From: Thermodesulfobacteriota bacterium
GTDB taxonomy: Bacteria > Desulfobacterota > Desulfobacteria > Desulfobacterales > Desulfosudaceae
Assembly: GCA_040753795.1 (NCBI GenBank)
Contig: JBFMDX010000020.1
Location: forward strand, 1 to 64,000
Direction of reading: 5' to 3'
Length of the DNA stretch: 64,000 nt
This document shows positions 1 to 64,000 of this stretch, piece after piece; within the stretch, counting starts at the first letter, position 1; each line of letters starts with the position of its first letter. The notes under the pieces were generated by a model. That model was not told the DNA's origin, did no database searches, and saw only the letters and a list, made by a program, of their open reading frames with translations. Made by a program: the position numbers and the translations under genes.

Positions 1-32
1 CGGTTGAAACGGTTTACTTCAGCGTTTTCCAT
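1..32 (-). CDS. 5' end of an unidentified gene running off the left edge
   Basis: Ten complete codons read leftward from an ATG at position 32 (MENAEVNRFN). A good ribosome site, AGGAG, lies about 6 bases upstream on the same strand. Nothing in ten residues identifies a family. It lies left of an attC-like site at 116-241, so it may belong to an integron cassette, with the gene antisense to the attC as often happens in chromosomal integrons. That the ORF is real is inferred only from the start and the Shine-Dalgarno. Confidence 0.5.
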   Translation of the reverse strand, partial: MENAEVNRFN

Positions 33-115
33 GGTATACTCCTTTCGTAGGGGCGCCCATAATTGAGCACGGGCAGGAGTATACGCTTTTAATTATTCCG
101 CCGCGAAGCGGCTTC

Positions 116-241
116 GTTCAACAACACGTTGGTAAGGGACCGCAAGGGGCGCCCGTTTTTTGGCTCTTACCACATTATTTTATTAACGAGTTTCTGCGGG
201 TGGTCCGTTCCCCTTGCGGCCCCACACCGTGGACGTTGGGG
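116..241 (+). repeat. attC-like integron recombination site 1
   Basis: An imperfect inverted repeat with attC architecture. The left core GTTCAAC (116-122, fits RYYYAAC) pairs with right core GTTGGGG (235-241, GTTRRR then an atypical last base). The inner arms CCGCAAGGGG (140-149) and CCCCTTGCGG (210-219) are perfect 10-bp partners. Between outer and inner arms CAC/GTG, GGT/ACC and GGG/CCC pair with unpaired bases between, as in folded attC bottom strands. The loop is about 60 bases. A second site of near-identical layout at 844-970 supports the call. The right core deviates from consensus, so recombination activity is not shown. Confidence 0.65.
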
Positions 242-267
242 TTCTCTCTCTATAACGATCAAATCGC

Positions 268-296
268 TTGACATAATGGTACCAAAGTAGTACTAT
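268..296 (+). promoter_or_regulatory. sigma-70-type promoter of hicAB
   Basis: TTGACA (268-273), exactly 17 bases, then TACTAT (291-296). The expected transcription start falls at about 302-303, on top of the hicA ATG at 302, and no Shine-Dalgarno precedes that ATG. The hicA message is therefore probably leaderless. A GTAC-rich stretch (278-294) in the spacer could be a HicB operator, but this is not established. Confidence 0.7.
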
Positions 297-301
297 AAAT
301 T

Positions 302-496
302 ATGCCAAGAAAAATACGCCAACTTATTAAAGATCTTGAAACTGCCGGATTTGCAAACCGAGGCGGAAAAGGTAGCCACCGAAATTTTTTTCATGAAAAA
401 GGCGTTGCCGTCACTATTTCCGGACAACTTGGCGATGATGCAAAACCTTATCAGGAAAAGATAGTCAAGAAGAAGATTGAGGAGGTCCAAAAATGA
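302..496 (+). CDS. hicA: HicA-family toxin (mRNA interferase)
   Basis: 64 residues, the usual size of HicA. The N-terminal LIKDLETAGF segment and the GGKGSHRNF motif (about residues 21-29), which carries the catalytic histidine of the double-stranded-RNA-binding-like HicA fold, are both present. HicA toxins cleave mRNA independently of the ribosome and are neutralised by HicB. The stop overlaps the hicB start by four bases (ATGA), so the pair is translationally coupled. The ATG coincides with the predicted transcript start and has no Shine-Dalgarno. The pair sits between two attC-like sites, so it is probably a mobile integron cassette carrying its own promoter; toxin-antitoxin cassettes are known to stabilise such arrays. 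Confidence 0.9.
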   Translation: MPRKIRQLIKDLETAGFANRGGKGSHRNFFHEKGVAVTISGQLGDDAKPYQEKIVKKKIEEVQK

Positions 497-849
497 AAGA
501 ACGAGATCGTTATTTGAAAATCGTTGAATGGTCAGATGAAGATAATTGCTATGTTGGTTCTGTCCCGGGGTGGATTGGTGAGTGCTGTCACGGTAAAGAC
601 GAAGAGAAAGTATACCGCCAACTCTGCCGTATAGTTGATGATTGGATTGAGATATATAAAAAAGACGGCCGGCCACTGCCCCCATCAGCAAGTGATAAAA
701 ATTATTCAGGCAAGTTTCAACTACGTCCGGGTAGTGAACTTCACAAAGCGATAGCGATAAGGGCGTTACAGAACGGAGATAGCCTTAATAATTATTGTAT
801 AAGTGTTTTACGAAAAGCAGTAGCCCCCACAGAAAAAATCAAGGGCTAA
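493..849 (+). CDS. hicB: HicB-family antitoxin
   Basis: 118 residues. The N-terminal half (about 1-60) has the HicB partial RNase-H-like pattern (YLKIVEWSDEDNCYVGSVPG). The C-terminal 40 residues (LRPGSELHKAIAIRALQNGD then SLNNYCISVLRKA) look like a ribbon-helix-helix/Arc-type DNA-binding domain. HicB blocks HicA and usually represses its own promoter. A Shine-Dalgarno GGAGG lies within the 3' end of hicA at 480-485. The stop codon at 847-849 (TAA) is inside the left core of attC site 2, so the gene ends exactly where the recombination site begins, a compact layout typical of cassettes. Confidence 0.88.
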   Translation: MKERDRYLKIVEWSDEDNCYVGSVPGWIGECCHGKDEEKVYRQLCRIVDDWIEIYKKDGRPLPPSASDKNYSGKFQLRPGSELHKAIAIRALQNGDSLNNYCISVLRKAVAPTEKIKG

Positions 850-970
850 CCAGTCAGCGCAAAGGACAGCCAGGGCAGGCTTTTTTGAGCAACCGAGGGA
901 AACTGAACATTTACCAATTTCAAACAAGTCAGAGGATGCCCTGGCTGCTTTTGGCTGCCAACGTTAGGGC
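844..970 (+). repeat. attC-like integron recombination site 2
   Basis: The left core GGCTAAC (844-850) faces the right core GTTAGGGC (963-970). The inner arms CAGCCAGGGCA (867-877) and TGCCCTGGCTG (937-947) are perfect 11-bp partners. The flanking GCAAAGGA and CTTTTGGC segments pair with bulges, giving the extrahelical bases typical of attC. Overall length (127) and loop (59 bases) match site 1 almost exactly. Orientation places the integrase to the left, outside the window. The cassette delimited by the two sites is about 236-963 and holds only hicAB. The cores are not perfect consensus. Confidence 0.72.
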
Positions 971-980
971 TGTAAAGGGA

Positions 981-1235
981 TCAGTAGTGATACCTCAATT
1001 GAGCAATCAAGATGGCATCATCCGAAACTTTATAAATGAATCTATGCTCCTCATTGATTCGCCTGGACCAGTAGCCGGAAAGCGCATGTTTTAAAGGTTC
1101 AGGTTTGCCAACACCCTCAAAAGGGCTGCGTTTAGTTTCTTTAATGAGCGTGTTGATACGGCCAAGAATTTTTTTGTCAGTTTTTTGCCAATAGATGTAA
1201 TCGTCCCAGGCATGGTCGGAAAAAATGAGCTTCAC
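981..1235 (-). CDS. yoeB: YoeB/Txe-family toxin
   Basis: 84 residues, the exact family size. The N-terminal MKLIFSDHAWDDYIYWQ and C-terminal SRRINEEHRFIYKV ... LRYHY are hallmark YoeB sequences; the Glu, Arg and His residues of this RelE-fold ribosome-dependent mRNase lie in the latter segments. The start is GTG and overlaps the yefM stop by four bases (GTGA), giving translational coupling. The 3' end lies only 11 bases from attC site 2 and the gene runs against the attC orientation. Either it is the last cassette, inserted inversely, or the pair lies just outside the array. Confidence 0.92.
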   Translation of the reverse strand: MKLIFSDHAWDDYIYWQKTDKKILGRINTLIKETKRSPFEGVGKPEPLKHALSGYWSRRINEEHRFIYKVSDDAILIAQLRYHY

Positions 1236-1483
1236 TCTATAAGCGCCTTTTCTTTTCCTTTGCCATTTTCGAGTTGGGCAATAGATTCAATCAGACGTCT
1301 TGTGTTTTTCGGCGACCGTAATAGATATGCTGTTTCTTCAAGGGCTTCAAAATCCTCAAGAGACATAATAACTACAGATTCCGAGGATTTCCGTGTTACA
1401 ATCATCGGCGCACGGTCCCTGCAAACTTTTTCCATTGTTTTAGCAAGGTTTTGTCTTGCTGCTGTATAGGTTATGGCTTCCAT
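1232..1483 (-). CDS. yefM: YefM-family antitoxin
   Basis: 83 residues. The N-terminal PhD/YefM fold (MEAITYTAARQNLAKTMEKV ... VIMSLEDFEALEETAYLLRS) is followed by a charged, presumably disordered tail (GKGKEKALIE) that would wrap YoeB. It is preceded by a strong Shine-Dalgarno AGGAGGTGA. Just upstream are two TGTACA boxes (1496-1501 and 1508-1513), the known recognition core of YefM operators, so YefM with YoeB as co-repressor probably autoregulates. Family assignment is firm. Confidence 0.92.
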   Translation of the reverse strand: MEAITYTAARQNLAKTMEKVCRDRAPMIVTRKSSESVVIMSLEDFEALEETAYLLRSPKNTRRLIESIAQLENGKGKEKALIE

Positions 1484-1495
1484 CTCATCACCTCC

Positions 1496-1513
1496 TGTAC
1501 AATATAATGTACA
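1496..1513 (-). promoter_or_regulatory. YefM operator palindrome with two TGTACA boxes
   Basis: TGTACA-N6-TGTACA, an 18-bp near-palindrome immediately upstream of the yefM Shine-Dalgarno. The TGTACA core is the established YefM/YoeB binding element in E. coli. The position just before the gene fits autorepression. Confidence 0.75.
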
Positions 1514-1638
1514 TATTAAAGGCGTATTGTCAATATTTTATTGCCCCGACCAGGGCCTTTAACAGGCCGCTAAAAACAGCGACTGCTAATGCCCGCCGGT
1601 AGGACGGAGCCAGCAGATTCATTTACGGCCCATTTTTT

Positions 1639-4095
1639 TTACTGTCCTCCCCGCGGTTCCCTTTCCGGTCCGAAGGCCTTGAAAATAATGATCAGGGCCG
1701 GGGTGAGGAAATAATCGGCCACGGCCGCCACGGTCAGGGTGACCAGGGTCAGGAACCCGAACTCGGCATAGCTGGTCATCTTTGAAAGCATGTTGATGGC
1801 AAACCCGGACAGGAGCACCACCGTGGTGATAAAAATGGACCGGCCCACGTCGTTCAAGGCCGCTTCCAGGGCCAGCCGGTAACTGCCCAGGCGCCAGAAT
1901 TCCAGTCGGTAGCGCATGATAAAATGGAGGGTGTCGTCAACGGCGATGCCGATGGCGATGCTGGCGATGAGCAGCTTGACATAGTCCAGGGGGATCCCCA
2001 GCCAGCCCATGATGCCCAGGGTGACGAAGACCGGGGCCACGTTAGGGATCATGGCCAGGAGGCCGATCCGCAGGGATCCCAGGACCAGGCACATCATGAT
2101 GCTGATGACCACGAAGGCCACGGAAAAGCCCATGACCTGGCTGTCGACGATATACTGGATAAGCTTGATCCACAGAAAACCCGTTCCGGTCAGGACCGGG
2201 CGCTGGGCCGGTTCCATCCCGCTTTCCAGGAAGCGGTTTAAATCATCGGTCACCTGTTTGTAGATGCTGGAGGTCAGCAGCTTGCCGTGCACCTCCAGAT
2301 TCACCCGCTGCCAGTCGCTGGCGATATAGTCCCGGATTTTCTCCCCCCCGGCCATTTCATACAGGAGCAGGTACTGGGCGATGAGTTCCCGGCTTTCCGG
2401 CAGCACGTAATAGGCGGTATCTTCGTTGTGAAAAGCCTGGTTGATGTCCTTGACCAGGTCGACGATGGACATGGTCTTCATGATGATGAACGTCTCTTCG
2501 TTAACCCGGTTCTGGAACCGTTCCAGGCGTCTCAGGAATTCCGGATCGCTGACGCCGTCCGGTTCGCCGGAATCAAAGACGTAACTCAGGCCGCCGGCCC
2601 CGAGCATGACGGCATCGACATATTCGGTGTCCGTGCGGACCTTCAGCTTGGTGGACAGCTCGTTTAAAAAATTCGAATCCACCTTCAGATAGGTCATACC
2701 GACCCCGAGCAGGGCAAAGAAGATCATCCAGGCGATGGTGATTTTCCAGGGATGGCGGACATCGAAGTCGCTGAGGGCCGCGAAAAAGCGGATGGAGAAA
2801 TGCCGCTGACGCATCCCGTCTCCGTCCGCCTCCGTCTCGCCCTCAATGGCGCGCACGGATGAGGACGGAACCTTGAACAGGGTCAGCACCGAGAGAAAGA
2901 CGGTCACCGTCAGTACGAAGGCCGCCAGCACCCCCAGGGAGCTGTACCAGGCGAAATGCTGCAGGGATTTGATGGAAGAGACGTTGGTGGAGCCGAATCC
3001 GGCCATGTCCGTCAGCATGGTGAACAGGCAGGGCGTGCCGAGCATGAGCATGGTCTTGCGGATGGCGGCCCGCTTGTCCTTCATTTTTTTATAGTTGACC
3101 GTGTATTCCGTGAGAATGTGGACCGAACTGGCCACGCCCACGGTGATGATGGTCAGGGGCAGCATGGAGTACATGAGGTCCAGCTTCCAGCCCATCATGC
3201 CGGCAAAGGCCGTGGACACCATTACGGCCATGGTAACAACGGCCAGGGGGCCCAGGGCGCCCAGGGGACGGCGGAAAAAGAAAAAAAGCAGGCCGCCGAT
3301 GACCAGGATGGCGATGAGTCCCAGGCGGGCGCTCTCCTCCCGGGTGGTGCGGTTGTAAACCGTGTTGAGGACCACGTCGCCGGTGAGGTAAAACTGGAGG
3401 CCGCCGTATTCGGGGCGGGCCAGGATGCGTTCAATGGCGTTGTTGGAGACCTCGGGATAGAGGTTGTCCGGGACCGGGCCCCGGGCCGGGTCGAAGATCA
3501 GGTCTTTTTCCTGGTCCACGGCGGATTTCTGCATGTCCATGATAATGGCCCCGTGCCGGCCGTCGGCGCTGGTCAGGGTGCCCACCAGCAGGGGCTTTTT
3601 CATGACCCGGGAGCGGATGTCCAGCAGCTCCTCCTGGCTTTGGGGAAAGGGTTCCAGCACCTCATGAATCAGCAGTTCATCACCCCGGCCTTCGATGAAC
3701 TCGGCGTTGGCCAGGGAGGTGACCTCCTTGACGAAGGGGACCTCCTTTTCCAGGGTCCGGGTAAGATGGGCGATCTGTTTCATCGCCTCCAGGTCCCAGG
3801 CGCCATGCGCCTTGCCGGGAACGGTATACAGGATATAGGCAATTTCGTCGGATCCGAAATCATCCCGGAACTGGAGATATTGCGCGTAGTTGGGATCCTC
3901 CCGGGAGAAAAAGGATTCAAAGGAGGTGTCAAAGCGGACTTTGTTCAGGAAAAAAATCGAAATACCCAGCAGGGCCAGGGTAAGGATAAGGACAATCGCC
4001 CGGTGGTCATAGGTGAAGGCGCCCAGGCTTTCAAAAAACCGGGACAGTTTTTCCACCAGGGATTCAAAACGGCTGGACTTCGGTGTCAGGGCCAT
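1639..4095 (-). CDS. RND-superfamily (MMPL/HAE-3-like) exporter
   Basis: About 818 residues with the internal duplication of small RND proteins: one membrane helix (about 38-60), a periplasmic domain of about 190 residues, five helices, then a second copy of the same arrangement (TM7 near 455, loop, five helices to the end). The second half carries the GIAVDDTLHFIMRY motif with an Asp pair as in proton-coupled RND pumps; the equivalent first-half site reads GVASSVHILTEY, lacking the Asp. Family members export lipids, hopanoids or other hydrophobic compounds; the substrate here cannot be told. An ATG at 4095 is preferred over the TTG six bases upstream. No adaptor or outer-membrane partner is adjacent. 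Confidence 0.85.
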   Translation of the reverse strand: MALTPKSSRFESLVEKLSRFFESLGAFTYDHRAIVLILTLALLGISIFFLNKVRFDTSFESFFSREDPNYAQYLQFRDDFGSDEIAYILYTVPGKAHGAWDLEAMKQIAHLTRTLEKEVPFVKEVTSLANAEFIEGRGDELLIHEVLEPFPQSQEELLDIRSRVMKKPLLVGTLTSADGRHGAIIMDMQKSAVDQEKDLIFDPARGPVPDNLYPEVSNNAIERILARPEYGGLQFYLTGDVVLNTVYNRTTREESARLGLIAILVIGGLLFFFFRRPLGALGPLAVVTMAVMVSTAFAGMMGWKLDLMYSMLPLTIITVGVASSVHILTEYTVNYKKMKDKRAAIRKTMLMLGTPCLFTMLTDMAGFGSTNVSSIKSLQHFAWYSSLGVLAAFVLTVTVFLSVLTLFKVPSSSVRAIEGETEADGDGMRQRHFSIRFFAALSDFDVRHPWKITIAWMIFFALLGVGMTYLKVDSNFLNELSTKLKVRTDTEYVDAVMLGAGGLSYVFDSGEPDGVSDPEFLRRLERFQNRVNEETFIIMKTMSIVDLVKDINQAFHNEDTAYYVLPESRELIAQYLLLYEMAGGEKIRDYIASDWQRVNLEVHGKLLTSSIYKQVTDDLNRFLESGMEPAQRPVLTGTGFLWIKLIQYIVDSQVMGFSVAFVVISIMMCLVLGSLRIGLLAMIPNVAPVFVTLGIMGWLGIPLDYVKLLIASIAIGIAVDDTLHFIMRYRLEFWRLGSYRLALEAALNDVGRSIFITTVVLLSGFAINMLSKMTSYAEFGFLTLVTLTVAAVADYFLTPALIIIFKAFGPEREPRGGQ

Positions 4096-4166
4096 GGGCA
4101 AAAACCTCGCTTAAGGGAATACTCCGGTTACCACACTTGTCCCGATAAATCAAATCCTCTCAGACT

Positions 4167-4193
4167 TTGACATCATCGTACCGTCATTATAAT
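4167..4193 (+). promoter_or_regulatory. Candidate promoter and structured leader before the methyltransferase
   Basis: TTGACA (4167-4172), 15 bases, TATAAT (4188-4193). The spacer is short but both boxes are perfect. It would give a leader of about 155 bases containing two hairpins: CGGCTC/GAGCCG (4207-4223) and GCCCC/GGGGC (4252-4270). No known riboswitch class was recognised in it. Confidence 0.45.
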
Positions 4194-4355
4194 AATGCTT
4201 CGAGAACGGCTCTCCCGGAGCCGGGGCATGCGTCCGGTGTTCGGAAGCTTCGCCCCCTGTGTCTTGGGGCCGCGGCCAAATCGACTCGTGAAATATCCGG
4301 GCTGATGGCGCGCCCCATATCTAAGAAATGACATTGACAGAGGAGACATTGGCCA

Positions 4356-5522
4356 GTGAATGCTATTGAGACGAAATACCGGGCCACCCGGATTCTGATG
4401 TGGTTCCTGACGGGCATTCTTCTTCTTGCCGGATATTATTACCGGTCGGCGGCGCTGGTCGCTTTTGCCTGCGGTTACTGGATCGTGTCCAGGAGCCCCT
4501 GGAGATACCGGGCCATCATCAACGTCGGTATTGTGTTCCATCTCGTCCAGACCGGTCTGACCATAGCCGGTCTTTTCGCCGATGTCGCGTCCGTGTCATG
4601 GCTCGACATTTTTCTGCACCCGATCACGGTGGCGTTTCTTATTATTTATTATCCGTCTCCGTACCCGGTTTCATCCAATGTCCTGGGGTTTCTGTGCCCG
4701 GCCGACTGGATGGTTTCCTGGATGGATGCTCACCCCGGGGCGTTCATCAAGTTGTCGGGCAGAGGCATTATCGGCACGGTGGAGGGCCTTTATGCCAATT
4801 CGGACGCCTTCAATGTGCTTCAGGAAGAAGGCTTCCTGGGCTTTTCTCCGGCCCGGTATATTATCGATACGGCCAGGAAAGCGGAGGTGCGGAACGGGGA
4901 GACCCTGCTGGACATCGGCTGCGGCACGGGCGGACCGGCCTGCACGCTGGCCGCTGAATTCGGCCTGACGGTGACCGGGGTGGACCTGCTGCCGTGGAAC
5001 GTGGAGCGGTCCAGGGCCCTGGCCGCCGCCCGGCGACTTGACGGTGTCTGCCGGTTTCAGCAGGCCGACGCCCTTTCCCTTCCGTTTGATGACAACACCT
5101 TTGACTACGTGTTCGGGTCGGACGCCTGGTGCCATGTGCCGGAAAGGGAGAAGCTCCTCAGGGAAGCTCATCGTGTCTTAAAACCCGGAGGCACTATTTT
5201 CTTTCATGACTGGATCCAGTACCGGGGGGATTCCGAGTGCTTCCGGTTCATCTATGCCTTTCCGCACCTGGAGACCATGGACAGCTATCGGGAAAAACTT
5301 GGCCAGGCGGGTTTTGAAATCATCACCGCCGAGATGCGCAACGACGCTTTCCGGGAGCATGTCACCGACCTCCGCGCGACCCTTCGTTCGAGGAAGCGCC
5401 TGATGATCGACACCTGCGGCCGGGAACTGTATGACAACTGGGATATCGTCAGCCGCTATACGTTAAAGATGATCGAAGAGGAAAAACTGGGGTCCGGCCT
5501 GTTTATCGCCGAAAAAAAGTAA
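4356..5522 (+). CDS. Membrane-anchored SAM-dependent methyltransferase (paralog A)
   Basis: 388 residues. The first 110 hold about four hydrophobic helices. The remainder is a class I methyltransferase: motif I LLDIGCGTGGPACTLAAEFG (about residues 187-206), acidic loop GVDLL, then DALSLPF and FDYVFGSDAWCHVPEREKLL typical of UbiE/small-molecule methyltransferases. The start is GTG at 4356 with AGAGGAG upstream; no ATG fits. A paralog of identical length lies in the island at 46834-48000 and aligns throughout. The substrate is unknown; the catalytic part recalls amine or phospholipid-headgroup methylases and the membrane domain suggests a lipid or quinone. The enzymatic class is secure, the role is not. 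Confidence 0.82.
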   Translation: MNAIETKYRATRILMWFLTGILLLAGYYYRSAALVAFACGYWIVSRSPWRYRAIINVGIVFHLVQTGLTIAGLFADVASVSWLDIFLHPITVAFLIIYYPSPYPVSSNVLGFLCPADWMVSWMDAHPGAFIKLSGRGIIGTVEGLYANSDAFNVLQEEGFLGFSPARYIIDTARKAEVRNGETLLDIGCGTGGPACTLAAEFGLTVTGVDLLPWNVERSRALAAARRLDGVCRFQQADALSLPFDDNTFDYVFGSDAWCHVPEREKLLREAHRVLKPGGTIFFHDWIQYRGDSECFRFIYAFPHLETMDSYREKLGQAGFEIITAEMRNDAFREHVTDLRATLRSRKRLMIDTCGRELYDNWDIVSRYTLKMIEEEKLGSGLFIAEKK

Positions 5523-5572
5523 GGGACAGAGAAAAAAATCACCGGGGGTAGGTCAATATTGAGGAGAGTGTC

Positions 5573-5899
5573 ATGAATCACTGGCTGTTTCTGATCGGCG
5601 CCATCCTGTTTGAGGTGTCCGGTACCACCTGTATGAAAATTTCCGATGGATTTGCCCGGCTGGTACCGTCCGTCCTGATGTTTGTCTTTTACGGACTGTC
5701 TTTTATCGCGTTGACATTCGCCATCAAGAAATTCGATGTCAGCGTCGCCTATGCCGTATGGTCCGGGGTGGGCACCGCCCTGATCGCGGCCATCGGGATT
5801 GTCTACTTTCGGGAACCCCTGACGGCGCTGAAAATCATCTGCACCGGCCTGATTATCGCCGGGGTCGTGGGGTTGAACTACAGCGGATCAGGGCATTGA
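5573..5899 (+). CDS. Small multidrug resistance (SMR) transporter
   Basis: 108 residues, four membrane helices. The essential proton/substrate-binding Glu is at position 14 in LFEVSGTTCMK, exactly as in EmrE. The AYAVWSGVGTA segment and the end-of-helix-4 GVVGLNY are also family-typical. SMR proteins work as antiparallel dimers exporting cationic compounds or guanidinium. A GAGGAG ribosome site precedes the ATG. It begins 50 bases after the methyltransferase stop and may be co-transcribed, which would allow export of a methylated (quaternary ammonium) product; that link is speculation. Confidence 0.9.
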   Translation: MNHWLFLIGAILFEVSGTTCMKISDGFARLVPSVLMFVFYGLSFIALTFAIKKFDVSVAYAVWSGVGTALIAAIGIVYFREPLTALKIICTGLIIAGVVGLNYSGSGH

Positions 5900-5930
5900 A
5901 GCCGTAAAGTGTGCGGTTGGTACCCCGGGT

Positions 5931-6539
5931 TTATCCGGTAATGATTTGAATAATTTTTTTTGAGGTGTATTCACCGGTATCGGCCAGTGCGTCCGGCGGC
6001 AGAAAGGCCGGGGCGTTGGATGAATACAGGCAGGTGACCGAGGCCGGGAACTCCTCGTCCGCGGCGTAAAAAATATAACACAGCCGGATTTTCGGCAGGG
6101 GCGTAACGGTAAAGGCAAAGTCACCGCCGGCTTCCGCCGGCGGGTCGCCGCCGTTAAGCAGGTTCCGGATGACGTCGACTTTCGCGGCGATGGATTCCGC
6201 GCACGGGACCAGGGCCTGTTCCGTGCGGGCGTGAAAGGCGGCGGCGTACGGCGCGGTGTCGGCGAATTCCCGGTATGCCCGAAACGGGGTTACGACGCAG
6301 GGATCGGCGGAGGCGTGCAGGGCGTAAAGCGATATGATGATTCCCCGGGGATCCGTCACTTCCTGACCGCTGAGCGTGATTGTATCCGGTGAGACAACGC
6401 AGGATTCGCCGAAGGCCTCAAACATCAGCCGGTTCCCGTCTTTTGCGGCCGGCAGGCGGTTTTCCGGCGAGCCCGGGCCCTGCTCATACAGCTTTTTCAG
6501 ATTGTTCCGGATGATTCCGGCGTAATTGCTTTCCACCAT
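5931..6539 (-). CDS. DUF3786-family protein
   Basis: 202 residues, cytosolic, no signal peptide. The pattern LSGQEVTDPRGIIISLYALHAS in the middle and LPKIRLCYIFYAADEEFPASVTCLYSSNA near the C-terminus match what I recall of DUF3786, found mainly in strict anaerobes such as Desulfobacterota and Clostridia. No function is established for the family. It stands alone, convergent with the SMR gene. Confidence 0.65.
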   Translation of the reverse strand: MVESNYAGIIRNNLKKLYEQGPGSPENRLPAAKDGNRLMFEAFGESCVVSPDTITLSGQEVTDPRGIIISLYALHASADPCVVTPFRAYREFADTAPYAAAFHARTEQALVPCAESIAAKVDVIRNLLNGGDPPAEAGGDFAFTVTPLPKIRLCYIFYAADEEFPASVTCLYSSNAPAFLPPDALADTGEYTSKKIIQIITG

Positions 6540-6569
6540 ATCTCGCTCAGGTAATTATGGATAATAATC

Positions 6570-6598
6570 TTGACCCGACTTCGAGATTTTTATATGTA
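6570..6598 (+). promoter_or_regulatory. Candidate sigma-70 promoter of the tandem paralog pair
   Basis: TTGACC (6570-6575), 17 bases, TATGTA (6593-6598), an acceptable pair of boxes about 180 bases upstream of the ATG at 6776. Its position inside the upstream extension of that reading frame argues against a start at 6557. Confidence 0.45.
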
Positions 6599-6775
6599 AA
6601 TATCCATCCATCGGGTACGGTTATCTTACACGGATTTCGCTCTTCGGCAAATGATTTTCAAATTCCAGACCGTTTCATGGGGGGATCATCATTCAGGAGC
6701 GGAAACCCGGGCACAGGGCCGTATTCCGCTGAGGTGGTAAACGGGAGAATCAGTAATACGGTTGGAGGGGAAAAA

Positions 6776-7336
6776 ATGGGAGTGCAAGTCAAGGGAACGG
6801 TCCTGCTGGACCTGGTCAAGCAGGTCCGGGTGGCCAAGGATAAAAACTGGGGGCAGTACCTGACGCCCCAGGACATGGAACTGGTTAACAGTGAAATCAT
6901 GACCTCCTCCTGGTACCCGGATGATTTCTTCTATCGGCTGTCGCTGGCGGTGTACAAGGTCGTGGGCGAGTCCAGCCTCGAGGCCTGTTTCGCCTATGGC
7001 CAGCTGACGGCCCACAGCATGGCGGATATTTACCGCAACGTTTTCGCGCAAGGGGACCCGGCCACCACTATCGAGCGGTTCATGACCCGCCGTAAGTCCT
7101 TTTTCAGCACCGATTACCAGGACGCGGAGCGAAATCAGGTGGCCAGGGAGGATCGGCGGGTAACCATTTTCATGATCACGGACAAGAAGATCCGCGGTAC
7201 CGAGGTGTCCGACGTGATCATGTATTCCATTATGGGCGCCAGCCATGAGCTGGCCAAAATCGTGGGCGCCCGCAACGTCAAATCGAAACTGACCAAGGTC
7301 CGGGACGGGTACGAAATCGTCATCCAGTGGGATTGA
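6776..7336 (+). CDS. Unknown-function paralog 1 (possibly DUF2378/TIGR02265-like)
   Basis: 186 residues from the ATG at 6776, which has GGAGGGG upstream and aligns with the start of the neighbouring paralog; the frame is open back to 6557, but that extension has no counterpart. Soluble, no signal. Recurrent features are VQVKGTVLLDLVKQVRVAKD, a SSWYPDDFFYRL segment and GDPATTIERFMTRRKSFFS. The WYP-F-YRL and GDP...F...FF pattern recalls the paralogous family expanded in myxobacteria (DUF2378), but I am not certain. Function unknown. The next gene, 65 bases downstream, encodes a clear paralog of equal length. Confidence 0.6.
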   Translation: MGVQVKGTVLLDLVKQVRVAKDKNWGQYLTPQDMELVNSEIMTSSWYPDDFFYRLSLAVYKVVGESSLEACFAYGQLTAHSMADIYRNVFAQGDPATTIERFMTRRKSFFSTDYQDAERNQVAREDRRVTIFMITDKKIRGTEVSDVIMYSIMGASHELAKIVGARNVKSKLTKVRDGYEIVIQWD

Positions 7337-7401
7337 CGAACAAACCGGTGCCTTTTTAACGAAGACAGGAAACACTTTTCCGGGATATCTCAGGAGGCAC
7401 T

Positions 7402-7962
7402 ATGAGCGTTCAGGTAAAGGGGACGATTCTGGTGGACCTGGTCAAGCAGGTCCGGGTGGCCAAGGACAAAAACTGGGGGCAATATCTGACGCCGGAGGAC
7501 ATGGCCCTGGTGAACGGTGAAATCCTGACTTCGGCCTGGTATCCGGATGCTTTTTTTTACCGGCTTTCCCTGGCCGTTTACAAGGTTATCGGCGGGTCGA
7601 GTACGGAAGCCTGTTTCGCCTACGGTCAACTGACGGCGCATAACATGATCGAGGTCTATAAGAATATTCTGGTTCAGGGCGATCCGGCCTCGACCATCGA
7701 ACGGTTTGTCACCCGCCGGCAGTCCTTCTTCAGCACGGAGTACCAGGATGCCGAGAAAAATCATGTGGAAAAAGGAGTTAACCGGATAACCCTATACAGC
7801 CTCGCGGAAAAGAAAATCCGGAACACCGAGGTGGAAGTCGTCATCGTGTACTCCCTGCTCGGGATCATTCATGAACTGGCGGTTATTGCCGGGGGCAAAA
7901 ATGTCGGCTCCCATCTGGAAAAGAAGGATGACCAGTACGCGCTCACGGTTCAGTGGAAATAA
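7402..7962 (+). CDS. Unknown-function paralog 2 (tandem copy)
   Basis: 186 residues, closely similar to the upstream gene over its whole length: the opening VQVKGT-[VI]-L-[LV]-DLVKQVRVAKDKNWGQYLTP is almost unchanged, with divergence toward the C-terminus. It has an AGGAGG ribosome site. The two genes are a tandem duplication, probably one operon. Its last 20 bases overlap the 3' end of the convergent gene at 7943-9250, so the two messages are antisense there. Function unknown; family resemblance as for its neighbour. Confidence 0.65.
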   Translation: MSVQVKGTILVDLVKQVRVAKDKNWGQYLTPEDMALVNGEILTSAWYPDAFFYRLSLAVYKVIGGSSTEACFAYGQLTAHNMIEVYKNILVQGDPASTIERFVTRRQSFFSTEYQDAEKNHVEKGVNRITLYSLAEKKIRNTEVEVVIVYSLLGIIHELAVIAGGKNVGSHLEKKDDQYALTVQWK

Positions 7963-9250
7963 GGGCGTAGTAGATTTCGATGGGATGGCAGACCCGGACA
8001 TCGGCCTTCCCGTGTTTTGACAGCAATCCGGCCAGCTGGATCATGCAGGCCGGACAGGCCGTGGCCGCCATCCGGGCGCCGGTCTCGATGATATGGTCGA
8101 GCTTGGCCCGGCCGATTTCTTCCGACAGCCCGCCGTGGGCAAGACCGAACCCGCCGCCCATACCGCAGCAGGCGTCCGCTCCCCTCATTTCCACCAGTTT
8201 GTAGTTCGGATTGGCGGTAATCAGCCGCCGGGGGGCCTGGAATACCCCCAGGGATTTTTTCAGATGGCAGGGATCATGATAAGTCACCGGGATAGCGGCG
8301 GCGTCCGGAGAAGGCGGGCCGTCCGTCAGGCGGGAGGCAATCAGTCCGGTGATGTCGGTGACCTTTCCGGCAATCTCCCGGATCCGGGCGGACTGCGGAT
8401 CCTGTCCGTCGACCATCATGGGCCAGACTTTTTTTATGGTAAAAGCGCAGGTGGCGCAGGCCGTAACCAAGCGGTCAAAGGGCGTTTTCCCAAATTGCGT
8501 CAGGTTGTGGGACAGCAGTCGGCGGAAGGAGACACCGTCTCCTGCGGACAGCGCGGGAATGCCGCAGCAGCCTTCCGTTTCCGGCAGTATGATGGTGTAT
8601 CCATGGTGTTTCAACGCCTGAAGGGAGGCCGTCGCCACCCGGGGGAAGATTTTGTCGATCAGGCAGCCGGTGAAAAAGAGGACGGTTTCGCCCCTTGCCG
8701 GGTGACGAGGCGTCAGGTTTCCGTGGGGTTGCCGGTGGAAAGGCACCGGCGCCAGGGGGAGGATATGGCGCCCGGCCAGCAGCGGGGAAATAAATGCCCG
8801 GGCCCGGCGGGTTTCCGGTCGGGTTCCGCTGTCCCGCAGGAAGAGGCTCTGGATCCCGCCCGCCAGATCAGCAACCCGATTGAACCGGGCAGGTTTTGCC
8901 AGCAGCCGGCGGAAGAGCATTTTTTTGACCGGAGACAACCCCAGGTATTCCGTCAGGAGAACGCGGGCTTTTAAAAAAACTTCCAGGGTGCGGACGCCAT
9001 TGGGACAGACGCCGGCACACCCTCCGCAGAGCAGGCAGCGGTCCAGCCGGTCCCGCACGCTTTCGGCGTTTCGGACCACATCCGCCATGACGCCTTCCAG
9101 GACGGCGATTTTGCCCCGGGCGGTGTCCTTTTCCAGCCTTGTCAGGGGATAAATCGGACAGGCGGCCAGGCAGACCCCACACTGCCGGCAGACGGCGGTT
9201 TGCCGCTCCAGGGACCTGGCCATTTGCGCCAGTTGTTGAATGTGTTTCAT
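7943..9250 (-). CDS. GlcF/LutA-type (Fe-S)-binding oxidoreductase subunit
   Basis: 435 residues. Two [4Fe-4S] ferredoxin motifs lie at the N-terminus (Cys 21, 24, 27, 31 and 72, 75, 78, 82), followed by two CCG domains (GCCGIPALSAGD and ACCGMGGGFGLAH) that bind the unusual cubane of heterodisulfide-reductase-like and glycolate/lactate oxidase Fe-S subunits. Such proteins pass electrons from a flavin 2-hydroxyacid dehydrogenase (GlcD/LldP type) to quinone. No flavoprotein partner is adjacent, so substrate and partner are unknown. The start has only a weak Shine-Dalgarno. The role is confident at family level. Confidence 0.85.
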   Translation of the reverse strand: MKHIQQLAQMARSLERQTAVCRQCGVCLAACPIYPLTRLEKDTARGKIAVLEGVMADVVRNAESVRDRLDRCLLCGGCAGVCPNGVRTLEVFLKARVLLTEYLGLSPVKKMLFRRLLAKPARFNRVADLAGGIQSLFLRDSGTRPETRRARAFISPLLAGRHILPLAPVPFHRQPHGNLTPRHPARGETVLFFTGCLIDKIFPRVATASLQALKHHGYTIILPETEGCCGIPALSAGDGVSFRRLLSHNLTQFGKTPFDRLVTACATCAFTIKKVWPMMVDGQDPQSARIREIAGKVTDITGLIASRLTDGPPSPDAAAIPVTYHDPCHLKKSLGVFQAPRRLITANPNYKLVEMRGADACCGMGGGFGLAHGGLSEEIGRAKLDHIIETGARMAATACPACMIQLAGLLSKHGKADVRVCHPIEIYYALISTEP

Positions 9251-9420
9251 GCTGTTGCCCGTCCCGTTGTTTAATTCGTTCGCTTCACTCTACACAAGAA
9301 AGGCGCTTCCGGCAACCCGGGAATGGCGACGGCACTGCCATGGCTTGACAAATGCGGGGATTGCTTTAAATTGGGAACATCCCGGGTACTTCATAACCTC
9401 ACATGGGAATTTAAAGCCCG

Positions 9421-11691
9421 ATGAAAACGAATGATCATGACGCGGAAACCGCCATCGGCACAATGACGGATATCTGTCCGGTCAGCGGCTTGAAGATTAC
9501 CCGCAAGCCGGAATGGACCAATATACCGCTTACGGAAGCGTACACGGTCACCTTTGAGATTATCGGCGATCGGATTCTTTACACCATACCTTTCGGGATC
9601 TGTGGCGACGAGGGGGTGGCAGCCCTGTTCAATGCCAGGGAAAAGGTGATCAGGCATATGATCGGTGCCGGCGGAAAATGCGTGGAATTGAGAAATTACG
9701 CCGGGGTCAGAGACAGGCCTAACCGGGCGGCCAGAAAACAGATGGTAAGAGGAGTCCGGTCCGGAGCGGATTTTCTTCTGGGAATGATCGTTTTCAATGT
9801 CCCCCCGGTGATAAGTATTGTCGCCAGAATGGGTATGCGGCTGTACCGGTTTCCTTTCCATGTGTCCATCGCCGCCGATTATGCCGAGGCGGTCACCCGG
9901 GCACTGGATTTGTTGGGTCGCAACAGCACCGGCGGACATGACGCTGAAACATTATCCGAAGTAAGGGGGGCGTCGGGAGCGGATGATGCGTTTAAGCCGT
10001 ATGTCGATGAACTGGTCAATTACATCGGCCGCATCAACTGGGAAAATGATGAGATCGCCACTCGGGACGTGCAGGGGGACGGCCACCCCTTTCAGCCGGT
10101 TTTTGAGGCCATTGATCTGCTCAAGGTGGATCTGGACGACCTTATCAACGAACGGGAGCAGACGCTTAAGAATCTGCTGGAAAGAAACGAGGAACACCGT
10201 CGGACGGAAGAAGCCCTTATGATGTTTCGCCGTTTTGCCGAGGCCTCTGGTGAGGGCCTGGGCTGGTCTGATTTGGACGGACGGATCGTTTACGTGAACC
10301 AGACCATGTGCCGCATCCTGGGCGAAACCGATCCGGCCACGGCTGTGGGCAGGCCGGTCACCAGTTATTATGACCGGGAAACGCGAAGGAAACTGGTCCA
10401 TGAAATAACGCCTCAGATCATGAAACAGGGGGAGTGGAAGGGCGAATTGCTCCTGAAGAGGGAAAACGGAGAACAGCTGCCGACCCTTAACGATTTGTTT
10501 CTCATTCGGGATGAAACCGGTCAGCCGCTTTATCATGCCATTATCGCCCAGGATATTTCCGATTTAAAACGGGCGGAGCAGGCCCTGAAGAAGAGCGAGG
10601 AACAGTACCGGGTCCTCTACGAGTATGCCGGAGACGCCATATTCGTGGCCCAGGACGGCGTCATCAAGTTTCCCAACCTCAAGGGCCAGGCCATGTTCGG
10701 TTATAACCGGGAGGAGCTGGCGAAAGACCCGTTTCTGGAACGGATTCACCCGGAAGATCGCCAAATGGTTCTGGAAAGATACGCGCGGCGCCTGAAGGGA
10801 GACGCCAGCGATCAGACCTATTCTTTCCGGATTTTCAATAAAGCAGGTGAGATGATATGGGTGCAGATTACCAGTGTCCCGATCGAGTGGGAAGGCCGTC
10901 CGGGAGCGCTGATTTTCATGCGGGACATCACCCATCTAAAGACCATGGAAGAACAGCTCCGCCAGAAGTATAAGATGGAGGCGGTCGGCACCCTGGCCGG
11001 TGGAATCGCCCACGATTTTAATAATATTCTGGCCGGCATCATGGGATATACGGACGTCATCGCCGGGCAGACGCCCTCGGACACGGCCGCTTACCGGAAC
11101 CTGACCCAGATCCGCAAGGCGGTCATGCGGGCCAGGGGGTTGGTCAAGCAACTGCTGGCCTTCAGCCGCTCAGCCGAACAGGACTACAGCGCCGTGGACA
11201 TGGGGCCGATTGTAAGCGAGGCGCTGGAAATGATCCGCGCCATGGCGCCCCCTTCGGTAACGGTGGAGGAAAAGATCATGACCAACGGCTGCATGGTCTA
11301 CGCCAACCCGGTCCAGATCCACGCCATCGTGCTGAACCTCTGCCACAACGCGTTTCAGGCCATGGCGGACGGCGGCACGCTGGAAGTGGTTCTGGACAAA
11401 ACTGATCCGGAGCCCATTCCCATGGATGGGGCGGTTTCCGACGCTTTTGCGAACCGATACTGCCGCCTGGTTGTCCGTGACACGGGCAAAGGCATGACGA
11501 CCGACGTCAGGGAACGGGTATTCGAACCCTATTTTACCACCCGGCCGCCGGGGCAGGGTACGGGCCTGGGGCTTTCCGTGGTCCACGGGGTGGTGACTAA
11601 CCTTGGCGGTACCATTACGGTGGAAAGCAACCCGGGCGCGGGGACCACCTTCCGCATCCTTTTCCCCGTGATGAAGGGGGCTGGGAAATGA
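9421..11691 (+). CDS. Hybrid-sensor histidine kinase with two PAS domains
   Basis: 756 residues, soluble. The N-terminal region of about 165 residues (WTNIPLTEAYTVTFEIIGD to ALDLLG) is STAS-like in appearance and recurs, as I recall, ahead of kinases in related bacteria; it has no named function that I know. A helical linker is followed by two PAS domains (about 265-390 and 395-515), then HisKA with the phospho-acceptor His near 531 (GGIAHDFNN) and a HATPase domain ending GQGTGLGLS ... GTTFRILFP. There is no receiver domain and no adjacent regulator gene, so the partner is unlinked. The Shine-Dalgarno is poor and the exact start uncertain. Confidence 0.85.
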   Translation: MKTNDHDAETAIGTMTDICPVSGLKITRKPEWTNIPLTEAYTVTFEIIGDRILYTIPFGICGDEGVAALFNAREKVIRHMIGAGGKCVELRNYAGVRDRPNRAARKQMVRGVRSGADFLLGMIVFNVPPVISIVARMGMRLYRFPFHVSIAADYAEAVTRALDLLGRNSTGGHDAETLSEVRGASGADDAFKPYVDELVNYIGRINWENDEIATRDVQGDGHPFQPVFEAIDLLKVDLDDLINEREQTLKNLLERNEEHRRTEEALMMFRRFAEASGEGLGWSDLDGRIVYVNQTMCRILGETDPATAVGRPVTSYYDRETRRKLVHEITPQIMKQGEWKGELLLKRENGEQLPTLNDLFLIRDETGQPLYHAIIAQDISDLKRAEQALKKSEEQYRVLYEYAGDAIFVAQDGVIKFPNLKGQAMFGYNREELAKDPFLERIHPEDRQMVLERYARRLKGDASDQTYSFRIFNKAGEMIWVQITSVPIEWEGRPGALIFMRDITHLKTMEEQLRQKYKMEAVGTLAGGIAHDFNNILAGIMGYTDVIAGQTPSDTAAYRNLTQIRKAVMRARGLVKQLLAFSRSAEQDYSAVDMGPIVSEALEMIRAMAPPSVTVEEKIMTNGCMVYANPVQIHAIVLNLCHNAFQAMADGGTLEVVLDKTDPEPIPMDGAVSDAFANRYCRLVVRDTGKGMTTDVRERVFEPYFTTRPPGQGTGLGLSVVHGVVTNLGGTITVESNPGAGTTFRILFPVMKGAGK

Positions 11692-11706
11692 CGCCGGCGG
11701 ATACGG

Positions 11707-12663
11707 TTACACGCCGCCGACAATGGCGAAGGTCGGGTTGCCGCAGCGCTGCAGAACGGTGGAGCTGACCCCGCCGAGCAGCATCTCCTTTAAGGCGGTT
11801 CGTCCTTTCCGGCCCATGATCACCAGGTTGTAGTCCTCGGTCTCGATGTCCCCGATAATCTCTTCAGCCGGGATGCCGATGCGGACTTTCGTCTGGATCA
11901 GGTCTTCCCGGATACCGGCTTCCTGGAGCATCTGTCTGCCTTTATCGAGGATATCGTGGGCCTCGATTTCCGGGTCGATTCCCATGCGCAGCCGTTCCAT
12001 GTGGAGGGCGACGTTGATGACCCTCAGGAGGGTGATACCGCCCAGGGCGTCCTTCAGACCCGCCGCCAGGCAGGCCGCGTGCTCCAGCCCTTTGATGGAA
12101 TAGGGAGAACCGTCTACCGGGACCAGTATCCGGGGGATGGGACAGGCCGCCCTCTCCAGGGTCCTGTATCCGACGACATAGACCGTATGCCCGTAGGCGG
12201 CATAGATGACCTTGTTCGTCACGCTGCCCAGGGCGGCGCCGCGGCGTGCTGTGATTCCCCGGCGGGCCATCATGATGGTCGTGTAGTTTCCTTCCGTGGC
12301 CACCCGGATGATCTCGTTGGCGGCGTCTCCGTCGGTCACCAGCGTGGTGACGGCGGCATCCGTTCCCAGCTCTCTGAGAACTTTTTCCATGTCGTCAAGC
12401 AGCGGCCGGATGGTCTGGTTGACATGCTCTTCCCTGACCCGCCTGAACACCTCTGAGTTCTTCAGAAGATCCGCGGCCCGGTAATCCACGTTGGCCAGAT
12501 GGCGGCTGATATAGCCGCCGGCAATGACCCGCAGCAGGGTGATACCCGCAAGCCCTTTTCCGAGAAATGATCCCAGGCATCCGGAAAACAGTACCGCTCT
12601 CTTGGAGTCGTCACTCCCGTCTACGGGAAGCAGAATCTTGGGTATGGGACAGGCTAATTGCAT
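11707..12663 (-). CDS. Tandem-domain universal stress protein
   Basis: 318 residues made of two Usp domains (about 1-155 and 160-318). Each begins with ILLPVDGS or ILVPVDGS, and the second ends with a good ATP-binding signature GRKGRTALKEMLLGGVSSTV (G-x2-G-x9-G-S/T type). The first domain's equivalent, ARRGITARRGAALGSV, is more divergent. Usp proteins bind ATP or other ligands and are induced by starvation or stress. An AGGAGA ribosome site precedes the ATG. It lies 18 bases downstream of the permease gene on the same strand, so the two are probably one transcript; Usp pairs with transporters are common and suggest a regulatory role on the permease. Confidence 0.9.
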   Translation of the reverse strand: MQLACPIPKILLPVDGSDDSKRAVLFSGCLGSFLGKGLAGITLLRVIAGGYISRHLANVDYRAADLLKNSEVFRRVREEHVNQTIRPLLDDMEKVLRELGTDAAVTTLVTDGDAANEIIRVATEGNYTTIMMARRGITARRGAALGSVTNKVIYAAYGHTVYVVGYRTLERAACPIPRILVPVDGSPYSIKGLEHAACLAAGLKDALGGITLLRVINVALHMERLRMGIDPEIEAHDILDKGRQMLQEAGIREDLIQTKVRIGIPAEEIIGDIETEDYNLVIMGRKGRTALKEMLLGGVSSTVLQRCGNPTFAIVGGV

Positions 12664-12681
12664 AATCGTTCTCCTTGCATT

Positions 12682-14430
12682 TTAATAGGCGACCAGCAGC
12701 CAGACATTGGCAATGGCTACGGATATGATCATATACAGGAAAGCGTACTTCATGAACGAAAAGAAACTGATCTTGTGCCCGGCGGCTTCGGCGATACCCA
12801 CGGTGACCACGTTGGCGCTGGCGCCGATCATGGTGCCGTTGCCGCCGAAACAGGCGCCCAGGGCCAGGGCCCACCAGAGGACATTGGATTCCGCGCCCGG
12901 GATGACCTTGGTCAGATAGGCGGTGATGGGCAGCATGGTGGCGGTGAAGGGAATGTTGTCGACAAAGGCGCTCATAATGGCCGAAACCCAGAGAATGAGG
13001 CAGATGGCGATGGTCAGGTTACCCTGGGACAGGTTCAGCACCCAGTCGGCGATGACCGACAGCAGGCCGGCCTCTTCAACCGCGCCGACGATGACGAACA
13101 GGAAGATGAAGAAGAGCAGGGTGGTCCATTCAATGTCCTTTTCGATCAGGTGCAGCATGTCCACCTTTTTGGTCAGGATGGCGTAGGTAAACAGGAGCCC
13201 GGCGCCGAACAGGGCGGGGATGCAGACCTCCATATGCCAGAAACCGTGGGTGATAAAGAAGGAGACCACCAGGGCCATGATGAACAGGCCGTATCCCAGC
13301 AGGGTCTTGTCGGTGATTTTATACTCTTCTTTTAAAAAGGCGATGAAACCGTCGATGTCTTCCACCTTGGCATTGGCATAGGCCTTGCCGTAAAAGAACC
13401 GGTTATAGAAGGCCAGTGCCGCCATGGCGACGACGCAGATAAGGGTCAGGTTGGTGACAAACTGCATGAAGGAAAGCCCGGTGTAGGAACCGATCATGAT
13501 GTTGGGCGGATCGCCGATAAGGGTGGCGGTACCGCCGACGTTGGACGCCATAATCCCCGGAATCAGGAGGGCCAGCGGCGAGATCTTGAGGGCCAGGGCG
13601 ATTTCGATCAGCACCGGGGTGTAAAGGAGCATGGTGGTGACGTTGTCCAGAAATGCCGAGGTGACGGCGATGAAGAACATGGAGATGATGGCCAGGGCCA
13701 TGACATTGCCCCGGGCGATCTTGAAGGACATGTAGGCGCACCACTGGAAAACGCCGGTGTGCTTGAGTACCCCCACGATGATCATCATCCCCATGAGCAG
13801 GAAGATGACGTTCATGTCGATGGATTCCATGGCCCGTTCAAAGGAGATGATGTGATAGTCGTGATTGAGGGTGCCGAAGGTATAGGTCAGCAGGAGCATG
13901 AGGGCCGCCCCCAGCATGGCCGCCATGGTCCGGTGGAGCAGTTCGAAGGATATCAGGGCGTAGGCGAGCAGAAAGACGATGGTGGCGATCCAGAAGGCCG
14001 GGCCGATGGACCGGGGCATTTCCTTGTCCTTGACGGCATAGAAACTGCCGTCTTTACGGGCGAAGTCCTCGGCCGTAAAATCAATGGTGGTCGAGCGGTA
14101 GCTCGTCTTGGACAGGGCCAGCTGGATTCTGGCCGTATCGATGGTCCCCGGCGGAACATCGAACGCCAGTTTATAGACGCCGTGGGATGATGTTTCGGTT
14201 TGCTCAACTTCCCGGTGCTCGACGATAAGCGGATGGGGCTCGCCGTTAATCAACACCCCCACTTCCGCCTCCCTGACAGGCTCCTTGTGGGAATCGAGGA
14301 TTTCACCGGAAATAAAAACTTTTTCCATCCCTGAAGGCGCTTCCGAAGCGGCGGACACGTTGAAACAGGGAATCAGAAGCAGCGCGGCCAGCAATCCCAG
14401 ACTGAACGAAAAGAGCAAACGGTTTTTCAT
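12682..14430 (-). CDS. SLC13/NhaD/ArsB-type permease with periplasmic N-terminal domain
   Basis: 582 residues from the ATG at 14430, which has GGGAGGAATT upstream; an in-frame ATG at 14442 is less well placed. An N-terminal signal-like helix is followed by about 100 residues of beta-rich exported domain (ISGEILDSHKEPVREAEV ..., Ig/carboxypeptidase-regulatory-like). Then come 11-12 membrane helices with the two ion-transporter-superfamily signatures, SAFLDNVTTMLLYTPVLIEI and the matching SAFVDNIPFTATMLPITAYL. Such proteins carry dicarboxylates, sodium/protons, arsenite or aromatic amino acids; the substrate is not predictable. The exported extra domain is unusual for the family. Confidence 0.8.
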   Translation of the reverse strand: MKNRLLFSFSLGLLAALLLIPCFNVSAASEAPSGMEKVFISGEILDSHKEPVREAEVGVLINGEPHPLIVEHREVEQTETSSHGVYKLAFDVPPGTIDTARIQLALSKTSYRSTTIDFTAEDFARKDGSFYAVKDKEMPRSIGPAFWIATIVFLLAYALISFELLHRTMAAMLGAALMLLLTYTFGTLNHDYHIISFERAMESIDMNVIFLLMGMMIIVGVLKHTGVFQWCAYMSFKIARGNVMALAIISMFFIAVTSAFLDNVTTMLLYTPVLIEIALALKISPLALLIPGIMASNVGGTATLIGDPPNIMIGSYTGLSFMQFVTNLTLICVVAMAALAFYNRFFYGKAYANAKVEDIDGFIAFLKEEYKITDKTLLGYGLFIMALVVSFFITHGFWHMEVCIPALFGAGLLFTYAILTKKVDMLHLIEKDIEWTTLLFFIFLFVIVGAVEEAGLLSVIADWVLNLSQGNLTIAICLILWVSAIMSAFVDNIPFTATMLPITAYLTKVIPGAESNVLWWALALGACFGGNGTMIGASANVVTVGIAEAAGHKISFFSFMKYAFLYMIISVAIANVWLLVAY

Positions 14431-14669
14431 AATTCCTCCCATAAACCCATAAAAATATTGTCAAAGCGTAAAAGAGAGTACCCGGGTCTCTTGTGCGCTG
14501 CAACGGCGTCGCCGGTTTCCTTCCGACGTTTTTTATATGCTTCTATCAAGTCTTTTATCTATACAGGAAAGGCGGTTCATGTCAAGGAGGGAAAGGCCGG
14601 ATCATCACCGGACTTTCCGGCGCGTGTTGAACCACACGGCGGCCGTGGAGCAGGGGAGCGGCAGGCGGG

Positions 14670-15758
14670 TCAGACTGCCCGGGCGGGCTGGTAGGCGCAG
14701 AGGGGCTCTTCCGCCAGAAAGTCGCCGGTGGCCTCAAACGCCCTGGCCCGGCATCCGCCGCAGACGTTCTTGAACTCGCAGCGGCCGCACTTGCCTTCGA
14801 GATTGGAAAAGTCGCGAAGTTTGAGGAAGATCTCCGAATGGCGCCAGATGTCTCCAAAGGCGTCCCGGGTGACGTCGCCGCAGTTGAGTTCCAGAAAGCC
14901 GCAGGGCTGGACAATGCCGACATGGGAGATGAAGCAGAAGGCGGTACCCCCCAGGCAGCCCCGGGTGACGGCGTCCAGGCCGTGGGTCTGGAAGGACAGG
15001 GAGACGCCTTCCTGCCGGGTCCGCTGGCGCAGGATCCGGTAATACTGGGGGGCGCAGGTGGCTTTCAACTGGAGAGCGGTGGTTTTGGTGCGGTCGTAAA
15101 ACCAGTTCAGGGTGTTTTCATAGTCGGCCGCGGAAATGGCCTGCTCGGCCATTTCCCGTCCCCGTCCCGTGGGAACCAGCAGAAAGATGTGGTGGGCCAC
15201 GGCCCCGATCGTTTCCGCCAGTTCCATGATGCGCGGGATTTCGTCCAGGTTGCGGCTGGTGATGGTGGTGTTTAACTGAAATTCGATTCCGGCTTCAGCG
15301 GCCAGCCGGGCGCCGCCCAGGGCGCCGTCATAGGCGCCGGGCACGCCCCGGAAGGCGTCATGGCTTTGGGCGGTGGCGCCGTCGATGCTGATGCTGATTC
15401 GTCGGATGCCCGCGTCGGCCATGCGGCGGGCGTTTTCTCCGGTGATGAGGGTGCCGTTGGGGGCCATGACCATGCGCAGCCCCCGGTCGGTTCCATGCCG
15501 GGCGATGGTGAAAATATCTTCCCGCAGCAGGGGCTCACCGCCGGTCAGGATGACGATGGGAGACCCGGTTTCCGCGATCTGGTCCACCAGCCTCAGGCTG
15601 GCATCCGTATCCAGCTCGCCGGTAAAAGCCGCGCCTCTGCCGGCGGAGGCCCGGCAGTGCAGACAGGACAGGTTGCAGTTGCGGGTCGTTTCCCAGGCGA
15701 CCAGCCTCAGCTCGGCCGCCCCCGGTTTTTCCGCGATATGGCCCGGATGGGGAGACAT
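14670..15758 (-). CDS. ahbD: Radical SAM heme synthase AhbD
   Basis: 362 residues. The radical SAM motif CNLSCLHC (Cys 28, 32, 35) lies after an AWETTRNC lead, with LTGGEPLLRED following. The C-terminal SPASM-like region has Cys clusters (CGFLELNCGD, CGRCEFKNVCGGCRARA) for auxiliary [4Fe-4S] centres. In sulfate reducers and archaea AhbD oxidatively decarboxylates the two propionates of Fe-coproporphyrin III to give heme b. It is separated by 3 bases from hemB and follows ahbC in the same leftward operon, which supports AhbD over the related NirJ or peptide-modifying SPASM enzymes. Confidence 0.85.
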   Translation of the reverse strand: MSPHPGHIAEKPGAAELRLVAWETTRNCNLSCLHCRASAGRGAAFTGELDTDASLRLVDQIAETGSPIVILTGGEPLLREDIFTIARHGTDRGLRMVMAPNGTLITGENARRMADAGIRRISISIDGATAQSHDAFRGVPGAYDGALGGARLAAEAGIEFQLNTTITSRNLDEIPRIMELAETIGAVAHHIFLLVPTGRGREMAEQAISAADYENTLNWFYDRTKTTALQLKATCAPQYYRILRQRTRQEGVSLSFQTHGLDAVTRGCLGGTAFCFISHVGIVQPCGFLELNCGDVTRDAFGDIWRHSEIFLKLRDFSNLEGKCGRCEFKNVCGGCRARAFEATGDFLAEEPLCAYQPARAV

Positions 15759-15761
15759 GGC

Positions 15762-16745
15762 CTACCGGCCCTTGGCCACCAGGATGGCGGCGGCCGTTTT
15801 GGCAAAATAGGTCAGGATCATGTCGGCGCCGGCGCGCTTGATGGACAGGAGCGATTCCATCATGGCCTTTTCGCCGTCCAGCCAGCCCAGCTGTTCGGCG
15901 GCCTTGATCATGGCGTACTCGCCGCTGACGTTGTAGGCGGCCACCGGCAGATCGATCTCATCGCGCACCCGGGTGATGACGTCCAGGTAGGGCAGGGCGG
16001 GCTTGACCATGATGATGTCCGCCCCCTCCTCCACGTCCATGGAGGCCTCCCGGATGGCCTCCCGGACATTGGCCGGGTCCATCTGGTAGGTCTTGCGGTC
16101 CCCGGATTTCGGGGCCGAATCGGCCGCCTGGCGGAAGGGGCCGTAAAAGGAGGAACAGTACTTGACGGCGTAGGACATGATGGGAACCTGGTCAAAGCCG
16201 TTGTCGTCAAGAGCGTTGCGGATCTCCGCCACCCGCCCGTCCATCATATCGGACGGGGCCACCATGTCGGCGCCGGCCTTGGCGTGGGACAGGGCCGCTT
16301 TGGCGATCAGATCCAGGCTGGCGTCATTGTCGACCCGGCCGTTTTCCACCACGCCGCAATGGCCGTGGTCCGTGTACTGACACAGGCAGACATCGGTGAT
16401 GACCAGCATTTCCGGGACCTTGTTTTTCACTTCCCGGACCGCTTTCTGGACGATGCCGTCCTTGGCATAGGCACCGGTGCCGAGAGCGTCCTTGTGGTCG
16501 GGAACACCGAAGATCATGATGGCCGGTATGCCCAGTTCGGCGGTCTGCCTGGCCTCGACCACCAGGTTGTCAATGGAGAGCTGATAATGACCGGGCATGG
16601 AAGGAATGGCGTTCTTGACGTTTTTGCCGCCGGTCACAAACAGCGGCAGGATGAGGTCGTCCACGGCCAGGGCGGTCTCGCGGATCATGCGGCGGAAGGA
16701 CTCGTTCTGTCTTAACCGCCTGGGGCGGTAGTCGGGGAAAAGCAT
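15762..16745 (-). CDS. hemB: Delta-aminolevulinic acid dehydratase (porphobilinogen synthase)
   Basis: 327 residues, full length. The zinc-site cysteines 120, 122 and 130 are present (DVCLCQYTDHGHCG), so this is the zinc-dependent type. The two active-site lysines are visible in VKYCSSFYGPFR (Lys 195) and MVKPALPYLD (Lys 248, Schiff base). It condenses two 5-aminolevulinate molecules to porphobilinogen, the common precursor of siroheme, cobamides and heme. It sits between ahbC and ahbD with 3- and 9-base gaps, joining the first common tetrapyrrole step to the last heme-specific ones. Confidence 0.96.
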   Translation of the reverse strand: MLFPDYRPRRLRQNESFRRMIRETALAVDDLILPLFVTGGKNVKNAIPSMPGHYQLSIDNLVVEARQTAELGIPAIMIFGVPDHKDALGTGAYAKDGIVQKAVREVKNKVPEMLVITDVCLCQYTDHGHCGVVENGRVDNDASLDLIAKAALSHAKAGADMVAPSDMMDGRVAEIRNALDDNGFDQVPIMSYAVKYCSSFYGPFRQAADSAPKSGDRKTYQMDPANVREAIREASMDVEEGADIIMVKPALPYLDVITRVRDEIDLPVAAYNVSGEYAMIKAAEQLGWLDGEKAMMESLLSIKRAGADMILTYFAKTAAAILVAKGR

Positions 16746-16754
16746 GGTGCCTCC

Positions 16755-17939
16755 TTATTTTAATCCGATTTCCTCATCGGTCAGGTAACAGGCCGGGTCC
16801 GGCGCCCACAGGTCTCCGGAAAAGGCTTCGGCGCGGACCCGGAAATTTCCGGCGCAGACATCCAGCCAGCGGCATCGCGCGCAGCGGCCCTGGACATGTT
16901 TGGCCTTTTCTTTGAGTTTGCCCATGAGCGGTTCGCTGGTGTCGCTCCAGATCTCGGAAAACGGCCGCCGGCGGACATTGCCGAAGCTGTAATGCCGCCA
17001 GAACTGGTCGGCGTAGACTTCACCGTCCCAGCCGACGCAGCCGATCCCCCGGCCGGAGCTGTTGCCTTCGTTCATTTTCAGCAGGTCCAGGACCTCGGCG
17101 GCCCGGGCCGGATCTTCCCGGAGCAGCCGCAGATAGATATACGGGCCGTCGGCGTGATTGTCAACGGTCAGGACTTCCTTGGGCTTGCCCCGGTCATGCA
17201 GGTCCCGGGTCCGGTCCAGGATCAGGTCCACGGCCCGGCGGGTTTCCGTCAGGGAAAGGTCGCTGGCGATCATGGACGAACCGCGGCCGGCGTAAACCAG
17301 GTGATAGAAACAGATCCGGGGAATGTCGTGCTGCTCCACCAGATCGAACATTTCGGCGATTTCGGTCGCGTTGAATTTGTTGATGGTAAACCGCAGGCCG
17401 ACCTTGATGCCCGCCTGCCGGCAGTTTTCAATACCCTTCATGGCGTCGTCGAAGGCCCCGGTCACGCCGCGGAACTCATCGTTGACCGCTGGCCCGCCGT
17501 CCAGGCTGATGCCCACGTAGGACAGTCCGATTTCCTTGAGTACGGCGGCTTTCTCCCGGTCGATGAGGGTGCCGTTGGTGGAGATGACGGCCCGCATGCC
17601 CTTACCGATGGCGTAGGCCGCCAGTTCCGGCAGGTCTTCCCGCATGAGGGGTTCGCCGCCGGAGAAGAGCAGCACCGGTGCCTTGAAGGCCGCCAGATCG
17701 TCGATCAGGCGCCGGCCTTCCGCCGTGGTCAGTTCGTTCTCGTCGGGCCGAGTGGTGGCATGGGCGTAACAGTGCCGGCACTTGAGGTTGCAGCGACGGG
17801 TGATATTCCAGACGACCACGGGTTTCTTGTCCATGGAAAACTGCAGCAGGTGCGAGGGCAGGTCTTCGGAACGCCGGCCGTAACGGAGCGCGTCGGACGG
17901 TTCGGCGGTACCGCAGTAGAGTTTGGAAATGCCGATCAT
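16755..17939 (-). CDS. ahbC: Radical SAM 12,18-didecarboxysiroheme deacetylase AhbC
   Basis: 394 residues. The N-terminus MIGISKLYCGTAEPSDALRY is characteristic of AhbC. The radical SAM cysteines are 50, 54 and 57 (RRCNLKCRHCYAH), with LLFSGGEPLMRED following and a C-terminal auxiliary Fe-S region (CARCRWLDVCAGN). AhbC removes the two acetate side chains of 12,18-didecarboxysiroheme to form Fe-coproporphyrin III in the siroheme-dependent heme route. AhbA/B, the siroheme decarboxylases, are not in this window. It is the second gene of the operon, 16 bases after the clpX-like gene. Confidence 0.9.
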   Translation of the reverse strand: MIGISKLYCGTAEPSDALRYGRRSEDLPSHLLQFSMDKKPVVVWNITRRCNLKCRHCYAHATTRPDENELTTAEGRRLIDDLAAFKAPVLLFSGGEPLMREDLPELAAYAIGKGMRAVISTNGTLIDREKAAVLKEIGLSYVGISLDGGPAVNDEFRGVTGAFDDAMKGIENCRQAGIKVGLRFTINKFNATEIAEMFDLVEQHDIPRICFYHLVYAGRGSSMIASDLSLTETRRAVDLILDRTRDLHDRGKPKEVLTVDNHADGPYIYLRLLREDPARAAEVLDLLKMNEGNSSGRGIGCVGWDGEVYADQFWRHYSFGNVRRRPFSEIWSDTSEPLMGKLKEKAKHVQGRCARCRWLDVCAGNFRVRAEAFSGDLWAPDPACYLTDEEIGLK

Positions 17940-17955
17940 AAATTCGCCAATCTGT

Positions 17956-19734
17956 TTATTCTGGTTGAGGGCCGGAGCCGCTGTTATGCACGCCGAAGGC
18001 TTTTTTGATGGCCGCGTTGAGCCAGGATTCGGGGAACATGAGGGCCTGTTGATTTACGGTGATGACGTCCTGGCCGGCCTTGTCCGCCAGCAGCCGGAAA
18101 CCGTCACGGAAATCCGCGGTCATTTTTTCACAGACCTGCTCAAAGCCGGCAAAGGCGCCCTGGACATGCTGACGGACGATGTATTCGATCGCGTCATCGG
18201 TAAGGATGATCGCCAGATCGAGGCGATTCTGGAAGTAATCTTCAATCCGTCCGGCTTCGTCGAAATAAGCCCTGACGGCGTCGAAAGCGTTCTCGATGTC
18301 GGTTATATTGTTAAGGTAGAATTCAGCGATGATGTCGATCCGTCCGGGAGTCAGCGGGAAGCGGTGTCGCTCCGCCTGGGCGCAACATTTATCCCGGATG
18401 TGAATTGCCAGCGCTTCCTTTTCCTGCCGGCGGATTGACTCGTACCGGTTTTTCAACTCCTGGGGATCGGCCTCGAGAACCCGCGCGAGTTCCTGATCCG
18501 GAGAGGCGACGACGGCCTCGGTCACGGGCAGGTAACGGATGCGCTTTGACGGGAGCCGGTTTTCAAAGGGGAGCAGGGCTTTTTCCACGGCGTTGACCAG
18601 CCCCCGGGCGCCGGTTTTCTCCTCGCAGGCATGTTGGGCCAGAAGCCGCATGGCGTTGTCATCAAACAGGATATCGATATCATAAGCGGCAAAGTCCATG
18701 CGCTTGTTTAACACGACCGGATTGCTGGGGTTCTTGAGAATATCCAGCAGATCCTTTTCCGTCAGGTTCTCAAAAATCGCCCGGACCGGCAGCCGGCCGA
18801 CGAACTCGGTCTCAAAGCCGAATTCCGTCAGGTCCTCCGACCGGACGTGTTGAACGGCGGCGTAGGGGTCTTCGGCGGCATCGGCCAGTTTCGCGGAGAA
18901 ACCGATGGCCTGCCGGGAAAGGCGCTTGTTGATGATCTCCTGCAGGCCGCCAAAGGAGCCGCTCATGATAAAGAGGATATTTTTAGTGTTAACGACGCGT
19001 TTTTCACGTTTGCCGGTTTTGCGGAACGCCTCCACCTCCTGCATGATGGAAACCGGATCGTGGGCGACTTTCATCTCCACTTCGGTCTCCTCCATGAGCG
19101 TCAGCAAGGCCCGCTGGACACCCGTCCGGGAAACATCAGGACCGATCAGGTTGCGGCTGGAGGCGATTTTGTCGATTTCATCGATATAAATGATGCCGTG
19201 CTGGGCCAGTTCGATATCGTTGCCGGCCTCCCGGACCAGATCCCGCACCAGGTCTTCCACATCACCGCCGACATAGCCGGTTTCGCTGAACTTGGTGGCG
19301 TCACCCTTGACGAAGGGAACGCCGATTTTCTGGGCGATCAGCCGGATCATGTAGGTCTTGCCCACGCCGGTGGGGCCCATCATGAGCACGTTGTTCTTGA
19401 TGGCGCCCACGATCTTGCCTGTTCCGCTCCAGCGGTGCTGGTTCCGGATGCGGTTGAAATGGGTGCAGATCTTGGTGGCCAGGATCTTTTTGGCCTTGTC
19501 CTGCTTGATGATGAACTGATCCAGGTAGGCGACCAGTTCCTCTGGTTTCAGGTCGAAATTGATGCGCTCGGAAACAGGTCGCGCTTTCGGGCCGTCGCCG
19601 TCTTCCCGGTCGGGATCCGGAACCACCACCGGGGTGATCAGTTTGACGTTGTCGCCGTACTTCTGCTGCAGAAACTCGCCGATTTCCTTCTCGATTTTTT
19701 TAGGATCGGGAATATTTTCCTTTTTTATTGTCAT
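17956..19734 (-). CDS. ClpX-like AAA+ unfoldase without zinc finger
   Basis: 592 residues versus about 420 for ClpX. No N-terminal Cys4 zinc domain; instead about 60 charged residues. The ClpX core follows: Walker A GPTGVGKT (120-127), pore loop GYVG (153-156), Walker B IIYIDEID (181-188), an IGFSAK loop (about 277-282) at the place of the ClpP-docking IGF loop, and sensor-2 region TGARGLVNAVEKALL. About 150 extra residues at the C-terminus, mostly helical, are unassigned. It is the promoter-proximal gene of the clpX-like - ahbC - hemB - ahbD unit. Mitochondrial ClpX remodels ALA synthase in heme synthesis, so a role in loading or turning over a tetrapyrrole enzyme is conceivable but unproven. 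Confidence 0.8.
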   Translation of the reverse strand: MTIKKENIPDPKKIEKEIGEFLQQKYGDNVKLITPVVVPDPDREDGDGPKARPVSERINFDLKPEELVAYLDQFIIKQDKAKKILATKICTHFNRIRNQHRWSGTGKIVGAIKNNVLMMGPTGVGKTYMIRLIAQKIGVPFVKGDATKFSETGYVGGDVEDLVRDLVREAGNDIELAQHGIIYIDEIDKIASSRNLIGPDVSRTGVQRALLTLMEETEVEMKVAHDPVSIMQEVEAFRKTGKREKRVVNTKNILFIMSGSFGGLQEIINKRLSRQAIGFSAKLADAAEDPYAAVQHVRSEDLTEFGFETEFVGRLPVRAIFENLTEKDLLDILKNPSNPVVLNKRMDFAAYDIDILFDDNAMRLLAQHACEEKTGARGLVNAVEKALLPFENRLPSKRIRYLPVTEAVVASPDQELARVLEADPQELKNRYESIRRQEKEALAIHIRDKCCAQAERHRFPLTPGRIDIIAEFYLNNITDIENAFDAVRAYFDEAGRIEDYFQNRLDLAIILTDDAIEYIVRQHVQGAFAGFEQVCEKMTADFRDGFRLLADKAGQDVITVNQQALMFPESWLNAAIKKAFGVHNSGSGPQPE

Positions 19735-19856
19735 GGTATTTCAATTATAATCATTCCCGGTTCAAAAGCAAGACGATCAGACCGTCTTTTTCCCGACTTC
19801 CGGCGGGGGCCCGGACCGGGATTCGGTTGATTTTTAAAGCAGGGAGGGAGAACGAC

Positions 19857-20840
19857 ATGTCCCGGGGAAGACAATTGACCAGGCAGTGGCGGATTCTGCA
19901 GCGGTTGTGCGTTTCACCGCTGGGCGTTACCATTGATGAACTGGCCGGCGACGTTGAATGCTGCCGCCGTACCCTTTACCGGGACCTGAACGCCCTGGAG
20001 GAGGCGGGCTTTCCTCTGTATAATCCCGGCACCAGCGGTAAAAAAAACTGCTGGGCCATGCTGGCCCCGGATCGGCAGGACCTGCCGCTGCCCCTGGAGC
20101 TTCCCGAAGTCATGGCCCTTTACCTGGGGCGGGACGTGCTCAAGATCCTTAAGGGCACCTTTATCTATGACAACCTGGACGCTCTTTTTAAAAAAATTCA
20201 GGCCATGCTGCCGGCCGAGGCCATGGCTTTCCTGAAAGAGGTGGAGAACAATCTCTATGTCCGGGAACGCCCCTACAAGCACTACCGGAAAACCCTGGTC
20301 AGCCTGTTTGACGCCCTCAACCGCGCCATTGCCGATCACCGTGCCATGTACATCACTTATTTTACCATGAGCCGCGGCGAGGATACCCGGCGCCGGATAG
20401 ACCCTTACAGCATGTGGTACTTTGACGGCAGTTTTTATGTCATCGGTTACTGCCACAGCCGCAAAGACATCCGGGTGTTTGCCGTCGACCGCATCAAGGC
20501 GTTCCGGGTCTCTGCCGAAACCTTTCAGCGCCCGGAAAAGTTTTCCGGCGGAGAATTCATGAAGACGAGTTTCGGCGTCTTCCAGGGTAAGCCCACCCGG
20601 GTGCGCATCCGGTTTTCCGCGGCGGTGGCCGGGTATGTCCGGGAAAAGAAATGGCACGAGTCCCAGGTTCTGACGGATAACCCCGACGGCTCCGTTGACC
20701 TGGAGATGGAGGTGGCCGGCATCCGGGAAATCAAGCTCTGGATCCTGGGCTGGGGCGCCCAGGCCGAGGTCCTTTTCCCCGAGGCCCTGCGAAAGGAGAT
20801 CCGGGCCGAGATCCGGGCCATGAAAGCCCGATATAAATAG
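19857..20840 (+). CDS. HTH/WYL-domain transcriptional regulator
   Basis: 327 residues from the ATG at 19857 (GGGAGGGAG upstream; the frame is open to 19728 but without a better start). An N-terminal winged helix (QWRILQRL ... VTIDELAGDVECCRRTLYRDLNALEEAGFPL) is followed by a WYL domain (about 150-320) with the WYFDGSFYVIGYCHSRKDIRVFAVDRI segment and a C-terminal WCX-like part ending in LGWGAQAEVLFPEALR. WYL proteins sense nucleic acid or nucleotide ligands and often respond to DNA damage or phage. It diverges from the clpX-like gene across 120 bases, so it might control the heme operon; there is no direct evidence. Confidence 0.85.
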   Translation: MSRGRQLTRQWRILQRLCVSPLGVTIDELAGDVECCRRTLYRDLNALEEAGFPLYNPGTSGKKNCWAMLAPDRQDLPLPLELPEVMALYLGRDVLKILKGTFIYDNLDALFKKIQAMLPAEAMAFLKEVENNLYVRERPYKHYRKTLVSLFDALNRAIADHRAMYITYFTMSRGEDTRRRIDPYSMWYFDGSFYVIGYCHSRKDIRVFAVDRIKAFRVSAETFQRPEKFSGGEFMKTSFGVFQGKPTRVRIRFSAAVAGYVREKKWHESQVLTDNPDGSVDLEMEVAGIREIKLWILGWGAQAEVLFPEALRKEIRAEIRAMKARYK

Positions 20841-20850
20841 ATCGGCGATG

Positions 20851-22206
20851 TTATTGCCAAAGCTGGTTCAGGAAGCAGCCGAATAAACCTGAATCTCCAC
20901 CTCCCGGGCAATCCACCGTGCCGTCGCCGTTCCTGTCTATGTCCTGCCTGCCGCAGCCGCATACTCCCGGGTCGGTTTTGTTCGGATCTTTCGGACAGCC
21001 GTCAATGCAGTCCGCCGTGCCGTCACCGTCCGAATCCTTATCCGACACCCCGCAGCCGCAGTCCCCCGGATCGATCTTGTCCGGGTCGGTCGGGCAGGCG
21101 TCGCAGGCATCGCCTGTACCGTCGTCATCAGCGTCCTCCTGGCCGGGGTTGGGAACGGCCGGGCAGTTGTCATTCTTGTCCTTCTTCCCGTCGCTGTCTG
21201 TATCATCAGTATCCCTGCAGTCAGGCGTGCCGTCACCGTCCGTGTCGGTTTCGGCCGTGCCGCAGCCGCAGACGCCGGGCGCTGTTTTTGCCGGGTCATC
21301 GGGGCAGGCGTCATGGCAGTCGAGTGTCCCGTCGCCATCCGTATCGATATCGGCCGTGCCGCAGCCGCAGACGCCGGGCTCTGTTTTCTCCGGATCATCG
21401 GGACAGTTGTCATGGCAGTCGATAGAACCGTCTCCGTCTGAATCTATATCGGGAACGCCGCAGCCGCACACGCCCGGAGCCACCTTGTCCGGATCCTGGG
21501 GACAGGCGTCATTACAATCGGGAGAACCGTCTCCGTCCGTATCGGCATCTAAAATGCCGCACCCGCAGATACCGGGACCGGTCTTGCCCGGGTCGTCCGG
21601 GCAACCGTCGCAATCGTCGCCCGTGCCGTCGTTATCCCTGTCGGTCTGCGCCGGGTTGAAAATTTCCGGGCAGTTGTCCGCGGCGTTCTGGATGCCGTCG
21701 CCGTCCCCGTCGCCCGTACAGGTAAAAAGGCCGTCCCTGGTGGTCCAGGGCGTGGGGGCGCAGGGAAGATCGGCGAAGCAGTCGACCAGGTCCTGCAGAT
21801 GGAGGTTCGAGCCCAGACAGTCAGCAACCTGAAAAGTGATCGTTACCAGTACGCCGGAGGAGCCGACCGGGATCTCATTGCCAACCCAGAAGCCGCCGAT
21901 GCGTAATACGCCGGGGGCGTATTCATTGGCATCGAGCATGGTAAAATTCAAGGTCAGGTCTCCCCTGGCAATGCTTTGATAGGATAGCCGTGTGCTGTCG
22001 AAGGCCACCTCAAATCCGAAAGCATAAACCGGGTTGGGCGCGTCATTGATGGTGACGGAAAAAACCACATTACCGCCGAGAACGCTGTTCTGGTTGTCAA
22101 TCTCAAGATTGGCGGCGAAACTGCCGCCGGTCATGATCAAGCAAGAGATAACGAAGACTGATAGTGCCCGGATAACCGGCGACAGAAAAGACCCGGCGCT
22201 TTTCAT
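20851..22206 (-). CDS. Secreted cohesin-domain / thrombospondin type 3 repeat protein
   Basis: 451 residues. A signal peptide (cleaved near SFA-AN, residue 32) precedes a cohesin-like beta domain (about 33-165; VFSVTINDAPNPVYAFGFEVAFD). The rest is calcium-binding TSP3-type repeats, built on DxDGDGxxDCxDxCPxDPxKxxPGxCGCG with a period near 36 residues, 7-8 copies. The end, GGGDSGLFGCFLNQLWQ, is a glycine-rich stretch, Cys-Phe and a short tail, reminiscent of short C-terminal processing signals but not identical to one I can name. Probably a surface protein; the cohesin may bind dockerins. A run of twelve G lies just before the start codon. Confidence 0.75.
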   Translation of the reverse strand: MKSAGSFLSPVIRALSVFVISCLIMTGGSFAANLEIDNQNSVLGGNVVFSVTINDAPNPVYAFGFEVAFDSTRLSYQSIARGDLTLNFTMLDANEYAPGVLRIGGFWVGNEIPVGSSGVLVTITFQVADCLGSNLHLQDLVDCFADLPCAPTPWTTRDGLFTCTGDGDGDGIQNAADNCPEIFNPAQTDRDNDGTGDDCDGCPDDPGKTGPGICGCGILDADTDGDGSPDCNDACPQDPDKVAPGVCGCGVPDIDSDGDGSIDCHDNCPDDPEKTEPGVCGCGTADIDTDGDGTLDCHDACPDDPAKTAPGVCGCGTAETDTDGDGTPDCRDTDDTDSDGKKDKNDNCPAVPNPGQEDADDDGTGDACDACPTDPDKIDPGDCGCGVSDKDSDGDGTADCIDGCPKDPNKTDPGVCGCGRQDIDRNGDGTVDCPGGGDSGLFGCFLNQLWQ

Positions 22207-22210
22207 GTTT

Positions 22211-22222
22211 CCCCCCCCCCCC
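22211..22222 (-). repeat. G12 homopolymer in the translation-initiation region
   Basis: Twelve consecutive C on the top strand (G12 on the coding strand) end four bases before the ATG at 22206. The tract occupies the Shine-Dalgarno position. Tracts of this length are prone to slipped-strand length change, which would alter spacing or strength of initiation. Confidence 0.85.
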
Positions 22223-22302
22223 GTATGCGGTTAGTGTAAAAGAGATATGTAGTATAAATGGATTGATTTTAATTATATCAGAATCAGCCAATGGGGTCAA
22301 TG

Positions 22303-22316
22303 TTTAGAGATACCCT
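22303..22316 (-). repeat. 14-bp element shared with the inverted repeat at 57834
   Basis: TTTAGAGATACCCT here is the exact reverse complement of AGGGTATCTCTAAA at 57834-57847. It stands alone here without a partner arm. It may be a leftover insertion-sequence end; no transposase is adjacent. Confidence 0.35.
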
Positions 22317-22388
22317 GAAGTCCTTCCAGAAATTACCGGTGAAAAGGCCGGCGGGAGAAAAAATGCATAAATTTATGCGGCCTTGCAA

Positions 22389-23099
22389 TCAGCCTTTTGT
22401 TTTGACGGTTTTTCTCCGGGGCGGGAACAGGTCTTTGAGGGTCGGGGTAAACAGATAGACCAGGCAGTTTTTGACCCACTTGCGAAAATCTTCGCCGCTG
22501 GGGTCCATGTTGAGCACCTTGCAGTGATAGGGAGCGGCTCCCACGAAGTTGATCAGCAGATTCAGCACGCCGTAGACCCAGACGACGATATTGTCCACGC
22601 TTTTTTCCATCCGGAGCTCATTGACCAGGATCCCTCCGCCGGTGAACACGTATTTGGAAAACGATTCAAAGGCCGGGGCCATGTCCTTGGAGCCCGCCTC
22701 CCCGGCGTTTTTCATCAGGATCTGAAGCATGTCCGGCTTTTCAAAAAAATAATCCAGCGCCCGGTCCAGAAACAGGGAAAACCCTTTCTCCGGCGGCAGG
22801 CCCTGGATATCCTTGAGCCAGGAAATAAAATCCGTGAGCAGTTCTTCGCTTACCGCCGCGGCCACGGCGCCGAACAGTTCCGACTTGGTGAAATAGTGGT
22901 TGATCAGGGAAAAGAGAAAACCGCCTTCTTCGGCGATCATGCGGATGCTGGCCTTATGGTAGGGATGGCGCGCGAACACCTTGCGGGCCGCGTTGATGAT
23001 CATGGCTTTGGTGGCGTCGCTTTTCGAACCATGATCCGCGTTTCGGGGGCGTTCTTTTTTGCCGGCGACAGGAGAGCGCTTTGTCTTTTTCGGTTTCAT
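22389..23099 (-). CDS. TetR-family transcriptional regulator
   Basis: 236 residues from the ATG at 23099; the frame is open upstream but that stretch is hydrophobic and A+T-rich, as expected of a promoter region. A Lys/Arg-rich N-terminus is followed by a TetR helix-turn-helix (IINAARKVFARHPYHKASIRMIAEEGGFLFSLINHYF, with FTKSELF after). The ligand domain has a LQILMKNAGEAGS segment as in fatty-acid or drug-responsive members. Two copies of a TTGTACATTTGTA element lie upstream (23198-23256) and are the likely operators. The Shine-Dalgarno is weak. Targets unknown. Confidence 0.85.
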   Translation of the reverse strand: MKPKKTKRSPVAGKKERPRNADHGSKSDATKAMIINAARKVFARHPYHKASIRMIAEEGGFLFSLINHYFTKSELFGAVAAAVSEELLTDFISWLKDIQGLPPEKGFSLFLDRALDYFFEKPDMLQILMKNAGEAGSKDMAPAFESFSKYVFTGGGILVNELRMEKSVDNIVVWVYGVLNLLINFVGAAPYHCKVLNMDPSGEDFRKWVKNCLVYLFTPTLKDLFPPRRKTVKTKG

Positions 23100-23197
23100 G
23101 AACGCATAAAAGCACAGGTCAATGACGTTGTCAACAGGCAATAAGCAGATAAATTGAATTAAATCCGATAGATGAAAATATAGTGATATTAGAGCTA

Positions 23198-23256
23198 TAC
23201 AAATGTACAAAAATGATTGACTCCGTTGCCGGATATTCTATTGTACATTTGTACAA
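23198..23256. promoter_or_regulatory. Paired operator-like palindromes upstream of the TetR gene
   Basis: TTGTACATTTGTACAA (23241-23256) has perfect 7-bp arms around TT. TACAAATGTACAA (23198-23210) is the reverse complement of its first 13 bases. Two inverted copies of one 13-mer, about 100-160 bases from the TetR ATG, fit autoregulation. In the remaining 23257-23507, up to the nuclease gene, I see no gene. Confidence 0.65.
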
Positions 23257-23507
23257 AACAAATGGCGGCGCTCCCGGCCCGGGAGTGCGTCCGGTACAGA
23301 AGAACATTAACGCGCATGAGGAGGATGGGAAAGGCCTTTCCCCGCGGTTACTCGATCCGTTCTTCCGGCGGAACCTTGTTGACAGCTTTATCCGGGAGCC
23401 GTTATAAAATTACTATCTTCGGTAGAGATGCTACCGGCATCCGAACAGAGCCATGAGGGACGACAGGCAGCGATAATCAGGGAGGATCAGAAGGAGACCT
23501 CTCTGAA

Positions 23508-24179
23508 ATGGCAAGAACGATCGCCGTATCGCTGGCGTTGATCCTTTTCCCCTTTTTTTCCCTTCTTTCCGCCGATGATTTTCTGTCCGGTAAAGTTGTC
23601 GGCATCTCCGACGGTGATACCATAACGGTGCTGGATGGCCAGGCACAGCGGAAAATTCGTCTGTACGGGATCGACTGCCCGGAGTCACGGCAGGATTTCG
23701 GGACCCGGGCCAGACAGTTCACGTCGGATCTGGTGTTTAATAAGCCGGTCCGGGTGGCAGGCCAGGGCACGGACCGTTACGGCCGTGTGGTCGGACTGGT
23801 TTATACCGGGGCGATCTGCGTCAATGAGGAAATCCTCCGGGCGGGCCTGGCCTGGGTTTACGACGAGTATTGTCAAATCCCTCTCTGCGCCGCGTGGAAA
23901 AACCTGGAGGAACGGGCCAGGGAGCAGGGCGCCGGCCTGTGGCGTCATCCCGATCCGGTGCCGCCCTGGGAGTTTCGACGTAATTCGCGGGAGACCGCTT
24001 CCAATCATACACCTGCACGGGAAACCGGCGCGGTCATCTATCACGGCAATACCGGCTCCATGATATTCCATCAACCGTCGTGCCGGAGCTACAACTGTCG
24101 AAACTGTTCCGCTGTGTTCGGCTCCCGGGAGGAGGCGATCAGGGCGGGGTTCCGGCCATGCGGGGCGTGCAGGCCGTAA
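23508..24179 (+). CDS. Secreted thermonuclease (SNase-like) with C-terminal Cys/His domain
   Basis: 223 residues. A signal peptide (about 1-22) is followed by an SNase-like OB fold (23-150) with the catalytic and calcium residues visible: GDTITVLDG, IRLYGIDCPESRQ, the basic TDRYGRVVGLVY strand and the ILRAGLAWVYDEYC segment. The last 45 residues (IYHGNTGSMIFHQPSCRSYNC to FRPCGACRP) resemble the small zinc-binding Ada-type module often appended to exported nucleases. It cleaves DNA or RNA outside the cytoplasm, for nutrition or biofilm remodelling. Monocistronic; the ribosome site is GGAG-like. Confidence 0.9.
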   Translation: MARTIAVSLALILFPFFSLLSADDFLSGKVVGISDGDTITVLDGQAQRKIRLYGIDCPESRQDFGTRARQFTSDLVFNKPVRVAGQGTDRYGRVVGLVYTGAICVNEEILRAGLAWVYDEYCQIPLCAAWKNLEERAREQGAGLWRHPDPVPPWEFRRNSRETASNHTPARETGAVIYHGNTGSMIFHQPSCRSYNCRNCSAVFGSREEAIRAGFRPCGACRP

Positions 24180-24421
24180 CTGAGTCCCCGCGAATGCTTG
24201 GCCCTGTTTTCGGGCGTCAAATCGGGTTGTTTTTTTATTCATGTTTTTCTGTCCATTTTGCAACTTTTGTGTTAAAAAAAAGAAAAATCTGAAATCCGCA
24301 ACTATCATCATATCTTAATGCCCCATGATTCAGATGACAAATGCGGTTGCGGGACGTTTTTCGCTTCGGTATTAACAAAAATTGCAAAAAAAAACAGGAT
24401 ACGGCCTGACCGGCAACGCAA

Positions 24422-24474
24422 CAGTTGTTTTTGCATTAGATAACTATCTGAAATTAAAATGTTAAAAACAACTG
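24422..24474 (+). promoter_or_regulatory. Nested inverted repeats, possible activator site
   Basis: CAGTTGTTTTT (24422-24432) pairs perfectly with AAAAACAACTG (24464-24474), and between them is the 12-bp palindrome AGATAACTATCT (24438-24449). They lie 20-70 bases upstream of the sigma-54 promoter at 24494, so one may bind the required enhancer-binding protein. The rest of the 390-base gap (24180-24421) is A+T-rich and shows no gene. Confidence 0.5.
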
Positions 24475-24493
24475 ATGCCGACTGCCTGTGATA

Positions 24494-24509
24494 TGGCCTG
24501 AAAATTGCT
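24494..24509 (+). promoter_or_regulatory. Sigma-54 (RpoN) promoter
   Basis: TGGCCTGAAAATTGCT: the -24 GG and -12 GC are separated by exactly ten bases and TTGCT is full consensus. The expected start is near 24520, about 50 bases before the ATG at 24570. Confidence 0.75.
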
Positions 24510-24569
24510 TTATGCATATCACGGAAGTAGGTTTCTTGTCGACGGGCATGATAAACGGAGGTACGAGCC

Positions 24570-26702
24570 ATGGGAAAAAATAGAACACTGATCAAAACGA
24601 TTCGCTATATCTGTTTACTGACAATAACCGTTCTCGGTCTTTTATCCATTATCGGGACCGGAGGCGGTGGCGGTGGTGGCGGCGGCAATAATAACGGACT
24701 GACCACCTATTACCGCGATGGCGATATTGACGGCTATGGTGACGCGGCCGCTTCACTGGATGCCGCTTCCCAGCCCCAGGGGTATGTAACCGACGATACC
24801 GACTGCAATGACGCCAGTGCGGCGGTTAACCCGGGTGCGACGGAAGCCTGCAACGACACCATCGACAACGACTGTGACGGACAGGTTGACGAGGATTGCA
24901 CGAATATTGATTGTACTGATGCCGATGCCGACGGCTATTACGCCCAGGCAAACTGCGGCACGGCGGTTGATTGTAACGACGCCCGGGCCGCTGTTTTCCC
25001 CGGAGCGGTGGAAACCTGTGACGACAACGTCGACAATGACTGTGACGGCCAGATCGACGAGGATTGCCCCGAGTGTACCGACGCGGACAACGACGATTAT
25101 TTTGCCGAGGGCGGTTGCGACACGGAGGTGGACTGCGATGACGCCAGCGCGGCCGTCAACCCCGGGGCAGCGGAAGTCTGTGACGATGATATCGACAACG
25201 ATTGCGACGGCGAGGTCGACGAGGATTGTGACGTCTGCACCGACGCGGACGACGACGGTTATTACGCCCAGGCGGGCTGCGGCAACGCTTTCTTAGACGG
25301 TGTCGACTGCGATGACAGCAATCCGTCCGTTCATCCCGACGCCCTGGAAATCTGTGACGACGGTATCGACAACGACTGCGACGGGCAGGCGGACGAAGCC
25401 GGAGATTGTTCCGATGCCTGTATTGACGCCGACGGTGACGGCTATTATGTCGTGGCGGGTTGCGGCAACGCGGTCAATGACGGCGTTGACTGCAACGACA
25501 ACAACGCCTCCATCCATCCCGGGGCCAGGGAAATTTGCGAAGGGTTAGATAATGACTGTGACGGGCAGGTGGACGAGGGCTGCTCGGATGATCCCTGTAC
25601 CGACGCGGACAGTGACGGTTATTATCTCGAAGAGAGCTGCGGCAACGCCTTTATTGACGGTGTCGACTGCAATGACGCCAACGCGACCGTTCATCCCGGC
25701 GCGGCGGAGGTCTGCAACGACCGCGTCGACAACGACTGCGACGGCCAGATTGACGAGAACTGCACCACCGGTACCTGCACCGACGCGGACAAAGACGGCT
25801 ATTACGTCGAAAGCGGCTGCGGTGGAGCGTTTACACCGGGCGTGGACTGCAATGACGCCAACGCGGCCATTCACCCCGGCGCGGCGGAAGTCTGTAACGA
25901 CCGCCTTGATAACGACTGTGACGGGCTGGTAGACGAGGGCTGTACCCAGGATACGTTCACCAATTCCCTGGGCATGACCTTCAGGCGGATTCCCGCCGGT
26001 ACATTTATCATGGGCACCGGCAGCGGCTACACGCCACACCAGGTGACCATCACCAAGGATTTTTATGTCCAGACGACCGAGGTGACCCAGGCCCAGTGGC
26101 GGGAAGCCTATGGGGGCAACCCCTCCTACTTCTCCAACTGCGGCGGCAACTGCCCGGTGGAACGGGTGTCCTGGAACATCGTTCAGTATTTTCTGGCCGC
26201 CATGAATAACCGGGGAGAGGGCACCTACCGGCTGCCGACGGAGGCGGAGTGGGAGTATGCCTGCCGGGCCGGCAGCACCACGGCATTCTGCAACGGCCCG
26301 ATTACGGATCTTTTCTGCGGGTATGATCCCAGCCTGAATGCCGTCGGGTGGTACTGCTACAATTCGGCGGTATCGTATAGCGGCTGCTCGGATATCAGCA
26401 GCTATACAGGCCCCACCTGCGCGGGAACCCATCCCGTGGCTCAGAAATCGCCCAATGCCTGGGGATTGTATGACATGCACGGCAATGTCTACGAGTGGGT
26501 CGCGGACCGGTTTGGCGACTATCCTTCCGAGAGCGTGATCGATCCTACCGGGGGTACAACCAGTACCGCCAGGCTTTATCGCGGCGGCAGCTGGCACGAT
26601 TCCGCCCAGAACTGCACCTCCGCGGTCCGCCACTCCAGTTGTCCGGCCGGTACCGACGACGGCGGCGGGTTCCGTCTGGTGGTGACGCCGCCCGGGCGGT
26701 AG
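24570..26702 (+). CDS. Exported MopE-type repeat protein fused to an FGE-sulfatase (SUMF1) domain
   Basis: 710 residues. A hydrophobic N-terminal segment (ICLLTITVLGLLSIIGTG) runs into a nine-glycine stretch. Then come seven repeats of about 55 residues, each CTDADxDGYY...DCNDxxAxVHPGAxEVC...DNDCDGQxDE, the 'putative metal-binding' motif of MopE-like surface proteins, probably binding calcium or copper. The last 245 residues form an FGE/SUMF1-type domain (FIMGTGSGYTPHQVTITKDFY, YRLPTEAEWEYACRAG, GLYDMHGNVYEWVAD, YRGGSWHD). FGE-fold proteins include formylglycine synthases and ligand-binding domains of variable proteins. GGAGG ribosome site; a sigma-54 promoter lies upstream. Confidence 0.88.
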   Translation: MGKNRTLIKTIRYICLLTITVLGLLSIIGTGGGGGGGGGNNNGLTTYYRDGDIDGYGDAAASLDAASQPQGYVTDDTDCNDASAAVNPGATEACNDTIDNDCDGQVDEDCTNIDCTDADADGYYAQANCGTAVDCNDARAAVFPGAVETCDDNVDNDCDGQIDEDCPECTDADNDDYFAEGGCDTEVDCDDASAAVNPGAAEVCDDDIDNDCDGEVDEDCDVCTDADDDGYYAQAGCGNAFLDGVDCDDSNPSVHPDALEICDDGIDNDCDGQADEAGDCSDACIDADGDGYYVVAGCGNAVNDGVDCNDNNASIHPGAREICEGLDNDCDGQVDEGCSDDPCTDADSDGYYLEESCGNAFIDGVDCNDANATVHPGAAEVCNDRVDNDCDGQIDENCTTGTCTDADKDGYYVESGCGGAFTPGVDCNDANAAIHPGAAEVCNDRLDNDCDGLVDEGCTQDTFTNSLGMTFRRIPAGTFIMGTGSGYTPHQVTITKDFYVQTTEVTQAQWREAYGGNPSYFSNCGGNCPVERVSWNIVQYFLAAMNNRGEGTYRLPTEAEWEYACRAGSTTAFCNGPITDLFCGYDPSLNAVGWYCYNSAVSYSGCSDISSYTGPTCAGTHPVAQKSPNAWGLYDMHGNVYEWVADRFGDYPSESVIDPTGGTTSTARLYRGGSWHDSAQNCTSAVRHSSCPAGTDDGGGFRLVVTPPGR

Positions 26703-26738
26703 CCCGGACAGGCCGGCGGACACTTTATGGTTTTCAGT

Positions 26739-26791
26739 CAACAGGTTTTCCTGCTACATAGGGGATAACCCTTAAGGAGGAAAACCTGTTG
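26739..26791 (+). promoter_or_regulatory. Hairpin sequestering the glycosyltransferase ribosome site
   Basis: CAACAGGTTTTCCT (26739-26752) is the perfect reverse complement of AGGAAAACCTGTTG (26778-26791). The 25-base loop contains the first part of the Shine-Dalgarno AAGGAGG (26774-26780), whose last three bases are in the 3' arm; the ATG follows at 26794. There is no U-run, so it is not a simple terminator. It could act as a translational switch. Confidence 0.65.
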
Positions 26792-26793
26792 AT

Positions 26794-28038
26794 ATGAAAC
26801 ATCCGTCCGGTTTGCGCATCCTGCATCTGATCAGCCAGCGGCCCGACTCCACGGGCAGCGGCGTTTATGTCCAGGCCATGCTGCGCCAGGCCGCGCGCAG
26901 GGGCCATGTCAATCACCTGGTGGCCGGCGTACAGACCGGCCGGGAGCCGGCTTCCGAGGTCACCGGCTGTGAATGCTCCTTTGTATGTTTTGACGGCCTG
27001 GACACGCCGCGGCCCATCGCCGGGATGAGCGATGTCATGCCCTATGACAGCCGCCGCTTCCGCGATTTTACCCCGGAGGATGTGGCTGAATACGAAGCCT
27101 GCTTTGCCGGCAAGCTGAACCGGGCCGTGGCGCAATCCGACCCCGACCTGATCCACAGCCACCACCTCTGGCTGCTGACATCCCTGGCCCGGCGCCTGTT
27201 CCCCGCCCTTCCCCTGGTGGCTTCCAGCCACGGCACCGATCTGCGCCAGTTCCGGAACTGTCCCCATCTGCGGGAGCGGGTCATGGAAGGATGCGCCCGG
27301 CTGGACGCGGTCATGGCCCTGAGCCGGGTTCAGAAGCAGGAGATTGTGAAACTGTATGGGCTGCCTGAAGAAAAGGTTCACGTGATCGGGGCGGGATATA
27401 ACGCCGACCTGTTTTGTCCCCAGACCAAGCCCGTTCCTGACCCGGTGCAGATCGTCTACGCGGGCAAACTGTGTAACGCCAAGGGGACGCCCTGGTTTCT
27501 CAAGGCCCTCGCCAGCATTCATGATGTCTCCTGGCAGCTCCATCTGGTAGGCGGCGGCTCCGGTTCAGAAACCGATCAGTGTCTGAACCTGGCCCGGGGC
27601 CTGAAGCACCGTGTCCGGGTTTACGGAGCCGTGGAACAGCCCCGGCTGGCCGCGATAATGAAACAGAGTCACCTGTTTGTTCTGCCTTCTTTTTTTGAGG
27701 GTGTTCCCCTGGTTATGCTGGAAGCCCTGGCTTGCGGTTGCCGGGTCGTGGCCAACGACATTCCCGGGGTGGCCGAATTGATGGAGGGCATGAAGACCGG
27801 ATATGTCCACCTGGTCCGAACGCCGCGGCTTCATGCCGTGGACAACCCTCTCGCGGAAGATCTGGACCGGTTTGTCGATGACCTTCGGGCGGCCCTGGTC
27901 GCCCAGATGACCGCGGCCGTGGAGCAGCCCGACATTGATTTAACCCTGATCGAAAATCAGCTTGCCGCCTTCACCTGGGAACGGGTGTTTGAAAGGGTGG
28001 AAACGGTGTATAAAATCGCCCTTGACGAGGCCCGGTAA
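26794..28038 (+). CDS. GT4-type glycosyltransferase
   Basis: 414 residues, two Rossmann domains. The N-terminal half opens with RILHLISQRPDSTGSGVYVQ, the acceptor-side GSGVY glycine loop of GT4 enzymes; SSHGTD is in the middle. The C-terminal donor domain shows QIVYAGKLCNAKGTPWFLKAL, HLVGGGSGS, and the EX7E region SFFEGVPLVMLEALACGCRVV. It transfers a nucleotide-activated sugar onto a lipid, glycan or small molecule. No other glycan genes are adjacent, so the product is unknown. Translation may be controlled by the hairpin that covers its ribosome site. Confidence 0.88.
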   Translation: MKHPSGLRILHLISQRPDSTGSGVYVQAMLRQAARRGHVNHLVAGVQTGREPASEVTGCECSFVCFDGLDTPRPIAGMSDVMPYDSRRFRDFTPEDVAEYEACFAGKLNRAVAQSDPDLIHSHHLWLLTSLARRLFPALPLVASSHGTDLRQFRNCPHLRERVMEGCARLDAVMALSRVQKQEIVKLYGLPEEKVHVIGAGYNADLFCPQTKPVPDPVQIVYAGKLCNAKGTPWFLKALASIHDVSWQLHLVGGGSGSETDQCLNLARGLKHRVRVYGAVEQPRLAAIMKQSHLFVLPSFFEGVPLVMLEALACGCRVVANDIPGVAELMEGMKTGYVHLVRTPRLHAVDNPLAEDLDRFVDDLRAALVAQMTAAVEQPDIDLTLIENQLAAFTWERVFERVETVYKIALDEAR

Positions 28039-28083
28039 TGAACGCCAGGTCTCCTGAATTGTGGCTTTTATTCAGGGTACCCT

Positions 28084-29586
28084 TCAGTCAGGATCTGCCG
28101 TAGTGCTGGTAACTACCAGCGGGCTGTCGTCGATATCAAGCAGTTCCTGAACCTGAGACGGTTCAAAGTCATAGGCCACGAAGATCTCAAAGCCAAGGTG
28201 ATATCGCCGGGGCAGGGACTTGATCCCGATGGCGTATCCGATCATGTGCTGGCCGTTCTCCTCCTCGGGCGGGTCGTTGACCGAGGCGTCGTCCAGATAA
28301 TACAAGTCCATTTTGGTTCCCCGGGCGATCATTTCCGGGTCGTAGATCATGCGCGACATGAGGGCCGCTCCGCTGGGCAGGTATCCGGCGACCCAGTCCT
28401 GGTCGGACCGCGCCAGGTTTTCTTCCTGATCATTCATCGTTCCGTCGATGATCATGACGGTGTTGTCCCGGGTCAGGATCCGGGCGCCGTGGATGGTTTC
28501 CCGGAAGTCCAGGCCGGCGGTGAAGGTGCTGCCGTCGCAGATAAAAAATCCGGGATCGAAGGGGAGGTCGAGATTGGATGAGGCCGCGAGACCGTTTTCA
28601 TAAAACTTGAACCACATTCCGATGCGGGGGGCAAAGGGGAGCTTGATCCCGGCGATCATGATCCAGAAGACGTTACGGCGCAGGACCCGCACCGGTCCAT
28701 CCTTGTAACCGAAGGTGACGCCCCTGGTGTTGTTTTCATCGAAGTGGAGCGGCGCGCACAGAAGAATGATCGGGTTGACTTTGATCCGCAGCTTGAACCG
28801 GTCGAGGATATTGGGCATGACGGGCCGGCCCGGGGGCTTGCCGATAATGCTGTTGACGATCATCGGCTTTCCGGGCAAAAATCCGGTTTCCATGAAACGG
28901 GATATCACCCGATCGGCCGCCGGGTCGTAGCAGACGTAATCCGATTCGCTGGGCGGCGGCGGATCGTTATCAAAATGAAAGCAGTAAACCCATCCCGTCC
29001 GCCCGTTGAGCGGGTCCGTTGCCTGGATTTCCAGGCCGTCCGGCGTCAGCCATGCGTTCGTCGGGGCACGGTCCCCGGAATCCCGCGCCATGAAAACCAC
29101 TTCGTCGTTCCAGTCCAGGTAATCCATGTTTTCAGCGGTATAAACGATATGTTCGAGTTCCGCCAGCTGCGCTCTGGTTATTTCTCCCGTCTGAACTCTT
29201 TTCTCATAGTCGCCGCGATTGCGTTCAAACATCCGGATGCGGTTCTCGCGTTTTTCCTCTTCGGGCAGGTCTTCGAACCCGGCCGCTTCCCTGACTTCCG
29301 GGGGGATGGTGTTTCCATTGATGAAATAATCCCCGTCGGGGTTGACCTTGTCGATCTGGAAGGGTACCGCTGCCCAGGCGCCGTCGCGACGGGCATAAAG
29401 CCTCATGTGGTCGATCCTCCTGCCCCAGAACGGACCGGTGGCATCCCCGCTGACCACCACCGGGTCCAGTTGCCGCGAGAGTGTCTTTCGCGTCTCTTCC
29501 CCGGCCCGGACGGCCGGAGGGAACGTTGGAAACAGTATCAGGCTGAAAACCATTACCGCACAGGCGATGCGCAGCAGTTTCTTCAT
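28084..29586 (-). CDS. Secreted hypothetical protein, 500 residues
   Basis: A clear signal peptide (MKKLLRIACAVMVFSLILFP ... VRA) is followed by about 470 polar, mostly beta-type residues with no membrane helix. It has few cysteines and no motif I recognise. Segments such as DPVVVSGDATGPFWGRRIDH, WNDEVVFMARDSGDRA and TIHGARILTRDNTVMIIDGT suggest a periplasmic or surface beta structure. The nearest genes, a glycosyltransferase and an M48 protease, give no functional hint. It is convergent with the glycosyltransferase across 45 bases. Function not known. Confidence 0.7.
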   Translation of the reverse strand: MKKLLRIACAVMVFSLILFPTFPPAVRAGEETRKTLSRQLDPVVVSGDATGPFWGRRIDHMRLYARRDGAWAAVPFQIDKVNPDGDYFINGNTIPPEVREAAGFEDLPEEEKRENRIRMFERNRGDYEKRVQTGEITRAQLAELEHIVYTAENMDYLDWNDEVVFMARDSGDRAPTNAWLTPDGLEIQATDPLNGRTGWVYCFHFDNDPPPPSESDYVCYDPAADRVISRFMETGFLPGKPMIVNSIIGKPPGRPVMPNILDRFKLRIKVNPIILLCAPLHFDENNTRGVTFGYKDGPVRVLRRNVFWIMIAGIKLPFAPRIGMWFKFYENGLAASSNLDLPFDPGFFICDGSTFTAGLDFRETIHGARILTRDNTVMIIDGTMNDQEENLARSDQDWVAGYLPSGAALMSRMIYDPEMIARGTKMDLYYLDDASVNDPPEEENGQHMIGYAIGIKSLPRRYHLGFEIFVAYDFEPSQVQELLDIDDSPLVVTSTTADPD

Positions 29587-29815
29587 GGGGTAGACCGACC
29601 CTTCGGTAATGAGAGAAGCATGGGCAATGCCCTGATTTACATTAAGTAAGAATGTGGCCTATACTCATAACAACACCGGCCGGTGGTGTCAAATGCCAGC
29701 GATGGTATCCTGAGTACGAAGAAAAAATGGATCGCAATAATTCCCGGCACACCTCAGGGGCCACCCGCCGGTTGTACCTGCCAACGTTTCTGTTCCGGCC
29801 GGGAATCTTCTTTTC

Positions 29816-29845
29816 TTGACAGCGAAACTTGACCAAGTTTACTCT
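29816..29845 (+). promoter_or_regulatory. Promoter with embedded palindrome before the M48 protease
   Basis: TTGACA (29816-29821) and TACTCT (29840-29845) with an 18-base spacer. Inside the spacer is AAACTTG-AC-CAAGTTT (29825-29840), a perfect 16-bp palindrome well placed for a repressor. The identity of the binding protein is unknown. Confidence 0.55.
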
Positions 29846-29871
29846 TAATTAATATTAAAGGGGGATGTGCC

Positions 29872-31269
29872 ATGCCAATTTCATTTGACCACGAGAACAC
29901 ACCGCATCGTTTGATGAGCCGCCGGGAATTCATGAAATTATCCGCCCTGGCATCCGCCGGTGTGCTGGCCGGATGCGCTATCAACCCGGTAACCGGCGAA
30001 AACCAGTTTATGCTGGTATCCGAGGACTGGGAAATCCAGGTGGACAAGGAGAATGCTCCGCACCAGTTTTCATCGGACTATGGCCCGGCCCAGGACGCGT
30101 CTCTCAACCGCTATATCCAGCAGGTCGGGACGGCCATGATCCCTCATACCCATCGTCCGCACATGCCCTGTTCCTTTCGCTGCGTCAACGCCACCTATAT
30201 TAATGCCTACGCTTTCCCGGGAGGGAGCATCGCCGCCACCCGGGGGATCATGCTTTCCCTGGAAAGCGAGGCCGAGCTGGCCGCCCTGCTGGGGCACGAA
30301 CTCGGTCACGTCAATGCCCGGCACACCGCCCGGCAGATGTCCAAGGGCCTGCTGACCCAGGCCATCGTGGCCGGCGTCAGCGTGGCCGCCGCCACCCAGG
30401 ACCAGATATACGGGGATATCGCCGCGGGGATCGGCATGGTCGGCGCCGGGATGCTTCTGGCCAGTTACAGCCGGGATAACGAACGGGAAGCCGATCATCT
30501 GGGCATGACTTACCTGACCCGCAGCGGTTATGGACCGGACGGCATGGTTCAGCTCATGGACATGCTCAATTCCATGCATCAGGGCGGCGCCGACGCGGTC
30601 TCTCTGCTCTTCTCCACCCATCCCATGAGCAAGGAACGCTACGATACCGCCGTCCGCGAGGCCGGTTCCGATTTTGCCGGATTCAAGGACAAACCCCTGT
30701 ACCGGGAGCGCTATATGGACAACATTGCCTCCCTGCGGAAAATCAAGCCGGCCATCGAGCTTTTCCAGAAGGGGGACGAGTCCGTGGCCAGGAAAAAATA
30801 CAATGAGGCCGAGACCGCTCTCCAGCAGGGGCTGAGGCTGGCGCCGGCCGATTACGCCGGGCTGATGATCATGGCCAAATGCAAGGTGGCTCAGGAAAAA
30901 TACGGTCAGGCCCTGGAGTTTTCGGAACTGGCCAGGCAGGCCTATCCCCAGGAAGCCCAGGCCGATTATGTGAGCGGGTTCTGCAAACTCAAGCTGAAAA
31001 AACCGGATGAGGCCGTTTCGAATTTTACCGCCTATGATCAGAAGCTGCCCGGCAACCCCAATACCATTTTTTTCCGGGGCTTTGCCTATGAGGAGATGGG
31101 CAGTCAGAAAAAGGCGGCCGATGATTACACCGCTTATCTGAACCAGGTGACCGAAGGTGAACAGGCCCAGTATGCTTATGACCGCCTGGTGAAGTGGGGC
31201 GTTGTCAAACCCCAGCCGGAACCGGAACCGGAACCAAAGGAGAAAAAAAAGAAAAAGAGAAACCCTTGA
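29872..31269 (+). CDS. M48-family lipoprotein metalloprotease with TPR repeats (BepA/LoiP-like)
   Basis: 465 residues. A twin-arginine-like leader (MSRREFMKLSALASAGVLAGC) with a lipobox places Cys 35 as lipidated. The zinc protease motif HELGHVNARH is near residue 142, with the third ligand in NEREADHLG. A C-terminal region (about 290-440) has TPR-like helical pairs. The closest well-known relative in architecture is BepA, which degrades or assembles outer-membrane proteins. The ribosome site is AGGGGG. The 3' end overlaps an extended frame of the next gene, but that gene's true start lies downstream. Confidence 0.9.
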   Translation: MPISFDHENTPHRLMSRREFMKLSALASAGVLAGCAINPVTGENQFMLVSEDWEIQVDKENAPHQFSSDYGPAQDASLNRYIQQVGTAMIPHTHRPHMPCSFRCVNATYINAYAFPGGSIAATRGIMLSLESEAELAALLGHELGHVNARHTARQMSKGLLTQAIVAGVSVAAATQDQIYGDIAAGIGMVGAGMLLASYSRDNEREADHLGMTYLTRSGYGPDGMVQLMDMLNSMHQGGADAVSLLFSTHPMSKERYDTAVREAGSDFAGFKDKPLYRERYMDNIASLRKIKPAIELFQKGDESVARKKYNEAETALQQGLRLAPADYAGLMIMAKCKVAQEKYGQALEFSELARQAYPQEAQADYVSGFCKLKLKKPDEAVSNFTAYDQKLPGNPNTIFFRGFAYEEMGSQKKAADDYTAYLNQVTEGEQAQYAYDRLVKWGVVKPQPEPEPEPKEKKKKKRNP

Positions 31270-31324
31270 CAATTCACCGGGTATAAACATAATCGAACTG
31301 TTTTTCTTAAGAGACGGACAGAAG

Positions 31325-32047
31325 ATGATGAAGCGCCCGGCGGCCGCAAAGAAGAAACGTTCAGCCTCAACCATACGTTGGATCCGGAATATCCTGATCG
31401 GATGTTTTATCGGCAGCCTTCTGCCGGTGATCATTTTCCGGTTTGTGCCCGTTCCCGTTACGCCCCTCATGATCATCCGGTGCGCCCAGCAGATTTTTAA
31501 CGACGAAACGGTGACGGTTAAAAAGGAGTGGGTGCCGCTGGAAGAGATCTCTCCCAACATGGCCTGTGCCGTGATCGCGTCGGAGGACCAGAACTTTACC
31601 CGCCATTTCGGTTTTGATTTCAAATCCATTCGCAAAGCCTACGACAAGAGGAACGTCCGGTTAAGAGGCGCCAGCACCATCACCATGCAGACGGCCAAGA
31701 ACCTGTTCCTGTGGCCCGACCGTAGCTGGATCAGGAAAGGGCTGGAAGCCTATTTTACGGTGCTGCTGGAGACGCTCTGGAGCAAGGAACGGATTCTTGA
31801 GGTCTACCTGAATGTCGCTGAAATGGGGAAGGGTATATATGGCGTAGAAGCTGCTGCCAACGCCTATTTCAAGAAACAGGCCGCCGGGCTCACCAGAAAC
31901 GAGGCCGCCATGATCGCCGCTTCCCTGCCGCGGCCATTGAAGATGAGTCCCGCTCGTCCTACGGCCTACATGATTTCCCGCCAGGCCTGGATCCTGCGGC
32001 AGATGCGGTTCGTCTCTGAGACTTCGCTGGATCTGCGCTGCCTGTGA
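31325..32047 (+). CDS. mtgA: Monofunctional biosynthetic peptidoglycan transglycosylase
   Basis: About 241 residues from the ATG at 31325; the open frame back to 31202 lies inside the protease gene and is not favoured. One membrane helix (about 18-40) is followed by the GT51 domain: catalytic Glu in VIASEDQNFTRHFGFD, GASTITMQTAKNLFLW, KERILEVYLNVAEMGKGIYG, and the AAxASLPRPLKM end. It polymerises lipid II into glycan strands without a transpeptidase domain. It is about 55 bases downstream of the M48 gene, probably co-transcribed, so the two may form an envelope-maintenance unit. Confidence 0.93.
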   Translation: MMKRPAAAKKKRSASTIRWIRNILIGCFIGSLLPVIIFRFVPVPVTPLMIIRCAQQIFNDETVTVKKEWVPLEEISPNMACAVIASEDQNFTRHFGFDFKSIRKAYDKRNVRLRGASTITMQTAKNLFLWPDRSWIRKGLEAYFTVLLETLWSKERILEVYLNVAEMGKGIYGVEAAANAYFKKQAAGLTRNEAAMIAASLPRPLKMSPARPTAYMISRQAWILRQMRFVSETSLDLRCL

Positions 32048-32249
32048 CGCAGCCCTGATGCCCCCTCTACCCTCAGCCCTCAACCTCAAACCTCAAACTT
32101 TTAACCCAACCAGCAAACGCGATTTGTAAAAGAATCGTAACAGGCGGAATAGTTGTTTATATTCATCCGCCCCTGCCTTATCCTCCGTCAGTTCTTTTAG
32201 AAACGGTAATGAACTGAAAGGCCCGAAGATGGCCTTTTGCAACTCATGA

Positions 32250-34028
32250 ATGACAGCGGAAAAGGAAATGATGATGGAAACGGTAAAGACGGTTCACCCC
32301 AGAGGAATTCGCGCTCGCGTACTGCTCTCCAGCGTATTCGGGCCTTATGCTCAGGACGATGCCTTCGGCAGCCGCAAAATCAACCCCATGGAACTGTACC
32401 AGAACCAGGTCACCCGGGTGCAGGGGGCTTTTTCGTTGCGCATGTTTCATCGTTCTTTCGGGCTGATGATGATTCAGGCCAACCTCAAGGCGCCCTGTTA
32501 CCTGCTTGATTTTCCCTCCCTGGAACGGTTCACCGACGAGATCAGAAACAATACCTATGATATCGTCGGCATCAGCGGCATTGTGCCGAATATCGGCAAA
32601 GTGAAAAAGATGTGCGAACTGGTCCGGCAGTATCAGCCCCGGGCGGTGATCGTCGTGGGCGGCCACATCGCCGCGATGGAAGGGCTTGACAGCCGCATCG
32701 ACGCCGACCATATCGTCCGGGGGGACGGCATCCGCTGGTTCCGTGAGTTCCTCGGCCAGAATCCGGAAGAGCCGATTACGCATCCGGCCGTTCTTTCCGC
32801 CAACGGCACACGTATCGTCGGTCGCAACCTCAGGGAAAAGCCCGGTGACGTGGCCGCCATCCTCATCCCCTCGGTGGGCTGTCCGGTGGGCTGCAATTTC
32901 TGCTCGACCTCCGCTCTCTTCGGCGGCAAAGGCAACTTCATCAATTTCTACCAGACCGGACGGGAATTGTTCGATGTCATGTGCGGCCTGGAACGGCAAC
33001 TGAAGGTGCGCTCCTTTTTCGTCCTGGATGAAAACTTCCTGCTTCACAAAAAGAGATCCATGGAACTGATGGAGCTGATGAAACAACACAACAAGAGCTG
33101 GGTGCTGAGCGTTTTCAGTTCCGCCCGGGTCATCAAGTCCTACACCCTGGATGAATTGCTCGCTCTGGGCATCGGCTGGGTCTGGATGGGGCTGGAAGGA
33201 AAATCAAGCCAGTACCGCAAGCTCAACGACATCGACACCTTCGAGCTGGTCAATGAACTTCAGGCCAACGGCATCCGCGTTCTGGGCTCTTCCATCATCG
33301 GCCTTGAAAACCACACCCCGGAGAACCTGCCCGAGGCCATCGATTACGCGGTCAGCCACGACACGGTCTTCCACCAGTTCATGCTCTACACCCCGAATGC
33401 TGGGACCCCGCTTTATGAGGAACATCGGCAAAAGGGGACGCTTTACAACGAAACGGAATTCCCCCTGGCGGACGCCCACGGGCAGTATCGCTTCCGCTAC
33501 CGCCACCCGCATATTCAGAATGGTCAGGAAGAACAGTTCCTGCTCGATGCCTTTACCCGGGATTTTGAGGTAAACGGGCCCAGCCTGTTCCGCCTGATCC
33601 GGACCCTGCTCAGCGGCTGGCAGAAGCACAAAAACCATCCGGACTGGCGCATCCGGGACCGCTACAACTGGGAAGTCGATCCCCTGCGGTCGACTTATGC
33701 CGGGGCGGTCTGGGGCATGCGGAAATACTATGCCGCCCGCGACCGGGCCATGGCGGACAGAATGGACGCCCTGCTGGACGACATCTGCGCCGAATTCGGA
33801 TGGAAGACACGGTTGGCGGCCCGGGTAATCGGCGAAGTCGCCTACCGCTCCATCATAAAAGAAGAAAAGCGGCTGGCCCGGGGGTGGACCTACGAACCGC
33901 CCCAGTTTTTTGAAAAGAACGCCGCCGCTCTGGCCCTGGAACAACCCCGGACGGCAAAATCCGGGATCCGATTCCCGGACGATCTCCTGGAACCTGTAAC
34001 CGTTCCCGCCCCTGCCTTGAAAGGATAG
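32250..34028 (+). CDS. B12-binding-domain radical SAM protein
   Basis: 592 residues. The N-terminal cobalamin-binding-type Rossmann domain (about 60-190; DIVGISGIVPNIGKVKKM, VIVVGGHIA) lacks an obvious DxHxxG. The radical SAM core follows with CPVGCNFCST near residue 211, then WVWMGLEGKSSQY and the SSIIGLENHTPEN segment. About 200 C-terminal residues are unassigned. Class B methylases and ring-forming enzymes of hopanoid, chlorophyll and antibiotic pathways share this layout; the substrate here is unknown. The exact start is unclear: ATGs at 32250, 32268, 32271 and 32274 are all in frame. A fragment resembling its 3' end recurs near 56400. Confidence 0.82.
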   Translation: MTAEKEMMMETVKTVHPRGIRARVLLSSVFGPYAQDDAFGSRKINPMELYQNQVTRVQGAFSLRMFHRSFGLMMIQANLKAPCYLLDFPSLERFTDEIRNNTYDIVGISGIVPNIGKVKKMCELVRQYQPRAVIVVGGHIAAMEGLDSRIDADHIVRGDGIRWFREFLGQNPEEPITHPAVLSANGTRIVGRNLREKPGDVAAILIPSVGCPVGCNFCSTSALFGGKGNFINFYQTGRELFDVMCGLERQLKVRSFFVLDENFLLHKKRSMELMELMKQHNKSWVLSVFSSARVIKSYTLDELLALGIGWVWMGLEGKSSQYRKLNDIDTFELVNELQANGIRVLGSSIIGLENHTPENLPEAIDYAVSHDTVFHQFMLYTPNAGTPLYEEHRQKGTLYNETEFPLADAHGQYRFRYRHPHIQNGQEEQFLLDAFTRDFEVNGPSLFRLIRTLLSGWQKHKNHPDWRIRDRYNWEVDPLRSTYAGAVWGMRKYYAARDRAMADRMDALLDDICAEFGWKTRLAARVIGEVAYRSIIKEEKRLARGWTYEPPQFFEKNAAALALEQPRTAKSGIRFPDDLLEPVTVPAPALKG

Positions 34029-34034
34029 AAAAAC

Positions 34035-34095
34035 CGGAAGGCCTCGTCACCAGCCATCGCCTGGCGTGACGAGGCCTTTCCGGGACTTGTTTTAA
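34035..34095 (+). terminator. Intrinsic terminator, probably bidirectional
   Basis: AAGGCCTCGTCAC (34039-34051) pairs perfectly with GTGACGAGGCCTT (34067-34079), extended by CCGG/CCGG with one bulge. TTGTTTT follows on the top strand. It lies between the convergent B12-radical SAM and DUF4405 genes. Confidence 0.85.
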
Positions 34096-34105
34096 GATTT
34101 CCGGG

Positions 34106-34438
34106 CTATCCCAGCAGCCGGTAAAGAATCAGTAGGGGAATCCATCCCGCCGCCAATCCGATCAGTACCCGCTTCCATTGATCCCCGAAATAGGACTGGG
34201 TGGTTTTGATAACCCAGTCGCGATGGATCCAGATGTGCACGCCAATCAGGACCAGAAAGATCAAAGCCAGGTGAAAGTGCATTTCCCCCCATTCGCGGCG
34301 ATGCCATCCGAGAAAAGTGCTTTCGCTTCCCGGTCCCCGTCCGATCACCAGATGCAGCAGAAGCCCCAGCACCGTCATGGCGCAGGCATCCACGAACATG
34401 GCGGCACTGACGGCGTAGCGCATGGTTTTCGTATCCAT
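34106..34438 (-). CDS. DUF4405-type small membrane protein (putative b-type cytochrome)
   Basis: 110 residues, three membrane helices. Histidines sit inside helices in the pattern of di-heme b cytochromes: LLLHLVIG in helix 1, and HFHLALIFLVLIGVHIWIH in helix 2 with three or four His in register, plus the loop LGWHRREWGE. This matches DUF4405 proteins, thought to be quinone- or gas-related membrane cytochromes. Redox function is inferred, not shown. It has an AGGAG-like ribosome site and stands alone. Confidence 0.72.
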   Translation of the reverse strand: MDTKTMRYAVSAAMFVDACAMTVLGLLLHLVIGRGPGSESTFLGWHRREWGEMHFHLALIFLVLIGVHIWIHRDWVIKTTQSYFGDQWKRVLIGLAAGWIPLLILYRLLG

Positions 34439-34625
34439 TTTTATCTCCTTTTGAGTTGTTCCTTATTCTAAGCGGCCAGTCCTTGATGAGCCTCTGATCA
34501 GTCGGGGCCGGTCAATTTGTCATTTCGAGAGATAACACGACCGGTCCGGCCGGCGCAAAATATTTTTCCTCTTTTAACCGCCGGTCATTTATCCGGCCGT
34601 AGAGTTTTTACTTGACAACATTTTG

Positions 34626-34642
34626 GTATACTGTCAGTATAC
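34626..34642. promoter_or_regulatory. 17-bp palindrome upstream of the TetR gene
   Basis: GTATACTG-T-CAGTATAC, a perfect palindrome, nine bases after a TTGACA box (34612-34617) and followed by related GTATCC/GGGTATAC sequence at 34651-34666. Probably the operator of the TetR protein encoded at 34734. I could not fix the -10 box. Confidence 0.65.
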
Positions 34643-34733
34643 TTTATAAGTATCCTTTGGGTATACAAAAAAGCGGCGGGAGGCGGTATCCTGCCGGCAT
34701 TATCTGTTGGCTGCTGCGGAAAAAGCTGTGACC

Positions 34734-35435
34734 ATGGTGACATTGTCGGAAAAAAAGAAAATAGACGCCCCGACTCCGCGGGAACGACGGCGGGAAAAAT
34801 TCAGCCGGGCCATCCTGGGCGCAACGGAGGAAGCGTTCTTCGAACAGGGATACGAGGCCGCCACCCTGGAAGGCATTGCCCGGCGGGCCGGGGTGACCAA
34901 GCGGACACTGTACAAGTATTTCCCGTCCAAAAGCGCGCTGTTTGTCAGCATGTTCGACGAACACCTTCAGGCATTGAACGACCTTATCTCCGAGACGGCC
35001 GGCCTGGATGTTACCACCGACCGCAAACTGCTCATGCTGATCAGCAACCTCATCCAGTTTACCCGGGAAAATGAACATTTCATGCGGCAGTTCATGTCGA
35101 TCAACATCCGCCAGTTCGCCGGCAAGCTCCCCGGCGAACTGATCGAACGGGTGGACCAGCTCAATCAGTCCATGATCCGGCAGGCGACGGAAGTGGTCCG
35201 TCAGGGGCAGGCGGAAGGGGTCGTCATCGACACCGATCCGGAAACCCTGACGCACCTGGTGGTCGCCATCTGCCGGGGGATTTTCATGCACGCCGACGCG
35301 GAGAACGTTTTTTTTAAATCCGCGGACATCAACCCCGACAAACTGTTCAACGCTTTTTTCATGGTCATGATGAAAGACGTCATCAAGGTGCCGCGGAAAA
35401 AACTGACGCGACGGATCAATTCACTCAACCCATGA
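34734..35435 (+). CDS. TetR/AcrR-family regulator
   Basis: 233 residues from the ATG at 34734; an in-frame TTG at 34707 is also possible and neither has a good ribosome site. The helix-turn-helix is classical (AFFEQGYEAATLEGIARRAGVTKRTLYKYFPSKSALF), and the ligand domain includes the TetR_C-like HFMRQFMSINIRQFAGKLPG stretch. A 17-bp palindrome about 90 bases upstream is the likely operator. The next gene, an SDR oxidoreductase, starts 23 bases downstream, and the redox operon follows, so this protein is the best candidate for controlling both. Confidence 0.88.
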   Translation: MVTLSEKKKIDAPTPRERRREKFSRAILGATEEAFFEQGYEAATLEGIARRAGVTKRTLYKYFPSKSALFVSMFDEHLQALNDLISETAGLDVTTDRKLLMLISNLIQFTRENEHFMRQFMSINIRQFAGKLPGELIERVDQLNQSMIRQATEVVRQGQAEGVVIDTDPETLTHLVVAICRGIFMHADAENVFFKSADINPDKLFNAFFMVMMKDVIKVPRKKLTRRINSLNP

Positions 35436-35458
35436 AGCTTCAGCCTGGAGGGCCGAAC

Positions 35459-36307
35459 GTGAAACCCATGAGAAACTTCATTGACAAAAAAGTCGTCATC
35501 ACGGGCGCGGCCAGCGGCATCGGCCGGGCCCTGGCCGATCGCTTCGCCCGGGCCGGGGCCAAGGTGATCATGATGGACATCAACGGCCCGCTGCTGAAAA
35601 AAGCCTCAGACGAAATCGCCGAAGCCCATGGCCGGGAGGTGTTCAGCCTGACGGCGGATGTCACCGATTTTGACGCCTTTGGAACGGCCGTCCGCAAGGT
35701 CATCGATGAGCTCGGCTTTATCGACGTGTTCATCAACAACGCCGGCCTGGGCATATCCGGTGAGTTCGTCCGCAACACCAGGGCGGAAATCGACCGGATC
35801 ACCGCCGTCAATTATCTGGGCATGGTGTACGGCTCCCGCATCATCCTGGAGCATTTCTACCGGCAGGGGTACGGGCACCTGGTGAACGTCGCCTCCGTGG
35901 CCGGGCTGCAGGGGTTCCCCCGCATGTCCCTGTACTGCGGGACCAAATGCGGCATCGTCGGTTTCACCCAGGCCGTCCGGTTCGAGGCCGAACGGGCCGG
36001 CATCCATGTCAGCCTGGCCCTGCCCAGCACCACGGCCACCCCCCTGATCCTGGAAAAGATGGACCTGCCCGACGACGAGATCCCGGGCGTGCTCCTGGCC
36101 ATTCCGGTCTGCCGGGTGGAGACCGTGGCCGAGGCCATCTTCAACGGCATCAGCCGGCGGTGCTTCATGATTTTTCCGACCCTGACGGACCGGGGGACCC
36201 TGTTCATGCGGAGCTTCATGCCGGGGGTCTTCAACCTGTTCATCCGGCTGGTGGGCTTCCGTTCATTCCGGAGAAAACGCGAGCGGCTGATGCGGCAGCA
36301 GGGCTGA
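35459..36307 (+). CDS. Short-chain dehydrogenase/reductase
   Basis: About 282 residues from the GTG at 35459, chosen because GGAGGG is 6 bases upstream; an ATG at 35432 overlapping the tetR stop is the alternative. The cofactor loop TGAASGIGRA, the NAG motif (FINNAGLG), the catalytic Ser region VASVAG and YCGTK (YxxxK) are all present. NAD(P)-dependent oxidation or reduction of an alcohol or ketone; substrate unknown. The C-terminal 60 residues are basic and hydrophobic, perhaps membrane-associated. Co-transcription with tetR and with the downstream Rieske gene (51-base gap) is likely. Confidence 0.88.
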   Translation: MKPMRNFIDKKVVITGAASGIGRALADRFARAGAKVIMMDINGPLLKKASDEIAEAHGREVFSLTADVTDFDAFGTAVRKVIDELGFIDVFINNAGLGISGEFVRNTRAEIDRITAVNYLGMVYGSRIILEHFYRQGYGHLVNVASVAGLQGFPRMSLYCGTKCGIVGFTQAVRFEAERAGIHVSLALPSTTATPLILEKMDLPDDEIPGVLLAIPVCRVETVAEAIFNGISRRCFMIFPTLTDRGTLFMRSFMPGVFNLFIRLVGFRSFRRKRERLMRQQG

Positions 36308-36358
36308 TCCTTGGCCCGAATATCTCATGAAATGCCCAGTTGTAAGGGAGGCTGGCAT

Positions 36359-36847
36359 ATGCAAAAGATCGATCCTGACCGGCGGGAATTTTTCGGCTGG
36401 TCCTTCAAAGTCCTGGGAGCGGTGGGCCTGATGGGCATCCTCTATCCCATCACCCGGTTCCTGGGCGGGGATATCGATGTCGAGTCCCACGCCGGCATCG
36501 AGCCGGCCCGCGGCGCCAACGCCCGCAAACCGCCCGTGGCCGGAGACGGCAATTCCGTGGAAATCGACGCCGGCACCGTTCCGGAAGGGGCCGGCATGAT
36601 CCTGACCATGGGGTCCGTGCCGGTCATTCTGGTGAGGAACGGCAACCGCTGGCGGGCCTTCAACGCCACCTGCACCCATCTCGGCTGTCTGGTGAAATGG
36701 GATCAGGCCGGTCAGCGTTTTGTCTGCCCCTGTCACGGCGGCTTATACAACAGCGACGGGAAAGTGACGGCCGGTCCGCCGCCGGCGGCGCTGGCCGAAC
36801 ACCGGGTGACCCTGGCCGGCAATACCATCCGTATCTCCCGGGCCTGA
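36359..36847 (+). CDS. Rieske [2Fe-2S] protein of a cytochrome bc-type complex
   Basis: 162 residues from the ATG at 36359 (GGGAGG upstream). An N-terminal Tat-like stretch ([20 protein letters not shown]) forms the membrane anchor. Cluster ligands are complete: Cys 105 and His 107 in CTHLGC, Cys 123 and His 126 in CPCHGG, and the disulfide cysteines 110 and 125 are there too. It accepts an electron from quinol and passes it to a cytochrome. It is followed after 19 bases by the cytochrome b gene, as in canonical Rieske/cyt b operons. Confidence 0.93.
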
Positions 36848-36866
36848 TGAAGGGGAAGGGCGTTTA

Positions 36867-38060
36867 ATGAAGTTGAAACAGGACAGGAAACGAACGGGCC
36901 GGTCCCGGACGGTTAAGCCCCGGACCGCGCTTGAATATTTTTCCTTCAGCGGCACGGCGGCGGCGGTCCTGCTGGTCATGCAGGCCCTCACCGGAATGCT
37001 GCTCCTGTTTTACTACAAGCCCGACGCCAAGCTGGCCTTTGCCTCCCTGGAGGCCATCCGCAACGATCTGCCCTACGGCATGCTCTTCGCCAATCTTCAC
37101 GCGGTCGGCTCCAGGGCCATCCTCATCCTGGTGTTTATTCACCTGTTCCGCATCATGCTGACCAGCGCCCACCGGGGCCCTCGCAGGATGCAGTGGTATA
37201 CGGGTATCGGCCTGCTGGTCATCATGCTGCTGGCCGGATTTTCGGGCTACCTGCTGCCGTGGACCCAGCAGTCCTACTGGGCCTGCGTCATCGGCACGGA
37301 ATCCGTCCGGGTCATTCCCCTGATAGGTGACCTGCTGGTATCGGCCATGCGGGGCGGCAGCGCCGTGGCCGGGCCGACCCTGACCCGGTTCTTCGCCCTG
37401 CACGTATCCCTGCTGCCCCTGGTTATCCTGATCATGGTCTGGATCCATCTTCGCCTGGTCTGGCGCACGGGCGTCATCGCGCCGGCGGACACCTACGCCG
37501 TCATTGACCGCGGCCTGTGCATCTACTGCGGCGCCTGTGAAAAAGAATGTCCCTTCGCGGCCATCAGAATCGTTCCCATCCGCGGACGCAAAACGCCGGC
37601 CCTGAACACGGACAAATGCAACGCCTGCCGGCTGTGCCTGAAAAACTGCCCGGCCGGCGCCATTTACCTGCGGTCGGACATCCTCCCCTATCAGGTCGAA
37701 CCGGTTTTTCCGGACGCGGTTCTGCGTCGAATCGCCACGGTCATGGGCGTTCTCATCGCCGTGTTCATCTGGGCGTTTTTCATCTTCGGCTATGAGCATG
37801 TACCGGCCGACCCGTTGCTCACCCCGGACCGCATCAAGCCCGAATGGTATTTCATGGCGTCCTACCAGGTGCTCAAGATTCTACCCAATGAACTGCTGGG
37901 GCTGGGCTTTCTGGCGGCCGTTTTTCTGCTGACGGCGCTGCTGCCGAAGCTGGACCCGTCCGGGCCCCGGGAGATCACGGCGCGTCCGGTTTACGGGATC
38001 ATCGTCGGCGGGGGGATCCTGTCTTTCATTCTACTGACGGCCTGGGGGGTTATATCCTGA
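36867..38060 (+). CDS. b6-type cytochrome b with an internal two-[4Fe-4S] ferredoxin domain
   Basis: 397 residues. Heme-ligand pairs are His 78/His 92 (14 apart) and His 179/His 194 (15 apart); the 15-residue gap and SGYLLPWTQQSYWA are features of cytochrome b6. After helix D a ferredoxin module is inserted (about 212-270) with Cys 218, 221, 224, 228 and 251, 254, 257, 261. The subunit-IV-like part follows, with the quinol-site PEWY motif at 325-328 and three helices. So b6, a bacterial-type ferredoxin and subunit IV are one polypeptide. The insert would sit on the cytoplasmic side, positioned to exchange electrons with the low-potential heme. Ferredoxin-coupled quinone chemistry is an inference. 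Confidence 0.9.
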   Translation: MKLKQDRKRTGRSRTVKPRTALEYFSFSGTAAAVLLVMQALTGMLLLFYYKPDAKLAFASLEAIRNDLPYGMLFANLHAVGSRAILILVFIHLFRIMLTSAHRGPRRMQWYTGIGLLVIMLLAGFSGYLLPWTQQSYWACVIGTESVRVIPLIGDLLVSAMRGGSAVAGPTLTRFFALHVSLLPLVILIMVWIHLRLVWRTGVIAPADTYAVIDRGLCIYCGACEKECPFAAIRIVPIRGRKTPALNTDKCNACRLCLKNCPAGAIYLRSDILPYQVEPVFPDAVLRRIATVMGVLIAVFIWAFFIFGYEHVPADPLLTPDRIKPEWYFMASYQVLKILPNELLGLGFLAAVFLLTALLPKLDPSGPREITARPVYGIIVGGGILSFILLTAWGVIS

Positions 38061-38061
38061 C

Positions 38062-38862
38062 ATGGGACGGTATGGGTCGACGATAATACTGCTGTTGCTG
38101 ATCGCGGGGCCTGCCTGGCCGGCCGCGGACGATACCTTCCTGCTGAACGACCAGTGCGTCCAGTGCCACCTGACCGGCGAGCAGACCGGAAAGCCCAATT
38201 CCGTTCTGGCCTGGAAACAGAGCGCCCATTTCCGGCCGGACGCCGGCTGCACCGGCTGTCATGGCAGCGACCGGTTCGTCCGGCAGGATTTCCGTAAGGG
38301 CCACATCGGCCTGCCGGATCGGTCCCGGATCACGGAAATGTGCGGCGCCTGCCACCAGGAACAGCAGAAACAGTTCCTGGAGAAAATGAGTACCGCCGGC
38401 CCGGCCGTGTGCGCCGTAACCTGCACGGACTGCCATGGTTACCACCTGGTCCGGCCGTCGGACAGCAGCCTGATCAATTCCGTCACCTGCGGTCGGTGCC
38501 ATCCCGCCGACCGGGGCGAAGTCCTGGCCGCCGAACTCGCCCGCCTGGAGACCCGTTTGCGGACGCTGACCTCAACCATGGAAAATCACAAGGAGGGCCG
38601 GATTCCGGTGGATACGATCAGGCGACGGCTGGCCGGGGTGAAAACGGAGGTGTCCCGGACCCTGCACTCCCGGAAGTTTGACGAGGTGTTGAAGTACCTG
38701 CGGACGCAGGCCAGCGGCGATCTGGACGCCATCGAGAACCGGCTGTCCGATTTTTCCCCCCGCACCTGGCGCCTGGAAGGTGTTGTCGTCACGATGGCGC
38801 TGGTCCTGGCCTTTGTCCTGGTCTTGGCCTATTTGGCCGGCCTGAAGAGAAAAGAGCAGTGA
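38062..38862 (+). CDS. Membrane-anchored pentaheme cytochrome c
   Basis: 266 residues. A signal peptide (about 1-21) precedes five CxxCH motifs at 32-36, 63-67, 94-98, 121-125 and 143-147. A helical, probably coiled-coil stretch follows (about 150-235), and one C-terminal membrane helix (about 240-260) leaves a short Lys-rich cytoplasmic end. The arrangement suggests the periplasmic electron acceptor of the Rieske/cytochrome b pair. The start is two bases after the cytochrome b stop. It resembles NapC/NrfH-like or tetraheme acceptors in heme content only. Confidence 0.88.
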   Translation: MGRYGSTIILLLLIAGPAWPAADDTFLLNDQCVQCHLTGEQTGKPNSVLAWKQSAHFRPDAGCTGCHGSDRFVRQDFRKGHIGLPDRSRITEMCGACHQEQQKQFLEKMSTAGPAVCAVTCTDCHGYHLVRPSDSSLINSVTCGRCHPADRGEVLAAELARLETRLRTLTSTMENHKEGRIPVDTIRRRLAGVKTEVSRTLHSRKFDEVLKYLRTQASGDLDAIENRLSDFSPRTWRLEGVVVTMALVLAFVLVLAYLAGLKRKEQ

Positions 38863-38903
38863 GGTTCAACCGCGGAAATCGAACCTGGTAAAAGGAGAAT
38901 AAC

Positions 38904-39320
38904 ATGAACGAAGAAACCCGAATGACGGAACCCGGGCTGGAACGCCACGCCCCCCGCCCCGCAGAACGGTCGCAGCCCGAGGATACGGTGACGGCCGGGA
39001 AAAAGCATAGAACATCCCGGCTCGTCTACCTGGCCCTGATCATCGCCCTGGCCGCCCTGGTCCTGGCGATCCAGGCCCGGCGAGACAGCCAGAAGGATGT
39101 CATCGCGGCCCTGAACCAGACCCTGACCCGCGAGGTGCTGCCGGATCTGAAAAAGTCCCGGGACCGTATCCTGGTGGGGCACATTTACGACCTCAAGCGC
39201 CTGATGGTCACCCTGGAGGAGATCAGGGAGACCACCACCAACGAGGAGGTCAGGATGCGCGTCGATCAACTGCGCAACGACATCGAGGAACTGACGGTCA
39301 AGGTGTTCGTTCACGAATAA
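38904..39320 (+). CDS. Small single-helix membrane protein of the redox operon
   Basis: 138 residues. A polar N-terminus (1-37), one membrane helix (about 40-58, LVYLALIIALAALVLAI), then about 80 residues of heptad-like charged helix (DVIAALNQTLTREVLPDLKK ... NDIEELTVKVFVHE), likely coiled coil. No cofactor motif. AGGAG ribosome site, 41 bases after the cytochrome c gene. Possibly an assembly or scaffold subunit of the complex; the family is not recognised. Confidence 0.7.
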   Translation: MNEETRMTEPGLERHAPRPAERSQPEDTVTAGKKHRTSRLVYLALIIALAALVLAIQARRDSQKDVIAALNQTLTREVLPDLKKSRDRILVGHIYDLKRLMVTLEEIRETTTNEEVRMRVDQLRNDIEELTVKVFVHE

Positions 39321-39361
39321 TCCCGCCGGCGCGGATGACCGGCATGCTGGAGGCGAAAAAG

Positions 39362-41227
39362 ATGGAAGACAGAAAGCCCCATGACTCGAATTTCACACCC
39401 CGGATGAGCCGGCGGCGGTTTCTCCAGACCGGCCTGGCCGCCACGGCCCTGGGCGCGGTGAACCTGACCCTGCCCGGATGCGGCGGCGGCAACGTCTATC
39501 TGGACGATTACCCGAATGTGCCGGAAAACAAGGTCAGCCTGAAACCCAACGGCAAATCCGTGCTGATCCTCGGCGGCGGCTTCGGCGGTATGCACGCCGC
39601 CTGCGAACTGGTCGACCGGGGCTTCAAGGTCACGGTCATCGAAAAATCCAGCACCCTGGGCGGCAAACTGAAAAGCTGGCGGGACAAGACCTTCGGCGTT
39701 CCGCCGGTTGACGATCCCGAATGGAAAGGCTATCCCCGGGACCATGGCGCCCACGCCGTCTGGGGCTTTTACAACAACCTGCGGGAATTCATGTTCCGGC
39801 ATGATTACCAGCTGTGGAAGTTCCCCCGGGAATCGACCATGTACAATTTTCTCGACCGGGACGGCAGCCAGGTGGAAATGGGGCAACCGACCTCATGGCC
39901 CGGGCCCTTGGCCGACCTGGAACGGCTGCTGGACGTGTCCCGGGCATTCAGCGCCATGGCCGGAGAAAGGGTCACCCCCGGCCGGCACTTCATGGGCAAG
40001 ATCGGCGGATTTGATTTTTCCGACAAAAAACAGCGCCTCTACCTGGACAGCCTTTCCTTTCCGGAATGGGCGCGGCTGGTGGGCATCCCCGAACGGCTGA
40101 CCCGCCGGTTCTTCGGCCCCATCTCGGAAATGGCCCTCTTCGACCCCATCGAGAACACCTCCGCTCTCTATATCCTCATGCTGATGAGCCTGGCCTCGGG
40201 CCATCATTCGGACATGGCCATCGACATCTTCATGCACCCGCCCGGGGAAACCTACGTCAAGCCCATCGAGAACTATATCCGGTCCAGGGGCGGGGAGATC
40301 GTCTTCAACACGCCGGTGATGAAGATCAAGCATGAAAACGGCCGGGTGCTGGGCGTCCTGGCCGGAGAGGAAGCCCCCGCCGGCGGGGTCACCACCTGGC
40401 GGTGCAATGTCTGCGGTTCGGTCTTCAGTTCCCCCACCAAGCCCGGACGCTGCCCGGTCTGCGGCGCGCCGGCTTCGGAGATCATGCCGTTTTCCGGCGG
40501 GGGGACCCGGGAGTACGTGGCCGACTATTACGTGGTGGCCATGGACACCCCCGGCGCCAAGGCGGTGTCGCTGGCCTCCGGGCTGGGGGGCCAGCCCTAT
40601 TTTGATAACATGCAGAAGCTGGAGGCCACCAGCGTCTATCCGGTCAACCTCTGGTACGACAACTGCGATGTCTGGCAGAAGCGGTTCCCCGGCCACGCCG
40701 ACTTCTTCGCCTCGAGCTTCAAGCTGCTCGGCATCACCTTAAACTGGGCCATGGACGGCAAGGTCAACGGCAAGCACAACAACGACCCCCTGGTGCCGGA
40801 TTATCAGGGCAAGAACATCAACGTCATCGAAACCCAGATCGCCAACACCGACCTGGTCAGAAACCTCGACGACGACAAGATCGCGCGCCTGGTCCACGAG
40901 GAATTGAAGATCGCCCTGCCTGATCTGCCGCCGCCGACCGACTGGTACGTCAACCGCTGGGACACCTATTCCCCCCAGCGGGTGGGCTATGAAGCCCTGC
41001 GGCCACCGATCCAGTCCCCCCTGGACAATCTCTTTTTCATCGGCGACTGGGTCCGCACTGATCATGAAAGCGTCTACATGGAAAAGACCTGCGTCTCGGC
41101 CAAAATGGTCACCAACCTGATCCTGGAAAAGGCCGGTCAGAAAAAGGGACGGATCCGGATCCTGCGCAGCGGCACCCCCAACCGTATGATCAGCCTGATG
41201 CGGGCCGTGGAAAGTCCTTATCCGTAA
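39362..41227 (+). CDS. Tat-exported FAD oxidoreductase with rubredoxin-like insert
   Basis: 621 residues from the ATG at 39362 (GGAGGCG upstream). The twin-arginine signal MSRRRFLQTGLAATALG continues to a possible lipobox ending in Cys 40. The FAD-binding GGGFGGMHAACELVDRG (from about residue 71) and the C-terminal FIGDWVRTD are of the amine-oxidase/phytoene-desaturase type. A rubredoxin-like zinc or iron knuckle, WRCNVCGSVF ... GRCPVCGAP, is inserted near residues 345-370. It may exchange electrons between its substrate and the cytochrome c or Rieske protein at the membrane surface. Substrate unknown. Confidence 0.82.
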   Translation: MEDRKPHDSNFTPRMSRRRFLQTGLAATALGAVNLTLPGCGGGNVYLDDYPNVPENKVSLKPNGKSVLILGGGFGGMHAACELVDRGFKVTVIEKSSTLGGKLKSWRDKTFGVPPVDDPEWKGYPRDHGAHAVWGFYNNLREFMFRHDYQLWKFPRESTMYNFLDRDGSQVEMGQPTSWPGPLADLERLLDVSRAFSAMAGERVTPGRHFMGKIGGFDFSDKKQRLYLDSLSFPEWARLVGIPERLTRRFFGPISEMALFDPIENTSALYILMLMSLASGHHSDMAIDIFMHPPGETYVKPIENYIRSRGGEIVFNTPVMKIKHENGRVLGVLAGEEAPAGGVTTWRCNVCGSVFSSPTKPGRCPVCGAPASEIMPFSGGGTREYVADYYVVAMDTPGAKAVSLASGLGGQPYFDNMQKLEATSVYPVNLWYDNCDVWQKRFPGHADFFASSFKLLGITLNWAMDGKVNGKHNNDPLVPDYQGKNINVIETQIANTDLVRNLDDDKIARLVHEELKIALPDLPPPTDWYVNRWDTYSPQRVGYEALRPPIQSPLDNLFFIGDWVRTDHESVYMEKTCVSAKMVTNLILEKAGQKKGRIRILRSGTPNRMISLMRAVESPYP

Positions 41228-41245
41228 AAGGCAGGGAAGGGATTG

Positions 41246-42718
41246 ATGGCCGTAAATGAATCCAGGGACGCGACCCCGCCGGCGAAGGCCGGTCGGGCAA
41301 GGAACCGCGGGCCGGCCGTCCGCCTGCGCGACGCCGGCATTTCCCTGAAGTATCATTTTCTGACGCAGCACCACCTCCTCGGCGCCCTGTTCCGAAACGG
41401 CCCCATGTTCGTGGTGGACAACTATCGCCGCTATTCCTGGATGCGCGTCCTGCTGCGTAACGGCGGCAAGATGCTGGATATGATGACCCGGACCCGGACC
41501 GGCCGTTACCGGGAAGCCAACGCCATCCTGTCCACGGTGATGGCCGGAGGCTTTGTCCGGATGCTGGAAGGCCAGTACCACCGCCGCGACCGGCTGGTCC
41601 TTCACGAGGACATGCTGCCGCCGGAAATTTTCCGGGCCATGGACCTGGAGCCGTGGATGGCCGAGATGCTGGCGATCATGCTGCCGATCATGGAACCCGG
41701 CGCCATGGAAGCGTTCATTGATGTTTCCGAAAACAACGGCATTCCGCCGGATATCTGCAGCCTGCCCAAGGGGACCATGGGCATGGTGCTGGAAAACCAG
41801 CTCCCCCCGGTCAACGCGCTGGTGACGAGCAACCTGCCCTGCGACGGCGGCATGTCGTCCTACACCCTGATCGAAAAACAACTCAAGGTACCCACCTGCC
41901 GGGTGGACATTCCCTTTGATTTTCGCAGTGAACGGGCGATCCGTTATTTTATCGGTGAGCTCCGGCGCATGATCGCCTGGCTGGAGGCGCACACGCCCGG
42001 CCGCATGGACTGGGACCGCCTGCGAAACATCATCGAGGAGCGCAACCGCATGCTGGCCCTGGAGCAGGAGCTGTGGGACATGATGCGGATCTCCCCGGCG
42101 CCCATGGCCGCCGAGCCGGTTTACCTGTCTCATCTCTGGGGATTTAACATGAGCCCCGGTACGCCGGAGGCCACGGACCTTTTCCGGCAGGTGGCCGGGC
42201 TCTGCCGCCGGAATGTGGAAGAGGGAATCGGCGCCCTGCCGGAGGAACGATACCGGGTGCTGCTGTGGAACCCGCCCATGGCCCATTTCGGCGAGTTTTT
42301 TGTCTGGGCCGAGCAGGCCTACGGTGTTTCCCTGATCATGGACAGCATGTCGTTCAACCGCCAGCCGCCTATAGATACCTCCACGGAGGAGTCCATGCTG
42401 CGGGGCCTGGCCTATAACATAATGGACGGTCCCATGGCCCGCCACACCCGGGGGCCGTGCAGCAATTTCATGGACGACATCTTCCACATCTGCCGGGTGT
42501 TTTCCATCGACATGATCTGGGTGGCCGGCCACATCGGCTGCAAAAACACCCAGGCCTTAAACGGCATGCTCCGGGAGCTGTGCCGGCAGGCCAACATTCC
42601 GCTGCTGATCATCAACTACGACCTGATGGATCCGCGCATCGTCACCCACGACGGGATCAAGGAGCAGGTGAACCATTTCATGGAGACCGTCATGAAGGCG
42701 GAGCGGCTGGCCCCCTGA
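41246..42718 (+). CDS. 2-hydroxyacyl-CoA dehydratase / benzoyl-CoA reductase family (HgdB/BcrC-like) subunit
   Basis: 490 residues. Soluble. The layout is of the HGD-D family: an N-terminal domain with the NALVTSNLPCDGG cysteine region (about 191-203), then RVLLWNPPMAH and a C-terminal domain with VAGHIGCKNTQA and IPLLIINYDLMDPR...IKEQVNHFMET, which holds the [4Fe-4S] cysteines in known members. These enzymes dehydrate 2-hydroxyacyl-CoA or reduce aromatic rings with an ATP-driven electron activator; no activator gene is beside it. It is 18 bases after the FAD gene, so operon membership is likely. Its last 264 coding bases and 39 bases beyond are duplicated at 54486. Confidence 0.8.
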   Translation: MAVNESRDATPPAKAGRARNRGPAVRLRDAGISLKYHFLTQHHLLGALFRNGPMFVVDNYRRYSWMRVLLRNGGKMLDMMTRTRTGRYREANAILSTVMAGGFVRMLEGQYHRRDRLVLHEDMLPPEIFRAMDLEPWMAEMLAIMLPIMEPGAMEAFIDVSENNGIPPDICSLPKGTMGMVLENQLPPVNALVTSNLPCDGGMSSYTLIEKQLKVPTCRVDIPFDFRSERAIRYFIGELRRMIAWLEAHTPGRMDWDRLRNIIEERNRMLALEQELWDMMRISPAPMAAEPVYLSHLWGFNMSPGTPEATDLFRQVAGLCRRNVEEGIGALPEERYRVLLWNPPMAHFGEFFVWAEQAYGVSLIMDSMSFNRQPPIDTSTEESMLRGLAYNIMDGPMARHTRGPCSNFMDDIFHICRVFSIDMIWVAGHIGCKNTQALNGMLRELCRQANIPLLIINYDLMDPRIVTHDGIKEQVNHFMETVMKAERLAP

Positions 42719-42757
42719 CGCTGCCCGCTGCCGCACACCCGGCCGGATCAGGACGGG
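42455..42757 (+). repeat. 303-bp direct repeat, left copy
   Basis: Covers the last 88 codons of the dehydratase-family gene (42455-42718) plus 39 bases after its stop. It is repeated in the same orientation at 54486-54788 with a single mismatch seen (GAGACC here, GAAACC there). Identity stops abruptly at both ends. The 11.7 kb between the copies is an A+T-richer gene cluster. Confidence 0.95.
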
Positions 42758-42855
42758 GAGGCCGGACGCGCGATCGCTCATCAGTGGCCGGCGGAGGTCA
42801 TCCGGAAGGGGAAAAAACCGATCAAGGCAATTGGCGCTTTGCCTGAAAAAATGAA

Positions 42856-43461
42856 TCAGATTTTGAATAAATATAGGGAAATCATATCGACCAGTTCATT
42901 CACAATACGGTTGTTCTCTTCTCTGTGTTCTGAGGGAGGAGCCGTATGCATGAACTCACGGATGATCATCGTTACCATCATCGCGGAAAGAGCAACATCT
43001 TTTTTCCGGAGCTGATCGGAATTTAATTCGAGAAGCGATATCACCTGATTTAAAACTTTCGTTTCCTGTTTTTCAAGTATGCCGTTGATTTCTTTATCCT
43101 GATTCCTCAGCATATCCGCTATTTTATCGAAATCACGAATGGAATTATGGGCTTGCCATATAGCCTCGATGAGTTTTCGCATCAAAACAGAGCGGTCATT
43201 CACCCCCGATACCTCAATGGAGAAATTATCGAGAATTTCCATCATGTTGATACGGTGCTTTTGTAAAATTTCAATAAATAAAGCCCGTTTATCTTTAAAA
43301 TAGATATAAAAGCTGCCAATCGCGACGCCTGCGTGAGCGGCGATTTCCCTGGAACTGGTTCCGTGCAGTCCCTTTTCGCTGAAAAGGCTCAACCCTGATC
43401 TGATTATACGATTCCGGGTTTCAATGCCTCTGACCTGCTTGGGGACTCTTTTATTATCCAT
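42856..43461 (-). CDS. TetR-family regulator of the island
   Basis: 201 residues. A textbook N-terminal domain (TRNRIIRSGLSLFSEKGLHGTSSREIAAHAGVAIGSFYIYFKDKRALF). The all-helical ligand domain gives no substrate clue. Divergent from the MBL hydrolase across a 171-base spacer holding a 17-bp inverted repeat (43564-43610) that overlaps a sigma-70 promoter. The same half-site recurs before the corrinoid operon at 49857. It is therefore the likely repressor of the island. Base composition is A+T-richer than the flanking backbone. Confidence 0.9.
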   Translation of the reverse strand: MDNKRVPKQVRGIETRNRIIRSGLSLFSEKGLHGTSSREIAAHAGVAIGSFYIYFKDKRALFIEILQKHRINMMEILDNFSIEVSGVNDRSVLMRKLIEAIWQAHNSIRDFDKIADMLRNQDKEINGILEKQETKVLNQVISLLELNSDQLRKKDVALSAMMVTMIIREFMHTAPPSEHREENNRIVNELVDMISLYLFKI

Positions 43462-43556
43462 GAATGTTCCGGTTAAACGATGTTGTCAGATATCGATGAT
43501 TGTGAAGTATAGCATGAAATCTGATTTGTTTGTTCTGTAATACGCGAACATTTTTC

Positions 43557-43610
43557 TTGACATGTTGATCAATTGTTCATATTTTGCCAGAAAATGAACA
43601 ATTGATCAAC
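43557..43610 (+). promoter_or_regulatory. Promoter and TetR operator of the island
   Basis: TTGACA (43557-43562), 17 bases, TATTTT (43580-43585). GTTGATCAATTGTTCAT (43564-43580) and ATGAACAATTGATCAAC (43594-43610) form a perfect 17-bp inverted repeat around 13 bases; each arm also contains palindromic TTGATCAA. The left arm fills the promoter spacer, so binding would block RNA polymerase. Confidence 0.8.
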
Positions 43611-43632
43611 TTTTAATTTCAAGGAGACCATC

Positions 43633-44589
43633 ATGACTATTTATCTTAAAGAAGTAGACGCAATCGAGTTGGTGACCCTTCAGGACAACTATATCGATCT
43701 TTTGTCGCAGTCAGATACGGATATCATTTGCAGGGCCAAGCCATTAAATGGGAATGAGGTCACTAACAGTATTTTGGCTGAACATGGATTCTCCCTTATA
43801 ATTACTGTCACGGCGGCTGATAAAAATCGAACCGTCCTTTATGATTTCGGTTTTTCAAAGGATGCGGCGCTGCAAAACGCCCAGGCATTGAATGTCGATT
43901 TGAGTGCCGTTGAAGTTATGGCGCTGTCACATGGGCACCTGGATCATTTTGGCGGCATCTCGACTCTGGCCCGCCATATAAACAAAAAAGAAATGGCTGT
44001 CGTTCTCCATCCGGCAGCCTTTAAGACCCCCCGTTATCTCAAACTGTCCGAGGAGTTCAAGATCAATTTTCCTTCCCTGACGCGTCGGGAATTGGAAGAT
44101 TCGGGGCTGCGCCCGGTTGAAACGCGGGAGCCCCATGTCTTGCTCGACGGACTGGTCATCAGCTCCGGCGAGATTCCCAGAAGTACGGCCTATGAAAAGG
44201 GCGTACCTTATCTGTATTGCGTGGAAAATGGCGTCGAAAAACAGGACCCCATCGAGGATGATCTGGCACTGATCATGAGCCTTAAAGGGAAAGGTCTGGT
44301 TATTCTGACCGGCTGCGCCCATGCCGGAGTGATTAATACGATCCTACACGCAAAGGAGATCACGGGCATCAATCAGGTGCATGCCATCATAGGCGGATTT
44401 CATCTGACCGGTCCTGTTTTTGAGCCGATCATTCCTGTTGTTACTGATGCCCTGAAAGAAATCAATCCACGCTATATTGTCCCCACCCATTGCACGGGAA
44501 GAAAGGCGATCATGCACATAGAAAAAGAAATGCCGGACAGGTTTATCTTGAATATGTCCGGAACAAAACTTTTATTTAACGCAAATTAA
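43633..44589 (+). CDS. MBL-fold metallo-hydrolase (COG1237-like)
   Basis: 318 residues. Metal ligands are visible in LSHGHLDHFGG (HxHxDH, about residue 97), GCAHAG and GGFHLTG, with a distal THCTGR. The C-terminal features resemble the family that includes a beta-RFAP (methanopterin-pathway) synthase-like group, widespread in methyl-corrinoid gene neighbourhoods of anaerobes, but the reaction here is unknown. AAGGAGA ribosome site. First gene of the island's rightward unit and under the operator just described. Confidence 0.82.
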   Translation: MTIYLKEVDAIELVTLQDNYIDLLSQSDTDIICRAKPLNGNEVTNSILAEHGFSLIITVTAADKNRTVLYDFGFSKDAALQNAQALNVDLSAVEVMALSHGHLDHFGGISTLARHINKKEMAVVLHPAAFKTPRYLKLSEEFKINFPSLTRRELEDSGLRPVETREPHVLLDGLVISSGEIPRSTAYEKGVPYLYCVENGVEKQDPIEDDLALIMSLKGKGLVILTGCAHAGVINTILHAKEITGINQVHAIIGGFHLTGPVFEPIIPVVTDALKEINPRYIVPTHCTGRKAIMHIEKEMPDRFILNMSGTKLLFNAN

Positions 44590-44605
44590 ACAGGAGACAT
44601 CATCA

Positions 44606-45058
44606 ATGAAGATAGGCATTCTCACCTGCTCTTCAGTGACGCAGGATCTGGCGTGCTCTTCCTTTAATTGCTTCAAGGAACTCCGGGAAGGCGAGGGCGC
44701 TTTTGCCCGTTATAACGGTGACGTTCAACTGGCCGGAATCATCAATTGCGCCGGATGCGGGACAATGGTCGCACCGCATAAACTGATTCACCGGGTAAAA
44801 TCACTGACCGAACTGAATGTAAAAGCGATTCATCTGAGTACCTGCATGATGAATCTGTGCCCGTTTAAGGACAAATACCATAAACTGCTTTCGGAAACTT
44901 TCCCTCATATCAAATTTGTTAAAGGGACACATGGGGCGCCTCCGGGTCTTTCCGATGAAAATTTCAGGAAATCCCATCAGGAGTTGGTTTCCAGCCTGGT
45001 AACTCAGCGAAAAAATATGGCGGATGTCATCCCGCTTATTTATCATTCAAACGAATAG
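44606..45058 (+). CDS. CGGC-domain protein
   Basis: 150 residues. The defining Cys-rich signature is present: IGILTCSSVTQDLACSS at the start, CAGCGT in the middle and LSTCMMNLCPFKDKY following. CGGC proteins are small, presumed metal- or Fe-S-binding redox or sensing proteins of anaerobes without a proven role. AGGAGA ribosome site; 16 bases after the MBL gene, so surely co-transcribed. Confidence 0.78.
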   Translation: MKIGILTCSSVTQDLACSSFNCFKELREGEGAFARYNGDVQLAGIINCAGCGTMVAPHKLIHRVKSLTELNVKAIHLSTCMMNLCPFKDKYHKLLSETFPHIKFVKGTHGAPPGLSDENFRKSHQELVSSLVTQRKNMADVIPLIYHSNE

Positions 45059-45090
45059 GAAAGGCCTTTATCTCGGAATTATTTAATAGT

Positions 45091-45351
45091 ATTCAGGCAG
45101 CCTGCCAGCGCTCCGAACCGCTTGGAATAGAAGAGTTCAGTGTCGGCCTTCATCTTCGGTATGAAGGCGTTTCAGGGCAAACATGTGACCTCCGACGGGC
45201 GGCAAGACAGACATTAAAACCCTTACGAATGAATCAGGTTGCCGACTTCGGAAAACTTATCGCCATTGATGAATCGCTAATCGACGCCGTATTCTCTCTC
45301 CAGGACAGACAGGCGTATGCGACCGCGGCTACCAGGAACATGTCGAGTTAG
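45091..45351 (+). pseudogene. Degraded transposase fragment (IS4-like)
   Basis: An open stretch of about 87 codons without a proper start ends at TAG 45351. It contains LKPLRMNQVADFGKLIAIDESLIDAV, which resembles the region round the first catalytic Asp of IS4-family DDE transposases, except that DES stands where DGS would be expected; the reading then becomes unrecognisable. No terminal inverted repeats were found. Probably a remnant of an insertion sequence in the island; the family call rests on about 25 residues. Confidence 0.4.
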
Positions 45352-46068
45352 GAACCGCACAGAACAGCGACCAAACACAAAAGCCCGTTCGTCTTGTTGG
45401 TTACCGGGTTAATAACGTTTAATACTGGGTAGCAACAGACCGCGGCGCTTTGACCCTGGAGGGTAGCCGATGTTCAATCCGTCTTGCATGTCTGTTTTGT
45501 CCGCTTCAGTAATCCCTGTCGATTTTACCGACTGACGTCATGTTGGGATCAGCAGCGGCAGTCGGCAACCCGGACCGGTCTGTCAGCGGTGTAGACAAGC
45601 CGAGAAATCCGGCGGCCTCTGAACATTGTCCGGGAGCCGGTGTACCAGCCACGCCCAGGCGTAGCTGGTAACGAGGTCTGGTCACAGAAGTTCCCAACTC
45701 TGGTTACTGGGCGGAATAATCTCCTGAATTGCCGGCCCGGTGACACAATAGCGCAGCCGCGAAAATCCCCTGTTTTTCCAAAATATTGAATGCTCGGAAG
45801 GTTATCCCGTTTTTGCCGCCTCTTTGAAAAAGTCCTGTTGAATGCTGTCCGGAAACACCTACAACATATAGCGTCGAGAAAATATTAACACACAAGACCG
45901 GCCTTGCTATGGATAAAAGTCGAAAAAGCAACTTCCTATCCTTTCGGGCTACCCGGTTCAGTTCAGAAAAAACGGTGTACGGCCGGTCTTCGTATCCATA
46001 AGCCGCATGAACAAAATACGTCAAAGCCACAAAGAGATTTTGGTTTGATCGGACTGCCATGATATTAT
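45352..46068. other. Stretch without a recognisable gene
   Basis: About 700 bases. Short frames on either strand (for example 45506-45697 and 45704-46117 on the minus strand) give proteins I cannot relate to any family and lack ribosome sites. G+C content rises in the first half, unlike the rest of the island. Probably insertion-sequence or decayed-gene debris continuing from the transposase fragment. Confidence 0.5.
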
Positions 46069-46082
46069 ACTGAATTTTCAGT
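46069..46082. promoter_or_regulatory. Palindrome before the second island TetR gene
   Basis: ACTGAA-TT-TTCAGT, a perfect 14-bp palindrome, 35 bases before the ATG at 46117. Possible autoregulatory operator. Confidence 0.45.
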
Positions 46083-46116
46083 TTGTAAAAATAATTGTAA
46101 AAATTTGAGGTGTTCA

Positions 46117-46710
46117 ATGAAAACGGGCAAAACGATCAAGACCCAAAAGGGCAGGGAAACAAGAGAGCGTATAATGAAGTGCGCCAGAGAACTGCTGGCG
46201 GAATCCGGTTGGAGCAGCGCCACCATGGAGAAAATAAGTGAAAGAGCAGGTATCGCCAATTGCAGTATTGTCTGGCATTTTGGTTCCAAGGAGAATCTGT
46301 TTCTGGAAATCTTTGATGGTGTTGTTGACGAGTTTGAAGAAGCCTTTGATTCTTATTCTTTCCCCGATGGGGACCCGATGGATATGCTCAGGCGGTTTCT
46401 CCTTGATTACGCGGACTTAATCGAGGCCTATCCCGAAATTCATATCATATTTTATTCTTATGTTTTCAATGGAAATCTCAGCGGAAAAACCGGGGACCGC
46501 ATCCGGGTGATGTACGATGGTTACCGCCGTATGGTGTCCGAACGGCTCAAAAATTTTATACCCGTTGATCCTGAAAAGGTCGCATCAGCCCTTGTCGCCT
46601 TGATTGATGGGATGTTCATCCAGTGGTACGTGGACCCAAATCGTGTGAATATAAAGCAAGTATTTGAGCGGTTTATGAATATTGTGTTAATTAATAACAC
46701 CCAAAGATGA
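46117..46710 (+). CDS. TetR-family regulator, second of the island
   Basis: 197 residues from the ATG at 46117, which has GAGGTG 7 bases upstream; a TTG at 46105 is less likely. The helix-turn-helix reads MKCARELLAESGWSSATMEKISERAGIANCSIVWHFGSKENLF. The ligand domain includes PEIHIIFYSYVFNGNLSGK. It precedes the membrane methyltransferase gene by 123 bases; a promoter with an overlapping palindrome lies in the gap, so it may regulate that gene. Confidence 0.88.
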   Translation: MKTGKTIKTQKGRETRERIMKCARELLAESGWSSATMEKISERAGIANCSIVWHFGSKENLFLEIFDGVVDEFEEAFDSYSFPDGDPMDMLRRFLLDYADLIEAYPEIHIIFYSYVFNGNLSGKTGDRIRVMYDGYRRMVSERLKNFIPVDPEKVASALVALIDGMFIQWYVDPNRVNIKQVFERFMNIVLINNTQR

Positions 46711-46742
46711 TGCCCGTTATAGTTAAAAGTTAAACTTTTTAC

Positions 46743-46781
46743 TTGACAAGCCTTGTTTCTTCCTATACTAACTATTTAGTT
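46743..46781 (+). promoter_or_regulatory. Promoter/operator of island methyltransferase
   Basis: TTGACA (46743-46748), 17 bases, TACTAA (46766-46771). AACTA-TT-TAGTT (46770-46781) is a perfect palindrome overlapping the -10 box, a typical repressor position. A TATACT at 46764 with 15-base spacing is an alternative -10. Confidence 0.55.
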
Positions 46782-46833
46782 TGTTAAATGGTAGGATACA
46801 TTTATTCATACTAAGCAAGGGAGGGGGAAACAA

Positions 46834-48000
46834 ATGGCCTCGACAGGCAATGAATATCAAGCTACGGGTACGCTTCTTAAAACGCTGTCCATCTTGATGC
46901 TGGCTACCGGCTTTTACAGCCACTCTTCGCCTCTTATCGCCATCGGCTGCGGATACTGGCTGGCAGCCGCCAACCCCTGGCGGTACAGGATCATGATAAA
47001 CGTCGGCATTATCCTGCACCTGCTCGGGTTTGTCCGGGCGCTTTACTGCCTCGTGTCCGCCGACTTGTCGGTGTCTCATATCGACCTGCTCGTATCGCCT
47101 CTCGTGCTGACCGTTCTTATTAAGTATTACCCAACGCAGTATGATGTTTTATCAAACGTTCTGGCATATATCCTGCCGACCGGATGGATGGTCTCCGGAA
47201 TAGAAGCTTATCCGGCGCTATTTAAAAAGCTGTCGGACAACGGGATCATCGGTTCGGTCGAAGGCCTGTATATCAATTCGGACGCGTACAATATCCTTCA
47301 GGAAGAAGGGTTTCTGGGATTTACCCCGGCTGATGAGATTTTGGAGACGGCCAGGAAAGCCGGGGTCCAGAGCGGAAAAACCCTGCTCGATGTAGGCTGC
47401 GGTCTCGGTGGGCCTGCCTGCCTGCTGGCCGCTGAATTCGGGCTGAATGTTACCGGGGTGGACCTTCTGGAATGGAATGTCACCGCTGCTTCAACGCTGG
47501 CGGCTTCCCGGGGGGTGAGCGATAAATGTCGCTTCAGGCAGGCCAACGCCCTTTCTCTTCCGTTTGAAGACGGAAATTTTGATTATGTTTTCGCAATGGA
47601 CGCCTGGTGCCATATACCGGACAGGGACAAACTGCTCGGAGAGTGCCACCGGATCCTCAAGCAAGAGGGGACCATTTTATTCCATGACTGGATCATGAAT
47701 AAAGGGGACTCCGAAGGGTTCAGATTTATCTACGCTTTCCCCCCTCTGGAAACCGTTGACAGCTATTCGGAAAAATTACGCCGGGCTGGTTTTGAAGTTG
47801 TTTGCGCTCAATTAAGAACCGAAGCGTTTCGGATGCATACGGCCAGGGTCAGGAACAACCTGATTTCCCGAAAGCGCCGGATGATCGACACCTGCGGCAG
47901 AGAGCTGTACGACAATTGGGATGCCGCTCTCTTGTATGCCATAAGAATGATCAAAGAGGAAAGACTGACTTCCGGCGTTTTTATTGCCCGGAAAAAATAA
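46834..48000 (+). CDS. Membrane-anchored SAM-dependent methyltransferase (paralog B)
   Basis: 388 residues, the same length as the backbone paralog at 4356-5522 and alignable end to end; conservation is strongest from NSDAYNILQEEGFLGF through motif I (LLDVGCGLGGPACLLAAEFG) and the C-terminal RMIDTCGRELYDNW block. The four-helix N-terminal region is less conserved. A GGGAGGGGG ribosome site precedes the ATG. It is inside the A+T-rich island, 63 bases before the Cys-rich membrane protein. Substrate unknown; a role in methylating the same kind of membrane compound as paralog A is likely. Confidence 0.85.
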   Translation: MASTGNEYQATGTLLKTLSILMLATGFYSHSSPLIAIGCGYWLAAANPWRYRIMINVGIILHLLGFVRALYCLVSADLSVSHIDLLVSPLVLTVLIKYYPTQYDVLSNVLAYILPTGWMVSGIEAYPALFKKLSDNGIIGSVEGLYINSDAYNILQEEGFLGFTPADEILETARKAGVQSGKTLLDVGCGLGGPACLLAAEFGLNVTGVDLLEWNVTAASTLAASRGVSDKCRFRQANALSLPFEDGNFDYVFAMDAWCHIPDRDKLLGECHRILKQEGTILFHDWIMNKGDSEGFRFIYAFPPLETVDSYSEKLRRAGFEVVCAQLRTEAFRMHTARVRNNLISRKRRMIDTCGRELYDNWDAALLYAIRMIKEERLTSGVFIARKK

Positions 48001-48063
48001 CCGCTACAACCGTTTTAAGATGCCGGAACTTTACCAGATCAATTTATAATTAAGGAGGGGGTA

Positions 48064-48702
48064 ATGGATTTTTTAGATCCAAACAAGCCAATCGCGACCT
48101 GCGTATCCGAAGGATGCACGAGTTGTCCGGCCCGGGAAAAGGTGCATTGCCATTTTACGTTCAAGGATGTGGCGTCTTATTATCTGATTATCGCACCCAC
48201 CCTTCTGCTGGGCGGCGCCGGGATTTATCACGCAAGTGGATGGTGGCTTATTGTTTCATGGCTGCTGATTATTATCGGGTGTTTCAGCTTTGTTTTAACC
48301 CGCGTACTTTGCTCTCATTGCCCGCATTATGTTGAAGCGGGAAGTTCTTTAAAATGCCGGGCAAATTACGGGTCGCCCAAAATCTGGAAATATCGCCCGG
48401 GTCCGATGACCTTTTGGGAAAAAGTCGTCTTTTTCGCCGGTTTTGCGATTGTCTGGGGATATCCGCTCCTGTTTATGATTATCGAATTCCAGTTGTTTCT
48501 GCTGATCGTTTATCTGGTAGCAAGTTCCGGATTTCTTATGACATTAAAAACGAATTCCTGCACGCAATGCATGAATTTCGCGTGTCCCATGAACGCGGTT
48601 CCAGATAAAGTCCGTGAAGATTTTTTTGAACGCAATCCCGGCGTTGCCGAAGCCTGGCATGTTGATGCCGGACGAGTTGGAAAATGCGATTTTATCCACT
48701 GA
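48064..48702 (+). CDS. Cys-rich membrane protein of the island
   Basis: 212 residues with four hydrophobic helices in two pairs. Cysteine groups lie at the loops: CVSEGCTSCPAREKVHC near the N-terminus, CSHCPHY after helix 2, and CTQCMNFACPMN after helix 4. These could bind Fe-S clusters or zinc. The family is not recognised. AGGAGG ribosome site. The next gene, an Fe-S protein, starts 25 bases downstream; the two may form a membrane-bound electron-transfer unit. Confidence 0.7.
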   Translation: MDFLDPNKPIATCVSEGCTSCPAREKVHCHFTFKDVASYYLIIAPTLLLGGAGIYHASGWWLIVSWLLIIIGCFSFVLTRVLCSHCPHYVEAGSSLKCRANYGSPKIWKYRPGPMTFWEKVVFFAGFAIVWGYPLLFMIIEFQLFLLIVYLVASSGFLMTLKTNSCTQCMNFACPMNAVPDKVREDFFERNPGVAEAWHVDAGRVGKCDFIH

Positions 48703-48727
48703 ATTCTTAATTTGTTGGGAGGAAACT

Positions 48728-49774
48728 ATGGCACCTTATTATCCGAAAAACGGTTGGTGGGGGTTCGTGGTTCGATCGGTACTGCGTCTGGCTGACATGG
48801 ACGGCAAGAATAAGACAACCGCGAGCAATGTCGTTTTTCAGAAGAATGCACGAATGGTTGAAGGGATGAAAAAGTCCAAGGGCCTGAGGTCTGTTTTTAT
48901 TGATTTTAACCGATTCAACTTTAAGACTGCCAGAGAACAAGGCCAAATGTTGAAAATTTTGGCCATATTCATACGGGTGATCAGAGGTATTTCAATAGCC
49001 AGAAAAAGATACCTTCAGGAAATTACCACCGTAAAATATTTAAACACCACCGCGGACAACAAATTCTGGGATTCTGTGCGGAGTAAAGCCGATGAACTGG
49101 GAATCAGCCTGATCGGTTTCGCGCCGGTGGATGAAAAGCTGATGTGCACCAACGATCACTTCGGTCATCTTACCCGGCTTTATCACAATGCCATTGTGTT
49201 GGCCATGGAGATGGATTATGACGCCGTTGAAGCCATCCCGGACATAGAAGTCGGGGTTGACGGCATCAAAACATACGCCGACCTGGGTGATGCCACCAAC
49301 GCGCTGGCTAAATTTATCAGAGAACAGGGACATGGCGCCATTGCCTGTCATCCCCTGGGTGATGTAATCGTACTGGCGGCCATGGGCGTGCGGGCCGGCC
49401 TGGGAACATTCGGCCGAAATGGGCTTCTAATTTCAAAAGAATTCGGACCGCGCCAGCGTGTCTCCATGATTGCCACCACCGCCGCACCTCTGCCACCGCC
49501 GAACAAGACGACTGATCATTTTCAGGACATCCATGACTTCTGCAGTAAATGCGGTAAATGCGTCCGATCGTGTCCGGCCGGCGCCATACGTGAAAAGCCG
49601 CTCAGAATCGAAACCTATGGCGTGATGTCATGTGTGGATGCCCCCAAATGTATCGAGTATTTTTATGAATTCAACAGTTGCGGAATCTGCATCAAGGCCT
49701 GCCCTTTTCATAGCTTGGGGTATGACCGGCTGATGCGGCACAAGGAGGAGGTACCTCTGGCAGCCGCAAGCTGA
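48728..49774 (+). CDS. QueG/reductive-dehalogenase-like Fe-S protein
   Basis: 348 residues from the ATG at 48728 (GGGAGGA upstream; the frame is open from 48614). The RAGLGTFGRNGLLISKEFGP segment matches the cobalamin-binding core shared by epoxyqueuosine reductase and reductive dehalogenases. Two [4Fe-4S] motifs follow: CSKCGKCVRSC (about 272-282) and CGICIKAC, each followed by Pro. No Tat signal, so cytoplasmic. Next to corrinoid genes it could be a reductive activator of Co(II), or a B12-dependent reductase; QueG itself is less likely in this context. The N-terminal 110 residues are unassigned. Confidence 0.75.
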   Translation: MAPYYPKNGWWGFVVRSVLRLADMDGKNKTTASNVVFQKNARMVEGMKKSKGLRSVFIDFNRFNFKTAREQGQMLKILAIFIRVIRGISIARKRYLQEITTVKYLNTTADNKFWDSVRSKADELGISLIGFAPVDEKLMCTNDHFGHLTRLYHNAIVLAMEMDYDAVEAIPDIEVGVDGIKTYADLGDATNALAKFIREQGHGAIACHPLGDVIVLAAMGVRAGLGTFGRNGLLISKEFGPRQRVSMIATTAAPLPPPNKTTDHFQDIHDFCSKCGKCVRSCPAGAIREKPLRIETYGVMSCVDAPKCIEYFYEFNSCGICIKACPFHSLGYDRLMRHKEEVPLAAAS

Positions 49775-49856
49775 CCCGGGGATACCATAAGTCTCCTGAA
49801 GCAAGATGGTGTACTGGAATAAATTATACTTTTACGGTGACCGTTCCTTATTGACG

Positions 49857-49868
49857 ATGAACAATTGA
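49857..49868 (+). promoter_or_regulatory. Second copy of the island operator half-site
   Basis: ATGAACAATTGA, identical to 12 bases of the operator arm at 43594. It follows a TTGACG box (49851-49856) and lies about 33 bases before the start of the MtaA-like gene, suggesting that the first island TetR also controls the corrinoid genes. The -10 box is weak (CAATCT, 49874). Confidence 0.5.
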
Positions 49869-49900
49869 ATGACCAATCTGACTAAACAAGGAAAATGGAT

Positions 49901-51055
49901 ATGAAAATCAAAAAAATTGTGAACTCAATTAAAGAAAAGAAATTCCCTCAGGCCAGATGCTTTCCGGAACCTTTGATTGACGCCGCGGCAGCTGTCAGCA
50001 GTTTCCGGGGACAATTTTCCAGGCTGACATCTCTGGAAAGGCTGCTTACCACCATTCGGCATAAAGAACCGGACAGAGTGCCGGTAGCGCCGCTCGCCAA
50101 TGCCGTGGCCAGGAGAATTGTCGGTATTCCCTTTCCCGAATACTCTACCAATGCAGAAAAGGCAGCCGAGGCTTTATGCGCTTCGGTTAAATTTGTGGGC
50201 GGGGATCTGGTCGTATTATTGATCGACTTGTCGGTGGAAGCAGCCGATTTCGGCCAGGAAGTGCTCTATCCGCTGAACTCCACCGCTCATCCCAATTATT
50301 CAAATCCTTATATCAAGGATGTGGATGATTATCTGAAAATCAGGCCCATTGATTTTTCCTCGGCCACGAGAATGAACGAACTTGTCAAGTTATGTGGATT
50401 GATGACCGAAAAGGGAAGATGCGGGGTGCCGATCTCCGGGTTTGTTTACGGCCCCCTGGAAATTTTATTAATGATGCGGGGGGCAAAGGACTTTTACAAG
50501 GATTGCCGGAACTATCCTGATCATATCAGGAAAGCATGCGCCGCAATAACAGAAACCCTCCTGGAGTTTGTCAAAGCGCAATGCGATACAGGTATTCATG
50601 CCCTGACCATTGACACCCTCCTGGCTTCTTGGAACGCGCTGCCCAAAAAAGTATGGAAAAACCTCGAAGGTGACTTCACCGGTGAAATCGCCCGGTGTGC
50701 CCGGGAAAACGGAGCGTTTGTCGGTATCCATAACTGCGGAGACGGAATTTATTTTGACGCCCAGATCGACGCCATGAAGCCGGATTTTATCAGCTTTGCC
50801 CAGCTTCCGGATGACTGCCGCACGCCACAGGAAATGAAGGAAAAATATGGTGACCAGGTTACGCTGGTGGGATACGTTCATACCCCCACGATTGTCAACG
50901 GAACCCCTCAGGAGGTGATGGACGAAGCCAGGCAGCAGATCGATATTCTGGCAAAAGACGGTGGTTTTGTGCTGGCTCCCGGATGCGAATATCCACCCAA
51001 TATACCGCTTGAAAATGCTTTCGCACTGGTCAAAGCGGCCGAACTGTATTCCTAA
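49901..51055 (+). CDS. MtaA/URO-D-fold cobamide-dependent methyltransferase
   Basis: 384 residues; the ATG at 49901 has AAGGA at 8 bases, better than the ATG at 49895. The uroporphyrinogen-decarboxylase-like TIM barrel is recognised by SLERLLTTIRHKEPDRVPVAP at the front, GPLEILLMMRG, and the zinc ligands HNCGDG and APGCEYPPNIPLENA at the back, as in MtaA/MtbA/CmuA methyltransferases that activate a thiol with zinc. True HemE lacks this zinc site. The corrinoid protein is 31 bases downstream. It would move a methyl group between the corrinoid and a substrate or thiol; which substrate cannot be told. Confidence 0.85.
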   Translation: MKIKKIVNSIKEKKFPQARCFPEPLIDAAAAVSSFRGQFSRLTSLERLLTTIRHKEPDRVPVAPLANAVARRIVGIPFPEYSTNAEKAAEALCASVKFVGGDLVVLLIDLSVEAADFGQEVLYPLNSTAHPNYSNPYIKDVDDYLKIRPIDFSSATRMNELVKLCGLMTEKGRCGVPISGFVYGPLEILLMMRGAKDFYKDCRNYPDHIRKACAAITETLLEFVKAQCDTGIHALTIDTLLASWNALPKKVWKNLEGDFTGEIARCARENGAFVGIHNCGDGIYFDAQIDAMKPDFISFAQLPDDCRTPQEMKEKYGDQVTLVGYVHTPTIVNGTPQEVMDEARQQIDILAKDGGFVLAPGCEYPPNIPLENAFALVKAAELYS

Positions 51056-51086
51056 AACCCACATGAGATAGAAAGGAGACTGAAGA

Positions 51087-51809
51087 ATGACAACACCTTC
51101 AATAATACTTGATAGTCTGGAGAAAGCCGTATTATCGCAGGATCCGGATCTTGTCGATGAAATATTTCACGATGAAACCGTTTTGGAAATGAACTATGAA
51201 GAGATGCTGGATTCGCTTACCAGAGGGTTGGATGAAGCGCGTAAAAAACTGGGGGATATGTCCTTCAGCGTAGGCGACTTCCTTTTGTCTGTAGACGCTG
51301 TGCGGCGTGGCCTGGCGCACCTTAAAGGGCGGAATCTCCCGGAGGGTCAAAAGAAGAAACGGGCGGTAACGGGGGTTGCCACCGGGGAAGTTCATAATCT
51401 GGGCATTCATATCATTTCCGGCATTATGGAAGCATTGGGATACGAAGTTAAGTGTCTTGAACAGGACACGGATGCCGATCAGTTTCTAAAAGAATTAAAA
51501 GAAAACAACGCTTCTTTCCTCGGTATTTCATCCATGATGTCAACCACGCTTGAGGGAATGCGGGACATCATTGTCCGTTGTAAACGTGAAATGCCCCATG
51601 TGAAAATTATTGTCGGCGGTGCCTGTATGGATGAAAGGATGGCGGCGTCAATGGGCGCGGACTGTTTTGTGAAATCCGCGGTTGACCTTCCAAAGACATT
51701 GGAAAAACTGGACGTCCAGGAGACTTATACGAAGCGATACATGGATTATGAGAATAAAGTCCAGACAACCGAATATCATGTGGCATCAGCCCCGGACGGT
51801 GAACCGTAA
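51087..51809 (+). CDS. Corrinoid protein (MtaC/MtbC-like)
   Basis: 240 residues. A four-helix cap (about 1-90) precedes the B12-binding Rossmann domain (92-215). The cobalt-ligating histidine lies in GEVHNLG, where the usual DxHxxG has Glu in place of Asp. The later motifs LGISSMMSTTLEGM (SxL-type) and IIVGGACMDERMA (GG) are present, as is the NADCF-like GADCF. A 25-residue C-terminal tail is polar. Methyl carrier between a substrate-specific methyltransferase and the MtaA-like protein encoded just upstream. AAGGAGA ribosome site. Confidence 0.88.
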   Translation: MTTPSIILDSLEKAVLSQDPDLVDEIFHDETVLEMNYEEMLDSLTRGLDEARKKLGDMSFSVGDFLLSVDAVRRGLAHLKGRNLPEGQKKKRAVTGVATGEVHNLGIHIISGIMEALGYEVKCLEQDTDADQFLKELKENNASFLGISSMMSTTLEGMRDIIVRCKREMPHVKIIVGGACMDERMAASMGADCFVKSAVDLPKTLEKLDVQETYTKRYMDYENKVQTTEYHVASAPDGEP

Positions 51810-51910
51810 GCCACAACCGCTAAAGGCAGGTGAAGTGGCTGTGTACGGACTCATCTTGTAGCCGGACTTGAGAACCGGAGGCAGAATGATTAACAGGAAA
51901 GGGCGAAACA

Positions 51911-53227
51911 ATGAAAAACAAAAACAGTAAACATTATGATGCTATTGTTGTTGGGTCCGGCCCGGGTGGCGCGACCGTAGCGAAAGCGCTTACCGAGAAA
52001 AACAAAAATGTTTTGATCCTTGAAAGGGGAGGAAACGCAAAGATAAACGGCTCCCTGACGCAAATGGCAATGACCGGCGGAATCCCCGGTAAACACGTTA
52101 TGTTTACCGACAGGACGTTTCTTGCCATTATCAGGGGCATCGTAACCGGTGGAAGTACCATTTTTTATTGCGCGTCCGCTTTTGAACCCCCATATGAAAT
52201 GATGGAATCGTATGGAATCGATATCAGAAATGAGGTCGAGGCGCTGAAGTCTGAAATTCCCACCGGTCCGCTAAACGATGATTTGTTCGGCAAAGGGGCG
52301 CGAAGAATCATGGAATCCGCTGTAGAACTGGGATACGACTGGAAAAAGCTGAACAAGTTCATATACCAGGAAAAGTGCAAAACAGATTGCAATAAGTGCA
52401 GTTATGGCTGCCCCTACGGCGCGAAATGGACGGCTCGAAATTTTGTGGAAAAAGCCACGGACAATGGCGCTGAGTTGATTAACGGGGCCAAGGTAAACCG
52501 AGTCCTTTTCAGTGGTAAAAAAGCCGTTGGCGTAGAGTTTACAATACATTGTAAAACCCGCAAAGTTTTTGCCGATAAAATCATCGTATCGGCAGGCGGT
52601 ACCGGCACTCCGGTTATTCTTCAAAAAAGCGGGCTTCGTAATGCGGGCCAAGATTTCTTTTTTGACCCGCTTATCATGGTGTTCGGTACGGTTGATAAAC
52701 TGAAGTCAAAAGGAGAAGTGCAGATGTCGGCCGGCGCCCATATGCAAGAAGACGGCTATATGATGGTCGACCTGAACTTTCCTCTTCCGATTTTCGCGGC
52801 CCAAACCGCGCCGAAATTCAAAATACATAAAGCAATTTCCCATTCAGACACACTGATGATCATGATTAAAATTAAAGACGATCTGGGCGGAAAGATTAAA
52901 CCGGGTGGAGGAATAAGAAAGTCGCTTTCGAAGAACGACAGGCTGAAATTAAAAAGCGGTTATGAAAGAGCCAAAATCATCCTGGAAAATGCCGGGGCCA
53001 AAGATGTCTACAGCGGATGGCATATGGCCGCCCATCCCGGCGGGACAGCGAAAATCAACGAGGTGGTGGATGCGAACCTGAAAACTGAATACGATAATCT
53101 CTATGTCTGTGACTGTTCCGTTATCCCTGAACCATGGGGATTGCCGCCGACATTTACCCTGCTCGCGTTAGGCAAGAGGCTTGCCTCACACCTGATAAAC
53201 GGTGGTGCCAGACCGGTTCTTTCATGA
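51911..53227 (+). CDS. GMC-family FAD oxidoreductase
   Basis: 438 residues. The FAD loop GSGPGGATVAKAL is near the N-terminus, GGSTIFYCASAFEPP follows, and WHMAAHPGGTAKINEVVDAN plus the C-terminal EPWGLPPTFTLLALGKRLA carry the catalytic His region of the family. A Cys-rich segment CKTDCNKCSYGCPYGAKW (about 157-174) resembles that of bacterial long-chain-alcohol or sterol GMC enzymes. It oxidises an alcohol or C-H donor with FAD. It begins 101 bases after the corrinoid gene and is probably part of the same unit; it may prepare the pathway's substrate. Confidence 0.85.
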   Translation: MKNKNSKHYDAIVVGSGPGGATVAKALTEKNKNVLILERGGNAKINGSLTQMAMTGGIPGKHVMFTDRTFLAIIRGIVTGGSTIFYCASAFEPPYEMMESYGIDIRNEVEALKSEIPTGPLNDDLFGKGARRIMESAVELGYDWKKLNKFIYQEKCKTDCNKCSYGCPYGAKWTARNFVEKATDNGAELINGAKVNRVLFSGKKAVGVEFTIHCKTRKVFADKIIVSAGGTGTPVILQKSGLRNAGQDFFFDPLIMVFGTVDKLKSKGEVQMSAGAHMQEDGYMMVDLNFPLPIFAAQTAPKFKIHKAISHSDTLMIMIKIKDDLGGKIKPGGGIRKSLSKNDRLKLKSGYERAKIILENAGAKDVYSGWHMAAHPGGTAKINEVVDANLKTEYDNLYVCDCSVIPEPWGLPPTFTLLALGKRLASHLINGGARPVLS

Positions 53228-53298
53228 GTTTTTCCGCTATCAGCACCGCCAGCTATGGTAAAATTCGTCTCATTCAATTTTTTTGAAAAGAGGGGGCC

Positions 53299-53970
53299 AT
53301 GACTGATTCAAATAAATTGAAATCCAAACAGTTCCTCGCCGCTTCAAAGTTTTGCGATTATCAAGAACCTGTTATTCAAAATCTTGTTGGAGAAATCGGC
53401 GGATTATCAGAAAATCCAAGGGAAAAAGCCATCAACTGTTTTTTTTACGTACGGGACGAAATTGTCTTTGGCATGGATCCCTGGCAGATAAAAGCTTCTG
53501 AAACATTGCAAAAAGGGTATGGCATGTGTTCCAACAAGGCGCTGTTGCTGGTGGCCCAACTGCGGTGTTTGGGTATTCCCTCACGCCTGGCATGGGTACC
53601 ATTGAACAGACATTTTCTCAAACCGGCCTGGGGCTTTCCCTGGACCTATTGTCTGCCCCGGGCCCTGAAGCATGTTATTGCCCAGGTTTTTCTGGATCAG
53701 AAGTGGATCGCGCTGGACCTGACGCTTGATAAGACAACGTACGAAAGACTGTACAAGCCTGCCGGCGCTAAATGGGGCATTGACTGGAATGGTGAAGACG
53801 ACTGTCTGGTATTCCAGGACCATCTGACTGGGCAGGTTGAGCCTTTTTCAGACATAGACAGCGCTCTGCTGAAGGACGCGGGCAACTGGACGCCGCCGGC
53901 TTTAATTTCTCAGCCTTTTTTGAAAAAGATGAACAGGATAACCTGGAAAAAGGCGGGAATAGTGCTTTAA
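53299..53970 (+). CDS. Transglutaminase-like cysteine protein
   Basis: 223 residues. The papain-like/transglutaminase core is clear: catalytic Cys in LQKGYGMCSNKALLLVAQLRCLGIPSRL, His in LKHVIAQVFLDQKW, and Asp in IALDLTLDKTTY. No signal peptide. Bacterial members are peptidases, amidases or thiol transferases. AGAGGGGG ribosome site; 71 bases after the GMC gene. Its partner or substrate in the island is unknown. Confidence 0.82.
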   Translation: MTDSNKLKSKQFLAASKFCDYQEPVIQNLVGEIGGLSENPREKAINCFFYVRDEIVFGMDPWQIKASETLQKGYGMCSNKALLLVAQLRCLGIPSRLAWVPLNRHFLKPAWGFPWTYCLPRALKHVIAQVFLDQKWIALDLTLDKTTYERLYKPAGAKWGIDWNGEDDCLVFQDHLTGQVEPFSDIDSALLKDAGNWTPPALISQPFLKKMNRITWKKAGIVL

Positions 53971-54004
53971 CAATAAACATTTCACTCTTTAAGGGAGGGC
54001 CATT

Positions 54005-54415
54005 ATGCTGGATAAAAACATTCCTATGGGATGGATAAAGGGGATGTATATTTACACGATTCTGGGCGCAGGCCTTTCAGGCTTGGGAATGATTCTGGCA
54101 CCCGGACTGGTTCAGCACATTTTCGGAATGGGCGAACAGGATCCGATATTATTCGGTGTGGCCGCGAGTATCTGGTTCGCGTTCGGTGTCATGTCCGTTT
54201 TCGGGTTGAAAGAGCCCCTGAAGTTCCTGCCGATTCTCTGTATGCAACTCACGTATAAGACAGCCTGGTTTGTAGGTGTTGTCATTCCGCTGATCGCTAC
54301 TGGACGTTTTCCGGGTTACGCCGGATTTATTGTCGTTATTATGGTGAGCTATATAATCGGCGATTTGATTGCCATCCCGTTCCGCCATTTGTTCGCAGGA
54401 GAAATGCGTGAATAA
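54005..54415 (+). CDS. Small four-helix membrane protein
   Basis: 136 residues with four predicted membrane helices (IYTILGAGLSGLGMILAPG; PILFGVAASIWFAFGVMSVF; PILCMQLTYKTAWFVGVVIP; YAGFIVVIMVSYIIGDLIAIP). No catalytic motif, family not recognised. GGGAGGG ribosome site, 34 bases after the transglutaminase-like gene. It is the last intact gene of the island; the right direct repeat begins 70 bases downstream. Confidence 0.72.
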   Translation: MLDKNIPMGWIKGMYIYTILGAGLSGLGMILAPGLVQHIFGMGEQDPILFGVAASIWFAFGVMSVFGLKEPLKFLPILCMQLTYKTAWFVGVVIPLIATGRFPGYAGFIVVIMVSYIIGDLIAIPFRHLFAGEMRE

Positions 54416-54485
54416 ACCGCTCCCTTTGAAATCGCTAATCCGGTTATAATAAAAGCTAACAAAAGTTTTTTTTGAAGATCGCGGC

Positions 54486-54788
54486 CCGTGCAGCAATTTC
54501 ATGGACGACATCTTCCACATCTGCCGGGTGTTTTCCATCGACATGATCTGGGTGGCCGGCCACATCGGCTGCAAAAACACCCAGGCCTTAAACGGCATGC
54601 TCCGGGAGCTGTGCCGGCAGGCCAACATTCCGCTGCTGATCATCAACTACGACCTGATGGATCCGCGCATCGTCACCCACGACGGGATCAAGGAGCAGGT
54701 GAACCATTTCATGGAAACCGTCATGAAGGCGGAGCGGCTGGCCCCCTGACGCTGCCCGCTGCCGCACACCCGGCCGGATCAGGACGGG
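54486..54788 (+). repeat. 303-bp direct repeat, right copy (truncated dehydratase gene 3' end)
   Basis: Same orientation as 42455-42757 and identical apart from one base. It contains the last 88 codons of the dehydratase-family gene, stop at 54749, and is followed by unrelated sequence (54789-54842) and the DUF362 gene. It has no upstream coding sequence or promoter for the fragment, so it is a non-functional remnant. An ATG at 54501 opens an 82-residue frame, but with no ribosome site. Confidence 0.95.
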
Positions 54789-54842
54789 AATGATGGCGTA
54801 AGCCGGAAGTAATTCGTTCCTTTGTAAAAGGCCGGCCTTGTG

Positions 54843-56207
54843 TCACCATTTTTTTCTGAAGATATAATACAGGCTCCGCCAGGCGGAGCGACGGAACATC
54901 AGGGAAAAGTTGATGGCCAGATTTTTTATGGATTTCAGAAACAGGAGGCCCATATTCCGGCCGGGAAGCGCCGTCACGAAATGTTCCGTCCCTATGATTT
55001 GAAAATAGCTCTTTTTGGGGAATTCCTTCAGATCCACCGGAGAAAAAGAGCTGACGATGTTCAGCAAAAAGTAAAATTTCTCCCCAAACTTCGCGAACCA
55101 GGGAATCAGCGCATCCAAAAGGGGGGTGCCGATCTTTCCGGAATACCCGATGGAAAAAAAACGCCGTTCGGGTTGATCATAAGGGGCCAGTTCCCGGCCC
55201 TGATTCTTTATCCCTCCCCTTAGAGGGATTTTCCTGATATCCGGTTCCCCGAATGTCCTGGCCATGAGCCAGTAGGGGAAATTGACCCGGCGCATGCTTT
55301 CGGACACGCCCATTTTGATCATGCCGACGCGCTCAACCCGCATGAGATCTTCCCCGGCGATAATGGTCCCGGTTTCCCGGCGTGCGCCCAGGTTCACCCG
55401 GAGAACCCCGGGCAGGGGGAGCGGGGTCCCGCAGAAGGAGCCGTATCCCATAAACCGGCAGGGATTGGGGATTTCCCATCGGGCGCTTTTAAATCCCATC
55501 AGGCCATCCAGGCTGGTCCAGGCGTCCACAATGGTGAAAATAGCGCTGTTGCTCACGTAGGGAAGGTCCGGGTTGGTGATGGTCGGCATCAGGGCGTGGT
55601 TGATGGACGCGTTCCACCGGCCGTGATATTTGGCGTACTTGTCCTGTTCCCAGGTAAGCCCGAAACAGTTCTTGATCCCCAGGGTCACCAGGGAGGCAAT
55701 ATGGGTCTTGCTCTTGGCGAAACTCACCAGTACGTCGATTTCGCGGAGCGCGGAACTGAGCTTGTGCGGCCCCATGAAAGGGCTGTCATACACGATCGGA
55801 GCGGCCAGGGTCAGGTCCGTGAATGTGCTGGTATAGCCCGCCGCCCGCGCTACCTGGCTGACAAGCCGGTTTTCATACCAGTTGGAATAAACATTCTGGG
55901 ATTCCACCAGCGCGACACGGGTATAACCTTCTCCCCGCAGCCTGGCAAGAAGGTGCTCCACCAGTTCGGGGTCGGTGATAACGTCCATCTCCTTTCGGGA
56001 AACGAACATCATCAGATTGGGCTTGACGGCGATGCGGAGTTCCGCCTTCTCTTTGCCCGCGGCCTGACGTTTTCTCTGCAGGAAAGGGAAGAATTCGGAT
56101 TTTTCCAGGGCTTCGTCCAGGGCCGAAAACTTGTCTCCGGCTTCCACCACTGCCACCGGGGAATCAACCGCGTGGATGTATCGGATCTTTCTGCTGGTGC
56201 CGGTCAT
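54843..56207 (-). CDS. DUF362-family protein, copy 1
   Basis: 454 residues. The DUF362 core spans about 50-300: IAVKPNLMMFVSRKE, VALVESQNVYSNWYENRL, VLVSFAKSKTHIASLVTLGIKNCFG and later IVDAWTSLDGL. Members often carry ferredoxin motifs; none is visible here. The family function is unknown. The C-terminal 150 residues are hydrophobic and basic, perhaps membrane-associated. AGGA ribosome site. A second DUF362 gene lies at 57983 beyond the MFS gene. Confidence 0.8.
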   Translation of the reverse strand: MTGTSRKIRYIHAVDSPVAVVEAGDKFSALDEALEKSEFFPFLQRKRQAAGKEKAELRIAVKPNLMMFVSRKEMDVITDPELVEHLLARLRGEGYTRVALVESQNVYSNWYENRLVSQVARAAGYTSTFTDLTLAAPIVYDSPFMGPHKLSSALREIDVLVSFAKSKTHIASLVTLGIKNCFGLTWEQDKYAKYHGRWNASINHALMPTITNPDLPYVSNSAIFTIVDAWTSLDGLMGFKSARWEIPNPCRFMGYGSFCGTPLPLPGVLRVNLGARRETGTIIAGEDLMRVERVGMIKMGVSESMRRVNFPYWLMARTFGEPDIRKIPLRGGIKNQGRELAPYDQPERRFFSIGYSGKIGTPLLDALIPWFAKFGEKFYFLLNIVSSFSPVDLKEFPKKSYFQIIGTEHFVTALPGRNMGLLFLKSIKNLAINFSLMFRRSAWRSLYYIFRKKW

Positions 56208-56399
56208 GGATTCGGATCCTTCGAGGCCGCTCTTCCCGTTTTCCTGTCCTACAAAGAAGGATAAGAAGTTTTTTTCGGTAGATACTTATAGCAAGGCGGG
56301 CCTTGCGTATCAACGTTTTTGTGGCCACCATATACTGATATATTTCAGATGCGATTCGGCGGGGATTTCGAGAAAGGCAAAAAGACAGGGAGAAACCTT

Positions 56400-56515
56400 T
56401 AGAATGCTCCTGGCCCTGGAACAAACCCGGACGGCTGAACCCGAAATCAAAATTGTACCCGGAATCCCGGAGCCGGTGGCGCGTCCGTCACTGTTTACTC
56501 CGAGAAAGTCTCCTT
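56400..56515 (+). pseudogene. Fragment resembling the 3' end of the B12-radical SAM gene
   Basis: The 26 bases from about 56410 (CTGGCCCTGGAACAAACCCG, then GACGGC) differ by one base from the stretch at about 33933 inside the gene at 32250-34028. The translated LLALEQTRTAEPEIKIVPGIPEPVARP aligns with ALALEQPRTAKSGIRFPDDLLEPVTVP. The rest of that gene is absent. Probably a decayed paralog or a leftover of recombination; it overlaps the end of the MFS gene on the other strand. Confidence 0.4.
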
Positions 56516-57778
56516 CATCAGCAGGGTGCAGCCCAGAGCCGCCAGCGCCGAGACAAACAGGACCAGCAGCAGCAGGCTATAGCCTTCGACCGCGTATCCG
56601 CCATCCGGTGACGGGAAACGGTCCAGGATCCGTCCCATCAGGGGCATGTAAACCGCGCCGCCCAGGAACGGGAAAAGGTTGACCGCGCCCACCGAGGTGC
56701 CGGCGATGGAGACCGGGAAAAGCTCCTTGGTGGTGGTAAAGCCCATGATGACGATGGACGAGGAGAAAATCGAAAAGGTGAAGAAGGCCAGATACAGCAC
56801 CGGCCGGGGCAGGCCGGCGGGATGCAGATAAAGCAGGAGCATCTCGGCCGAGAGGCAGAGGCCGCAGATGATAAACGGCTTTTTACGGCTCCGCAGCAGC
56901 CGGTCGGAAACATATCCCATCAGCGGGCTGCCGATGATCATGCCCCAGGCGATCATGCTTAAAATGGCGCCGGCTTCGGCCCGGGTCATGCCGTAGACAT
57001 GCATCAGGTAGGGCCCCCCCCAGAGGCCGCCGAAACCGAAAAACAAGCCGCAGTCGAAAAAGAACCATATGGCCACCGGCCAGAAGCGTTTCTCCGACAG
57101 CACCAGGCGCATGCCGGCCAGCAGGGGGATGGGCCGCGCCGGCTGCGGCGAGGCGTCGAGCCGTTCGGTTTCCTCGATGGCGGGCCAGCCCATGTCCGCC
57201 GGCCGGTCGCGCACGATCAGCCAGGCCACCAGGACGATAACCAGGGTGCAGATCCCGATGGCCTCAAACGACAGGCGCCAGCCGATTTTCGTGGCCATAA
57301 CCCCCAGCAGCCAGGTGCCCGCCAGCACGCCCAGTCCGCCGATACCGTTATAGAGACCGGCCATGGAAGCGAACTCGTTGCGGCGGTACCACTGGGACAG
57401 GATTTTCATGGTGGGGATGAACACCATGGAGACGCCGAATCCGACCATGACCCGACCGGCAAAAGCCGTTCCGATGGTCGGCGCCATCCCGAACAGGACG
57501 CTGCCGGCGGCGGCGATCAGCAGGAACATGGTGACGGTTTTGCGGGGTCCGATGGAGTCGGCCAGCAGTCCGGCGGGCAGCTGCATCACGCCATAGCAGT
57601 AAAAATAGATGGAACCCATCAGGCCCATGACGCCGGCGGTGGTGTGAAAATCACGGACCAGATCGTCGGCCACTACCGACAAAGACAGGCGATGAAAATA
57701 GACGAAAAAATAAGCCAGGCCCAGGGTCAGGAAGATCCACCAGCGGTAGCGGCGCATGGCGGCAAGCGGTTGGTTCAT
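56495..57778 (-). CDS. MFS transporter
   Basis: 427 residues, 12 membrane helices. The loop 2-3 signature is DSIGPRKTVTMF with GLLADSIG before it, and the equivalent second-half loop is GYVSDRLLRSRKKPF. The first helix (WWIFLTLGLAYFFVYFHRLSLSVV) and the gating GIGGLGVLAGTWLLG segment resemble the anion:cation or hexose-phosphate-like members. Substrate unknown. It is flanked by two DUF362 genes. Confidence 0.88.
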   Translation of the reverse strand: MNQPLAAMRRYRWWIFLTLGLAYFFVYFHRLSLSVVADDLVRDFHTTAGVMGLMGSIYFYCYGVMQLPAGLLADSIGPRKTVTMFLLIAAAGSVLFGMAPTIGTAFAGRVMVGFGVSMVFIPTMKILSQWYRRNEFASMAGLYNGIGGLGVLAGTWLLGVMATKIGWRLSFEAIGICTLVIVLVAWLIVRDRPADMGWPAIEETERLDASPQPARPIPLLAGMRLVLSEKRFWPVAIWFFFDCGLFFGFGGLWGGPYLMHVYGMTRAEAGAILSMIAWGMIIGSPLMGYVSDRLLRSRKKPFIICGLCLSAEMLLLYLHPAGLPRPVLYLAFFTFSIFSSSIVIMGFTTTKELFPVSIAGTSVGAVNLFPFLGGAVYMPLMGRILDRFPSPDGGYAVEGYSLLLLVLFVSALAALGCTLLMKETFSE

Positions 57779-57833
57779 GGCAGCGACTCTCTTGATCGGT
57801 TAATGGTTTTTGCTTACCATAAATCACTTGTAA

Positions 57834-57870
57834 AGGGTATCTCTAAAAAGGCAATTTTTAGAGGTGCCCT
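57834..57870. repeat. Short inverted repeat resembling fused insertion-sequence ends
   Basis: AGGGTATCTCTAAAAA (57834-57849), five bases, TTTTTAGAGGTGCCCT (57855-57870): 14 of 16 positions pair. It sits between two divergent genes, so it is not their terminator. The left arm's first 14 bases recur at 22303-22316. Possibly a minimal MITE or deleted insertion sequence. Confidence 0.5.
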
Positions 57871-57982
57871 AAAGATATTTGCCAGAGAATAATATTCCGG
57901 AGTACAATTCACTTGTCGGGATTTTACGCGGCCTGGACACCGGGGTTTGGAATTATTCAGGAATATCAGGGAGGCAGGGCAA

Positions 57983-59449
57983 ATGGCAACAATCAATTCG
58001 CTTGACAGGGAGCGGACCGTTATCATCCGGCGCCTGGACGCCGCCCATCAGACGTCCACTTTCCGGGAGTTCCGACCCCTGGGCAAAGAGATGAACCAGG
58101 CCGTCCAGAAAGTCGTGGTGGAAATGTTCGACGCCCTCGGCGGTCCGTCGCTGATCAAGTCCAGCGGCGACGTTTATATCAAGCCCAATGTGGTCGGCAC
58201 CAACGCCTATGTCCATACCCGGCCCGAGGTGACGGAAGCGGCCGTGCGCTACTGGCAGGCGGCCGGCGCCCGCCGCGTCTTTGTCCTGGAAAACAGTACC
58301 CAGGCCACTTATACCCGGCTGGTCTTCGAGATGACCGGCTACAACGCCCTGTGCAAGCGGACCGGCGCCGTTCCCGTTTATCTGGACGAGGAAAAATCGG
58401 TACCCTACGACTTTACCGGCAAACCGCCGGCCGATAAGGAACCCCGCGGCTATGAGCGGACGACGTTCGGCCTGCCGCGGACGGTCCATGAAAAATTGAT
58501 CCTGGAAAGAGACGCCAACCTCTATGTGAGCCTGCCCAAGCTCAAGACCCACTCCATGTCGGTGGTCACCCTGGGCATTAAAAACCAGTGGGGCTTTCCG
58601 GTCCACCGCGACCGCAGTCCCGACCACAATTACAATCTCCACCACAAGCTGGCGGACGTTCTTTCCCTGGTGCGGCCCGACGTCACCCTGATCGAGGGGG
58701 TGGAAGGCACCATCCACGGCCATTACCCGGCCCTGGCCCTGGCCGACCGCTGCGTCAGGCCTTTCCGGGTCATGATCGGCGGCCGCAACGTGGTGGCGGT
58801 GGATATCGTCGGCGCGGGCGTCTTCGGCCAAAAAATCGCGGATGTGCCCCACCTGAAGATCGCCGTTGAAAAAGGCCTGGGCGGCGCCGTCCGGAGCGAA
58901 GCCGATATCATCATCACCGGCGATTATACGTCCTTCGATGATTTGGATATCCTGGGCGAGTGGGACCGCTATGGCGGCTCTTATCCCTTTGACCTGATCC
59001 AGGAATTTCCCGAAAACATCACCATCATCAAAGGAAAGGAGATGGCCTGCCGGGAGGGATGCGTCAATAACTCCCTCAACACCCTGCAGATGCTGGCATT
59101 CGATCACCGCAGCCGGGGCGGATGGACCCTGGCCATGGGCAAAGGATTTGACCAGAACGTCATCGACGGTATCGCGGGCCCGGTATTCGTGGTCGGTCCC
59201 TGCGCCGTCAACGAGATCGGCGACAGGCTGGTCGAACGGCTTGGCCGAAGCCGAGTTTATTTCAGCCGTGAGTGCAACGACCTGACCGCCATCGTCGAGT
59301 CCCTCTGCCACCTGATGCGGGTCAGCCCCCTGAAACTGGCGCCACCGATCAATCCCATCAAGGGCCTTTACCTGATTCATCAGGCCCGGCAGAATAACAG
59401 CACCGCCCGCATGACCAACCCGGCGGCCAATATCGTCAAGTTCCGCTGA
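57983..59449 (+). CDS. DUF362-family protein, copy 2
   Basis: 488 residues from the ATG at 57983 (GGGAGG upstream; the frame is open from 57947). DUF362 core: VYIKPNVVGTNAYVHTRPEV, RVFVLENSTQATYTRLVFE, LYVSLPKLKTHSMSVVTLGIKNQWG, and VTLIEGVEGTIHGHYP. A later CREGC, but no full ferredoxin motif. The segment IAGPVFVVGPCAVNEIGDRL is near the C-terminus. Family function unknown. It diverges from the MFS gene; the pair of DUF362 proteins around one transporter may be functionally linked. Confidence 0.8.
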   Translation: MATINSLDRERTVIIRRLDAAHQTSTFREFRPLGKEMNQAVQKVVVEMFDALGGPSLIKSSGDVYIKPNVVGTNAYVHTRPEVTEAAVRYWQAAGARRVFVLENSTQATYTRLVFEMTGYNALCKRTGAVPVYLDEEKSVPYDFTGKPPADKEPRGYERTTFGLPRTVHEKLILERDANLYVSLPKLKTHSMSVVTLGIKNQWGFPVHRDRSPDHNYNLHHKLADVLSLVRPDVTLIEGVEGTIHGHYPALALADRCVRPFRVMIGGRNVVAVDIVGAGVFGQKIADVPHLKIAVEKGLGGAVRSEADIIITGDYTSFDDLDILGEWDRYGGSYPFDLIQEFPENITIIKGKEMACREGCVNNSLNTLQMLAFDHRSRGGWTLAMGKGFDQNVIDGIAGPVFVVGPCAVNEIGDRLVERLGRSRVYFSRECNDLTAIVESLCHLMRVSPLKLAPPINPIKGLYLIHQARQNNSTARMTNPAANIVKFR

Positions 59450-59477
59450 ACCTGAGGGGTGGCGGCCGGAAAAGATA

Positions 59478-59505
59478 TTGACAGTGACGGCGGTCCTGCT
59501 ATACA
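59478..59505 (+). promoter_or_regulatory. Sigma-70 promoter of the response-regulator gene
   Basis: TTGACA (59478-59483), 16 bases, TATACA (59500-59505), about 115 bases upstream of the regulator ATG. Good boxes. The regulator itself would thus be made constitutively while its target promoter is sigma-54-dependent. Confidence 0.6.
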
Positions 59506-59619
59506 ACATATCCAAAAAAACCAGCAGGTTGTTTCCGTTTGCCTCCTTTTATATCCCAAGAAAAACAATCGGATGAAACCAAATGGTTCGTGTATTGATC
59601 CGGTGAGGCGGGGAATTTG

Positions 59620-60981
59620 ATGACAGTAGACAACCAGGACGGCACTCATCCTCTGAATATCCTCATCGTGGACGACGAGGCCAATATCCGCAAGACGCTG
59701 GCGGTCTGTCTGGAGTCCCGCGGTCATGCCGTAACTGCCGTGAGCAATGGCGCGGACGCCCGGGCCGAAGCCGAACGCCGGGTCTTTGACCTGGCTTTTG
59801 TGGATTTGCGGCTGGGCACGGAGAACGGGCTTGACCTGATTCCGCCCCTGCTGGGCGCCTGCCCCTGGATCAGCATCGTTATCATCACGGCGTATGCCTC
59901 CATCGATACCGCCGTGGAGGCCATGAGGAGGGGCGCGGCGGATTACATCGCCAAACCGTTTACTCCCGAACAGGTCCAGCTCGTCACCGACCGGCTGGCG
60001 GTCGTCCGCGGCATGGGGCAGCGCATCGCGACCCTGAAGGAGGAACTGGCGCGACTGCATCCGGAGGCCACCTTCGTCTCCCGGCATCCCGTCATGCAGC
60101 GTGCCATGGAGCTTGCCCGGCAAGTGGCCGCAACCGAAGCGGTCATCCTGTTGAGAGGCCCCAGCGGCACGGGAAAGTCCGTTCTGGCCCGTGCCATCCA
60201 CGGCTGGAGCCGGAGAGCCGAAAAACCCTTCGCTACGGTATCCTGCCCGACGCTGAGTCCGGATCTGCTCGAGAGCGAGCTCTTCGGTCACGTCAAAGGC
60301 GCTTTTACCGGAGCCGTCCGGGACAACCCCGGCCGGGCCGCCGCCTGCGAGGGCGGAACCCTGTTCCTGGATGAGATCGGCGATCTGCCCCTGCCGCTTC
60401 AGTCCAAACTCCTCCGATTCCTTCAGGATCGTGAATATGAACGCGTGGGCGATCACCGGACGCGAAAGGCGGACGTCCGTATCATTGCCGCCACCAACAC
60501 CGATCTGGAGAAGGCGGTCCGCGAAGGCCGCTTCCGTGAAGACCTGTTTTATCGTCTGAACGTCATTCCCATCGACCTGCCGCCTCTGGCGGATCGCCCG
60601 GATGACGTGGAGATGCTGGCCAACAATATGCTTATATTTTTCGGCGCGCAGAATCACAAGGTATTGAAGGGGTTCAGCGATGAGGCCAACATGGCCTTGC
60701 GCCGGTATGCCTGGCCGGGCAATATCCGGGAACTGCGCAACGCGGTCGAACGGGCGGCGATTCTATGCACGGGGGACATTGTCCAGAGGGAACAGCTTCC
60801 CGCTTCCATCTGTCCGCGTACTTCCCTGCCTCAGCTGGGCGATCCCGTTTCCCTGAAAACAATCGAGGAAAATCATATCCGCCGGGTTGTCGCCGCCACC
60901 AGAACCCTCCAGGAAGCGGCTAATATCCTGGGGATTGACCAAGCCACCCTGTGGCATAAACGCAAGCAATACAACATCTGA
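59620..60981 (+). CDS. AlgB-like NtrC-family response regulator (sigma-54 activator)
   Basis: 454 residues from the ATG at 59620. Receiver domain (about 12-125) with acidic pair DDE (18-20) and phospho-Asp 62 in FVDLRLG. The AAA+ domain has Walker A GPSGTGKS, the sigma-54-contacting GAFTGA loop and Walker B GTLFLDEIGD, all intact. The C-terminal Fis-type helix-turn-helix ends LQEAANILGIDQATLWHKRKQYNI, close to AlgB. The kinase gene follows, separated by 210 bases holding two repeats (61049, 61081) and a sigma-54 promoter, which this protein most likely recognises. Confidence 0.92.
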   Translation: MTVDNQDGTHPLNILIVDDEANIRKTLAVCLESRGHAVTAVSNGADARAEAERRVFDLAFVDLRLGTENGLDLIPPLLGACPWISIVIITAYASIDTAVEAMRRGAADYIAKPFTPEQVQLVTDRLAVVRGMGQRIATLKEELARLHPEATFVSRHPVMQRAMELARQVAATEAVILLRGPSGTGKSVLARAIHGWSRRAEKPFATVSCPTLSPDLLESELFGHVKGAFTGAVRDNPGRAAACEGGTLFLDEIGDLPLPLQSKLLRFLQDREYERVGDHRTRKADVRIIAATNTDLEKAVREGRFREDLFYRLNVIPIDLPPLADRPDDVEMLANNMLIFFGAQNHKVLKGFSDEANMALRRYAWPGNIRELRNAVERAAILCTGDIVQREQLPASICPRTSLPQLGDPVSLKTIEENHIRRVVAATRTLQEAANILGIDQATLWHKRKQYNI

Positions 60982-61048
60982 TGATACCAATTCCTAATCA
61001 AAATCCTCTCTGTGTTGGCCGTGTCGTCAGCCTTTCTTCTTCCTGCCG

Positions 61049-61065
61049 CCTTGTAAAACACAAGG
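61049..61065. promoter_or_regulatory. Enhancer-like repeat 1 (CCTTG-N7-CAAGG)
   Basis: CCTTG-TAAAACA-CAAGG, with one further pair (G/C) outside. Its centre is about 120 bases upstream of the predicted start of the sigma-54 promoter at 61151. An identical-format copy lies exactly 32 bp downstream. No U-run follows, so a terminator is unlikely. Confidence 0.7.
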
Positions 61066-61080
61066 CCGGTTCGGGGTCAT

Positions 61081-61097
61081 CCTTGCCCATTACAAGG
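61081..61097. promoter_or_regulatory. Enhancer-like repeat 2 (CCTTG-N7-CAAGG)
   Basis: CCTTG-CCCATTA-CAAGG, with an outer T/A pair. The 32-bp offset from repeat 1 equals three helical turns, placing both on one face of the DNA, as expected for oligomerising NtrC-family activators. Confidence 0.7.
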
Positions 61098-61150
61098 AAA
61101 TTTTTTCGACTCTAAAGCGTAACTTATCGCATTTGCATAGCTTTATCGAA

Positions 61151-61166
61151 TGGCACGACTTGTGCT
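61151..61166 (+). promoter_or_regulatory. Sigma-54 promoter of the kinase-kdp unit
   Basis: TGGCACGACTTGTGCT: TGGCACG is a perfect -24 box, and GG and GC are exactly ten bases apart. The expected start is near 61177, just before the GGAGGA ribosome site and ATG at 61192. It overlaps a spurious upstream ATG at 61150. Confidence 0.85.
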
Positions 61167-61191
61167 CACAAGAGTGTCGGAGGATATCATT

Positions 61192-63036
61192 ATGATTGGG
61201 ATCAGACAAAAGCTGACATTGGGATTCGGAGGGCTGCTCGCTGTCATTGTCATTGTCGGCGCTCTGACGATGGTCCAGATCGAGGAGCTCGGGCAAGCCA
61301 TTGACATGATTCTACGGGAAAACTATCGCAGCGTGGCGGCCTGCCAGGAAATGAAGGAATCCCTGGAGCGGATGGACAGCGGCACCCTGTTTACCCTGGC
61401 CGGAAACGAGCAGGAGGGGAATCGCCTGATCAAGGAATATGCCTCCCGTTTCCGATCCGCCCTGGATGTTGAACTGGGCAATGTTACCCTTCCCGGCGAA
61501 CACGAAAAGGCCGAGATGATCAAAGGTCTGTTTGACCGGTACGTCGAGGTTATCCCTCTGGTAACCCAAACTTCAAGGCCTTTCGTGGAGAGGCAGACCG
61601 ATTATTTCTTAAAATTGCAGCCGCTGTTCCGGGAGATCAAACAGGTTGCCCAGGACATCCTGCTGATGAATCAGGCCAGCATGAACGAGGCCGACAATGC
61701 CGCCCGGCGTTTATCGGAAATCGCCCGTCGGCGCATGCTGAACGCGATCATGGTCGCCGCTTTTCTGGCGCTCCTGTTCAGCTATCTTGCCCAGCGCTGG
61801 ATCCTGAGGCCGATCAACCGGCTGACTGAATCGGTGAACGAAATCCGCGAGGGGAATTTTGACCTTGTTCTGGAAGCGGGGTCAAAGGATGAGATCGGCC
61901 GGCTTTCGGAATCTTTCAATGAGATGACGGCCGCGTTGCGCCACGTCCGCAAAAAGGAACGGGTCAATCTGGTGCGGACGAAACAGGCGACGGAAGAAGT
62001 TTTCAAGGCGCTTCCGACCGCCATCGCCGTGCTCGATCTCGATGGGAAAGTGGAGGTTGCCACGGAAACGGCGGACCGGCATTTCGGTCTCAAAACCGGA
62101 GTCATGGCCGGCGATCTCGGATATGAGTGGCTTTCACCTCTGACCCGGAAAGCGCTGGACGAGAACCGGATCGTTGAGCGCGATCCTAAAAATGGTTATG
62201 TTCAGCAATTTGTCGGCAATCGCGAATATTTTTTTCAGCCCATGGCGGTGCCGATCCCGGTCGGTACGGAGCACCGGGAACCTACCGGTGTGGCCCTGAT
62301 TCTCAAAGACGTCACCCAGGTCCATGAGCAGCAGGAAATGAAACGCGGGGTCGTATCCACCGTTTCTCATCAACTCAAAACGCCGCTGACCTCTCTCCGT
62401 CTGTCCATCCACCTGCTGCTGGAGGAGCGGATCGGTCTTCTCAATGAAAAGCAGACCGAACTGCTGCTGGCCGCAAGAGACGACAGTGAACGGCTGGTGG
62501 TCATTCTCAATGATCTGCTCGACATCAACCGCATCGAATCCGGGAGATCAGGGTTGAAACCGGAACCCGTCACGCCGCGGGCGCTGGCCGGGGATGCCAT
62601 GGAACCTTTTGTCGCGGACGCCAGAGATAAGGGTATTACCATGAACAATGACGTTTCCAATGACTTGCCGGAAGTCATGGCGGATATCGGAAAGATTCGC
62701 CAGGTGTTCGCGAATCTTCTGGCCAACGCGTTGCGGTTTACCGACCCCGGCGGCAAGGTGACCATCCGGGCTTTCCGGGAAGAAGGACGTCTGGTTTTTT
62801 TCGTGGAAGACACCGGTAAAGGGATTCCCGCGGAAGATTTGAACCATCTGTTCGAACAGTTTTACCGGGCGTCCGGGCAGGATGACAAATCAGGCGTGGG
62901 GTTGGGTCTGGCCATCGTGAAAGAGCTTGTCACCGCCCATGGCGGAGAAGTGAGCGCGGACAGCGTAGTCGGGGGAGGATCGGTTTTTCGTTTCACGCTT
63001 CCCCTGAAAACGGATCCCCCGGGAACGCGCGGATGA
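61192..63036 (+). CDS. KinB-like membrane sensor histidine kinase
   Basis: 614 residues from the ATG at 61192 (GGAGGA upstream). Membrane helix 1 (about 8-30), a periplasmic four-helix-bundle-like region (35-180; ENYRSVAACQEMKESLERMD), helix 2 (about 188-205), HAMP, a PAS-like domain (about 270-375), HisKA with phospho-His 393 (VSTVSHQLKTPLTSLRL) and HATPase (DTGKGIP, GVGLGLAIVKELV). The architecture and the bundle sequence match KinB, the partner of AlgB. It is cotranscribed with kdpF (93 bases downstream), so it probably senses potassium or osmotic state here in place of KdpD. Confidence 0.9.
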   Translation: MIGIRQKLTLGFGGLLAVIVIVGALTMVQIEELGQAIDMILRENYRSVAACQEMKESLERMDSGTLFTLAGNEQEGNRLIKEYASRFRSALDVELGNVTLPGEHEKAEMIKGLFDRYVEVIPLVTQTSRPFVERQTDYFLKLQPLFREIKQVAQDILLMNQASMNEADNAARRLSEIARRRMLNAIMVAAFLALLFSYLAQRWILRPINRLTESVNEIREGNFDLVLEAGSKDEIGRLSESFNEMTAALRHVRKKERVNLVRTKQATEEVFKALPTAIAVLDLDGKVEVATETADRHFGLKTGVMAGDLGYEWLSPLTRKALDENRIVERDPKNGYVQQFVGNREYFFQPMAVPIPVGTEHREPTGVALILKDVTQVHEQQEMKRGVVSTVSHQLKTPLTSLRLSIHLLLEERIGLLNEKQTELLLAARDDSERLVVILNDLLDINRIESGRSGLKPEPVTPRALAGDAMEPFVADARDKGITMNNDVSNDLPEVMADIGKIRQVFANLLANALRFTDPGGKVTIRAFREEGRLVFFVEDTGKGIPAEDLNHLFEQFYRASGQDDKSGVGLGLAIVKELVTAHGGEVSADSVVGGGSVFRFTLPLKTDPPGTRG

Positions 63037-63129
63037 AAGTAATGGAGGCGAAGCCTTGCCGTTGAGCCCAATCCGCCTGAGGAATATCCGGGGTAACGGC
63101 CGTTGGCGAAAGGATAAGAGGAACCCGTC

Positions 63130-63210
63130 ATGCTTTTTCTGTCGGCAATTGTACTGGCGTTATGCATGGTCTATCTGGTCTGGGTCATTATCAATCCGGA
63201 ACGATTTTAG
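63130..63210 (+). CDS. kdpF: KdpF, small subunit of the potassium pump
   Basis: 26 residues, one membrane helix, ending in the diagnostic NPERF. AGAGGA ribosome site 7 bases before the ATG. KdpF is a lipid-like stabiliser of the KdpFABC complex. It lies 12 bases before kdpA, the invariant order. Confidence 0.88.
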   Translation: MLFLSAIVLALCMVYLVWVIINPERF

Positions 63211-63222
63211 CGGGGCGATGAC

Positions 63223-64000
63223 ATGTCGATTGTTTTTATAATACTCTTTCTCGGAACAGCCGCCTTGCTGTCGTGGCCGCTGGGCCTCGCCATGACCCGG
63301 GCGATGAACCCCGGCGAAAAGGCCGGCGGTTATCGGGGTGACGTCGACAGGCTCTTCCGGAAGGTCGCGGGCCAGGCCATTGCCAGGGAACAGTCCTGGA
63401 AAGCGTACGCGCTGTCCCTGCTTCTTTTTAATGCCGTCATGTTCATCACCGGGGCCGCGATCTTGTCCTTGCAGCAGGTGCTCCCTCTCAATCCGGACGG
63501 CAAGGGCGCGCTTTCGCCCGACCTGATCTTCCATACCGCGGCCTCATTCACGGCGAATACCAACCAGCAGCACTATTCCGGCGAGGTGTCGCTGAGCTAC
63601 CTGTCCCAGATCTTCGGTCTGATGTGGCTGCAATTTGTTTCCGCGGCCACCGGCATAGCCGCACTGACCGCTCTTTCCAGGGGACTCGCGGGAAATGTCC
63701 TTTTGGGAAATTTCTATCGCGATCTGTTACGGGCGACTTTTCTGGTGTTGTTGCCCTTGGCCGTGGTGACGGCGCTGCTGCTGATCAGCGGCGGTGTTCC
63801 CATGACATTCCAGGGCATGGTCACGGCCGGAACCCTGGAAGGCACGATGCAGACCATTGGCAGGGGGCCGGTCGCGGCTTTCGTGGCGATTAAACAACTG
63901 GGTACGAACGGCGGCGGTTTTTTCGGTCCCAACTCGGCGCATCCGTTTGAGAACCCGTCCTTTTTTACCAACCTGATCGAATGCCTGAGTATTCTCCTGC
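63223..64000 (+). CDS. kdpA: KdpA, potassium-binding subunit (3' end beyond window)
   Basis: The first 259 residues, running off the right edge. The first pore-loop filter reads TANTNQQHYSGE and the second GTNGGGFFGPNSAHPFENP, both matching KdpA. KdpA is the channel-like subunit that selects potassium before KdpB pumps it with ATP. Start ATG at 63223 with GGGGCGA upstream. KdpB and KdpC presumably follow outside the window. Expression should depend on the sigma-54 promoter at 61151. Confidence 0.95.
   Translation, partial: MSIVFIILFLGTAALLSWPLGLAMTRAMNPGEKAGGYRGDVDRLFRKVAGQAIAREQSWKAYALSLLLFNAVMFITGAAILSLQQVLPLNPDGKGALSPDLIFHTAASFTANTNQQHYSGEVSLSYLSQIFGLMWLQFVSAATGIAALTALSRGLAGNVLLGNFYRDLLRATFLVLLPLAVVTALLLISGGVPMTFQGMVTAGTLEGTMQTIGRGPVAAFVAIKQLGTNGGGFFGPNSAHPFENPSFFTNLIECLSILL

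Follow-up and report, generated by a model that had tools for sequence, protein, structure and literature searches.

A Rieske/cytochrome b operon of Desulfobacterota encodes a cytochrome b6-subunit IV fusion with an inserted 2[4Fe-4S] ferredoxin that may stand in for quinone at the n-side heme

We analyzed a window of 64,000 nucleotides (positions 1 to 64,000, forward strand, of contig JBFMDX010000020.1, assembly GCA_040753795.1) from a Thermodesulfobacteriota bacterium of the family Desulfosudaceae. As presented in Table 1, the window carries a Rieske protein gene, followed by a gene that fuses cytochrome b6 to subunit IV with a ferredoxin domain between them (hereafter b6-Fd-IV), a pentaheme cytochrome c gene, a gene for a small membrane protein and an FAD oxidoreductase gene. 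When the genes of the window were searched with tblastn, this five-gene order recurred wherever contigs allowed. The CTHLGC and CPCHGG motifs that characterize the Rieske protein of bc complexes were found in the window and in six other operons. The original prediction had considered the complex to be completed by the Rieske and pentaheme proteins; both partners were supported, and two more conserved genes (38904-39320 and 39335-41227) have to be added to them. Upstream of the operon, we also observed a gene for a small DUF4405 membrane protein on the minus strand (34106-34438), possibly binding b-type heme, and a gene for a B12-binding radical SAM protein (32250-34028).

Table 1. Genes of the Rieske/b6-Fd-IV locus and domains of the fused chain (positions in the window).
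Feature	Position	Strand	Remarks
TetR-type regulator	34707..35435	+	overlaps the SDR gene; possible regulator
Short-chain dehydrogenase (SDR)	35432..36307	+	upstream of Rieske; G209 has a homolog at this place; tentative member
Rieske [2Fe-2S] protein	36359..36847	+	RR signal-anchor, CTHLGC...CPCHGG; upstream start 36311 also open
b6-Fd-IV ORF	36867-38060	+	397 aa, translated ORF
Cytochrome b6 domain, aa 1-205	36867..37481	+	H78/H179 = bP, p side; H92/H194 = bN, n side; W199 at n-side quinone site; without heme-cn Cys
Inserted 2[4Fe-4S] ferredoxin domain, aa 206-272	37482..37682	+	n-side D-E loop
Subunit IV domain, aa 275-397	37689..38057	+	helices E-G; PEWY 325-328 (Qp site); R288 replaces n-side quinone-site Asp/Glu
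Pentaheme cytochrome c	38062..38862	+	five CxxCH, N-terminal signal, C-terminal membrane anchor
Small single-span membrane protein	38904..39320	+	no family; conserved in operon
FAD oxidoreductase, predicted Tat-exported	39335..41227	+	amine oxidase / phytoene desaturase-like; rubredoxin-like CxxC...CxxC insert; LPGC lipobox-like site
HGD-D family protein	41243..42718	+	2-hydroxyacyl-CoA dehydratase / benzoyl-CoA reductase-like subunit; 15 bp after FAD gene; tentative member

Pfam profiles matched the three parts of the fused chain above their cut-offs: Cytochrome_B at residues 23-200 (E 4e-44), Fer4 / 4Fe-4S dicluster (Fer4_21) at residues 211-266 (E 5e-10) and Cytochrom_B_C at residues 313-395 (E 3e-17). 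The heme-ligand spacings are of the b6 type, with 14 residues from H78 to H92 and 15 from H179 to H194. The insert contains Cys 218, 221, 224 and 228 and Cys 251, 254, 257 and 261, which form the two CxxCxxCxxxC motifs of a bacterial 2[4Fe-4S] ferredoxin. The b6 spacing, the PEWY motif and the eight Cys, which had been predicted to lie on one chain, are all present in the ORF. The complex departs from features that define b6f: b6 and subunit IV are encoded by a single ORF instead of separate chains, and the operon has the pentaheme cytochrome c in the place of cytochrome f.

A protein search returned one full-length relative of b6-Fd-IV among the 40 nearest genomes and, in total, seven insert-bearing proteins among the 389 genomes of the order, the genome of the window counted; no further one was found in 395 genomes drawn from the phylum. 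Several of the seven genomes are fragmented MAGs. Most of the remaining b6-IV chain matches were fusions without the insert, and the distance from the second helix-D His to the PxW motif was 134-136 residues with the insert versus 70-88 in insert-free b6-IV fusions. When 84,980 species genomes were scanned, only two of the best 80 loci had the insert, both on MAG contigs matching genomes of the order that had already been found. The six other b6-Fd-IV proteins were 47-52% identical to the window protein. All eight Cys, the four heme His and the Trp and Tyr of the Qp motif were invariant across the seven proteins; the four His, on helices B and D, were also invariant in 73 insert-free relatives, and the motif reads PEWY in the window protein and PDWY in the other six. 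Mean pairwise identity among the seven was 45% in the ferredoxin region and 55% in the membrane parts. Since the ferredoxin region has diverged to this extent with all Cys kept, it is selection that holds the Cys. A fusion due to chance or sequencing error is ruled out by the seven genomes with all Cys retained. As a separate observation, Cys140 (window 37284-37286), in the cd region near Qp (QQS[FY]WAC), is invariant in all seven proteins and is Thr in nearly all other b6-IV fusions.

In a tree computed with the insert columns removed, the seven b6-Fd-IV proteins formed one clade on a long stem (SH-aLRT 100), within a group of 17 that also comprised ten insert-free b6-IV fusions, of which nine belong to the same phylum and the tenth to Nitrospirota. 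The original prediction had made itself dependent on conservation of the insert and was not refuted on this count, the insert being kept in this one seven-genome clade, though absent from the wider family. A single gain of the ferredoxin is the simplest reading of this history. The sister clade of insert-free fusions of the same phylum (L051-L072) likewise has b6 and subunit IV on one chain, the PEWY motif, the 14/15 spacing and no heme-cn Cys; in contrast, these proteins have no ferredoxin and a short D-E loop, and they keep Asp or Glu at the n-side quinone position.

The structure was analyzed on an AlphaFold2 model built from an alignment of 86 sequences (A2), an earlier model from 7 sequences having reached a pLDDT of 59.6. 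The model had a mean pLDDT of 93.4 and a pTM of 0.90, with the ferredoxin blocks at about 92-96. The chain has a cytochrome b fold: it matched bc-type cytochrome b chains, bc1 b chains included, with a Z of 36 over about 330 of the 397 residues. The closest structure by rmsd was 6kls_B (2.4 A over 337 of the 397 residues), and some 60 residues fell outside the cytochrome b match, as expected for the insert. The pTM of 0.90, with the ferredoxin making up about one sixth of the chain, suggests that the placement of the ferredoxin is also fairly well predicted.

Cytochromes b of the bc family have their N-terminus and D-E loop on the n side. The N-terminus of b6-Fd-IV has 9 Lys and Arg in 20 residues, and the charges of the loops agree with n-side placement. 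The b-type topology places the insert, which falls between helices D and E, on the cytoplasmic (n) side. It occupies the place where b6 normally ends, as the original prediction had it, and since it begins about 10 residues after the bN ligand H194, the nearest heme is bN. Usually bN is the higher-potential heme and bP the low-potential one. The proposal that the low-potential heme exchanges electrons with the ferredoxin was therefore kept in part: a link between a b heme and the ferredoxin is still the most economical reading, but the low-potential bP is on the far p side and the contact would be with bN.

The n-side quinone site differs in the proteins that carry the ferredoxin. In bc1, His202 and Asp229 (yeast numbering) hold the Qi quinone through hydrogen bonds (PMC9162462). 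Neither residue is found in the ferredoxin clade, where W199 and R288 are invariant instead; His202 and Asp229 do not strictly define the family, the His position being variable in insert-free relatives too. W199 aligns with H202 of chicken bc1 (phmmer), and this position is Trp in 7/7 b6-Fd-IV proteins and Gln, Arg or Lys in 69 of the 73 insert-free relatives. Position 288 is Arg in 7/7 and Asp or Glu in 69/73 relatives, whose acid is aligned by the A2 family profile with the conserved K-D/K-E of bc1 chains. The register of R288 was taken from the multiple alignment, anchored on P-x-FP-xxx-LR, and pairwise phmmer to chicken bc1 shifts this stretch by 5 residues; the assignment of R288 is thus slightly less sure than that of W199. 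The Arg207-type position is also replaced in the ferredoxin clade, and the helix-A Cys associated with heme cn in b6f was absent at the aligned position in 7/7 proteins and in the sister fusions. The Qp motif and all four heme ligands are intact in the clade. Taken together, these alignments suggest that the gain of the ferredoxin was accompanied by a loss or remodelling of n-side quinone chemistry. Because the n-side quinone residues are replaced in exactly the ferredoxin clade, the ferredoxin may substitute for quinone there. A remodelled n-side site might still accept quinone, and W199 and R288 might be mere packing contacts with the ferredoxin.

Of the 389 genomes of the order, the FAD oxidoreductase was detected in the seven that have b6-Fd-IV and in no other, and its gene is adjacent where contigs are intact; no further genome had it in a 345-genome sample of the phylum. 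Full-length copies are 63-66% identical. The protein has a twin-arginine signal and the conserved rubredoxin-like CxxC...CxxC insert, with an LPGC-type site in several members. This signal and this site lead us to expect the enzyme on the p side. In the genomes searched, the FAD protein with a rubredoxin-like module (window 39335-41227; L021, L159, L160, L163, L168) was observed only with the complex. Among the conserved operon genes there was none for an NAD(P) oxidoreductase, and no cytoplasmic Fe-S or flavin partner was conserved in all operons. The HGD-D gene adjoins the FAD gene only in the window genome and in G179. HGD-D relatives were present in 7/7 b6-Fd-IV genomes versus 23/382 others (Fisher p 8e-9, relatedness not corrected for); elsewhere, the neighbours of such genes are a second HGD-like subunit and, judging by its DVGST motif, a putative ATPase activator. 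The HGD-D protein of the window has four conserved Cys and stands alone beside the complex.

We detected dsrA above cut-off, with a dsrB-like neighbour, in 5/7 b6-Fd-IV genomes, and an RnfD-family membrane protein in 7/7. COX1 was found in none of the seven, while the control search gave matches. These gene contents point to sulfate reducers without cytochrome c oxidase as hosts; two named MAGs are labelled Deltaproteobacteria. An aerobic use of the complex via cytochrome c oxidase was rejected on the absence of COX1, and a loss of Rnf as the reason for an extra ferredoxin outlet was rejected on the RnfD-family matches. Carotenoid or hopanoid synthesis was likewise rejected as the role of the FAD enzyme, as squalene/phytoene synthase was found in none of the seven genomes.

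We propose, with about an even chance of being right, a Rieske/cytochrome b core in which the 2[4Fe-4S] ferredoxin of the D-E loop replaces quinone as the redox partner of bN, with Qp chemistry kept and the ferredoxin-oxidising direction the likelier one. Quinol/quinone chemistry would stay at the periplasmic-side Qp, the meeting point of two branches. One branch would run from Qp through the Rieske protein and the pentaheme cytochrome c to the Tat-exported FAD oxidoreductase, and the other from Qp through bP, bN and the ferredoxin domain to a cytoplasmic partner. Reduced ferredoxin and the periplasmic flavoenzyme could both deliver electrons to Qp, where these would meet and reduce menaquinone, in a confurcation; in another option, the electrons of ferredoxin would be pulled through to the periplasmic flavoenzyme. 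The electron route, the loss of Qn turnover, the direction and the identities of the partners are what we infer from the data above.

Concerning the direction, menaquinol can reduce ferredoxin only with a strongly oxidising acceptor on the p side and against the membrane potential; oxidation of ferredoxin is downhill, with electrons moving with the field. We lean to oxidation because it is downhill with the field and no strongly oxidising p-side acceptor is evident: given the lack of COX1 and the dsrA genes, these hosts have no evident acceptor of a potential high enough to drive the reduction of ferredoxin. As each genome has an RnfD-family protein, the need for a second ferredoxin outlet is not obvious. 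The direction is a guess and would depend on the substrate and the potential of the FAD enzyme. In a more specific form, which we hold tentatively and consider somewhat short of an even chance, the n-side site is lost, the built-in ferredoxin is the low-potential terminal and Qp is the sole branching point, which would make the complex a bifurcating or confurcating ferredoxin:menaquinone:periplasmic-flavoenzyme machine with no Q-cycle.

The same anatomy would also serve a forward quinol bifurcation, in which menaquinol oxidized at Qp sends one electron to the Rieske protein, the pentaheme cytochrome and the FAD enzyme and the other, through bP, bN and the ferredoxin domain, to soluble ferredoxin or a cytoplasmic low-potential enzyme such as HGD-D. 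Such a scheme has been proposed before for Kuenenia, whose Rieske/cytochrome b complexes have Fe-S/NAD(P) reductases on the n side (PMC12954380), and the enrichment of HGD-D relatives, adjacent in two genomes, is in its favour. However, this enrichment is confounded by shared ancestry and the adjacency holds in only 2/7, a strongly oxidising p-side acceptor is required but COX1 was found in none of the seven, and electrons would run against the membrane potential; we regard forward bifurcation as unlikely. Electrons might instead be relayed to or from a specific cytoplasmic partner, a dehydrogenase or an HGD-D reductase, with clusters at ordinary potential and no ferredoxin pool involved. HGD-D and the SDR are each adjacent in two genomes, but no cytoplasmic Fe-S or flavin partner is common to all operons, which makes this relay quite improbable.

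Alternatively, the insert could be a permanent docking or entry module that feeds a still-working n-side quinone site, in a ferredoxin-fed Q cycle comparable to b6f cyclic flow. It does lie where Fd-FNR docking and heme cn entry have been proposed for b6f, on the cytoplasmic face close to the C-terminus of b6 (PMC9342900). Nevertheless, the ferredoxin clade has other residues in place of the heme-cn Cys and at the Arg207- and Asp229-type positions, so that the n-side site looks lost and not reinforced, and we consider a ferredoxin-fed Q cycle improbable, though less so than the relay to a specific partner. Conservation of Cys alone is no proof of electron transfer to a heme, and the ferredoxin could have a structural or regulatory role without electron exchange with bN; this seems very improbable, as both clusters stay complete at a mean identity of 45% and go together with changes at the bN quinone site.

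In Mitchell's Q cycle, the low-potential electrons have to go back to quinone on the n side. If the ferredoxin does take the place of the n-side site, the quinol-splitting step can couple directly to the ferredoxin pool. The nearest precedent is found in the anammox complexes, which are also of Rieske/b6 type with multiheme cytochrome c and n-side Fe-S clusters, and for which quinol-based bifurcation was proposed for NAD(P)H generation, with Rieske potentials above +300 mV and nitrite (PMC12954380). In anammox, the Fe-S clusters belong to separate NAD(P) reductase subunits and heme cn was modelled, whereas b6-Fd-IV has the clusters within the cytochrome b chain, no conserved NAD(P) reductase gene and no heme-cn Cys. 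In cyclic electron flow through b6f, ferredoxin electrons were proposed to enter on the n side near the b6 C-terminus (PMC9342900); there, a plant-type [2Fe-2S] ferredoxin docks transiently, heme cn and quinone are present at Qn, b6 and subunit IV are separate and cytochrome f is the partner. The Rnf complex likewise offers a membrane route for ferredoxin electrons, but its proteins are unrelated and its acceptor is NAD. In the literature searched (open-access, most subscription papers lying outside), we did not find a ferredoxin-containing cytochrome b with replaced n-side quinone residues. N-side Fe-S partners (anammox) and n-side ferredoxin entry (b6f) are already known, both as proposals; a ferredoxin inside the cytochrome b chain appears to be new and suggests that a small group of sulfate reducers links ferredoxin to the quinone pool in a way so far undescribed. 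Since clusters and b hemes lie on one chain, their electron exchange is testable on a single purified protein.

The genome of the window also encodes a second, unfused b6-type cytochrome (G000:C3:230273-230857, L022), which keeps the helix-A Cys (CLGG). It lies near genes for a multiheme cytochrome c and an Fe-S protein, and a similar locus (L023) was observed in G015.
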